Shown here: in pieces, positions 1 to 37,756 of the stretch
Position numbering within the stretch: position 1 is the first letter of the stretch
How the letters are laid out: every line of letters begins with the position of its first letter
Virus record (IMG/VR): IMGVR_UViG_3300027749_000251
Coordinates: 1 to 37,756 of that record
DNA length: 37,756 nt
Origin: a virus
Direction: 5' to 3' (one strand)
The notes under the pieces: generated by a model
What the model saw: the letters and a program-made list of their open reading frames with translations, nothing else
Told to the model about the DNA's origin: nothing
Databases searched by the model: none
Made by a program: the position numbers and the translations under genes

Positions 1-2090
<2,090 letters not shown>

Positions 2091-2093
2091 AAA

Positions 2094-2273
2094 TTAAGCA
2101 GTTCCTCCGTTGTAAGCGGTTGTAAAACTTGATGTTGATGCACTGCCGTTGTCCACAGTGCGAGCAAAAACTACCGTAAACGCATTCTCGCCATTAAGGT
2201 TGCCGCCTCCGGTTCCACCAGACGCTACACCCCAAGGGCTTTTGGATCTCCTGCGTGTAAGGTAACGGATCAT
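2094..2273 (-). CDS. Small virion-region protein (59 aa), unknown function
   Basis: ATG at 2273 overlaps the stop of the upstream gene by one base (TAATG), so it is probably translationally coupled. The product has a basic N-terminus (MIRYLTRRRSKSPWG) followed by a Gly/Ser/Thr-rich stretch with a short beta-like segment (NAFTVVFARTVDN). It ends three bases before the start of the fibre gene and fills an otherwise empty gap. No family recognised. Its place between a small beta-rich protein and the fibre suggests a minor tail component, which is inference only. Confidence 0.6.
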   Translation of the reverse strand: MIRYLTRRRSKSPWGVASGGTGGGNLNGENAFTVVFARTVDNGSASTSSFTTAYNGGTA

Positions 2274-2569
2274 TAGAAACCTTCGCCTTGAATAATATGA
2301 AGCGAACCAGTACCGGAATCAGAAATGTAAGCCAAAACACTGTCATCTTGAAACTTACCAATAGTAACTTGTGATCCAACCGGCACTGGGTAATCCTTGT
2401 TGGTTGCAGGATTTCCGTTGGAACTTGCGCGAACGTAAATTAACACGCTCCCAAGATTCGTAAGGCACAAAGACTTTGACCCAACACCCAGGGTAACGCT
2501 GGCAGACGTTGTTGTAGGCGAAACCGTTTGTCCCGCGGCGTACTTTGGAATGAAAGGGATGATGACCAT
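2273..2569 (-). CDS. Small beta-rich structural protein (98 aa)
   Basis: Start ATG at 2569 in an AATTTATGG context with no Shine-Dalgarno. The sequence alternates short hydrophobic strands with Thr/Ser/Gly turns (SASVTLGVGSKSLCLTNLGSV, then VLAYISDSGTGSLHII), as in small beta-sandwich decoration or tail proteins. It lies between a 148-residue virion-region protein and the small gene before the fibre. Its character is like that of the 111-residue protein at 30770-31105. Function not recognised; a virion decoration or adaptor role is inferred from position and composition. Confidence 0.7.
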   Translation of the reverse strand: MVIIPFIPKYAAGQTVSPTTTSASVTLGVGSKSLCLTNLGSVLIYVRASSNGNPATNKDYPVPVGSQVTIGKFQDDSVLAYISDSGTGSLHIIQGEGF

Positions 2570-2572
2570 AAA

Positions 2573-3019
2573 TTATCCTACTCTGTACCAGACTTTTAGC
2601 ACCGGTTCAAATCGCAACGTAAAAAAAGAATTTGCTGACAATGATGTGGGTGCGCCAACAACCGTAGATCCGTTACCATTTATAGTCAACGCAGTAACGG
2701 CCTGGGTGCAATTCACAAGGATTTCTTGTGACTCAACAGAATTCAAAACAGAAGGCAGTGTGATTGCTCCAGTAAGATATGCAGCAAGCGGAGTAAGCAC
2801 CAACCAAACGCTTTTGTTCGAGTCGTTGACTAGAACAGTAAAACCGGTTGCGTTCGGAGCGACATATTGAAGGCGTTTCCCATCAACAGAACTTGTTCCG
2901 GCCTGCATCCAGGCCAAAACAGTTGAGCCAAGTGCTCTGTAATCCTGCCCGTTGTTATTAACGGCAAAAGTTGTTCCGTCTTGAACTAAATCCGTTAACG
3001 CAAGTCTTTCAATGGACAT
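2573..3019 (-). CDS. Putative virion protein (148 aa), unknown
   Basis: ATG at 3019 (AATATG context, no Shine-Dalgarno), one base after the gp4-like gene ends at 3021. The N-terminal half (TDLVQDGTTFAVNNNGQDYRA) and the C-terminal beta-rich part with TALTINGN and FFTLRF resemble phage baseplate or fibre-associated beta structures. I cannot assign a family. It is read as a structural protein because it lies in an unbroken run of virion genes. No signal peptide or transmembrane segment is visible. Confidence 0.7.
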   Translation of the reverse strand: MSIERLALTDLVQDGTTFAVNNNGQDYRALGSTVLAWMQAGTSSVDGKRLQYVAPNATGFTVLVNDSNKSVWLVLTPLAAYLTGAITLPSVLNSVESQEILVNCTQAVTALTINGNGSTVVGAPTSLSANSFFTLRFEPVLKVWYRVG

Positions 3020-3020
3020 A

Positions 3021-3506
3021 TTACAAATCGTTGAAGTTTAGCTGACCGTTTTTGGTTACTCGAAGCGGGTCCAAATTAGGTTGAATCAAATACCGGTCGT
3101 TCCAGTACTTGTTACCCGATCCAGAAGGCATTGTGGTGGGCATTTGCAACTCTGCTGGAATCGTAAATTGAATCAGCATAGCATCATAGGACTGCTTTGC
3201 TGCCATCTTGGTTTCCAGTGCCACTTCCTTGCCATACCCAGGCCCCAGTCGCACTGCCAAATTCAAAATGATCGGCTCATTACATGAGTCCGGAACCGCG
3301 GGAGTTTCATCGTCAATTGATGAGGTTTGGGGCGCCGAAGAAATAGGCCAACCCACATTTATCCCCTTCAAGTTCCATGATCCCATCATGGAATCTAACC
3401 GCAACAACGCGGAACTCAACTGATCTGCCGTCAGGTCATAGATATAGGATGCGAGTCCTATTTCTTCAAACGCCGCGAGAATATAGAGGCGCTTTGTCCA
3501 GGCCAT
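3021..3506 (-). CDS. P22 gp4-like head-tail adaptor / tail accessory factor
   Basis: 161 residues, close to the length of P22 gp4 (about 166). The helical N-terminus (LAAFEEIGLASYIYDLTADQ), the central motif SALLRLDSMMGSW and the C-terminal MPSGSGNKYW, which matches MPTGSGNS of P22 gp4, support the call. In P22, gp4 binds under the portal after packaging and seeds tail assembly; some family members have peptidoglycan-cleaving activity. It lies downstream of portal, scaffold and coat genes, as in P22. ATG at 3506 has a TAATTATGG context. Confidence 0.85.
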   Translation of the reverse strand: MAWTKRLYILAAFEEIGLASYIYDLTADQLSSALLRLDSMMGSWNLKGINVGWPISSAPQTSSIDDETPAVPDSCNEPIILNLAVRLGPGYGKEVALETKMAAKQSYDAMLIQFTIPAELQMPTTMPSGSGNKYWNDRYLIQPNLDPLRVTKNGQLNFNDL

Positions 3507-3508
3507 AA

Positions 3509-3733
3509 TTAGTTCTTTTTCTTGTCAGCTTGCTTCTCTGGAGGATTTGCTGCGGCTTTTGCCTCTGCCGGAGTCAGATACCATCCTTCTTTGAGCGCAA
3601 GGTCAAGCACTCCCTCGCGTGAAGCGTCAACCACAGTGTAATCGAAAAGATCACCGTGAATACGATGCGCCCCAGGATGCCGGTAAAGCATTGTTTCATT
3701 GCAGAAAATTTCTACAAGCGTTTTGCCTCGCAT
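3509..3733 (-). CDS. Small protein between coat and gp4-like genes (74 aa)
   Basis: ATG at 3733 with TTTTATG upstream and no Shine-Dalgarno. The N-terminal part (KTLVEIFCNETMLYRHPGAH) looks like a small folded domain; the C-terminus is Lys/Ala-rich and ends DKKKN. It stops two bases before the gp4-like gene, so it belongs to the same transcript. Many P22-like phages have a small unassigned gene here. No function can be read from the sequence; a head-tail joining or accessory role is a guess from position. Confidence 0.65.
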   Translation of the reverse strand: MRGKTLVEIFCNETMLYRHPGAHRIHGDLFDYTVVDASREGVLDLALKEGWYLTPAEAKAAANPPEKQADKKKN

Positions 3734-3793
3734 AAAATTAAAGAGAAGGGAGGGACAGTTTCCTGCCCCTCCCCGTAATCCTAGCTACCCAGA

Positions 3794-5065
3794 TTAGGTC
3801 TGGCTGAACAGCATGATGCCGGTCATTTCGGGTTGCTTGTTCACAACACCGAAGAAGCAGTCCAGACGATACTTGGTCACCATCGTGTTGATATCGTAGA
3901 ACTTCTGCATCACGATTTCGATGCCCTGATCTGTGCTGGCACGCATCACTGCAACACCGGCATCAGGAGGAATCACATAACGGCCTGGGAGCAACTCAAT
4001 CGCATCTTTCTGCCAGAATGGGTTGATGTTTGCCGTGACCGTGTTCAGGAACGTGATAGCCGCACCGGAAGCCGGTGTGGTCGTGACGTTCTGGTATTCT
4101 AGTTCAGCGTCAGTTCCACCACCACCAGAGATGATGGGAGGGCTGATTTGCACAGTGCCTGTCCCACCGGAACCGGAGACAATCGCGGTGACGCGGAAGG
4201 TCTTCAACTGGCCGGTGGATGCCTTGGTAATGTGATGCACTGCAAACACGCCGGTGATCGTGAACGCATCGCCAACTTTAACGGTGCCAGATCCAACAGT
4301 GATGTTGATGTTCTGGTAACGGTTATCGACGTTGCTCACTTCGCCCGTAGAAGCGGTGCTCGTTGCGCGAGGTGTGTACCACTGGTTTGCGCCATTGATG
4401 CTTACGCTTACCCCTGCCGCCGGAGTCAGACGGTTGGCGTAATCGAGCTTGTAGGTATCAAATGATCCTACCATCCCAACACGGGACTTCTCGTATGCCG
4501 TAATCGTCTTGCTCGCCTGAAGGTTCTGACGGGCAGCAAGGTTGCTTGCCATGCCGTTGTAGTCGCGAGTGGACAAAGCCAAGCAACGCTCAAAATCCTG
4601 AACTCCCTGCTCGTTCATAATCGCTTCAATCTGAGCAACGTCATCAAACCCAGTGGCAGCACTGCCGCGAGAAACAACCAGGGTTCCCTGATTAGAAGCG
4701 ACATTCATCACCGCTACGTTGATATCGGAAGCCAGTTTCTGCTTGGCGGCATTTCCAAGACGGTTTTCCTGAAGAGCATCGCGCAATTCAAGTGCCGTCA
4801 TTCTCCAAGGAACAGATTTACTAAACCCAATAGTGGCAGGCACTGCCAACTGGGTAAAATCCTTGAAGTTGCTCGTCATATCCGTTCCGGAAAACGACTG
4901 AGCAATGTAGGGTTGCGGGCGCCAGATCGTATTGTTAGTACGTTCCATCATGGTGGAGTCCGTGTTGTACACAGACACTTGACGAGACAGGACTAGAGCG
5001 TCCTGGAATCCTTCGAGGATGTTTTCAAACGCTACGCGTTCTTCCTTGCTAAAATTGTTGGCCAT
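3794..5065 (-). CDS. Major capsid protein, P22 coat (gp5) family
   Basis: 423 residues against 430 for P22 gp5. Shared features are ERTNNTIWRPQP near the N-terminus (P22 has SSNTIWMP), a central VDNRYQNINIT followed by a VGDAFTITGV segment typical of the inserted I-domain, and NPFWQKDAIELL near the C-terminus (P22 has NVFWADDAIRI). It forms the HK97-fold shell around scaffold and portal. It lies immediately after the scaffold gene (six-base gap), as expected. Start ATG at 5065 has a CTTATGG context. Confidence 0.92.
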   Translation of the reverse strand: MANNFSKEERVAFENILEGFQDALVLSRQVSVYNTDSTMMERTNNTIWRPQPYIAQSFSGTDMTSNFKDFTQLAVPATIGFSKSVPWRMTALELRDALQENRLGNAAKQKLASDINVAVMNVASNQGTLVVSRGSAATGFDDVAQIEAIMNEQGVQDFERCLALSTRDYNGMASNLAARQNLQASKTITAYEKSRVGMVGSFDTYKLDYANRLTPAAGVSVSINGANQWYTPRATSTASTGEVSNVDNRYQNINITVGSGTVKVGDAFTITGVFAVHHITKASTGQLKTFRVTAIVSGSGGTGTVQISPPIISGGGGTDAELEYQNVTTTPASGAAITFLNTVTANINPFWQKDAIELLPGRYVIPPDAGVAVMRASTDQGIEIVMQKFYDINTMVTKYRLDCFFGVVNKQPEMTGIMLFSQT

Positions 5066-5071
5066 AAGACT

Positions 5072-5932
5072 TTACTGTTTGTTTTTAAGTTGGTTTTTGT
5101 AGGCGAGAACTTTCGTAAAATCGCCTGTTTTTGCTGCATCTGCCCGCAACCGTTCCAAGGACGAATCAACCGTTCCGGACATAGCGCCGGTCCCAGAAAC
5201 TCTCCGTTCAGGAGGAGGAGGAGTTGATTTTTTCTTTTCCACAGTTATTCGGGTTTCTAATTTTGCTACAGCAAATGAAAACTGAACCGGATCTTTTAAC
5301 TCAGCTAGTTCCTTTGCTTTCTTAGGATTTTTTCCTAGTGCGTAAATCAGTTGTACGGGATTTTCGCTTCCCTGCAATAAAATTCCTTGTTGAGCAATTG
5401 AAAACGTATCGTTTACCAACGCCTCCGCTTCATCGTAATCAGTAGCGCCAAACGTCTGTTTGGAACTCGCATAATTATTAACCTTGGCTTGCCAGGCTTG
5501 TTGCTCTGCTTGCTGTTGCTGCTGAATTACTCGTTCACGATCCTCAGACTCCCGTTTACGGGCATACCATTGCTCCAACTGGGATTCGTACACATTAGTG
5601 TCAAAGTCACAAGTTTCCAGACTTGGCTTTGTCCCCAAGGTGACCTGTTCAACAGGATTTGCTGCCTTAATACGGTCCTGTAGCTCTCGGTTCTCGCGTT
5701 GAAGATCCCTGTTGCGCTTTCTAACGTCTCGCACCCATTGAGGGGCAGGTTGCTTGTCTTCTTCGTCTGGTTCTTCTCCAGCAATGGAAACAACAACGTC
5801 ATCTCCAAGTTCCTCCGGTTGCGTTTCCGAGTCCGTTTTCGGCTCAGGTTCTGTATGCTCAACGGGTTCACTCGGAGTTTCAATTTCCGGCACTTCAACT
5901 TCCAGGTCTTTGTCTTCAGGTTCGTCTATCAT
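5072..5932 (-). CDS. Scaffolding protein (P22 gp8-like)
   Basis: 286 residues, highly charged. The N-terminal 60 residues are acidic (EPEDKDLEVEVPEIE), a predicted coiled coil follows (RKRNRDLQRENRELQDRIKAA, QQQQQAEQQAWQAK), and the C-terminus is short and basic (YKNQLKNKQ), like the coat-binding tail of P22 gp8. P22 gp8 is 303 residues. Scaffold directs procapsid assembly and leaves the head before packaging. Its start overlaps the portal stop as ATGA (5929-5932), and the coat gene follows. Family assignment rests on composition and position more than on motif identity. Confidence 0.82.
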   Translation of the reverse strand: MIDEPEDKDLEVEVPEIETPSEPVEHTEPEPKTDSETQPEELGDDVVVSIAGEEPDEEDKQPAPQWVRDVRKRNRDLQRENRELQDRIKAANPVEQVTLGTKPSLETCDFDTNVYESQLEQWYARKRESEDRERVIQQQQQAEQQAWQAKVNNYASSKQTFGATDYDEAEALVNDTFSIAQQGILLQGSENPVQLIYALGKNPKKAKELAELKDPVQFSFAVAKLETRITVEKKKSTPPPPERRVSGTGAMSGTVDSSLERLRADAAKTGDFTKVLAYKNQLKNKQ

Positions 5933-8019
5933 GGTTGTGGGTTACTCTGCGGCATCGCAGGTGGTGGTGGTTGCTGCATTGGTGCAGCAGCAGGTGACTG
6001 CTGAATCCCGCCTTGCGGAATAAAAGAAGGCACTGCTCTCTGCACCATCTCAAGGTGGTTCAAATCCACCTTGGAAAGTGTCTCCAACGCTTTGGCGTGT
6101 TGCTCGTCCGCTTTGGCGGCAATCAGAACCGTTTCAGCCCTTGCCTTGATTGCTGCTGCCGTTTCTTTGTCTGCCGCCGCCATGATGTAGGTATTCTCCG
6201 GAGTAGGCGCCTGGTTCTGCATCTCTATTGCCATTTCTTGCTTCTCCATCTCGGTGGGCTTGACCACACCCATACGAAGCAACTGCTTCCGGAAGTATTC
6301 TCGCACATCACCAATGCCTTCTCCCTCCATGTTCATCATAATCATGGAAGAAAGCACCTTCAGCATCTCTGGGTCTTGGGTCATTGCCATCATGCCGGTT
6401 AACGACTTGACCGTAGACGTGCGCTTGCTGGCACTGGTAGGCCCAACCTCGACAATCACATCAAAGACTGCCCTGGTGATATCGTTCTCCATCTCCACTT
6501 CCCCAGTATTCTGGTTCATTGTGGGTTGCATGAGCTTGATCAACTCGACCTTCCCATTGCTGGCAATGCTTTTCATCTTCCGGTCGCTCTCGATGAACAC
6601 ATCTCGCGCCATTGACAACCAGATCTCGCCGGAACGCTTGATTGACCGGCCCATGTTGTCCATGTAGATGAAGCTCTGATTGCTCAAAGCATTCTGGATC
6701 ATATCTACTGCCTTGCCGGTAACGTGCGAGAGCATCTTCTCAGCGTTCTGACCGTTGCCCAGCACCTCCTGCATATCAATCTCGGTGATCTGTAGCAGTG
6801 CCGCCATCGCAGGGGGCGGGGTAGGCGACTTCGTGTACGCAATTGGCCCCGCGGCCTGCTGATTGCCGTTCATATCGGTCAACGGATTGACCAGCAGATA
6901 CGGAAAGTTCCGTAGGTTGTCTTCAGACCACATCACCTGGTGACCAGCAACCTGTTCAGGTGTAAAGATCGGCTTTTCAACTGACGAGATTGCACTGATC
7001 TCAGCCAGTTTGGACAACTGCATATTCTTCAGACGCTGAACGTCCTTTGCCAACCGAATATGCCCCATGCAACGCTCGACGTTGTCTACAAACCACCGTT
7101 TTCCGTATACCGGAACGATTGGGATGTTGTTTCCGGCCAGTACTCCGCAATCTTCCAGCACACTGTTGCCGGACATAATGTACTTATGGCACTTCTGCCG
7201 CTTGAGCTTCTTTTCCCGCACCTTTTTCCAGCCCAAATTCTTGAGCATGGGCCATTCGTTCTCCATTTCGTCGTCAGACAACGTCTTTTCCTCGCCCATC
7301 AGACTCTTCACATACGTCACTGTCTCGGAAATTTCCTCAATCCGGTAGTACTCGCACACATAAACAACGTCCGGAGTAAGCCAGTCGAACCGCAACTGCT
7401 GGATCGTCTTAGGCCAAGATGATGGATCATCGTCAAACTCCTCCCGATACGCCGCAGGAGTCATCGAATACAGTACAAAACACCGTTTAGCGTCCGATTT
7501 ATCGTACCGCTTCCCGTTCAAATCCCAGAAAACGCTACTATCCGCGTCATAAATCGGCTCAATCCGAATCCTCTGCCTCTCATCGTCCGCGTCCTCCGGA
7601 TAAGCATACTCAGTCCTGAGCCTCCAGGCGCCAATCCCGCCGGTGACCGCTTCCTCAAACGCATTGTCATACGCTTCCTGCGCCCCACTGTACTGCTCGT
7701 CCGCTCGATACAAACCAGCACAGGTATCAGCCAGCTTATCGTACTCTCCATCTTCCTTGGACGCAAAAGCTACCGTGATTCGATTATTCCGGTACTCATT
7801 ACACACTCGCAGTACACTCATGTGTACTTTATTCACCTCAAACCGAGGTTTGTTTTCAAACTGATCGCCCAGCGGTCCTTCCCACTGCGCTCCAGCTATC
7901 GAAGTAAAGCGCCGGTCCTGCAAACAGAGCAACCGTTCGTTACGAAGTGCTGCTTGAATCACATCAAATTCGCGCACCGCTTCCTGATGAATATCAGCTA
8001 ACTTCGTTTCTTTACTCAT
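5929..8019 (-). CDS. Portal protein (P22 gp1-like)
   Basis: 696 residues against 725 in P22. N-terminal features match the P22 portal family: LQDRRFTSIAGAQWEG, FEVNKVHMSVLRVCNEYRNN, and an EQYSGAQEAYDNAFEEAVTGG-type segment (about residues 105-130). The long C-terminal part is helical and ends in a Gln/Pro-rich tail. The portal forms the dodecameric DNA entry channel and docks terminase and the gp4-like adaptor. It follows TerL with a five-base gap and overlaps the scaffold start. Start ATG at 8019 has an ATTATG context with no Shine-Dalgarno. Confidence 0.93.
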   Translation of the reverse strand: MSKETKLADIHQEAVREFDVIQAALRNERLLCLQDRRFTSIAGAQWEGPLGDQFENKPRFEVNKVHMSVLRVCNEYRNNRITVAFASKEDGEYDKLADTCAGLYRADEQYSGAQEAYDNAFEEAVTGGIGAWRLRTEYAYPEDADDERQRIRIEPIYDADSSVFWDLNGKRYDKSDAKRCFVLYSMTPAAYREEFDDDPSSWPKTIQQLRFDWLTPDVVYVCEYYRIEEISETVTYVKSLMGEEKTLSDDEMENEWPMLKNLGWKKVREKKLKRQKCHKYIMSGNSVLEDCGVLAGNNIPIVPVYGKRWFVDNVERCMGHIRLAKDVQRLKNMQLSKLAEISAISSVEKPIFTPEQVAGHQVMWSEDNLRNFPYLLVNPLTDMNGNQQAAGPIAYTKSPTPPPAMAALLQITEIDMQEVLGNGQNAEKMLSHVTGKAVDMIQNALSNQSFIYMDNMGRSIKRSGEIWLSMARDVFIESDRKMKSIASNGKVELIKLMQPTMNQNTGEVEMENDITRAVFDVIVEVGPTSASKRTSTVKSLTGMMAMTQDPEMLKVLSSMIMMNMEGEGIGDVREYFRKQLLRMGVVKPTEMEKQEMAIEMQNQAPTPENTYIMAAADKETAAAIKARAETVLIAAKADEQHAKALETLSKVDLNHLEMVQRAVPSFIPQGGIQQSPAAAPMQQPPPPAMPQSNPQP

Positions 8020-8024
8020 AATCG

Positions 8025-9587
8025 TTAACTTGACCTAGCAAAAAAACTCTTTACAGGCAACAACGCAACACCGGCATTTCGCGCCCGCGCCTTGGCCTGT
8101 CCCGCTCGATGTAGCCCGCTTACTACCAAATAGCGAGTGGCATCCATCAAATGGTCGTGTTCCTTAACCACCTTCCCATTTGTGTCCCGCCGGTACAACC
8201 GAAATTCTGAAACCCAGTTGTTCATGCTCTTAAACACTTTCAACCGGCCAGTGCTCATCCTCTGCCACACATCGTACAAGCCCGTCTCGACCGCATTGTT
8301 GGCAACTGCAAGGTCCAATCCCAACGCCTTGTACCTCGAAAACAACTGCTGACCGTCTCCCTGCGCCCGTCCGCGACTCGCCGGATCAATCACCCCTGGC
8401 AGTCCAATCCCCCGCGCCCGAATTGCCTCCGCGTGAATTGCCGGTTCTGCCTGCCCCCTGTAGTGCTCCGAGTACAGGTACGCGCATCCACTATCCTGAT
8501 CCAGCGCAGCAAACACCGCGGCAGTCCGGTTCCAGCCCACATCCATCCCATAAGCCCTAGGCCAGTGATCCGGTATCTCAAAGTCTGCGACCACAACGTC
8601 ACTCTCCGGCACTGGATAAATTGCACCGGCACCCAACTGAGGCACGCCCTTGGAACGCGCATCCCGCTGGAACGGTGGAATCGACTGCCACAGTTCCTTT
8701 TTCTGCTCCGCACTTAGGTGCGGCACATCATCCCAGGTCGCCATCCCCACGAATTTCGACCCATCCGCACGCTCCACTACCTCCCCATCCTGCAAGAATG
8801 CCATCACCGTCTCACTCATCCCCATCAAAGGCGTGAACGTCAGCATCGTCATCCCGTCATTCGTCATCGTTCGCAGAACGCACTCCGTATACACATCTAG
8901 CGGAGGTTCCTCGTCCAACCAAATGATATCCTGCTCCGTTCCTTGAAACGCCTCCCGCCTTTGGTCGTAACTTTTAAATACCAACCGGCTTTCATCCCCA
9001 CTCTGGTGCCGCACCACCACAATTTCCAACGCCTCCGCTACGCCCGCCTTCGAGGTCGTCCGCAAAATATCCTCCTTGGGTATCAACCCAGTCCCGTAGT
9101 TCCCTGGGGCGCCCATTAGCTTCAACTGCAAAATATCACGGGTCGTCTTACCCGTGTCCCCCGCCGCCCAAGCCGAAATCCCCTTCTTGAACCGGCGCCC
9201 AGTCCACCACTCCGGATACCGGCCAGTCAAATGCAGTGCCAGTTCGTACCCACCAATCCCCTCGGTCTTCCCAATACGGTTCGCCGCCATCATCAACCGC
9301 TCACGGTATTTTGAACCAGCATTGAAAAATGCAATGTGTTTCGGGTACAACTCACGCCGAATCGGCCCCTCATCCGGATAGTACATCTGGATCTTCCTCT
9401 CCTTCGCCCGCCGCAATTTTTCCTCCAACGCCAACGCGAGCAGTTTCTTCAACTCCTCACCCTGGGGCGCAGGGGGCGCCTCCGGTGCAGCAAAAGCCTC
9501 CGGTGCCGGTATCACCTCCGGTTCAGGCGCCGGTGCCGCTTCAGGCACCTTCTTAGGACGTCCGCGCTTTTTTGGTGCCTCACTCAC
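8025..9587 (-). CDS. Terminase large subunit with N-terminal AT-hook
   Basis: 520 residues. ATPase: Walker A AANRIGKT (101-108), Walker B IIWLDEE (221-227), and a TFTP coupling-type motif near 250. Nuclease: YGMDVG (D349), DPAS (D401) and DHLMDATRY (D478, D482). It drives headful-type DNA packaging and cuts DNA at the portal. The GTG start at 9587 overlaps the upstream stop (GTGA). Residues 1-13 carry KKRGRPKK, a consensus AT-hook core (RGRP, 8-11), followed by a Pro/Ala/Glu-rich linker to about residue 42. This extension is not part of the usual terminase core and may bind DNA. The small terminase subunit is not clearly recognisable. Confidence 0.93.
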   Translation of the reverse strand: MSEAPKKRGRPKKVPEAAPAPEPEVIPAPEAFAAPEAPPAPQGEELKKLLALALEEKLRRAKERKIQMYYPDEGPIRRELYPKHIAFFNAGSKYRERLMMAANRIGKTEGIGGYELALHLTGRYPEWWTGRRFKKGISAWAAGDTGKTTRDILQLKLMGAPGNYGTGLIPKEDILRTTSKAGVAEALEIVVVRHQSGDESRLVFKSYDQRREAFQGTEQDIIWLDEEPPLDVYTECVLRTMTNDGMTMLTFTPLMGMSETVMAFLQDGEVVERADGSKFVGMATWDDVPHLSAEQKKELWQSIPPFQRDARSKGVPQLGAGAIYPVPESDVVVADFEIPDHWPRAYGMDVGWNRTAAVFAALDQDSGCAYLYSEHYRGQAEPAIHAEAIRARGIGLPGVIDPASRGRAQGDGQQLFSRYKALGLDLAVANNAVETGLYDVWQRMSTGRLKVFKSMNNWVSEFRLYRRDTNGKVVKEHDHLMDATRYLVVSGLHRAGQAKARARNAGVALLPVKSFFARSS

Positions 9588-9763
9588 CCCTGCACCTCCT
9601 CCCGTATTGGCTCACGCCTTGCGGTTGCTAGACCTTCAAGCAGTTCCATATGCTCACTGTCCACGATAATTTTGACGTGTGGATGACAATTGTCATTTAG
9701 CCACTGCATGAGCGGCATTGCTGCCTCTCTGAGTGTTTTGAGTTGTTGCTCGGTCATTATCAT
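9584..9763 (-). CDS. Small protein upstream of terminase (59 aa)
   Basis: ATG at 9763 overlaps the stop of the previous gene (ATGA); a second ATG lies two codons in, at 9757. A GAGGAGG stretch just upstream could serve as a ribosome site, though it also encodes the EEE of the previous protein. The product contains PLMQWLNDNCHPHVKIIVDS and EHMELLEG, a pattern common in small phage hypothetical proteins. It ends in a GTGA overlap with TerL, so it is translationally tied to packaging genes. Function unknown. Confidence 0.75.
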   Translation of the reverse strand: MIMTEQQLKTLREAAMPLMQWLNDNCHPHVKIIVDSEHMELLEGLATARREPIREEVQG

Positions 9764-9906
9764 TTTGCCTCCTCCTCTTTTTTTGGCTCACACTCGGCGC
9801 AATACCAATCCGCGCCGTCTAGATCCATTTCGTGTAGACACTTTTGACAAATTGGACCTTCGTCCAAGCCGTCGTCCTCATCGTCACTTCGTCCGGTGGA
9901 AAGCAT
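9760..9906 (-). CDS. Tiny zinc-ribbon-like protein (48 aa)
   Basis: ATG at 9906, seven bases after the SSB stop. The product has an acidic N-terminus (SDDEDDGLDEG), then two Cys pairs, CQKC and CAEC, separated by 15 residues, as in a zinc ribbon, and a KKEEEAK tail. It is too short for default gene callers. Coding is supported by its ATGA link to the next gene and by filling the gap between SSB and the 59-residue protein. A nucleic-acid or protein contact role is typical of such ribbons, but no specific function can be given. Confidence 0.65.
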   Translation of the reverse strand: MLSTGRSDDEDDGLDEGPICQKCLHEMDLDGADWYCAECEPKKEEEAK

Positions 9907-9913
9907 ATCTCAA

Positions 9914-10297
9914 TCAAAACGGTGTGTTCTCCGAGTCATCCTCGTCCTGGGTAAGCTTACCAGTCTTCTCCGGAGCATTCCCCAGCATCTGCATCATCTC
10001 ACCCACCACCCTGAGCTTACTCCGCTTCTCCCCATCCTTCTCCCACTGCTCCAATTTCAACCGGCCCTCCACATACACCGGCTTTCCCTTCTTTAACCAC
10101 TTCCCAGCTATCTCTCCCACCTTCCCAAACATCACCACATCAATAAATGTAGCCTCCTCCTTCTTCACACCATCCTGCGTCCAACTCCGGTTAATCGCCA
10201 ACCCAAACTCCGCAATCGTACTCCCACTCGGCAACACCTTCACATCCGGATCTCGCGTCAGGTTCCCTATTAACATCACTCGATTTAAATTTGCCAT
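9914..10297 (-). CDS. ssb: Single-stranded DNA-binding protein
   Basis: 127 residues with a bacterial-type OB fold: MANLNRVMLIGNLTRDPDV at the start, then LAINRSWTQDG, FIDVVMFGKVGEIA, and KGKPVYVEGRLKLEQWE. The C-terminus is acidic and ends in TPF, like the protein-binding tip (DDDIPF) of bacterial SSB. It protects ssDNA during replication and RecT-type recombination. It is placed with the late minus-strand genes, just before the packaging genes and away from the replication genes. The upstream gene ends 10 bases away. Confidence 0.93.
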   Translation of the reverse strand: MANLNRVMLIGNLTRDPDVKVLPSGSTIAEFGLAINRSWTQDGVKKEEATFIDVVMFGKVGEIAGKWLKKGKPVYVEGRLKLEQWEKDGEKRSKLRVVGEMMQMLGNAPEKTGKLTQDEDDSENTPF

Positions 10298-10306
10298 ATT
10301 ACTGTG

Positions 10307-10636
10307 CTATATAACTACTTCAGCTTCAATTGTTACTACGTCTCCTAAAAGTCCCTGCTTCTTACAAGCTCCCATAATCTCAGCTACCTTCACAGATAAC
10401 TGATCATCTGTCATCTCGCTTAACTCCAACTTCAACGGTTCATCCTTCATCCCCGCTATCTGAGTTGGCAAAACCTTATGCAACAACCCAACAAACGTCC
10501 GCGGGTCCGTGTGCGCCATCGAAATCAAATACTCCACTCCCCCAGCCTCCTCATACGCCTTCATAATGTCATCTCTCAACGACATCGCCATCTTCATACT
10601 ACCCAGGCGCCCGCCCGTCTTTGCTTTACTCGGCAT
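10307..10636 (-). CDS. First gene of the late transcript (109 aa), possible small-terminase-type protein
   Basis: ATG at 10636, no Shine-Dalgarno. It has a basic N-terminus (MPSKAKTGGRLGSMKMAMSLRDD), then a segment (AYEEAGGVEYLISMAHTDPRTFVGLLHKVLPTQI) typical of a widespread small phage protein often found near terminase genes, then an acidic C-terminus. The position, a few genes upstream of TerL with no other candidate, makes a small-terminase or packaging-accessory role possible, but the similarity is not specific enough to name it. It lies next to the unusual noncoding region starting at 10637, so transcription of the late genes may begin there. Confidence 0.6.
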   Translation of the reverse strand: MPSKAKTGGRLGSMKMAMSLRDDIMKAYEEAGGVEYLISMAHTDPRTFVGLLHKVLPTQIAGMKDEPLKLELSEMTDDQLSVKVAEIMGACKKQGLLGDVVTIEAEVVI

Positions 10637-10743
10637 CCCATCACTCTAAGAGGTACTGTCGTAAACGCAAGCACTTTATTTTTAGACCAAAACGCGAGGG
10701 TCTGGTGCATAGGGATATCTATGGAACGGGCGCGGGGGCGCAG

Positions 10744-10757
10744 GGGGGCGCGCCCCC
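10744..10757. repeat. 14-bp G/C palindrome
   Basis: GGGGGCGCGCCCCC is a perfect inverted repeat with no spacer. It lies just upstream of the 14-bp direct repeats and the alternating tract, on the side of the late genes. It could extrude as a cruciform or serve as a protein site; function unknown. Confidence 0.7.
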
Positions 10758-10780
10758 GCGGGTGTGCGGGCGTGCGCGCG

Positions 10781-10822
10781 CGTACACATAGGCGCGTACA
10801 CATAGGCGCGTACACATAGGCG
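10781..10822. repeat. Three exact 14-bp direct repeats
   Basis: The unit CGTACACATAGGCG occurs at 10781, 10795 and 10809 with no spacers. The last copy runs straight into the alternating pyrimidine-purine tract. The units are identical, so they are either recent slippage products or maintained binding sites. Confidence 0.85.
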
Positions 10823-10937
10823 CGTGCGCGTGCGTGCGTGCGTGTGCGTGCGCGTGTGTGCGTGCGTGTGCGTGCGCGTGCGTGCGCGTGCGTGCGTGTG
10901 CGTGCGCGTGCGCGTGCGCGTGCGCGTGCGTGCGTGC
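10820..10937. repeat. 118-bp uninterrupted alternating pyrimidine-purine tract (Z-DNA-prone)
   Basis: Every step from 10820 to 10937 alternates purine and pyrimidine, built almost only from CG and TG dinucleotides. Alternating CG/TG is the classical sequence for left-handed Z-DNA under negative supercoiling. The tract lies between divergent transcription units, where supercoiling would be highest if both are active. It encodes nothing plausible in any frame. Confidence 0.9.
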
Positions 10938-11176
10938 CCGTGGCGTGATGCGCGCCCGTGTGCGTGCGCCCGTGGCGTGATGCGCGATTGGAGCGCCGGA
11001 AAGGCACCTTAAAGCCGCGCCTGGAGGTGTGTCCGCTATGGATACCCTCGGAAGCGCCTGTAGGCCGCGTAAGGCCACTTTCTGTGCGATTGTGGGGCGG
11101 TTCCCGTTTGGTTTCCCGTTTGGTTTCCCGTTTCCGGTGCGTTTTCCCCTTTTTGCCCCTTTTTTGCCGAAACCTA

Positions 11177-11205
11177 TTGCGCTTCGCGTTTGGTTTCGGT
11201 AATAT
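11177..11205 (+). promoter_or_regulatory. Possible promoter for the 11216-12392 island
   Basis: TTGCGC (11177-11182) and TAATAT (11200-11205) are 17 bases apart, a sigma70-like arrangement with partial matches in both boxes. The first ATG of the island follows only 10 bases after the -10-like box, so a transcript from here would be almost leaderless. This is consistent with the absence of a Shine-Dalgarno. Confidence 0.35.
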
Positions 11206-11215
11206 TCCAGCGCTT

Positions 11216-11380
11216 ATGACACCTGAACCCTACTATTACGTTTGCGACACAACCTTTGTGCCCATGGGAGAAGAACCCGTTATCCTGTTGGGTGCAATGC
11301 CTTACAAAGAAGCCTTAGAAGCCTTAGCTTCTTTCAAGGCAACCGACGACGGAGGATACTACGAATTAATTGAAGCTTAA
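11216..11380 (+). CDS. Small acidic protein (54 aa), unknown
   Basis: ATG at 11216 (CGCTTATG context). The product starts MTPEPYYYVC, continues with FVPMGEEPVILLGAMPYKEALEAL and ends DDGGYYELIEA, a compact acidic sequence without transmembrane segments. A longer in-frame reading from 10958 runs through the repeat region and is not credible. It is the first of three plus-strand genes between the two alternating tracts. No family recognised; overall amino-acid composition is normal, which supports real coding. Confidence 0.65.
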   Translation: MTPEPYYYVCDTTFVPMGEEPVILLGAMPYKEALEALASFKATDDGGYYELIEA

Positions 11381-11401
11381 CCCTTTGCCATACACTAACT
11401 T

Positions 11402-12136
11402 ATGACGACGCAAACTGATAACGTAGAAAACGGGATCGTCCTTTGGGCCGATTGGAACACGGTGGCAATCGCCACAACCGGAAGCACAAACGCGAAAACC
11501 GGAGACATGATCCAGATCTGGATTCTGGATCGAAACCTTCACCCTGTGGAAAGCATACGAACCGGAAAGGATTCAACCCTGCAGTGTGCAGGGTGCCCCC
11601 TTGCAAGCGGTTCTGGCTGTTACGTTTCGCCTTTGCCTTTGATGGCAATCTGGCGGAAGTTCCAGCGAAACGAGTATCCCCACCTAAACCCTTTTTCCCC
11701 TCAGTGGGGCACGTTTTTCTTTGGGAAAAGCGTCCGGTTCGGCGCTTACGGAAACCCATCTCTGCTACCGCTTTCCATTGTAGAAAGCATCGCAACCCTT
11801 GCAAAAAAATACACCGGCTACTTTCACAACTGGAAAGAGATAAGCAGCGAAGAGGCAAAGGCTTATGGACGGTTTTTCATGGCAAGCTGTGAGCCGTGGA
11901 ACGTCCAAAAAGCGTATAACCTAGGGCTGAGAACCTTCACTGTAATTCCAGAAGGCTTCTCCTCGGAAGGCTACGGGATTGAATGCCTTGCCGATAGCAA
12001 AGGCTTAACCTGCACGGAATGCGGGCTATGTGACGGCACGCAAAGAAGCGCAAGCCGTTCGGTCCCTTTGCCTTCCATATGGATTAAAGCACACGGATTT
12101 AAAACCCGCAAAGCGAATGCAACCCTCTCACGATAA
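11402..12136 (+). CDS. Cys-motif phage protein (244 aa), conserved type of unknown function
   Basis: ATG at 11402 (AACTTATG). Two cysteine clusters stand out: CAGCPLASGSGCYV (about residues 61-74) and CTECGLCDG (about 204-212). The pattern TGSTNAKTGDMIQIWIL, then charged residues, CxxCP and CYV is shared by an uncharacterised family found in many phages. The clusters could bind zinc or an iron-sulfur centre; neither can be decided here. It has no signal peptide. The gene stands between a 54-residue protein and a membrane protein in the island bounded by alternating tracts. Confidence 0.75.
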   Translation: MTTQTDNVENGIVLWADWNTVAIATTGSTNAKTGDMIQIWILDRNLHPVESIRTGKDSTLQCAGCPLASGSGCYVSPLPLMAIWRKFQRNEYPHLNPFSPQWGTFFFGKSVRFGAYGNPSLLPLSIVESIATLAKKYTGYFHNWKEISSEEAKAYGRFFMASCEPWNVQKAYNLGLRTFTVIPEGFSSEGYGIECLADSKGLTCTECGLCDGTQRSASRSVPLPSIWIKAHGFKTRKANATLSR

Positions 12137-12143
12137 ACGTTTT

Positions 12144-12392
12144 ATGGAATCCCTTGAATTTCAGCTTGGTTTGTACGCGGCAACTTTTGCGCACGCTTTG
12201 CTTGCATTGCCATTGATTGGCGCTCTTTACGCAATCGGCGAAACGGTCTTTGAAGAGCGAAAGAAGGTAAATCGCCGACGCTTCTCTTTCCGACGCTTCT
12301 TCCTCTGGGACGTTTCCTTTCGGAAGATAGGCGGAATTCACTTCCTGAAGGTTGGCAGGTTTGGTTGCAGCTTCTGGAAGCGCAAAAAGTAA
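12144..12392 (+). CDS. Small membrane protein with basic tail (82 aa)
   Basis: ATG at 12144 (TTTTATGG), chosen over the in-frame start at 12030 because that would overlap the upstream gene by over 100 bases. A hydrophobic segment, about residues 8-31 (GLYAATFAHALLALPLIGALYAI), is followed by a strongly basic stretch (ERKKVNRRRFSFRRFF) and a basic C-terminus ending WKRKK. This fits a single-pass inner-membrane protein with a positive cytoplasmic tail. Role unknown; superinfection exclusion or host takeover are possible for a small phage membrane protein but not shown. Confidence 0.6.
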   Translation: MESLEFQLGLYAATFAHALLALPLIGALYAIGETVFEERKKVNRRRFSFRRFFLWDVSFRKIGGIHFLKVGRFGCSFWKRKK

Positions 12393-12416
12393 ACCGGAAT
12401 CGATTCCAGTTCATCA

Positions 12417-12452
12417 GGGTCGACCTTTCACAGGGTCGACCCTTTTCTTTTC
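12417..12452 (+). terminator. Rho-independent terminator after the island
   Basis: A 9-bp perfect stem, GGGTCGACC (12417-12425) with GGTCGACCC (12434-12442), is followed by TTTTCTTTT. It closes the plus-strand island 25 bases after the last stop codon and keeps that transcription out of the downstream repeat region. Confidence 0.85.
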
Positions 12453-12607
12453 CCCAGAACGCGTTTAAAGGCGATTTAAAGCCTGTCTAACATCCCCTCC
12501 GCGGTATCCGCCTTGCCAGGGCTGGAAAACGTCAAGAATGACCCTTCCAGGCGCGGCATTGGCCGGTTCTCGCGGTGAATCAAAACCATTTTGCGTACAC
12601 GGGCGCT

Positions 12608-12671
12608 CATACGTGCGCATACGTGTGTGCGTGCGCATACGTGCGTACGCATACGTGCGTACGCGTACACG
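12608..12671. repeat. 64-bp uninterrupted alternating pyrimidine-purine tract
   Basis: Strict alternation from 12608 to 12671, mixing CG, TG, CA and TA steps with repeated CATACGTGCG and GTACGC words. It is less CG-pure than the tract at 10820-10937 but similar in kind. It lies downstream of the island terminator and immediately upstream of the G-quadruplex motif. Confidence 0.9.
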
Positions 12672-12684
12672 GGCGTACGTACGC

Positions 12685-12705
12685 GGGCGGGCGGGCGGGC
12701 GCGGG
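12685..12705 (+). other. G-quadruplex motif, five GGG runs
   Basis: GGG runs begin at 12685, 12689, 12693, 12697 and 12703, with one-base C loops between the first four. Four G3 tracts with single-nucleotide loops is the arrangement known to give very stable parallel quadruplexes. It lies between the second alternating tract and the iterons. Confidence 0.85.
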
Positions 12706-12761
12706 CGCGTACACGTGCGTGCGAGGGACGCGACCCAAACCGGAGAAAACCGGCACCTTTT

Positions 12762-12816
12762 ATAAGGGGACTCGACCATAAGGGGACTCCATAAGGGGAC
12801 TCCCATAAGCGGACTC
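12762..12816 (+). repeat. Four iteron-like 12-bp direct repeats
   Basis: ATAAGGGGACTC occurs at 12762, 12778 and 12791, and ATAAGCGGACTC at 12805. Start-to-start spacings are 16, 13 and 14 bp. Same-orientation repeats of this size with near-helical spacing are typical of initiator or regulator binding arrays. Confidence 0.8.
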
Positions 12817-12817
12817 G

Positions 12818-13170
12818 ACTCTGCACATCAAAAATCTGCACGATTCCTTCCTCTTCTCTGTAGCGCCATGAAATTTGCAGAGTTTGAGGCGCGACTCTGC
12901 ACCTCCTCTGCACGGTTTGCAGAGTCAGATGCAGAATTCATAAGTCATTGACGCCCAGGGCACTGCACTTCCTCTCTCTATAAATAAATATGTATATGTA
13001 TAAATATATATATATAGTGAGAGAGAGAGAGGTAGGGGTAGAGAGGTAGGGGTATATAAGTATATGTCTCTATATTTTGCAGAATTGCAGAGTTCTGATG
13101 TAAGTGCTTGTCGTTGTAAGGCGGAGGAGGTCTGCAAACGGGTGCAGAGTCGATGCAGAGTTTGCAGAGT
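12818..13170. repeat. TGCAGAGT box array (8 exact copies, both orientations)
   Basis: TGCAGAGT starts at 12876, 12918, 13086, 13143, 13154 and 13163 on the plus strand; the reverse complement ACTCTGCA starts at 12818 and 12894. Near matches (TGCAGAAT, CCTCTGCA) lie at about 12930, 13078 and 12905. The boxes flank the AT-rich stretch on both sides. The last three are closely packed. Confidence 0.8.
12977..13016. other. AT-rich stretch, candidate DNA unwinding element
   Basis: About 40 bases of nearly pure A/T (TCTATAAATAAATATG, then repeated ATAT), in sharp contrast to the GC-rich surroundings. It is flanked on both sides by TGCAGAGT boxes and followed by a GA-rich tract (13017-13052) with a repeated GGTAGGGGTA word. 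It is the easiest-melting site in the region. Confidence 0.6.
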
Positions 13171-13406
13171 TTACCCTCCGGAAGTGAGTTATAAGTGATT
13201 TGCAACCCTTGCCAGTAAGGTAAGGTGCGGCGCCGGTAATCTGGAGGCCGGAAATGGCGGGGTAAAAAGCACCGGAAAATTGCTCTGGAATGCCCGAAAA
13301 TTAGGCTGGAACGGAAGCTCCAGGGCGATAGGCATTTACAAACAATCGGTGCCGGTCGTGTAAAAAAAGCTATACCAAACGCGGCCCCTGACCTATAAGC
13401 AAGGAA

Positions 13407-13424
13407 GCACTCAGTACAGAGTGC
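13407..13424 (+). promoter_or_regulatory. Hairpin in the leader of the first early gene
   Basis: GCACTC and GAGTGC form a perfect 6-bp stem with a six-base loop (AGTACA), 24 bases before the ATG at 13448. No T run follows, so it is more likely a leader structure or an operator than a terminator. Confidence 0.45.
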
Positions 13425-13447
13425 CAGTAAGAACCTAACATCACGAT

Positions 13448-13921
13448 ATGAAGCCACTAGAAAAATACAAGCTGACATTGACCGTTGGACACGCGGACGG
13501 ACGCCACATAGGCATGACCTACCTGCTCGAAGAATGCATTGCCATCGCGAAGTTTGAGGGCCGCGCTGACTGGGATGAGGAAGTGGAGGTGATTGATACA
13601 CCGGCGGGCAAGACGTTGACCGTGGAGATGCCGCATGATCCAAGCCGGTCCTATCACATTGCCAGTCTGACTGAGGTGAAGTCCCACACGAACGAAGAAG
13701 AGAGCCGGTTGATCTTTGGCGCACTGGAGGAGGAGGTCACCGGCGAGGTCGCCGCGGCCCTGAGTGAGGTGATTTGCGTTACCGAGAGCGCCTACCGGAT
13801 CGTCCGGCGCGCACTGGAGATCGTGCAGGGTATTTACTCCCATGAATTGAACGGTGAGGACGCTCAGGCGCACGCCTTCGTTGCAGCCGCACTCCTGAAG
13901 AACGTAGTAACTAAAGAATAA
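13448..13921 (+). CDS. Early protein (157 aa), unknown
   Basis: ATG at 13448, no Shine-Dalgarno (CACGATATG). The sequence is acidic and helix-rich: LLEECIAIAKFEGRADWDEEVEVIDTP, then GALEEEVTGEVAAALSEVICV and a C-terminal ALEIVQGIYSHELNGEDAQAHAFVAAALLKNV. No transmembrane segment and no recognised domain. As the first gene after the repeat-rich region, it is a candidate for early host takeover or for acting on the adjacent repeats, but nothing in the sequence shows a DNA-binding fold. It ends two bases before the next ATG. Confidence 0.75.
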   Translation: MKPLEKYKLTLTVGHADGRHIGMTYLLEECIAIAKFEGRADWDEEVEVIDTPAGKTLTVEMPHDPSRSYHIASLTEVKSHTNEEESRLIFGALEEEVTGEVAAALSEVICVTESAYRIVRRALEIVQGIYSHELNGEDAQAHAFVAAALLKNVVTKE

Positions 13922-13923
13922 CC

Positions 13924-14397
13924 ATGAACGACCACACTATCCTGATCCCGTCCGGCGGCACCTACCCCGCGGACGCTATCATTCAATCCGCGGACGGTTC
14001 CTGCTACCCTATGGGTGGCGGGTTCGTATTCCGCCTGAAGGACGGTCACCCGTACCGGCCAGTGACCCAAGAGGAGATGAATGCGCGCCACTACCGGCCT
14101 GCACTGTTCTCGATTGACGGCGGCACCGTATACGCGGGATTCACGACCGGTCGCCGGTGGAACGGGTGGGAGTGTCCCGTGTTCACTAAAGAGGTGGCAG
14201 AGCAGATCTTCAAGGACGCCGGCTTGAAGTTTGATTACCTGCCTGAGATCGATACCTTCCGGATGCTGGACGAGTGGGGCCATGAAGATGAACCGTACCA
14301 GTACGCGGCGGGATTCGATCACGCCGGAGTCCGGTTGTATAACATCATGGACGGGTGGTGCTGGGATGAAGAAACGCCGGTTCAGGAGGACGAGTAG
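13924..14397 (+). CDS. Early protein (157 aa), unknown
   Basis: ATG at 13924 directly after the previous stop. It is rich in aromatic and Gly residues (GGTYPADAIIQSADGSCYPMGGGFVFRLKDG, RRWNGWECPVF, DGWCWDEE) and has an acidic end (PVQEDE). The N-terminal half looks like a small beta domain repeating xxSxDGxxYPMGxGF and SIDGGTVYAGF. Not recognised as a known family. Same length as its upstream neighbour but no visible sequence similarity to it. It is followed by a hairpin-bearing gap before the next gene. Confidence 0.75.
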   Translation: MNDHTILIPSGGTYPADAIIQSADGSCYPMGGGFVFRLKDGHPYRPVTQEEMNARHYRPALFSIDGGTVYAGFTTGRRWNGWECPVFTKEVAEQIFKDAGLKFDYLPEIDTFRMLDEWGHEDEPYQYAAGFDHAGVRLYNIMDGWCWDEETPVQEDE

Positions 14398-14409
14398 AAG
14401 GTTCCCACA

Positions 14410-14451
14410 CTGCTCTCGGACTCCGAGGGCAGTAGGGAGCAATCACGCTCC
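14410..14451 (+). promoter_or_regulatory. Two tandem hairpins in an early intergenic gap
   Basis: First hairpin: CTGCTCTCGG (14410-14419) pairs with CCGAGGGCAG (14423-14432) around a three-base loop, 10 bp with one G-T pair. Second hairpin: GGAGC (14436-14440) pairs with GCTCC (14447-14451). There is no U-tract, so termination is unlikely without Rho; mRNA processing, stability or attenuation are possible. Confidence 0.55.
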
Positions 14452-14469
14452 GTTAAAAGACACGATAAA

Positions 14470-14658
14470 ATGAGAACCTGCATAGAGAACCTAATCAACG
14501 GGAACCTGACGGAGGCAAAGCGTCAGGCCCGCCGATATAAACCGGCGCCCCTTGTACAAGTTGCCGCTGAATACCACACCAGCATCGCCAAGGCGATTGC
14601 CGCGGTGCTGTACCTGAAGGGACAGATCGATTTCCAAACCTACTGCGACGAACTATGA
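14470..14658 (+). CDS. Small early protein (62 aa), helical
   Basis: ATG at 14470 (GATAAAATG). The sequence has IENLINGNLTEAKRQARRYKPAPL followed by YHTSIAKAIAAVLYLKGQIDFQTYCDEL: a basic helix, then a hydrophobic helix, ending acidic. Small proteins with NGNLTEAKRQARR occur on plasmids and phages, without known function as far as I can tell. The stop overlaps the next start as ATGA (14655-14658), so the two are probably co-translated. Confidence 0.7.
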   Translation: MRTCIENLINGNLTEAKRQARRYKPAPLVQVAAEYHTSIAKAIAAVLYLKGQIDFQTYCDEL

Positions 14659-15023
14659 GTGAACGTAAAGCTGGGGAATACCCCCTCACCGATAAGGAAC
14701 TGGACTCTGCCAGTGCCGCTGACCTGAAAGCATACGCCATCTGGCTGGACTTCCTGCTGGAGACTGCCCGTGCGAATGTGGTGGTGCATCAGGACGCACT
14801 GGAGAACGCTCTGGGCCGCATCCTGAAGCTGGACGCCGAGGTGGCGACCCTGAAGGTCGAACTGCACGCCGAGAAGGCCCGCCGCGCCGGTCGAGCGACC
14901 TCACCTCGAAAGCGTGATGCTTGCCGCGCCAATGGCGCCCGCGGTGGACGTCCTCGGACTCGCCCGCCGGTCGATCCGGAGGCGCCAAAACGTCCGCGGG
15001 GACGTCCGCGGAAGTTGCAGTAA
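14655..15023 (+). CDS. Coiled-coil protein with C-terminal AT-hook (122 aa)
   Basis: N-terminal 80 residues are helical with heptad character (DAEVATLKVELHAEKARR). The C-terminal third is very basic: RKRDACRANGARGGRPR, then a Pro-rich linker and PKRPRGRPRKLQ, a textbook AT-hook (RGRP at 115-118) right at the C-terminus. AT-hooks bind the minor groove of A/T runs. The product may therefore be a nucleoid-type or regulatory DNA-binding protein that oligomerises through the coil. The AT-rich stretch at 12977-13016 would be an obvious target; that is inference. Confidence 0.75.
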   Translation: MSERKAGEYPLTDKELDSASAADLKAYAIWLDFLLETARANVVVHQDALENALGRILKLDAEVATLKVELHAEKARRAGRATSPRKRDACRANGARGGRPRTRPPVDPEAPKRPRGRPRKLQ

Positions 15024-15035
15024 GCAGGCAGCAAA

Positions 15036-15063
15036 AAGGGGCGCCCCACTCGGAGCGCCCCTT
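15036..15063. terminator. Bidirectional terminator between convergent genes
   Basis: AAGGGGCGC (15036-15044) pairs with GCGCCCCTT (15055-15063), 9 bp. On the minus strand the stem is followed by a run of T (from AAAAA at 15033-15037), fitting termination of the recT transcript. On the plus strand the tail is TTCCCTT, weaker. It lies between stops at 15023 (+) and 15080 (-). Confidence 0.75.
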
Positions 15064-15079
15064 CCCTTACCTACCGAAA

Positions 15080-15958
15080 TTACACCCAGTCATCCTTGTG
15101 CGCGGCGACCGGTTCCTCGACCGGTTCTCCAGGCGCGATTTCCTCGGCCCCAGGCGCGGGCGTCCGCGGGCGTTTTGGACTCGGCTTGGGACTCGGACTC
15201 GCCGCCGGTGGTTCCTCCGGAGCGGACTCGACCGGAGCGGACTCGACCGGCACCTCGATGATAACGGGACTCGGAATAAGCGGACTCGGACTCGGTGCTG
15301 GACTCGCCATAGGTGGACTCTGGACTCGCGCATTCAGTGCGGCGACAACAGATGGGACGGCACCCACAGAGGCGTTTGCGCCCCCGCCGCGGAAATCTTC
15401 GACCTCGTCCGCGGTGTGCATACCGTTCAGGACGTCCGGAGCGTACAGGCGCCCGAAAAAAGCCGCGGCACGGTAACGAAGCATGAGGTCCGGCATGGTT
15501 TTCCACTTGGACCCGTTCTTCTGATACCATCCCTCGGCTTTGGCCATTGCGATGGACGCCTGTGGTCCTTCGAGGACTTCGCCTCCGGACTTGTCATACG
15601 CCCATGCGACACAGATAGCGGACTCGCCTGTGCCTTCCACGCGAAACCGGAGCGGAGAGAACCGGCCACAGGTATTCAGGGCCGCGATAATGAAGGACGA
15701 GGACCATGCGGGGCGCCCGTGGATGATGTTAAGGTTCTGCATGACCGCGAGCGGACTCGCGCCAATGCGTTGAGACATTTCAAGAGCTATCAGGGCGTTC
15801 CCGATCTTGTCTTTGCCTCTGTAGGTTTCAGGCACCAGGTCTGAGCTAACAAGACAGAGTGCCATGCGTTGAGCGGACTCGAAGTTGGTTATGCTAGAAA
15901 AAGCAGAGTTGTTCTGCTGAATGGATTGAGGAGTGTGAGGGACTAGTTCGGTAGACAT
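15080..15958 (-). CDS. RecT-type single-strand annealing protein
   Basis: 292 residues from ATG at 15958 (CCTTATG); an in-frame GTG 33 bases upstream is less likely. RecT-family features: ALIALEMSQRIGASPLAVMQNLNIIHGRPAWSS-type core (about residues 53-85), then KWKTMPDLMLRYRAAAFFGRLYAPDVLNG and ADEVED. The family anneals complementary ssDNA in phage recombination with a partner exonuclease, here the RecE-like gene two genes upstream. The last 90 residues are a low-complexity Pro/Ser/Glu tail (SPSPLIPSPV, VESAPVESAPEEPP) that is not part of the core and coincides with dense GGACTC words on the plus strand. Confidence 0.85.
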   Translation of the reverse strand: MSTELVPHTPQSIQQNNSAFSSITNFESAQRMALCLVSSDLVPETYRGKDKIGNALIALEMSQRIGASPLAVMQNLNIIHGRPAWSSSFIIAALNTCGRFSPLRFRVEGTGESAICVAWAYDKSGGEVLEGPQASIAMAKAEGWYQKNGSKWKTMPDLMLRYRAAAFFGRLYAPDVLNGMHTADEVEDFRGGGANASVGAVPSVVAALNARVQSPPMASPAPSPSPLIPSPVIIEVPVESAPVESAPEEPPAASPSPKPSPKRPRTPAPGAEEIAPGEPVEEPVAAHKDDWV

Positions 15959-16021
15959 AAGGTAGTTGTAAGTAAAGTTGCGCGTTGCCACAGTCGCGCC
16001 CCTGCTAGGATGTAACGACGA

Positions 16022-16240
16022 TTAGAGTTTCGGGAACAAAGCCTGACCGGAAGCAAGGTCGTCTTTAAGCCTCCGGATGATCAGACACGCACGCGAGATA
16101 GCGTGTTTGTTGCCGTTTACTCTGGTGCCGCAATCGAATACGGCTGAGATCCGCGACTGGCGACTGTACTGCGACCCACAGTGGGTGCAGAGAACGTCAG
16201 CTACGGGTTTCGTTTCGTTGGTTTTGGTTTGTGTACTCAT
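16022..16240 (-). CDS. Small Cys-containing protein between recombination genes (72 aa)
   Basis: ATG at 16240 with no Shine-Dalgarno, six bases after the exonuclease gene. It has a polar N-terminus (MSTQTKTNETKP), then VLCTHCGSQYSRQS with a CxxC, further single cysteines (FDCGTR, SRACLI) and a basic helix (IIRRLKDDLA). It could be a small zinc-binding protein, but the second metal pair is not a clean CxxC. The location suggests a recombination accessory role; unproven. Confidence 0.65.
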   Translation of the reverse strand: MSTQTKTNETKPVADVLCTHCGSQYSRQSRISAVFDCGTRVNGNKHAISRACLIIRRLKDDLASGQALFPKL

Positions 16241-16246
16241 GGAAAA

Positions 16247-17050
16247 TTAAAGCGCCCAGCGTGGAAGTGTGAGTTCTTCGATGGTTTCTGGGTATCCAGG
16301 CCAAATGTTCGTAGCTTTGCACTCCGCATATGTGCGTAGGTCGGCTTGGTATGCCTGCCGTCCGATCTCCAGCATGGTCCGGTCGCAAACGTAGGTTGCG
16401 ATGAGGTGCGGGGCATCCTTCTCGACTGCGATGAAGGCGAACCCTTGGACTTCGACTCCCTGTGCCGCCAAGCCGTCCATGTAGAACGCGGCCTGCACAT
16501 GGTAGCGGAACTGGGCGCAGGACTTCGCAAAGGCGCCGGATGACGCGTCCTGAGTGGTCTTCAGGTCCACGATCAGACCGTCCGGACGAATGATATCGGG
16601 ACGGGCGCGGCACTGGACTCCGGTTTCCTCGTCAGTCCAGAACATGGAGGACTCGATAGAAACGTCCCCGTCGAGTAACGTGCGAGCACCGGCGTGTTCT
16701 CCAATTGCGATGGCAATGTCCGAGAGCTTGGTGAACTCGTCCTCGGTGATGATGGTTTTACCGGCATTGAAGGTGGTGAACTCCTCCCAGATTTCTTTAC
16801 CGGCCTTGGTGCGCCGGTCGCACTGAGGTGCAACCACCACTGTAGAATGATACACTGCTGGTTCCAGAACGCGGGTGTGGACCAGAGTACCCCACCGGAG
16901 CGCCGGTGACTGCTCAGAGTCATCTTTGTGGGTCTGCTTGTACTTATACAAGGCAGGGCATTTGTGTACCAGGTCCAAGCCATGCTTGGAAATCTCAGGC
17001 ATAGAGTGGTAGTTTTCAGACGCTAGGTCAGCTATGATGTGGTTCTTCAT
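16247..17050 (-). CDS. RecE-like PD-(D/E)XK exonuclease (DUF3799-type)
   Basis: 267 residues from ATG at 17050; an upstream in-frame start at 17113 would run into the operator region. Motifs: LRWGTLVHTRVLEP (51-64), RARPDIIRPDGLIVDLKTTQDA, with PD at 151-152 and DLK at 162-164 forming the PD-(D/E)XK nuclease core, and FRYHVQAAFYMDG (181-193), the downstream Q/Y motif of RecB-type nucleases. The family degrades dsDNA 5' to 3' to give ssDNA for a RecT partner. The partner lies downstream on the same strand. First gene of the leftward early transcript. Confidence 0.87.
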   Translation of the reverse strand: MKNHIIADLASENYHSMPEISKHGLDLVHKCPALYKYKQTHKDDSEQSPALRWGTLVHTRVLEPAVYHSTVVVAPQCDRRTKAGKEIWEEFTTFNAGKTIITEDEFTKLSDIAIAIGEHAGARTLLDGDVSIESSMFWTDEETGVQCRARPDIIRPDGLIVDLKTTQDASSGAFAKSCAQFRYHVQAAFYMDGLAAQGVEVQGFAFIAVEKDAPHLIATYVCDRTMLEIGRQAYQADLRTYAECKATNIWPGYPETIEELTLPRWAL

Positions 17051-17068
17051 GTTTTTAAAACGCGTTGT

Positions 17069-17078
17069 TATCGCGATA
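17069..17078. promoter_or_regulatory. 10-bp palindrome, candidate operator
   Basis: TATCGCGATA is a perfect palindrome, 19 bases upstream of the recE-like start codon in the divergent control region. It would be well placed to control the leftward recombination transcript, likely by the HTH protein encoded at 17135. Confidence 0.5.
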
Positions 17079-17098
17079 GAAAGCAGTATTGCATAGTG

Positions 17099-17114
17099 CT
17101 TGCGGTAGCGCAAG
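17099..17114. promoter_or_regulatory. 16-bp inverted repeat, candidate operator
   Basis: CTTGCG and CGCAAG flank a four-base centre (GTAG). It lies 20 bases before the HTH gene start. TTG at 17100-17102 and TACGTTTT at 17123-17130 are 20 bases apart, which resembles the Bacteroidota-type promoter layout (TTG, then TAnnTTTG). If so, the operator overlaps the -33 box. The promoter reading is tentative. Confidence 0.5.
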
Positions 17115-17134
17115 GGGTATGGTACGTTTTTTTT

Positions 17135-17332
17135 ATGAAACCAGGAGTAGTCCGGAACATGATTATGTCGCTAGACAAGCGGCGAAGAGAGGCTAAGTTA
17201 TCCCGCCGCAAGTGGTTAGCAAAGGCTGGAGTCGCTGAATCTACCTACTATAATTGGTTGAGAGAAATCTACACGCCCCGCGTTGTGACTCTTGAAAAAC
17301 TGAGGCAAGCCATCGATGGACCCGTTAAATGA
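17135..17332 (+). CDS. Small XRE-like HTH regulator (65 aa)
   Basis: ATG at 17135 (TTTTATGAAA), chosen over the in-frame start at 17039 because the latter crosses both palindromes and would read through the recE leader. The product MKPGVVRNMIMSLDKRRREAKLSRRKWLAKAGVAES reads as a Cro/CI-type helix-turn-helix: helix, then SRRKWLAKAGVAESTYYNWLRE as the HTH, with a short C-terminal helix (LEKLRQAID). No dimerisation or protease domain. It faces the RecE gene and heads the rightward early operon, so autoregulation through the adjacent palindromes is likely. The stop overlaps the helicase start (ATGA). Confidence 0.82.
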   Translation: MKPGVVRNMIMSLDKRRREAKLSRRKWLAKAGVAESTYYNWLREIYTPRVVTLEKLRQAIDGPVK

Positions 17333-18714
17333 CCCCCATATTAAGACCGTATCAGGTTGCTGCCGTGGAGTCTGTGAAGGATGCACTACGGAGCGGGAAA
17401 AAGGCGCCATTGTTAGTTGCTCCTACCGGTGCAGGAAAAACTGTGATGTTTGCCCACATCACTCAGAGTGCTCAGAAGAAGGGGAAACGAGTGCTGATTC
17501 TCACCCACCGGCAGGAGCTTCTGGACCAAACGTGCAGGAAACTCTCTGAGTTTGAAGTAGGGCATGGAGTGATCCTTGCGGGACGCACCGAGGAACTCAG
17601 TCAACTCGTCCAGGTCGCCGGTGTTCAAACTCTGGTGCGTCGGTTGAACCGGACTCTCCCACCGGACTTGATCGTAGTGGATGAGGCCCATCACGCGGCG
17701 GCAGGTAGTTGGAAACAGATTCTAACTCGGTTCCCAAACGCTAAGATTCTCGGCGTGACCGCAACTCCGGAACGGTTGGACGGCAAAGGACTCGGAGATA
17801 TGTTTGATGCGCTCGTCCGCGGACCAGAGGTAGCTGATCTGATCAGTGCTGGTTTCCTGAGTAAACCGAGGTACTTTGCGCCCCCAGGGGCATCGCTTGA
17901 CGGTGTACGGACCGTAGCGGGAGACTTTAACCGGAAGGACTCGGAAGCCGCGGTGAACCAGAGCACCATCACTGGCAGTGCAGTGGAGCACTACCGGAAA
18001 CTCTGCGACCGGCAACCGGCAGTCGCTTTTTGTGTGAGTTTGAAACACGCGGAGCAGGTCACCGCGGATTTCAACGCCGCCGGATACCGGTGGGCAATGA
18101 TCGACGGGACGATGACCGGCGAGCAACGCCGCGATGCGGTACGCCGGTTGGGCAGTGGCAGACTCGATGGACTGAGTTCCTGTGATATCATTTCAGAAGG
18201 ATTCGACCTTCCGGTAGTGAGCGTAGCCATCCTTCTACGCCCCACCCAGAGCACCGGCCTGTTTCTCCAGCAGGTGGGCCGAGTACTCAGACCGGCAGAG
18301 GGAAAGACCGGCGCAACGATTCTAGATCACGTTGGAAACGTGTTGCGGCATGGTTTTGCTGAAGATATTCGCGAGTGGAGTCTCGAAGGCGCTTCTCGGA
18401 AGAGCAGCAAACAGAAGGCGGCACTCACCAACCGGCAGTGTCCGAAATGCTACGGGATTAGCGCACCGGCACCGGCCTGTCCCCAGTGTGGACACTCGTT
18501 TGAGGTGAAGGCACGGGAGGTGGAGAAAGTGGACGGGACTCTGGAAGAGATTAAAGCGCAGGAAGCCCGCACCATAAAGCGGCAGGAGCAAGGAAAGGCG
18601 CAGACGCTGGACGATTTGATCAGAGTGGGAGTTGCCCGCGGCTACAAGAATCCCTCGGCATGGGCGCACCATGTGTACAGTGCTCGTAAAGGAAGAAGAC
18701 CACAGTACGCATGA
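17329..18714 (+). CDS. SF2 DEAH helicase with C-terminal zinc motif
   Basis: 461 residues. Motif I APTGAGKT (31-38), II DEAH (118-121), III TATPER (144-149), V SEGFDLP (289-295), VI QVGRVLR (315-321). A four-Cys zinc motif follows (C371, C374, C384, C387; CPKC and CPQCGH). The layout resembles UvrB/RecQ-type and phage RAD25-like helicases used in phage replication or recombination. The start overlaps the HTH stop and the stop overlaps the VRR-NUC start (both ATGA), so helicase and nuclease are probably made together. Confidence 0.92.
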   Translation: MTPILRPYQVAAVESVKDALRSGKKAPLLVAPTGAGKTVMFAHITQSAQKKGKRVLILTHRQELLDQTCRKLSEFEVGHGVILAGRTEELSQLVQVAGVQTLVRRLNRTLPPDLIVVDEAHHAAAGSWKQILTRFPNAKILGVTATPERLDGKGLGDMFDALVRGPEVADLISAGFLSKPRYFAPPGASLDGVRTVAGDFNRKDSEAAVNQSTITGSAVEHYRKLCDRQPAVAFCVSLKHAEQVTADFNAAGYRWAMIDGTMTGEQRRDAVRRLGSGRLDGLSSCDIISEGFDLPVVSVAILLRPTQSTGLFLQQVGRVLRPAEGKTGATILDHVGNVLRHGFAEDIREWSLEGASRKSSKQKAALTNRQCPKCYGISAPAPACPQCGHSFEVKAREVEKVDGTLEEIKAQEARTIKRQEQGKAQTLDDLIRVGVARGYKNPSAWAHHVYSARKGRRPQYA

Positions 18715-19085
18715 AATCAGAACGCGACATTAAAGCCGAGATCCTCCGAGAACTGGGATCTCGGACCGATACCCGTCTGTTCAATCAACCGGTGGGCATC
18801 GCTGACTTGGCAACCGGCGGGAAAATCCGGTTCGGACTCTGCCCAGGGAGTGCGGATTTGATTGGTTGGCACGAAGTTTTGGTGACCCCAGAAATGGTGG
18901 GTCAAAAACTGGCAGTTTTTTTGTCTATTGAGGTCAAAAATTCGTCCGGACGCATCAGACCTGAGCAAAAAATCTGGAAAGATGCCATTTCTCGATCCGG
19001 AGGCATTGCAGGCATTTGCAGGTCAAAAGAGGATGCCGTGAAATTGATTTCAAAAAACACTTGCGGAAACGCTAGCGATATTTAA
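18711..19085 (+). CDS. VRR-NUC domain nuclease
   Basis: 124 residues, the usual size of stand-alone phage VRR-NUC proteins. SERDIKAEILRELGSR at the N-terminus, then LCPGSADLIGW (the GxxD element), FLSIEVKNSSGRIRPEQKIW (the ExK element followed by the Q motif) and GGIAGICRSKEDAVKLI. VRR-NUC proteins are PD-(D/E)XK Holliday-junction or structure-specific nucleases and are commonly placed next to SF2 helicases in phages, as here. ATGA overlap with the helicase gene. An 11-base gap to the primase start includes the stop. Confidence 0.9.
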   Translation: MKSERDIKAEILRELGSRTDTRLFNQPVGIADLATGGKIRFGLCPGSADLIGWHEVLVTPEMVGQKLAVFLSIEVKNSSGRIRPEQKIWKDAISRSGGIAGICRSKEDAVKLISKNTCGNASDI

Positions 19086-19095
19086 GGTACTTGGC

Positions 19096-21699
19096 ATGGC
19101 TATCAATTTCGAGGCAATCAATCAGCAGGCATTAAGTTGTTGGGAATCATTACTTAGACTCTGGTTCACAGAAGGGCGCCTCATGGGGCGCGAATTTAAA
19201 CTTGGCTCACTGGCCGGTGAGCCAGGGCAATCGCTTTCAATCAACGTCGATACCGGAAAGTGGGCAGACTTCGCTCAGAACATAGGAGGAAACGATCCTA
19301 TCTCCTTTGTTGCCGCCAAGATGCATTCCGGCCAGTACGAGGCAGCAGTGGAACTGAACCGGCACTTGAAAGTGGATATGCCGGTGGAGGTGAAAGGACG
19401 CGAACCAGAGTGGACTGCCCTTGATTTTGCTCCTACAGACGCTCCGGAACCATTGGTGAGGCACTACACCTATGGCATTCCCACTGGACTTTGGCGTTAC
19501 TACACCGCGGACGGGAAGAATCTAATCGGCATTATTTGCCGGTATGAGACTTCAAACGGGAAACAAGTGCTGCCAATGACTTGGTGCCGGTCGCCAAAAG
19601 GAGACTCTGAGGCGTGGAGGTTCAAAGCGTTCAAGCGTTCTCGTCCCCTGTTCAACCTTCAGCGTCTGACCGATCACATTACAGCGCCGGTGCTGATCGT
19701 CGAGGGAGAGAAGTGCGCCGAGATTGCTCAGGAAGTGTTCACCGGCGCAGTGGTCACCACTTGGCCAGGGGGCGCCAAAGCGATTGGGCAGGTCAACTGG
19801 GACTCGGTACGCGGGCGCCGGATCACGATTTGGCCGGACAACGATGAGGCCGGTACGGGTGCCGCGGAAGCAGTGAAGGATATTTTATTGAAACAGGAAT
19901 GCACCGTTAGGATTCTAGTAATTCCTGAAGGTTTGCCGGAAGGATGGGATGTGGCAGACGCAATTCAGTCCGGATGGACCAACGCGAGGATCAAGCACTT
20001 TGTCCGAGATGGAGTTGATCCGGAGGCGCCGAAATCAACAGCACCGGCACCGGCGCCTGAGCCTCAGTTTGATTCGGAGGAATCACCACCGGATAATTTT
20101 GAAGAGGAACCTGAGCCATTCCGGATTCTGGGGCAATCGGACGGGAACTATTACTACCTGCCTAGGGACACTCAAGCGATTACGACACTGACGGCACGGG
20201 AGCACACAAAGCTCGAAATGCTTGGACTTGCATCAGCTTCGTATTGGGAGCGGACCTATCCAAGCAAGCAGGGAGCGGACTGGTTTGCCGCGGCGAACTC
20301 GTTGATCCAGAGAGCAAAGCGGAAAGATTACGATCCCTCTTTAATCCGCGGAAGAGGTGCATGGCTGGATGACGGGCGAGTGGTTTTCCATCGCGGAAAT
20401 TCACTGCTAGTTGATGGCGTCGAGCGTTCGCTCGGAGAGCATGATAGCCGGTGGACGTACAACAAAGGTAGGGCATTGCAAATCGAGATGAATGACCCGT
20501 TGCGCCCCGAAAAGACTCGCAGGATCATTGATCTGATTCAGTGCTTCCAGTTCCGGAATCAGCTTGATCATGCCCTGCTTGCTGGTTGGCTTGCACTTGC
20601 ACCGATCTGTGGCGCAATCGAATGGCGCCCCCACATCTGGTTAACCGGTCCGGCGGGATCTGGGAAAACGTGGATTCTCGAAAACATCGTTCGTCCGGTG
20701 CTTGGCAATACCGGCCTGTATGTGCAATCGGTAACAACGGAAGCCGGTATCCGGCAGATGCTTGGGTGTGATGCTTTGCCGGTGGTATTTGATGAAGCGG
20801 AAGCGGAACGGGATGTGGATCAACGCCGAATGCAGGCAGTGCTGATGCTTGCTCGTCAGGCGTCCCGCGAGTCTGACGGGCGCATTGCAAAAGGCACCGC
20901 ATCAGGACAGGCGATGACTTGGCACGTTCGCTCGATGTTCATGTTTTCCAGCATTGGCATTGCCGCAACGCAAAGAGCCGATTTAAGCCGCGTGACGGTC
21001 CTCGACCTGCTACCGGAGCACCAACGCAAGGTGGACCGGTTTCAGGAGGCTTTAACGATTTGGAAAGAGACACTGGCGCTTCCTCGGTTTGTCTCGGCGC
21101 TTCGATCTCGGTCGATCCACCTTGCTGCGACTATCGCGGCAAACGCAGTCGTGTTCAAAACAGCAGTGCTGGAGCACCTTGGGAATCAACGTGACGCGGA
21201 TCAGATTGGCAGTCTTCTAGCCGGTGCATACTCGCTTACAAGCTCAGGCATGATCACCGCAGCAAAGGCCGCGGAGTGGTGCGTGAAACAGGATTGGTCT
21301 ACCTACAAAGGCTCCGAGTTTGGGAAGGATGAAAGCCACTGCTTGCATCACCTGTGGGAAGCGAACCTGGTGGTGGACCTGAACGAAGGCGGGCCGGTGC
21401 GGACTACGGTCGCTGAGTTGCTCGTCCGGTCCTATGACGACAACTGGAAGTCAAACCGATCCGAGAACGCGAGACAGGCACTGGCTCGAATGGGCATAGG
21501 CGTCCGGCAGGAAGGGATCGATGTTGCGAACTCGCACAATGAGTTGAAGAAGATTTTTTCGGATACCCCGTGGAACGAAAAATGGAAGGATCAGTTGCGC
21601 CGGATTGACGGTTCATCAGATCAAGCCTGCACCCCCATAAATGGCGTTGGGAAGCGTGCAGTGCGGTTGCCAATACGCCTTGTACCAATGGAGAAATGA
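19096..21699 (+). CDS. Primase-helicase (Toprim plus P-loop ATPase), 867 aa
   Basis: N-terminal part (LAGEPGQSLSINVDTGKWADF, then GGNDPISFVAA) matches the region before phage primase cores. Toprim: VLIVEGEKC (199-207) and TIWPDNDEAG (244-253). A Pro/Glu-rich linker spans about 305-342. The C-terminal ATPase has Walker A GPAGSGKT (518-525) and Walker B VVFDEAE (563-569), followed by a VRSMFMFSSIG segment. One protein thus appears to combine primer synthesis and helicase activity for phage replication. No zinc finger is visible at the N-terminus. It overlaps the methyltransferase gene by ATGA. Confidence 0.88.
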   Translation: MAINFEAINQQALSCWESLLRLWFTEGRLMGREFKLGSLAGEPGQSLSINVDTGKWADFAQNIGGNDPISFVAAKMHSGQYEAAVELNRHLKVDMPVEVKGREPEWTALDFAPTDAPEPLVRHYTYGIPTGLWRYYTADGKNLIGIICRYETSNGKQVLPMTWCRSPKGDSEAWRFKAFKRSRPLFNLQRLTDHITAPVLIVEGEKCAEIAQEVFTGAVVTTWPGGAKAIGQVNWDSVRGRRITIWPDNDEAGTGAAEAVKDILLKQECTVRILVIPEGLPEGWDVADAIQSGWTNARIKHFVRDGVDPEAPKSTAPAPAPEPQFDSEESPPDNFEEEPEPFRILGQSDGNYYYLPRDTQAITTLTAREHTKLEMLGLASASYWERTYPSKQGADWFAAANSLIQRAKRKDYDPSLIRGRGAWLDDGRVVFHRGNSLLVDGVERSLGEHDSRWTYNKGRALQIEMNDPLRPEKTRRIIDLIQCFQFRNQLDHALLAGWLALAPICGAIEWRPHIWLTGPAGSGKTWILENIVRPVLGNTGLYVQSVTTEAGIRQMLGCDALPVVFDEAEAERDVDQRRMQAVLMLARQASRESDGRIAKGTASGQAMTWHVRSMFMFSSIGIAATQRADLSRVTVLDLLPEHQRKVDRFQEALTIWKETLALPRFVSALRSRSIHLAATIAANAVVFKTAVLEHLGNQRDADQIGSLLAGAYSLTSSGMITAAKAAEWCVKQDWSTYKGSEFGKDESHCLHHLWEANLVVDLNEGGPVRTTVAELLVRSYDDNWKSNRSENARQALARMGIGVRQEGIDVANSHNELKKIFSDTPWNEKWKDQLRRIDGSSDQACTPINGVGKRAVRLPIRLVPMEK

Positions 21700-22466
21700 A
21701 AATATTGATAGCCTGTGAGTATAGCGGCACTGTCCGCGATGCGTTTAAAAAATGGGGGCATGATGCTATGTCATGCGACCTGTTGCCTACTGATACCCCA
21801 GGTCCACATTACCAAGGAAACGTCTTGGATATTTTGGACAACGGTTGGGATATGATGATAGCCCATCCACCATGTACTTACCTGTGCTCCAGCGGGTTGC
21901 ACTGGAATAAAAAACGTCCAGAACGAGCAGCGCAAACCAAAGAAGCGTTGCGTTTTGTTGAGCTTCTTTTGAACGCAAATATTCCAAGAATTGCTCTTGA
22001 AAATCCTATTGGATGCATCTCAACTCGTATTAAAAAACAAGATCAAGTGATTCAACCTTGGCAATTTGGAGATAACGCCAGCAAGAAAACAGCACTTTGG
22101 TTGAAAGGATTGCCAAAGTTAAAAATTGATCTTGATCAAGTGATTCCTCCGGCAGGTTGGCAATTGATCAGATTCTCAATGGATATGGATGAATGCTTTG
22201 ATTGCGGTCAACCTTTTTGCCTGCGACACAACGTCCATTACGCAGACTGTCCTTGCTTGGGACCGCATGAAGAATTGGTAACAGAACGCACTATTGATGG
22301 TGTTTTGTTTGGCACCAAACTTCATCCCGCCTTACATCCGGTATGGGCAAACCAGACTCCCAGCGGGCAGAATAAACTCGGTCCGAGTGCAGATCGGTGG
22401 AAAATTAGATCCGAGACATACAAAGGAATTGCCAATGCAATGGCATCTCAATGGGGAAATTTATGA
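21696..22466 (+). CDS. DNA cytosine methyltransferase-like protein
   Basis: 256 residues. KILIACEYSGTVRDAF (motif I-like), AHPPCTYLCSSG (56-67; C60 in the place of the catalytic PPC), IALENPIGC (ENP, 102-104, in place of ENV) and a C-terminal YKGIANAMASQWG resembling motif X. These suggest a compact C5 methyltransferase; many phage relatives are annotated this way without tested activity. A Cys/His-rich insert (CFDCGQPFCLRHNVHYADCPC, about 167-188) may bind zinc. No restriction partner is present, so it is an orphan enzyme, probably protective. ATGA overlaps link it to both neighbours. Confidence 0.75.
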   Translation: MKILIACEYSGTVRDAFKKWGHDAMSCDLLPTDTPGPHYQGNVLDILDNGWDMMIAHPPCTYLCSSGLHWNKKRPERAAQTKEALRFVELLLNANIPRIALENPIGCISTRIKKQDQVIQPWQFGDNASKKTALWLKGLPKLKIDLDQVIPPAGWQLIRFSMDMDECFDCGQPFCLRHNVHYADCPCLGPHEELVTERTIDGVLFGTKLHPALHPVWANQTPSGQNKLGPSADRWKIRSETYKGIANAMASQWGNL

Positions 22467-22705
22467 CAGACCAACATCCAACAGACCAAGAAACCATCCA
22501 ATACCTTCAGAACCGGCTTGAACAACTTGCAGTTGCATATGAGAGTGCGTGCAAGGAAATCTTGGAATTGCACAAAGCAATCTCTTACTCCCGTACGATT
22601 TCTGAAAAACTAACCGAGTTCCTTACAAAAAATGACCACATCAGACCTGATCACCGGCCTGCTCCAGTTCCAGCAGCAAATTCGACTGTTCCATTGGATG
22701 ACTGA
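22463..22705 (+). CDS. Small coiled-coil early protein (80 aa)
   Basis: ATG at 22463 overlaps the methyltransferase stop (ATGA); an in-frame start 12 bases earlier is less likely. The sequence is helical with heptads: TIQYLQNRLEQLAVAYESACKEILELHKAISYSRTISEKL, then a polar Pro-rich tail. No family recognised. Its 3' end overlaps the next gene by 74 bases in another frame, so the tail composition is partly constrained by that gene. Confidence 0.65.
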   Translation: MTDQHPTDQETIQYLQNRLEQLAVAYESACKEILELHKAISYSRTISEKLTEFLTKNDHIRPDHRPAPVPAANSTVPLDD

Positions 22706-22994
22706 GTCTTTTGCGGAGCATAAAGCCTTTGGGGATGCCTACGAGGCTTTGGACGATCAGATTGATGAGCTTGTCGAGAGCTTTATCGGCAAGTTTAACC
22801 GCGAGACTCCGGAAGAAATCACTCTGAAACTTAAGCCTTTTAGCACAAAAAGCATTCAGCAATCGTTTCTTGTGTTCCGGTCCTTCTTGGCTTCAATGAA
22901 CAAAGAACTCTCCGGAAGCACTGAGCTATTGAATATGCGTGACGGCATCCTGGGTGAAGTGGATCACCTGATTTACCGGTTGACGTTCAACTAA
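22632..22994 (+). CDS. DUF5856-like, ferritin/Dps-type helical protein (120 aa)
   Basis: The motif IRLFHWMTESFAEHKAFGDAYEALDDQIDELVESFIGKF is characteristic of a small helical family common in phages (DUF5856) with resemblance to Dps/ferritin-like proteins (HW, ExH, Dx2D spacing). The part before the motif (LLQFQQQ) belongs to the family, which supports the start at 22632 in spite of the 74-base overlap with the previous gene. Iron storage or DNA protection is suggested for the fold but not established for the phage proteins. Last gene of the rightward early operon. Confidence 0.75.
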   Translation: MTTSDLITGLLQFQQQIRLFHWMTESFAEHKAFGDAYEALDDQIDELVESFIGKFNRETPEEITLKLKPFSTKSIQQSFLVFRSFLASMNKELSGSTELLNMRDGILGEVDHLIYRLTFN

Positions 22995-23059
22995 CCAGTC
23001 GTTTTACTGGCGCCTCAACCAAACAACCTTGGCGGGTGGTTTGGCGGGCAGAAAGAAAA

Positions 23060-23100
23060 CCCTCGGCTTGTCGTGTGACAATGTCCGAGGGATTTTTTTT
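23060..23100. terminator. Bidirectional rho-independent terminator between early and late modules
   Basis: CCCTCGG (23060-23066) pairs with CCGAGGG (23085-23091), with an inner TTGTC/GACAA stem around GTGT. On the plus strand eight T follow (23093-23100); on the minus strand the stem is followed by TTTTCTTTCT. It stops the rightward early transcript after 22994 and the leftward late transcript after the endolysin stop at 23099. Confidence 0.92.
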
Positions 23101-23638
23101 ATACGGAAACAGCACCGCACAAATCATTTGTGCGATTCATCCAACCTTCAAGGAATTCGCCTTTCTCTGGTTTTTCTTTAACGAGCGCACGATAAAACTC
23201 ACGTTTTTGTTCGCAAGCCTGCAAGGCGACAACTTCCGTTGATCTTTTTTCGCACGCACTCAACACTGCGTATTTTGTTTTTGGCCCCCATGCACCGTCT
23301 GGCGTTGTTCCTACAACTCTTTGCAAGTTTTTTACCTGCTGATGCGCCCCCATGTTTACGCATCCATCAAAATGCACTAACGACAGAGGCCAAGGCAATT
23401 CCTCGCAATGATATTTGTCCCAATACTCACGCCGGTAAATTTCAGTCGCCTGCTCCAGCGTCAACTCTTCGATGTTTACCCCAGGGTGAGATTTCTGGTC
23501 GATTCCAAATTTTGTCACTTTCCCCGTATCATTTTTGACGTTTTCTGAAATCACAAACTCATAATCTCCATAATGATGCTTTGCAAACACGCATTCATGT
23601 TCCAACACAAACTTCAAAGCTTTTTCAAAGTCACTCAT
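23099..23638 (-). CDS. Endolysin, GH108-type muramidase with C-terminal binding region
   Basis: 179 residues. The N-terminus FEKALKFVLEHECVF corresponds to the GH108 pattern xLxHEGG with the catalytic Glu (E15), though the usual GG is CV here. KVTKFGIDQKSHP, the segment LTLEQATEIYRREYWDKYHCEELP, and LSLVHFDGCVNMGAHQ are strong GH108 matches. The C-terminal part (TTPDGAWGPKTKYAV) fits the peptidoglycan-binding region of the family. No signal peptide or anchor, so a holin is needed. It is the last gene of the late transcript and overlaps the 57-residue membrane protein by 8 bases. Confidence 0.9.
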   Translation of the reverse strand: MSDFEKALKFVLEHECVFAKHHYGDYEFVISENVKNDTGKVTKFGIDQKSHPGVNIEELTLEQATEIYRREYWDKYHCEELPWPLSLVHFDGCVNMGAHQQVKNLQRVVGTTPDGAWGPKTKYAVLSACEKRSTEVVALQACEQKREFYRALVKEKPEKGEFLEGWMNRTNDLCGAVSV

Positions 23639-23804
23639 CGTTTTTTTTTGATCGAAGAAGTTGAACTAACTTGGCCGCGGTGTACGCGCACGCAAGCACC
23701 AACGACAAAATGCGAAGTCCAGTTTCTATGCCGGTCATTGAAACCACTACAGCAGTCGTGTTAACTACTCCTACTTGCACTAAATCGTGGAAATGCTTAT
23801 TCAT
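23631..23804 (-). CDS. Small membrane protein, holin candidate (57 aa)
   Basis: ATG at 23804 overlaps the stop of the upstream gene (ATGA). The protein has two weakly hydrophobic stretches (LVQVGVVNTTAVVVSMTGI and GLRILSLVLACAYTAAKLVQLL) and a basic-polar end (RSKKNDE), consistent with a class II or pinholin-like holin, or an antiholin. It sits immediately before the endolysin, the usual holin place. It is below the length cut-off of many gene callers. Other candidates in the cassette are the proteins at 24475-24711 and 23910-24161. Confidence 0.7.
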   Translation of the reverse strand: MNKHFHDLVQVGVVNTTAVVVSMTGIETGLRILSLVLACAYTAAKLVQLLRSKKNDE

Positions 23805-24031
23805 GCCCGTGCAAGGAATGTGAGATTGCTCGCTGGCGTTGGAAGCCTGCCATGCTCATCATAGATGCCTGAGTACGGAGTAATTTTGTCCGGAGGCAAT
23901 CCAGGCCCGTCACTTCCGGCGGGGGGCAGAACGCGGTGCGGTGCGGCGAGCACTTGAAGTCCTGCTGGAGGTACTCCGTTTAGGTAACGCTGTTGCATTA
24001 CGGGAATTACTGGGATTGGTAGAACGGTCAT
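23801..24031 (-). CDS. Small Pro-rich protein overlapping the preceding gene (76 aa)
   Basis: ATG at 24031 (a TTG start at 24094 is also possible). Pro/Gly-rich sequence with PVIPVMQQRYLNGVPPAGLQ and PPDKITPYSGIYDEHGRLP, unlike a shadow frame. It overlaps the 83-residue membrane protein (23910-24161) by 122 bases in a different frame, and its stop overlaps the next start as ATGA, which favours real translation. Function unknown; the lysis cassette context is the only clue. Confidence 0.55.
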   Translation of the reverse strand: MTVLPIPVIPVMQQRYLNGVPPAGLQVLAAPHRVLPPAGSDGPGLPPDKITPYSGIYDEHGRLPTPASNLTFLARA

Positions 24032-24161
24032 TTTTAAATTTTTGTAAAAGTGCAGGTCCAAATTTACCAATACTAAAACCAAGTGCACCGGCAACTACTA
24101 CCCAAACGGTAGGAGCAATCAATGACAATAAATTTACAAAAATGACCATTTTTGGAGTCAT
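23910..24161 (-). CDS. Single-pass membrane protein with basic tail (83 aa)
   Basis: ATG at 24161 overlaps the o-spanin stop (ATGA). A clear transmembrane segment at about residues 6-32 (VIFVNLLSLIAPTVWVVVAGALGFSIG) is followed by a Ser/Arg-rich tail ending ARRTAPRSAPRRK. The tail lies where a second gene is read in another frame, which may explain its low complexity. The topology would suit a holin regulator or an antiholin; not assignable. It is part of the lysis cassette by position. Confidence 0.6.
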   Translation of the reverse strand: MTPKMVIFVNLLSLIAPTVWVVVAGALGFSIGKFGPALLQKFKNDRSTNPSNSRNATALPKRSTSSRTSSARRTAPRSAPRRK

Positions 24162-24409
24162 TGATTTTGGATCTGTTTAAGTGCCGAGACGGCATCCATG
24201 TAAGACAGTTCCAGTTGCTGATAACGCGCACCGGAGTGCCACACTTCATTTTCCTGTGCTTGGTACGCTTGTCCCTTGGACAGGCGCAGAACTCCCGATG
24301 CTGGGTATAGCAATCCCTGAGGCACGGGCGAAACGTGCGCGCATCCGGTCAGCAAGAGCATCATCCCCATCAGCACGGGCGCGTAAAATTTGGTTTTCAC
24401 AGTGATCAC
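24158..24409 (-). CDS. O-spanin candidate (outer-membrane lipoprotein)
   Basis: GTG start at 24409 (a second GTG three codons in is also possible). The N-terminus carries a short basic segment, a hydrophobic stretch and the lipobox LLTGC (VLMGMMLLLTGCAHVSPVPQ), so the mature lipoprotein begins at Cys and is small and Pro/Gly-containing near its start. The gene overlaps the preceding i-spanin-like gene by 164 bases in another frame, the arrangement seen for Rz/Rz1 pairs. O-spanins act at the outer membrane in the final step of lysis, implying a Gram-negative host. Confidence 0.75.
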   Translation of the reverse strand: MITVKTKFYAPVLMGMMLLLTGCAHVSPVPQGLLYPASGVLRLSKGQAYQAQENEVWHSGARYQQLELSYMDAVSALKQIQNQ

Positions 24410-24503
24410 AGTACCATTCTATGTCTTTGGTCAACTGCCAGTGTGCAGTGATGCTTTTAAGTTCAAGCCACAGTTTAAGGCTTTGAATCAGTGCCAGCAG
24501 CAT
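24246..24503 (-). CDS. I-spanin-like partner overlapping the o-spanin gene (85 aa)
   Basis: ATG at 24503, overlapping the preceding gene's 3' end by 29 bases. The N-terminus (LLALIQSLKLWLELKSI) is amphipathic or weakly hydrophobic rather than a strong transmembrane helix, then a charged helix follows (DIEWYCDHCENQILRARADGDDALADRMRARFARA). Its overlap with the lipoprotein gene suggests an Rz-like i-spanin, but the weak membrane anchor makes this uncertain. The DHCENQIL and ADRMRARF part resembles small phage proteins found near lysis genes. Confidence 0.55.
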   Translation of the reverse strand: MLLALIQSLKLWLELKSITAHWQLTKDIEWYCDHCENQILRARADGDDALADRMRARFARASGIAIPSIGSSAPVQGTSVPSTGK

Positions 24504-24711
24504 CGTAAGTAGTAGGTTTGGGATCGTTGTGAGGCCCGTGTTCTTTCATCAAGGTGCCAACAAGCGCACATACCGCGGCAAGCGTGTGTGCAATAGCAGT
24601 GTAAGTGGGCGACTCAACTTTCAATCCGAGTCCTCCAAGCATTACGGCAAGCGAGGTCCATGTGGACGCTTCCTGTCCACGGGCAATTAAAAATGTAAGT
24701 ATTTGGTTCAT
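24475..24711 (-). CDS. Holin-like membrane protein (78 aa, two hydrophobic segments)
   Basis: ATG at 24711 (AATTATG). Two moderately hydrophobic helices, about residues 18-32 (WTSLAVMLGGLGLKV) and 40-56 (AIAHTLAAVCALVGTLM), separated by a short turn, and a polar C-terminus with TTYDAAGTD. This fits small class II holins and related phage membrane proteins. As the first gene of the lysis cassette, a holin role is likely but shared with two other candidates downstream. Confidence 0.65.
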   Translation of the reverse strand: MNQILTFLIARGQEASTWTSLAVMLGGLGLKVESPTYTAIAHTLAAVCALVGTLMKEHGPHNDPKPTTYDAAGTDSKP

Positions 24712-24713
24712 AA

Positions 24714-24986
24714 TTATTTACAGTTCCAGCGTTTAAGGCTTGCGGCTTTACGAGTGGGCTTGCCGGATTCGTCCTTCATAGGACCAGGCATCCCACTCAT
24801 TCGAGCGCAAAAAGATTTTCGTCGAGCAGCATCCTTTTCGGTCTTGGGATGAGGCGCCGGTGGTTTTAAGTTACTGCCGGTTGCAGCATTGTACTTTGCC
24901 CTACCTTTAGCGGTTAAACCGGCACCTTGAGATGCCGGTAATTTTTCACCGCGGCCCACCGAAAGATTTGTCTGCTTTTTTGCCAT
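24714..24986 (-). CDS. DUF6321-like small protein (90 aa)
   Basis: ATG at 24986; an in-frame start at 25004 would overlap the previous gene. The sequence has LSVGRGEKLPASQGAGLTAKGRAKYNAATGSNL, and near the C-terminus KSFCARMSGM and ASLKRWNCK, the recurrent pattern of a small phage-encoded family (DUF6321). Function is unknown in the family as far as I know. The gene sits between the collagen-like tailspike-type protein and the lysis cassette. Confidence 0.8.
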   Translation of the reverse strand: MAKKQTNLSVGRGEKLPASQGAGLTAKGRAKYNAATGSNLKPPAPHPKTEKDAARRKSFCARMSGMPGPMKDESGKPTRKAASLKRWNCK

Positions 24987-24990
24987 AAAG

Positions 24991-25821
24991 TTAGAAAGTT
25001 CCAAAATCTGTTGGTCCGGTAGATCCGGTAGATCCGGTAGACCCTACAACTCCGGTAGACCCTATAATTCCAGTAGATCCAGTAGATCCAGTAGATCCAG
25101 TAGATCCAGTAGATCCAGTAGATCCAGTAGATCCAGTAGATCCAGTGGCGCCAGCAGGTCCAACTGTTCCAGGCCCAGTGCCAGTGGCTCCAGTGGCTCC
25201 AGTGGAACCATTAATTCCAGTTGCTCCTATAATTCCAGTTGAACCAGTAATGCCAGTAGCGCCTGTTGAACCAGTGGCTCCAGTGGAACCATTAATTCCA
25301 GTTGCTCCTATAATTCCAGTTGAACCAGTAATGCCAGTAGCGCCTGTTGAACCAATGAATCCAGTGTTCCCTGTAGATCCAATAAAACCTTGAAGACCGG
25401 TAGGTCCAGTAGGTCCGGTGGGGCCAGTAGATCCCAGCATAACCCCGTAGATCAAGTAGTTGTTTGGCGCCACAATGTTTCCTCCGCCGGTTGCGCCAGA
25501 AACTGTATACGCACCGTAATCGGGCGTCAAAACAGTCTGTGCCGGTTCTGGGTTGTAATACACCAGTCTACCGGCAACATCCTTGATTGTGATTGAAAAC
25601 GGAGTGGCAATGAAGATCTGTGCAGGGGCGCCAAATCGCGAAGGAACCCCGCCAATGGTGCGGATTGGTTGAGCCGCGGGAATTGTGAAATCTGCGTCCC
25701 AGAAGACCGTCTGTGGGTTTGTCTCTGGGTTGAGGTACAACTGACCAAAGTACAGATATCCCTGCTCAAGAGGTCTGCCGGAAAGGTCAAGGAACTGAGG
25801 CAGTGGAGACTGGATGATCAT
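24991..25821 (-). CDS. P22-tailspike-like head-binding domain fused to collagen repeats (276 aa)
   Basis: Residues 1-107 resemble the head-binding domain of P22 tailspike: [35 protein letters not shown] (P22 has [22 protein letters not shown]), then [25 protein letters not shown], and YYNPEP. Instead of the beta-helix with enzymatic activity, the remainder is Gly-X-Y repeats (GSTG, GATG, GPTGPTG) to the end, about 140 residues, with no C-terminal adhesin domain. It probably attaches to the tail and projects a collagen-like rod. ATGA overlap with the preceding ejection-protein gene. Confidence 0.85.
25070..25145 (-). repeat. 9-bp tandem repeat encoding (Gly-Ser-Thr)8
   Basis: CCAGTAGAT repeats about eight times with a 9-bp period, encoding GST on the minus strand. 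Exact unit identity indicates recent expansion by slippage. Confidence 0.85.
25190..25351 (-). repeat. 81-bp tandem duplication in collagen-like gene
   Basis: 25190-25270 is repeated at 25271-25351. 81 bp is nine Gly-X-Y triplets, so frame and register are kept. This is the same kind of in-register duplication seen in the large fibre gene. Confidence 0.85.
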
Positions 25822-27905
25822 TTTTTCTTCTCCTGCTTTTGGGTTTCTTTAGTGAGTTCAGTGTTGAATGCTTCCATCGCAGATCGCAATGCGGTATCGT
25901 ATCCTACCGTACCTGGGCGTACGCGAGCAAGTTGGATTAAAGTATCTCGCACTGGTGAAGATTCGTAAATGCGAGATAAAGCAGCAATGCTTCCGGTAAC
26001 ACCGACAGCAGTTGTAATGGAAGCTAACCAACCTGCATGAAGAAAATGTGAAGTAGCAGTAATTGTTGTTACCCCAACCATTTTTGGTAGGCTTGAAAAC
26101 GGTTTTTCTGCCGATTGAGTTGCTTCTAATACGCGCCCAAGTCCTTCAACTTGCAATCGTTGATCAGGAGTAAATCCAATATTTAATTGCCTTTCAAGGT
26201 TTCGGATATTAGTCGAAAACTGACGAAGGTTAACTTGACCTTCAACCATTGAATTTTGTGCTGCTTCTCGAATTACGGCAGTTCTAAACTGAGATTGCCC
26301 AATTGCAGGTAAAGATCTGTAAGTATTTGCAATTCTGCTTGTGGGAGAATTAAAAATAAGGCGTTGAATTGCTTCCGGAGTGCTTTCGCCTTCTCTTAAC
26401 ACAGAACGAAGAATATTTTCGTTAAGTTGGTCAGCAAGAATAGTTATTCTTCTATTGGCAACTTCCCATCTGCGAACATCCCCGAGATTTCCATGTGTTT
26501 CAATAAACCTTCCAATATCTCTTCGTATTGGAGCATAAATACTGCTCATTATTTGTTGTCCTTGAGTCCTAATATCCCCAAGTCCAAGTGCAGTAAATTG
26601 TCTGCCAGCTTCGCGCCTTGCGTTTTCAATATTTGCTAAATTGCCCATTTCAATTGCATTTCTAAACCTTTGCAAAACAGGAACAATTTGCTCTTCATTC
26701 ATTGACCCCGCCAAATGTTGAATTTGATTATCTATTGCAGCAAGTCCGTTTGGAGTTGGAACTGGCAAATTTGTTGCCATTGCCGCTTCCATTGCTTGCC
26801 TTTTTAAATCAGTTGCTGCTCTAAGTTGTTGCCCCCTGCCAATTTCAAACGAATTGTAAAGACGCGTTAAATCTTGATCTCTTGCTACCAACCCAGGTTG
26901 CGCTCCATATTGATTTAACAACTCTTGAGTTGCTGCCCTTCGTTCTGCAACTTGGCTTTTAATTAAATTTCGAGTGCCTACAACAGGAAATGCTTCGCCG
27001 GTATTTTTTAAAATTCCAGCTTTGCCTTGAAAAACATCAGACGTTTTAAGTGGTATTCTAAGCCCCTCTGCTTCCCTGACAAGTTGCTGCCTTGCTGCAA
27101 TTACTGCGCTAGGAACAAGCCTACTCCCTACCAATTTTGCTCCTGCCATCCCTCCCGCTAAATTTGCAGCAATCTGGGCGCCGGTGCCGCCTCCCATTTC
27201 TTGAGCTTCCTGTCCCGCGGCCCCACCGGTTGCCGCACCAGCAATCTGTTGTTCCGGATTAGCAGCAAGGAACTGTCCGATTCGGCGTACAGTGTTATTG
27301 GCAGCACCGGCCATAGCGCCACCAAGGCCCATAGTCGCAGCAGTGCCTGCTACAGCACCGGAAGATGCCTGCACGATGCGTTCTGCTTCGGTCTTCGCTT
27401 CCGGTACGCCAATCGAAGTAAGAAAGTGTTGAATTGCTTCCGTTGGCTGAGTGTAGTGCGTGTTAAAAATTGAGTTGATCGCACCTACACCAAGGTCGCC
27501 AAGAATCGGACCAGCAGCAGCACCCACACGGGCGCCAAGAATAGCACCAGGTATTGCGCCAGCACCTCCAGCAAGCGCACCAATGCCACCACCAATCAAG
27601 GCACCGGCACCGGCACCAGCAACAGTAGGGGCGGCACCGCGAAGTGCGGAACCAGCAAGACCACCAGCAGTTGTTTCTGAGGGAGGAATTGCATCAGAGG
27701 GCTGAGTGCCAAGCAATTTTCCTCCAAACGCACCAAACGGATCTCCTTCTGGAGGTTGCGTGTTTCCAGGCTTTACCGCAGATACAGAAAGTGTTCCAGA
27801 CCCAATTGCTTCCTCATAATCGCGTTTAGCCTGCTCCTCTGGCGAAAGATTTTCGCCGGAAAGCGTAGCCGTCCCACCAAATTCAGCAAAAGGATCGTTT
27901 GCCAT
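25818..27905 (-). CDS. Large internal virion / DNA ejection protein (P22 gp16-like position)
   Basis: 695 residues. Residues about 82-135 are an Ala/Gly-rich stretch with glycine-zipper character ([26 protein letters not shown]), and further Ala/Gly-rich segments occur at 180-270; the rest is helical with many Gln and Arg. This is the composition of ejection proteins that leave the head and insert into the host envelope. Order downstream of gp7- and gp20-like genes and before the tailspike-type gene matches P22 gp7-gp20-gp16-gp9. Sequence identity to gp16 is not visible to me, so the call rests on composition and order. Confidence 0.75.
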
Positions 27906-27913
27906 AACAAAAA

Positions 27914-29245
27914 TTACTGGAACTTAGCCCCAGGGTATTTCTTTTTGAATGCGTCAACCTGATCTTTTGGAATAGTGCCAGTTTTGCCGTCAGGCATTGT
28001 GACTGTTACAGGCGCATTTCCCACCGGCGCTTGTGCTTCAGGGAACATTGAACTTGCAATTGCTTTCTTAAATCCTTGCACGTTTGATCCCTTTGGGATC
28101 TGAATTCCATTCACCATTGCATCTCTGGTGGCAATACTCGATCCTCGGAAAGTCGTCAACCAATCAGCATTTGCCTGCTGGTATGCTTTTTCCATTTCCG
28201 TAAATTGAAAGATTTTTTGTAACCTGTCAATTACCTGTTGCTTGCTACTGTATGGATCTGTTTTACCAGCAAGAGCAGTTTCAAATTCTTTAAGGTTGCG
28301 GATACCCATTGACCCAACCTCTTCCTTAAATGCTTTGAGCCGTTCCAAGTTAAATGCAGCTTCTGTTTCTTTGCGAAGCACATCTGTTGGAGTTTCTTTA
28401 GAAATCGCTATCCTTCCTTGAGACATTATTTTGCTAACAGGTCCAGACTCGTCTTCTGGAACATCTTGCCATCTGCGAAGCAAATCTCCAACTGTTGTAT
28501 TTTGCTTTCCTGCAGAATCTGCCGCGGCGACAAATTTATTAACCTGAGACTGCACTTGAGAAGGCAATGTGTCTGCCTTGGTCATCTCATTCATTGCCTG
28601 CCGGTGATCCGGACTGCTTGCAGAAATAAGAGTAAATTTATTGTACGCGGCAGTTGGATCTTTTTGAACCAACTGCAGGTCTTGATCAAACTTTTTAGCC
28701 AGATCCGGTTGCCCAGAATTCAACGCGGCATCTCGCGCCTGGGTTATTGCTGCAATAGCAGAATCTGGCGACCCATTTCGCATTCCAATAAATGCGTTGA
28801 AATTGGCATCAAATACCAACCGGCGTTGCTGTGCATCCGTTTTTGCAATCGAACCTTCAAGACCATTTGCGCCAGTAGGGTCCATTGCTGAAAACGCGAG
28901 CAATGCGTTCTGCGCGGCCTTTGAGCTTGGGTTTGCCTGCACTTCTTGAATGGCAGACTTCATGTTAAACTGCGCCTGCTGTTTAATCTCATTGTTCATC
29001 CTTGCCAACTTCAACGCCTCATCACCTTGATCTTTTTCGCTTTGAGCAATTTGAAGCCTAAGCGGATTCATTTGCTTATTCTGTTCGTAACTTTGGCTTA
29101 AAATCTCAAGGTTTGTTTTTGCAGTAGCCAGATTGACCGGCGCCTGCTGCGCTTGGTCTGCCATCTGAGCAAGACCAGCAAACCCCTGCATGGTGGACAT
29201 AAAGTCCGGCGTTTTGGTTTGAGGAGGTGGGATGTAGTATTCCAT
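27914..29245 (-). CDS. Ejection-type internal virion protein (P22 gp20-like position)
   Basis: 443 residues, predominantly helical, Gln/Ala/Asn-rich (LAQMADQAQQAPVNLATAKTN; EQNKQMNPLRLQIAQSEKDQG), with a more compact C-terminus ending PDGKTGTIPKDQVDAFKKKYPGA, a motif seen at the end of many phage internal proteins. The N-terminus MEYYIPPPQTKTPDFMS is Pro-rich. ATG at 29245 overlaps the stop of the gp7-like gene by one base (TAATG). Assignment by order and composition. Confidence 0.7.
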   Translation of the reverse strand: MEYYIPPPQTKTPDFMSTMQGFAGLAQMADQAQQAPVNLATAKTNLEILSQSYEQNKQMNPLRLQIAQSEKDQGDEALKLARMNNEIKQQAQFNMKSAIQEVQANPSSKAAQNALLAFSAMDPTGANGLEGSIAKTDAQQRRLVFDANFNAFIGMRNGSPDSAIAAITQARDAALNSGQPDLAKKFDQDLQLVQKDPTAAYNKFTLISASSPDHRQAMNEMTKADTLPSQVQSQVNKFVAAADSAGKQNTTVGDLLRRWQDVPEDESGPVSKIMSQGRIAISKETPTDVLRKETEAAFNLERLKAFKEEVGSMGIRNLKEFETALAGKTDPYSSKQQVIDRLQKIFQFTEMEKAYQQANADWLTTFRGSSIATRDAMVNGIQIPKGSNVQGFKKAIASSMFPEAQAPVGNAPVTVTMPDGKTGTIPKDQVDAFKKKYPGAKFQ

Positions 29246-29937
29246 TAGAACATTCCGGTTCCGGTTTGTCTGAATTTTAGGTAATCAAGACCAGCAATAT
29301 TGTTTCCGATTCCTTGAACTGCCCCGCCAATTGCGTTGTACCCAGCAGCAGTTGCCGCTCCGGCACCAACAGTGCCTTGGGCAAAAGCGTTTCCGATTCC
29401 GCGCAGTCCGCTTGCTGTATCTTGACCTAATTGCTGAGTTGCCGCGGCTTGCCCTGCTGCCGCGGCCTGCCCATAAGCAGTCATGCTTTGAAGTTTTGCG
29501 TACTGATCATTCATCATCGAACTCAAAAGATTCGGCCTAAACTGAGAAAGCGCCGCCTCAACATTCCCCCCTCGAAGACCTCCAGTTGCAGACGCGTTTT
29601 GCAGCAATGCAGTTTCCCCTTGCTTTGTTAGAGCGCCAAATAAAGGCCCATTGGTAATTTGATTAATTGATGCTTGTTGAGCATCAGCACCATTTTGCCC
29701 AATCATATCTTGCTGGGTTTTTAGCGACCCATAACCAGCATCAGCATATGGTTGCATCAATTCTTTCATCTCAAGAAATCGAGCAGTTTCCGCGTCAATT
29801 GCGGACATTCCATATTTTGCCTGCATTTCTGCTGCTTCTTTTGCCGCCTTTCCTTGCGCCTTGGCACCCATGTACGACATGGTTCCAGCCGCAATGGCAC
29901 CTACACTAACAATAACAGCAGCAGCAATTGCACTCAT
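29245..29937 (-). CDS. Ejection-type protein with N-terminal hydrophobic segment (P22 gp7-like position)
   Basis: 230 residues. N-terminal hydrophobic stretch (IAAAVIVSVGAIAAGTMSYMGA), then Ala/Gln-rich helices (KAQGKAAKEAAEMQAKYGM), and a Gly/Ala-rich C-terminal half (AAAGQAAATQQLGQDTASG; AGAATAAGYNAIGGAVQGIGN). This composition is typical of the small ejection protein of podoviruses. The central NASATGGLRGGNVEAALSQFRP motif is also common in such proteins. ATGA overlap with the cupin-SET gene upstream. Confidence 0.78.
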   Translation of the reverse strand: MSAIAAAVIVSVGAIAAGTMSYMGAKAQGKAAKEAAEMQAKYGMSAIDAETARFLEMKELMQPYADAGYGSLKTQQDMIGQNGADAQQASINQITNGPLFGALTKQGETALLQNASATGGLRGGNVEAALSQFRPNLLSSMMNDQYAKLQSMTAYGQAAAAGQAAATQQLGQDTASGLRGIGNAFAQGTVGAGAATAAGYNAIGGAVQGIGNNIAGLDYLKFRQTGTGMF

Positions 29938-30770
29938 GGGTTTTTCAGTTTGAAAGTTTCAGCGCATAAAAGCGCCTGCTTGTAATCAACCGTCAATTCT
30001 TCTCCTGGATCGCCTCCTCGGCATCCAGCAATGTCACGCATTGCCAAAAGCCAAATGTCACCAACATCGTTTTTTACAAAGAAACAATTTGGATCTTTAG
30101 AGTGGTTCACCCAACGTCCCGCGGGAGTTCGTTTCCCATTAAGCCTTGCAGGCGCCAAAACGTCAAATGGTTTTGCCGGTACAGTGCTGTACATCCCCTT
30201 GCCGTGAATAGCTGAGTCCTGAATTACAAGCGTAGTGCCACACCCTGGCGGGAACTCGATCTGATCGGTTTCCATTTGTGAAATTAATTCGACCGTAGGT
30301 TCATCAAGCCCAAACTCGCCAATAACTTTCAAGAAGTCTTCTCGATCCGCTTGCCTTGCCTCCTGCTCAAACAAACGCACCTGTTCAGCGTACTCATGCC
30401 ATGCCGGTGATTTATCCAGCAGGATTTCTTCTAACGCTACAGGATTAGTTACCTCGGTAGCGTAGATGTTTTGCCAGACCGTGTCTTCAAGTATCAGTGC
30501 CAGTTTCCGGCCAGGGTTTCCTGCCATCACCATTGGCGCAGCAAACTCTCGGACCACACCGTCCTCGCACAAAAACTTGAGGCGTCCCTTCACTAAAATA
30601 TTCATGTGCGCGTACCGGTGCTTGTGTCCCAGCACCAAAGTGCCAGCAGGCATCGACACTTCGCGAATGTACACTCCAGGGCCAAAGTGATGCACTACCG
30701 GACACTCAGCTTGTGGCATCTGAACCATTGCTGCTTCGAGTTTTTCGGAGATTTCAGGTATAACTAGCAT
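29934..30770 (-). CDS. Cupin-SET domain fusion protein (278 aa)
   Basis: Residues about 30-110 form a cupin-like barrel with VLGHKHRYAHMNILVKGRLKF (H49, H51, H55 as possible metal ligands). Residues about 185-265 are a SET domain: IHGKGMYST (GxG region, 189-192), VNHSKDPNC (NHS, 222-224), and GEELTVDY (256-263), the signature of SET lysine methyltransferases. The linker (111-180) is helical. SET enzymes methylate lysines with SAM; the target is unknown. It is located in the middle of tail and ejection genes, where a virion-protein modification role is conceivable. Its start overlaps the upstream stop by one base. Confidence 0.82.
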   Translation of the reverse strand: MLVIPEISEKLEAAMVQMPQAECPVVHHFGPGVYIREVSMPAGTLVLGHKHRYAHMNILVKGRLKFLCEDGVVREFAAPMVMAGNPGRKLALILEDTVWQNIYATEVTNPVALEEILLDKSPAWHEYAEQVRLFEQEARQADREDFLKVIGEFGLDEPTVELISQMETDQIEFPPGCGTTLVIQDSAIHGKGMYSTVPAKPFDVLAPARLNGKRTPAGRWVNHSKDPNCFFVKNDVGDIWLLAMRDIAGCRGGDPGEELTVDYKQALLCAETFKLKNP

Positions 30771-31105
30771 TAGGAAATTTGCCTTCCAGAAGCAGAAATA
30801 GTTAATGCACTAGCAGTGCCAGCAAGGGTTGAAATGAATCCACCGGCCTCAAGAGTCTGTCCCACCAGTTCTGGACATAGGTAACAGGCTCCAGCAGCAA
30901 TGCTTTGGGCATTTAAGACCAAATTTGTTGCGTCGGCGCTTCCTCCGTTTGCTACAAGATTTACGCTAAAGGTCGCGGCAGATCCGGATGTGTTAGTCAC
31001 TGTAAACTTGTCGATGATGGTTTTTACTCCACTCGATGTGTACTGCCCTGTTTGAGTTGCCTCGGCTTGTTTTCGAGGAATGATGTTAAGGATTGTGACT
31101 GCCAT
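30770..31105 (-). CDS. Small beta-rich virion-region protein (111 aa)
   Basis: ATG at 31105 (AATATGG). The sequence alternates strands and Ser/Thr/Gly turns: VKTIIDKFTVTNTSGSAATFSVNLVANGG, then LAGTASALTISASGRQIS, like an Ig-like or beta-sandwich decoration protein. It resembles in style the 98-residue protein at 2273-2569. It lies between a coiled-coil gene and the cupin-SET gene. Function is a guess from composition: decoration of tail or head. Confidence 0.7.
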   Translation of the reverse strand: MAVTILNIIPRKQAEATQTGQYTSSGVKTIIDKFTVTNTSGSAATFSVNLVANGGSADATNLVLNAQSIAAGACYLCPELVGQTLEAGGFISTLAGTASALTISASGRQIS

Positions 31106-31106
31106 A

Positions 31107-31418
31107 TTACATTACAAGTGGTGGTGCCAGAGCAAGAAGTAAAACATCTGCTAGTGCTTGGTTTGCTGTATTTTGAGCTGAATTTGCAGTTGCTTGAGCG
31201 TTATCTGCTGCGGTTTTTGCTGCACCAACTTCATCCAACGCAACCTGCGCTTTAGCCTCCGCGGATGCGGAATTTAAGTTGGCATCTTGAATTTCCTGAG
31301 CGTTTGCGTTTACAGATTCCGGTACGGCAAAAAGGTTTTCAAAAGCAGAAATAGCTCGCTGATTTGGCAAAAACTTTGCCAATTCGTTTCGAGTTAACTG
31401 CTTTACGTCAAACGCCAT
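31107..31418 (-). CDS. Coiled-coil protein, possible tail-needle-like (103 aa)
   Basis: ATG at 31418 (AATATGG). The N-terminal segment (LTRNELAKFLPNQRAISAFENLF) is followed by a long Ala/Asn/Gln heptad region (QEIQDANLNSASAEAKAQVALDEVGAAKTAADNA, continuing QATANSAQNTANQAL). In P22 the gene after gp10 is the trimeric coiled-coil needle gp26 (233 residues); this product is shorter but has the right position and character. It could equally be an internal or linker protein. Confidence 0.65.
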   Translation of the reverse strand: MAFDVKQLTRNELAKFLPNQRAISAFENLFAVPESVNANAQEIQDANLNSASAEAKAQVALDEVGAAKTAADNAQATANSAQNTANQALADVLLLALAPPLVM

Positions 31419-31419
31419 A

Positions 31420-32826
31420 TTACCCTTTTAGTGGTTCAATTCGCATATCTAATCTTGCGACCGATAAAAACGCGTCACTAGTGCCTCGAAACTTTTGGAT
31501 TCTCCAGTCGCGAGCATATCCGTTGCGTAGCCAGGTTATGTTTTTGCGCCGGTCCCCTTGTTTTCCGGCCTTGGCTACCTTTTCAACACTCCACGATTCG
31601 CCATCAACCGAATAACTAGTCCAAATTGAAGGATCTGCTCCAAGTTCTGCTCTGCCATTAAGCGCAACTAATTCAAGCTCATGGAATAACACACCTTTTG
31701 AGTCATTGAAAATTATTGATGTGTTAAACTCCCACCCTATTCTTTCTCCCCAGTGCGTCGAAAGAGTTTCAGTAAAAATTCCAAGCGCAGACGATTGCGG
31801 GTCCGCGACAATCCAATTGTTATAGCACCACACCATGTTTCTTGCCCGATACTGAGCAAACCCAACAATTGAAGTGGTTGCGTAATACCAACATGGACCT
31901 TCTGTGATCTGAGATGCGCCTGCATCAAAAATCAACGTCCTGTCCGGCAAGTGAATGTAAAGCTGCTTTAGCCCAGAATTAATCCGAGATTCTAAAATTG
32001 CAGTAGATAATTGCTCCTCAGTGTATTGAAGCAGTTTTTGATCAATTTCTCGACTACTCAACTTAGTCGCAACTCCGGAAGACACTGCATACACTGCTGG
32101 CGCTTCATTTCTGCCGCTACCCAAAAACGCGATGGTTTCGTTCCAGTAGCAACAAGCATGAGTTCCAATTGCTCCGCGTTGCACCTGCGCCCCTGGCACT
32201 CGCGCAAACGGAAATAGCTCTCCTCCTATGTTGCTAAACACTTCAATGCTGTACCGGCCCATCGCGTAAATTTCGTTACGCACCTTCAAAATGCCCACAA
32301 TTGGATCTGGGTCAGTTTCAGCAGATCCGTACTTGAGTGGATTTACGGAAAATGGGTCATTTAACTCAGTGACAACCAGATATATACCATCTGTTGTCAT
32401 AAAGTACCCGTCCACCCATTGCACGTCCAATACCGTTCCAATATCAGTGTCCGTTACAGGCGCCAAAGTTTCCCCATTGTAAAGCCAGAGTTTACCCCCT
32501 GAAGCAATAGCAAGCCAATCAACGCCATAATCCATGCTCACTCGATCATCAACAGTGCCTCCGATGTCTCCAATGACGGTGATGGTCCAGTTAGCGTTAA
32601 CGGCAACCAGTTTGGTTCCCATTACCCTGTAACAGGTGCCATTCCAATTGATGCCGCCCCGATCAATTCCAGGTCCATCGACCATGTGAATGATTCCATC
32701 CCCAGGGCGAAAATAGCCCTCAGAAATGCCGGTTTTCTTGGGAAGCGGCACCATGTTCCGCGGATAGCCGGTCCTAAAATTGGACGACTCGTCCGCGTAA
32801 ATCCCGTTTAGGATTGGAACTTGCAC
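31420..32826 (-). CDS. P22 gp10-like tail tube / DNA-stabilising protein
   Basis: 468 residues against 472 in P22. Shared features include an early NMVPLPK (P22 has NMLATPK), GYFRPGDGI, CYRVMGTKLV (P22 YRVCGGKLY), RVSMDYGVDW, PDPIVGILKVRNEIYAMGRYSIEVFS, VQRGAIGTHA (P22 VQKGIAGTY) and the LYIHLPDRTLIFDA core (P22 LLIIHLPRHVLVYDA). gp10 forms the hexameric hub below gp4. The start is GTG at 32826. It is separated from gp4 by about 8 kb of tail-fibre, sugar-modifying and other genes, unlike P22 where gp4 and gp10 are adjacent. Confidence 0.88.
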   Translation of the reverse strand: MQVPILNGIYADESSNFRTGYPRNMVPLPKKTGISEGYFRPGDGIIHMVDGPGIDRGGINWNGTCYRVMGTKLVAVNANWTITVIGDIGGTVDDRVSMDYGVDWLAIASGGKLWLYNGETLAPVTDTDIGTVLDVQWVDGYFMTTDGIYLVVTELNDPFSVNPLKYGSAETDPDPIVGILKVRNEIYAMGRYSIEVFSNIGGELFPFARVPGAQVQRGAIGTHACCYWNETIAFLGSGRNEAPAVYAVSSGVATKLSSREIDQKLLQYTEEQLSTAILESRINSGLKQLYIHLPDRTLIFDAGASQITEGPCWYYATTSIVGFAQYRARNMVWCYNNWIVADPQSSALGIFTETLSTHWGERIGWEFNTSIIFNDSKGVLFHELELVALNGRAELGADPSIWTSYSVDGESWSVEKVAKAGKQGDRRKNITWLRNGYARDWRIQKFRGTSDAFLSVARLDMRIEPLKG

Positions 32827-32887
32827 GTTTTGGGTAAGGTTGTGGCTTCTGCTTTACCTTGGAAGATGTGGAAGGCTTCTTTGGCAT
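32774..32887 (-). CDS. Possible 37-aa basic peptide overlapping the gp10-like start
   Basis: ATG at 32887 opens a 37-codon frame in a different phase from the gp10-like gene, ending at 32774 within it. The peptide is strongly basic and Pro/Ser-rich (MPKKPSTSSKVKQKPQPYPKR). It occupies most of an intergenic gap that would otherwise be one of the longest among the late genes. No independent support for translation. Confidence 0.35.
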   Translation of the reverse strand: MPKKPSTSSKVKQKPQPYPKRASSNPKRDLRGRVVQF

Positions 32888-32953
32888 AGGCAAGTATGTA
32901 TCCGGTAAGTCTTGAATCTCAAGGCTTTTTTTTAAACCATGCTCAAGGTCCGA

Positions 32954-33484
32954 TTAAAGTTTATTTTTGGACAAGTACTCGGCAAGCCTTATAGCCTGTG
33001 GAGTTTCTTCTTCAATTATGCTGGCATAACAGGTCGCTCCATATTGCTTAAAAACTACGGCATTATTTTTGAACCATCCCATGTGGTATCCAGAGGTGAT
33101 AAATTCTAAAAGTTTGCCGGTTGATTCCAAATCCACAACGTAGTTGAGTTCCGCAAATTTGTTGATCCAGTACTCTTTTGGCTGACAGTTTATGTGCCCA
33201 TGCCCGCCTTGATTGGGCACAGCAGCAGAAAACAGAACCGTAGGTGCTAGTGTTGTAAGCCTTTTGACAAGGTCGCCAGCCTTTGACTCTGGCAAATGCT
33301 CCGCGACCTCAAGACACATGGCTAAGTCATAGCCTTTGTATTTTGCCTCAAACTCGTCCGAAAACACATCCATGATGTCGTATGGACACCATGGGTCAAG
33401 ATCAACCCCATTTGCATCTATGCCAGCCTCCCGCAGGGCTTTCACATAAATTCCAGGACCGCATCCAACATCAATAATTCTCAT
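32954..33484 (-). CDS. SAM-dependent methyltransferase (class I)
   Basis: 176 residues. Motif I IIDVGCGPGIYVKAL (3-17), acidic loop VDLDPWC, and post-motif LAMCLEVAEHLPESKAGDLV, typical of small Rossmann-fold methyltransferases of the type found in glycan clusters. The start overlaps the glycosyltransferase stop as ATGA (33481-33484), so the pair probably act together, perhaps methylating or tailoring a sugar. No nucleic-acid-specific motif (such as DPPY) is seen. Confidence 0.85.
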   Translation of the reverse strand: MRIIDVGCGPGIYVKALREAGIDANGVDLDPWCPYDIMDVFSDEFEAKYKGYDLAMCLEVAEHLPESKAGDLVKRLTTLAPTVLFSAAVPNQGGHGHINCQPKEYWINKFAELNYVVDLESTGKLLEFITSGYHMGWFKNNAVVFKQYGATCYASIIEEETPQAIRLAEYLSKNKL

Positions 33485-34623
33485 AGATACAATGGTTTGT
33501 AGTCTATCCCAACACCTGCCAATTCTCGGTTATGGTCTTCGTACCATCCTCCAGCATTGAAAACATCAGAAAAGTCATCGAATGCACGCTCGAACTTGGG
33601 CCGAACGGCATCAAGGGAAAAGTTGTCCTGCGCGAACCAAACCATCTGGTTGCGCCGAATGGTTGGCACAAGCCGAATAGCCCTCAAAATGTCACCCATC
33701 GTGTTACAACGAAATCCATTCACACCATCCACGATGTATTCGGTCATTGCACCGGCATCAGAGCAGATTGGAACGCAACCAGACAACATCATTTCAACTG
33801 CTGTTCCCCCAAATGGTTCCCAGTACGTCGAAAGAAGGAACCCAAACTTAGCCGTACCCATCAGTTGTTTGCGGGTGGCAATGTCAGCATATCCCAAGTA
33901 TTCCACATGACTTGGCCATTGATCAAACCCAACATCAGTAGAGCTACCCTGCCCGCAAACCTTTAGTTTAACTCCCATTCTAGAGCAGGCATCAATGGCA
34001 ATATCCAGCCCCTTGTTTCTGCCGATCCTGCCGATGTAGAGTGCAAACTCTTCGCGGTCTTGGGCTGGATTAAAATCGTTCAGATTGAAGTAATTTGGCA
34101 CCACTCTCCAGTACCACTTTGGATCACAGTACGAGACTCCTTGAGTTCCCACAAAGGCCGCTTTCAACGGATACGACTCGTAACACCGGAACTGAGCGAA
34201 AGCCCCGCCTGAGCCTATCCCAGGCTCAACAATGATAAGGTCTGATTCGTTGGCTGACTCTGCCGCTACCTGAGTGCCTCCCCAAAAACAAAGCACAAGG
34301 TCGCCCTTCTTTTTTCTAACCTTAATTTCTTTCGCCGCTCTCTCGTTAAACACCGTGTGAGCCAGATCTGTAATTCCATGCTTAAACAAGTTTTTCCGCC
34401 AGTCGTACTCCCCATACGCGGAAACAAGCGTCTCGTTGTCAATCACATCAACGTGCTCATGCGCGTCAGTATCTGAGTCAGGATGCCCGTAATGAATGGT
34501 ACGGTATTTCGATGAGTCCTTGAACATCGTCAAGAACTTACGCACCTTCTGAGTGAAGGCACAAGCCACATAGTCATCGTTACTGATGGTGTGTGGCACT
34601 GCAAGGCAGTGTAGTTGGATCAT
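33481..34623 (-). CDS. GT-B (family 4-type) glycosyltransferase
   Basis: 380 residues. The C-terminal half holds the hallmark of GT4-type enzymes: FALYIGRIGRNKGLDIAID, VKLKVCGQG, HVEYLGYAD, and FGFLLSTYWEPFGGTAVEMMLSGCVPICSDAGAM with the EPFG-x4-E donor-binding motif. It transfers a sugar from an activated donor; the acceptor is unknown. Location among fibre genes and its coupling to a methyltransferase suggest modification of a virion protein or of a host surface glycan. Start ATG at 34623 without a Shine-Dalgarno. Confidence 0.88.
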   Translation of the reverse strand: MIQLHCLAVPHTISNDDYVACAFTQKVRKFLTMFKDSSKYRTIHYGHPDSDTDAHEHVDVIDNETLVSAYGEYDWRKNLFKHGITDLAHTVFNERAAKEIKVRKKKGDLVLCFWGGTQVAAESANESDLIIVEPGIGSGGAFAQFRCYESYPLKAAFVGTQGVSYCDPKWYWRVVPNYFNLNDFNPAQDREEFALYIGRIGRNKGLDIAIDACSRMGVKLKVCGQGSSTDVGFDQWPSHVEYLGYADIATRKQLMGTAKFGFLLSTYWEPFGGTAVEMMLSGCVPICSDAGAMTEYIVDGVNGFRCNTMGDILRAIRLVPTIRRNQMVWFAQDNFSLDAVRPKFERAFDDFSDVFNAGGWYEDHNRELAGVGIDYKPLYL

Positions 34624-34658
34624 GCGCGATTTGGTCTACATTACCACTAGCGTGAACG

Positions 34659-34928
34659 CTAGAGATTTTTTTGAATGTTTACAATCCGGCTACCAGGCTC
34701 AAGCGCAACAAACTCATGTTCTTGGTTATCGGGAAAATCAACAACTTTGCCGGATTCATACTCTTGCATCACTCCGTTGATGGAAATCTGCATTTTCCCC
34801 TTAGCCACAATCGTGATGTGAGCAGTTGCCTTGTCGTGCGTGTGCATGGGTACAATGTCCCCAATTTGGGAAAAGTCGTAAACGGTTCCTTTTAATTTCC
34901 CAAACTCAAATTGAGTTACAGTTAACAT
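34659..34928 (-). CDS. Small single-domain cupin (89 aa)
   Basis: ATG at 34928 (TTTAAATG). IVPMHTHDKATAHITIVAKGKMQISINGV is a cupin motif 1 (HTH, then H, with the G in KGK), followed by YESGKVVDFPDNQEHEFVAL (motif 2, with PxNxEHE). It forms a beta-barrel, metal-binding in many relatives. Function unknown: sugar-modifying epimerase or dioxygenase type, or purely structural. It lies between the Gly-rich adhesin region and the glycosyltransferase. The cupin part of the SET fusion (29934-30770) has a related motif. Confidence 0.82.
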   Translation of the reverse strand: MLTVTQFEFGKLKGTVYDFSQIGDIVPMHTHDKATAHITIVAKGKMQISINGVMQEYESGKVVDFPDNQEHEFVALEPGSRIVNIQKNL

Positions 34929-35171
34929 TTAAATTACCGTAGTAGACAATCCAGTTGAAGTGATAACATTTGAATTTTCACTTGAATTTATTACTGGTTT
35001 TAATTCAAATCCACTATCTGTATAAATATGTGTAGTTGGATCAATTACACTGTCTTCTGGAAGATCGATCCAAAAAATTCCATTAAATTCGCCTATTGGT
35101 TTTTCAATGCAAACTTGCCGAAAACTATATGGTTGTTCAAGTTCAACTGTAGAAATTAAAGCATATTTCAT
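34929..35171 (-). CDS. Small protein after the Gly-rich adhesin (80 aa)
   Basis: ATG at 35171 overlaps the adhesin stop as ATGA (35168-35171). It contains YSFRQVCIEKPIGEFNGIFWIDLPEDSVIDPTTHIY and a Ser/Thr/Asn-rich end. Not recognised. Small coupled genes after phage adhesins are often assembly chaperones or tip subunits; a role of that kind is inference only. Confidence 0.65.
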   Translation of the reverse strand: MKYALISTVELEQPYSFRQVCIEKPIGEFNGIFWIDLPEDSVIDPTTHIYTDSGFELKPVINSSENSNVITSTGLSTTVI

Positions 35172-35965
35172 ATTCCAGGACCCCATTCAATTCTGCAATA
35201 TCCGTTAGTTGCTATTTGAGGAGCACTAAGACCGTTTACGTTTGGCGCAAGCCCAACAACAATTGCATTTGTATAAGTTGTTGCGCCAGAAACTGGAGCA
35301 TAAAACATTGCATAAGCTCCACCTCCACCTCCACCACTAAGCCCACTGTCAGTGCCATCTGACCCCTTGCCTTTTGTGTAAATTGGCAATGTTTGTCCTG
35401 AGCCATACCCTCCTCCTGCACCTCCTGCAAAATAACGTGTTGTAATTGCAGGTTGTATTCCTACATTTCCTGCACTTCCTTGATATGGAATAGGAGGACA
35501 ACAAGAACTTGTATATTCTCCGCCTTCTCCTCCTCCTCCTCCACCCATTCCTAATCCTACATCAATTCCAATTGTTCCTTTTATCCCAACATCTCCATTA
35601 CCTCTATATCCTCCTGATCCTCCTGTTCCAGCACCTAAAACACCACTCACCGCAGCAACAGATCCTCCTGTTCCTCCCCGAGAATAACTACCCGTACCAA
35701 GAAAAATAAATGCGCCTCCTCCACCTCCGGCCATTACAGATACTCCTGCCGCAGAAAATGAAGAAAATCCTCCGTTTTGACCAGCAACTCCAGTGGTAAG
35801 GTTATACTGATCTCCTCCGGCACCAATAAGATGAACACGCACTCTGGTAACTCCAGATGGTATCATTGAATCGGTAATTGATTGAGTTCCAGTAGCAGTA
35901 AACTCAACAAACCCATCAGTGATAACTGCTGCTGACGGTTTAAATAATCCAGCAGATAAAATCAT
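35168..35965 (-). CDS. Glycine-rich tail adhesin-type protein (265 aa)
   Basis: The N-terminal part has ITDGFVEFTATGTQSITDSMIPSGVTRVRVHLIGAGG, the start of a glycine-rich phage tail domain, followed by long polyGly segments (AGGGGGA, GMGGGGGGEGGE, FAGGAGGG, SGGGGGGA) alternating with short variable loops, and a closing CRIEWGPGI. This resembles the polyglycine-II sandwich adhesins (T-even gp38-type), in which Gly helices form a scaffold and loops bind the receptor. ATG at 35965 is one of few with a plausible GGAGG upstream. ATGA overlap upstream and downstream. Confidence 0.8.
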   Translation of the reverse strand: MILSAGLFKPSAAVITDGFVEFTATGTQSITDSMIPSGVTRVRVHLIGAGGDQYNLTTGVAGQNGGFSSFSAAGVSVMAGGGGGAFIFLGTGSYSRGGTGGSVAAVSGVLGAGTGGSGGYRGNGDVGIKGTIGIDVGLGMGGGGGGEGGEYTSSCCPPIPYQGSAGNVGIQPAITTRYFAGGAGGGYGSGQTLPIYTKGKGSDGTDSGLSGGGGGGAYAMFYAPVSGATTYTNAIVVGLAPNVNGLSAPQIATNGYCRIEWGPGI

Positions 35966-36603
35966 GCTAAGTCACCTCCCAATGCCCAGGTATCGGTTGC
36001 AACTTTAATTAGGGTTATAATTGAGTATTGAGTATTTGTTTTTACTTTCCCACCAGCAGATTGAAATGTAACTCCACCTGTTGCGGTAACCGTGACTTGA
36101 TTTGCCGCAATCCCCGTTTGTTGCACAAGGATTTGCGTTCCAGTCGGAAACGCCTGAGTAGAATTTAAAGGAACAGTAAGAGCTGCACCGGCAGACAAAT
36201 TAAATGGAATTAACGTGTTTGCATCAGTCAGCACTAATGGATAGGCAGCAGTTTTTGCCGTCTGCACTTGCAGTGACTTTGGTTCAAACTGAGATGTTGC
36301 CGCGTTCCAAACAAATGTCTCGCCATTTGCCGGTGCAGTCGCAGCAACAGTTCGACCTTGAATCTTAGCCACAGTCGCAGCAATTGTCCCACCTTGGGCC
36401 TCACTCGTTGCCGTAGCAGTGCTTCCAGTAACGTCACCGGAAAGCGTGACGCGAGCAGGATCAACTACCGCAGCAGACTCCGTTTTAACGTAAAGCCGTC
36501 CGGTGAATTTGTTTTCAGCAAGCTCGCCTGTTACCAGGGCGCCTGTTCCTGGGGCAGTTGCAGACCCAGCGGTTGCGTTAACTTTTGGGATTAATGAGGC
36601 CAT
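35962..36603 (-). CDS. Tail fibre-associated protein (213 aa)
   Basis: ATG at 36603 (AATTTATGG), three bases after the giant fibre stop. The N-terminus (MASLIPKVNATAGSATAPGTGALVTGELAENKFTGRLYVKTES) resembles fibre attachment segments. The C-terminal half (IPFNLSAGAALTVPLNSTQAFPTGTQILVQQTGIAANQVTVTATGG, then TNTQYSIITLIKVATDTWALGG) is a beta domain often found at the end of phage fibre proteins. It is probably a tail fibre or receptor-binding accessory protein. Confidence 0.78.
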   Translation of the reverse strand: MASLIPKVNATAGSATAPGTGALVTGELAENKFTGRLYVKTESAAVVDPARVTLSGDVTGSTATATSEAQGGTIAATVAKIQGRTVAATAPANGETFVWNAATSQFEPKSLQVQTAKTAAYPLVLTDANTLIPFNLSAGAALTVPLNSTQAFPTGTQILVQQTGIAANQVTVTATGGVTFQSAGGKVKTNTQYSIITLIKVATDTWALGGDLA

Positions 36604-36606
36604 AAA

Positions 36607-37756
36607 TTAGTAGGTTCCGAATGAGTTTTGCGTAAGGACGTTGTCTCTGATTCCTGCTGCTGTAAACGCAGTTGCTGTAGCTGCTGTATTTGTTGCTGTC
36701 CCAACCAGTGTAAATGTAGTGGAAGTCAATACGCTGCCAACAGTCAATGTGTTTGGGGTAATTCCAGAAGAAATAGTCCCTCCAACAAGCAATCCAGCAG
36801 TTGTTCCAGTGCTTAATGTAACAGTGGGATTAACGCCTGCTGTCCATGTTCCAGTTGCTGAGAACAAGGCAGTTGTGTACATAGTGGCGTTATCCCACTC
36901 AACGTAATGCGCCACTGGATTTGTTACGAGTGCTGATGCTGTCTGAAACTGAAAAGGTGCATTAGTTGCTGAGTTTCCAAGAAGAGTTTGCCGTCCTGAA
37001 AATGTGTTTGTTTGAGTAGTTGCAGCAGCAAATCTGTAGCTTATTCGAACAACAGAAATAAGACTGGTTCCAACAATTATGTCTGCATTGGAAGCAGTAT
37101 TAAAAAATGCCATTACATAACCAGATTGGGACGACCCAAATCGAGTCATCCACATTCCATTTCGCACTGTGCCAGTGAACCACGCTGGTCTTGTAAAAAC
37201 AGCCTGTACACCAACAGCTCCAACAGTTGTGACTTCCCAAAAACCGTTTTGTTTTGTGTCACCCTGAAGCGTAAATGCAATAATGTCACCTACAACTATT
37301 GTGTAGCTATCCGCGCCAGTGAATACCCCTGTTGCCGTAACGGTAAACACATTTCCAACCATTATTCCCGCAAATCCAACATTAGTCTGTGCCTCAACCA
37401 TCCGCATCCCAACTCCGAGGTTGGAGATGGCAGATTGAGCGGTCGTAGAAGCAGTTCCCCCATTGGCAATCGAAACTGGAAGCGAAACTCCTGCGCCTGT
37501 AGCTCCAGTTGCTCCCGCAGTGCCAACGCCAGTTGCCCCCGTGGAACCATTAGTTCCGGTTGCTCCAGTGCTACCCACTACCCCTGTAGCGCCAGCTACC
37601 CCTGTCGATCCAGTTAATCCTGTCGATCCAGTTAATCCTGTGGCCCCAGCAGTGCCAACGCCGGTCGCGCCAGTCGCCCCAGCAGTGCCAACGCCAGTCG
37701 CCCCAGTCGCCCCAGCAGTGCCAACGCCAGTCGCCCCAGTCGCCCCAGCAGTGCCA
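36607..37756 (-). CDS. Giant collagen-like tail fibre, C-terminal part (starts at 2090)
   Basis: Continuation of the frame that begins at 2090. From 37756 down to about 37490 it reads collagen-like triplets (GST, GAT, GVG). A short segment [25 protein letters not shown] follows, a motif often seen just before the C-terminal domain of phage tail fibres, and then about 290 residues of Thr/Ser/Ala/Gly-rich beta domain with [28 protein letters not shown] and a final NSFGTY. This distal domain is the most likely receptor-binding end. Three bases separate its stop from the next gene. Confidence 0.9.
37655..37756 (-). repeat. 33-bp tandem repeat, right part
   Basis: Units start at 37655, 37688 and 37721, with the beginning of a fourth at 37754. 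The last 69 bases equal 1-69. The unit at 37655 carries variants (CCGGTCGCG) not seen in units 1 and 34, which limits the overlap to 69 bases. Confidence 0.9.

Follow-up and report, generated by a model that had tools for sequence, protein, structure and literature searches.

A long alternating, predicted Z-DNA-forming tract in the divergent control region of a tailed phage

The stretch of DNA analysed here (the window) is the complete 37,756-nucleotide IMG/VR virus record IMGVR_UViG_3300027749_000251. It encodes a P22-like portal, a large terminase and a single-strand DNA-binding protein (SSB), and the initial annotation, made from the sequence alone, was thus right to call it a phage genome; the phage is a tailed one. 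The packaging and structural genes form a leftward block with the portal (5929-8019), the terminase large subunit (TerL, 8025-9587, minus strand) and SSB (9914-10297, minus strand). The first leftward gene, g10307 (10307-10636, minus strand), encodes a 109-aa helical protein of phrog_11043, a small-terminase candidate by position only, for which a search for confirmation of this identity yielded none. The rightward arm, which carries a helicase (17329-18714) and a primase (19096-21699), opens with a predicted 54-aa reading frame (11216-11380, plus strand), followed by a gene for a Cys-rich, DUF7227-like protein of phrog_2554 (11402-12136, plus strand) and an 82-aa reading frame (12144-12392, plus strand) with a similar frame in the related phage L147. 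An intrinsic terminator-like hairpin with a T-run (12416-12453, plus strand) lies 3' of this DUF7227 cassette. Between the start of g10307 at 10636 and that of the 54-aa frame at 11216 there is a 580-bp non-coding gap.

Within this gap, positions 10820-10937 consist of 118 bp of strict purine-pyrimidine (R-Y) alternation with zero interruptions (tract 1). Read in Y-R phase the tract contains 31 CG and 27 TG steps and no other step, exactly as first described, and its plus strand is free of A. The earlier view of the tract as extreme is borne out by 40 simulated first-order Markov sequences of 37,756 bp, in which the longest alternating run was only 12-18 bp. To the left it is preceded by a shoulder (10770-10819) made of GCGTGCGCGCGCGTACACATA and 3.4 copies of the 14-bp unit GCGCGTACACATAG, where alternation is interrupted solely at the joins between units. 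Open reading frames run right across tract 1, since none of the three stop codons can occur in strictly alternating R-Y sequence; a coding role was considered and rejected, since these frames are a by-product of stop-free alternation and their ends and surroundings differ between the window and L147. Tract 1 is also asymmetric between strands, with 27 TG against 0 CA steps (26 against 1 in its L147 counterpart). As symmetric CpG decay should produce TG and CA in equal numbers, such decay does not explain the asymmetry.

Several further features surround the tract. A G+C-rich palindrome adjoins it (10728-10758, with the core GGGGGCGCGCCCCC in the window), recognised from sequence and alignment, and a G5/C5 hairpin beside the tract is retained in L147 and in L004, another close relative. 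The near-palindrome GCATAGGGATATCTATG (10706-10722), identical in the window, L003, L004 and L147, has the sequence of a likely operator; the 19-mer around it is restricted in IMG/VR to this group of relatives. Matches to sigma-70 promoters were no commoner than in shuffled sequences. A TTGCGC-17-TAATAT pair at about 11177-11205 has a counterpart in L147 and is too weak for a promoter claim. The only RNA families matched were repeat-driven microRNA and IRES models below the curated threshold. An imperfect inverted repeat (11006-11030 and 12541-12565, 17/25 positions, p=0.0035 against shuffles) brackets the DUF7227 cassette, its arms lying between the cassette and the two alternating tracts, the second of which is described below, and a similar inverted pair (10947-10964 and 12594-12611, 15/18) occurs at the tract edges. 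The DUF7227-like protein itself has seven invariant Cys and a confident AF2 model (pLDDT 86.7), for which no solved structural relative was found; homologues occur in phages of Mycobacterium, Gordonia, Klebsiella and Microcystis. A DUF7227-like gene lies near the tract in three tract families, and a general pairing of gene and tract was rejected because, among the best 80 DUF7227 loci, a long tract was present in the window's relative alone.

A second perfect alternating tract, absent from the initial annotation, was found at 12608-12671 (tract 2). It is 64 bp long, uses all four Y-R steps and, unlike tract 1, is mixed in the strand orientation of TG and CA. It continues at 12673-12723 as runs of 13 bp (12673-12685) and 19 bp (12705-12723) with GGGC repeats between them. 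Tract 2 lies 3' of the terminator-like hairpin and ahead of a putative iteron-type origin or regulatory array (12762-13170), in which four ATAAGGGGACTC-type repeats and nine CTCTGCA/TGCAGAG copies, in both orientations, are arranged around an AT-rich stretch; the equivalent site in L147 likewise has nine such copies. The distance from tract 2 to the cluster and its AT-rich stretch is 100-500 bp in both the window and L147, compared to about 2 kb for tract 1, and the GC skew of the window reverses its sign at 12-13 kb. On these sequence features it is plausible that the CTCTGCA cluster and AT-rich stretch constitute an origin, and possible that tract 2 has a role in it. Further into the rightward block, a 15-bp tandem repeat CCGGAGCGGACTCGA at 15217-15250 contains the core GGACTCGA of the repeats in the control region.

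The propensity of the tracts to adopt the left-handed form was computed with a B-Z transition model using published dinucleotide energies and a nucleation cost of 10 kcal/mol (PMC3024258). Of all sites in the genome, tract 1 is predicted to flip first, at a superhelical density (sigma) of -0.027 for a 37.8-kb domain and -0.036 for a 5-kb domain. The best site outside both tracts needs -0.041 to -0.044, and sites in shuffled (Markov-1) genomes with a 5-kb domain need -0.040 to -0.046. The prediction that the initial annotation had recommended as a check thus singles out tract 1 within the genome as the site most prone to the Z form, and its B-Z transition is predicted by the model to fall within physiological superhelicity. 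A complete flip of the 118 bp would absorb about 22 superhelical turns, calculated as 118 x (1/10.5 + 1/12) + 0.8.

Comparison with close relatives separates the alternation of the tracts from their sequence. L003 and the window share 9,258 bp of identical sequence, and the L003 contig stops within tract 1. L005 and L147 (TerL 96%, DUF7227 75%) have the two tracts at the positions seen in the window, though not with its sequence, tract 1 of L147 consisting of runs of 27, 91 and 29 bp and tract 2 of runs of 58, 65 and 34 bp. In L004 (TerL 96%), tract 1 consists of about four copies of a 32-bp unit with a sequence unlike that of the window. The initial annotation had named absence from close relatives as an observation that would refute it; comparable tracts are present in L147 and L004. 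The flanks of the tracts align well among the window and these relatives, and across relatives in which the tract sequence has changed completely g10307 is 92-94% and TerL 96-98% identical. Aligned tracts of the window and L147 differ by 56 transitions and 11 transversions, against 94 and 106 in the flanks (p=9e-8), a difference which restates the kept alternation, as in-phase alignment of two alternating sequences forces few transversions. The statement that such tracts are unstable in bacteria is thus only partly borne out: their sequence does turn over fast, but their position and alternation persist in close relatives. Further away, in L022 and L035 (TerL 71-72%), the tract lies between the g10307 homologue and TerL, a shifted and non-divergent position, and a comparable tract is absent from most TerL relatives near 72% identity, so that the tract is dispensable or replaceable over longer evolution. 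L022 (6568-6630) and L035 (575-640) have in common a GCGCGTATAAAAAAGAAAGTCGAGGTCCC-like stretch right after the tract, a possible promoter or binding site.

Comparable tracts in other viruses were sought by searching IMG/VR for a 60-bp G(C/T) array, with G(A/G) and G(A/C) arrays as controls. This pattern requires G at every purine, so that tracts like tract 2 go uncounted, and as IMG/VR is redundant, families were grouped by hand. The G(C/T) array occurs in only 64 stretches, 52 of mixed units and 12 of pure GT, compared to 57 for G(A/G) (3 mixed) and 11 for G(A/C) (1 mixed), the remainder of the controls being pure G or GA (mixed versus pure, p=8e-19 and 7e-6, respectively). Since pure-repeat controls are common and mixed ones rare, slippage alone fails to explain the G(C/T) arrays. 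Mutation after slippage is not easily the cause of the difference either, because G and A units are related by transition just as C and T units are. The possibility that contigs end at tracts because these are physical genome ends was rejected, since control G-run and GA tracts are also often found at contig ends.

Up to 10 kb was then fetched on each side of the mixed tracts and genes were called with one home-made caller. By this crude caller, which overlooked the DUF7227 gene, 16 of the 26 tracts with both neighbours called (one of the 16 being a pure GT tract included for comparison) lie in divergent gaps, 10 in tandem gaps and none in a convergent gap. The other gaps of more than 200 bp at the same loci comprise 14 divergent of 128, with 109 tandem and 5 convergent (Fisher test, p=1.3e-7). 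The bias persists after removal of duplicates (13/23 tracts, p=4e-6) and when gaps of at least 400 bp are compared with the tract length subtracted (12/21 against 6/58, p=5e-5); a first-pass comparison of unextended loci had given 11/20 divergent for mixed tracts against 1/14 for pure-repeat and control arrays (p=0.009). The location between divergent transcription units proposed in the initial annotation therefore holds for the window, with g10307 on the minus strand and 11216 and 11402 on the plus strand, and for these 16 of 26 tracts. In about half of the contigs with a divergent tract, the stretch examined has only that one divergent gap; in several phages this sole divergent gap has many leftward genes to one side of it and many rightward genes to the other. 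A tandem gap holds the tract in some 10 of the 23 families, of which three (L093, L098 and L137) have it one gene off the divergence point. Tract-bearing phages use at least three large-terminase families (phrog_2, phrog_15 and phrog_675). At all nine pattern-set loci where TerL was found by profile (about six families), the tract is 5' of the TerL operon and 0.8-4 kb from TerL itself, which is transcribed away from it. The opposite arm, where it could be named, is one of DNA metabolism: a primase in L340, an HNH endonuclease in L332, and a helicase and ligase in L339, at whose locus TerL was not seen.

We consider it somewhat probable that the tract, degenerate in sequence and prone to the Z form, serves the phage as a torsional buffer in its divergent control region. 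Negative supercoiling behind polymerases peaks between divergent promoters (PMC3024258), and tract 1 sits between the leftward packaging and structural block and the rightward early and replication block. Transcription of both blocks would lead negative supercoiling to accumulate in the gap, and tract 1, by flipping from the right- to the left-handed form and absorbing some 22 turns, would limit torsional stress that might otherwise cause melting, R-loops, and over-activation or stalling of promoters. Promoter activity would become supercoiling-dependent through flipping of the tract, and tract 2, which lies ahead of the next rightward block and next to the putative origin, may act likewise. 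The Z-DNA state in the cell, the benefit of torsional buffering and the promoters affected are what we infer here; the position of the tract, the loss of its sequence with alternation kept, and its recurrence in unrelated phages together fit a torsional buffer.

The main null explanation is that of simple repeats expanded by slippage in non-coding gaps and blurred by C-to-T transitions, alternation being a by-product and divergent gaps just tolerant of such repeats. Were the tracts the product of slippage alone, the order of their Y-R units should be periodic, and the database tracts of L088, L106, L138 and L118 are indeed clearly tandem. For tract 1 periodicity of unit order is weak (p=0.09 and 0.20 without gaps, p=0.01 with gaps), a modest internal duplication that indicates a contribution of slippage, and rapid sequence turnover and the frequent ending of contigs within tracts also agree with a tolerated repeat. 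In contrast, tract 2 of L147 and the tract of L022 are perfectly alternating and no more repetitive than shuffled Y-R units (gapped p=0.33-1.0), which indicates that alternation itself is kept. Mixed G(C/T) arrays outnumber mixed G(A/G) and G(A/C) arrays about 17- and 50-fold although pure repeats exist for both of these controls, the enrichment in divergent gaps withstands matching for gap length, and the strand asymmetry of tract 1 departs from symmetric CpG decay. Toleration of a slippage product is thus an unlikely account of the tracts.

Less probable still would be a replication element, with the tract as a part of the origin region (an unwinding aid, a fork barrier or an initiator-spacing element) and not a transcription device. 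It would accord with the skew change at 12-13 kb, with the proximity of tract 2 to the CTCTGCA cluster and AT-rich stretch in the window and L147, and with the replication genes that lie to one side in several phages. But a gene cassette separates the longer tract 1 from the repeat cluster, no CTCTGCA cluster accompanies the tract of L022 or L035 in the stretch examined, and GC skew tracks gene direction too. A structure-specific pac or cos-associated site heading the terminase operon, finally, would agree with the placement of TerL at all nine profile-found loci and with the chance that g10307 encodes a small terminase. Packaging signals are nevertheless expected to be recognised by sequence, and the tract has changed fully while g10307 and TerL have not, which disfavours such a site; tract 2 does not adjoin terminase genes, and a terminase arm beginning at the divergence point would account for the position too. 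A packaging site is accordingly very doubtful, and the replication pause, packaging and recombination options of the initial annotation are all less supported, given tracts that change while neighbouring proteins stay 92-98% identical. An assembly artefact or chimera, suggested by contigs that frequently stop in such tracts (L003 and L004 included), is hardly credible, as L147, which comes from a different sample, retains both flanks as contiguous, conserved sequence and independent assemblies yield lineage-specific tracts at the same locus.

For a torsional buffer, the occurrence of like tracts with other sequences at the divergence points of many unrelated phages suggests that such tracts manage local DNA twisting. 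Possibly, though we would not yet call it probable, unrelated tailed-phage lineages have convergently evolved a Z-DNA element of 60-250 bp, selected for alternation and not for sequence, which acts at the arm divergence point as a torsional fuse or as a switch between early and late transcription. It is a long-standing question whether Z-DNA has any function in bacteria or in the viruses that infect them, and one addressed mostly with engineered inserts. Such a convergent element, if real, would be the first natural Z-DNA regulatory element to be widespread among prokaryotic viruses, and natural tracts that keep alternation while changing sequence, and that recur at divergent switches, provide a directly testable Z-DNA system. 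An alternating tract could also serve as a simple genomic marker of the divergence point in uncultured phages. No paper describing Z-DNA tracts at phage divergence points was found in the mainly non-subscription literature searched. Prokaryotes in general have less R-Y alternation than expected (PMC4060949), so that these tracts are the more notable exceptions, a consideration that does not amount to a test.

Known systems resemble the tract in part. As in the twin-supercoiled-domain model of transcription-driven Z-DNA (PMC3024258), a CG/TG tract lies between divergent units and is predicted to flip at physiological superhelicity, while the phage tract is natural, far longer (118 bp) and recurs at the main divergence point. 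Phage iteron origins and divergent lambda-like control regions likewise combine palindromes, a terminator and a cluster of direct repeats in non-coding control DNA, but here the tract itself is no conserved binding sequence. Earlier work on bacterial Z-DNA relied for the most part on engineered inserts. Dinucleotide microsatellites (GT/GC) are similar in their two-base, low-complexity units, quick turnover and some internal duplication. They differ in that the phage tracts are mixed in unit order, not or weakly periodic in this lineage, and perfectly alternating, and in that equal-length non-alternating mixed arrays are nearly absent from IMG/VR. The poly(GT/AC) double-stranded DNA of DRT3 is likewise alternating GT/AC DNA, possibly in Z form, in a phage-bacteria setting; it is synthesised by a host defence reverse transcriptase and not genome-encoded (PMC13174585). 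A connection with the tracts was considered, and no linking evidence was found.

Relatives of the terminase in genome collections come from Proteobacteria, Acidobacteria, Bacteroidota and further groups, none of them above 70% identity, so that no host was assigned. At the ends of the window, the same 33-bp collagen-type repeat is found at 1-291 and 37643-37756, with an exact end overlap of 69 bp, and the reading frames at 36607-37755 and 3-2090 (both minus strand) resemble parts of one tail-fibre gene. The genome is therefore probably circular or permuted, and cut inside this repeat.
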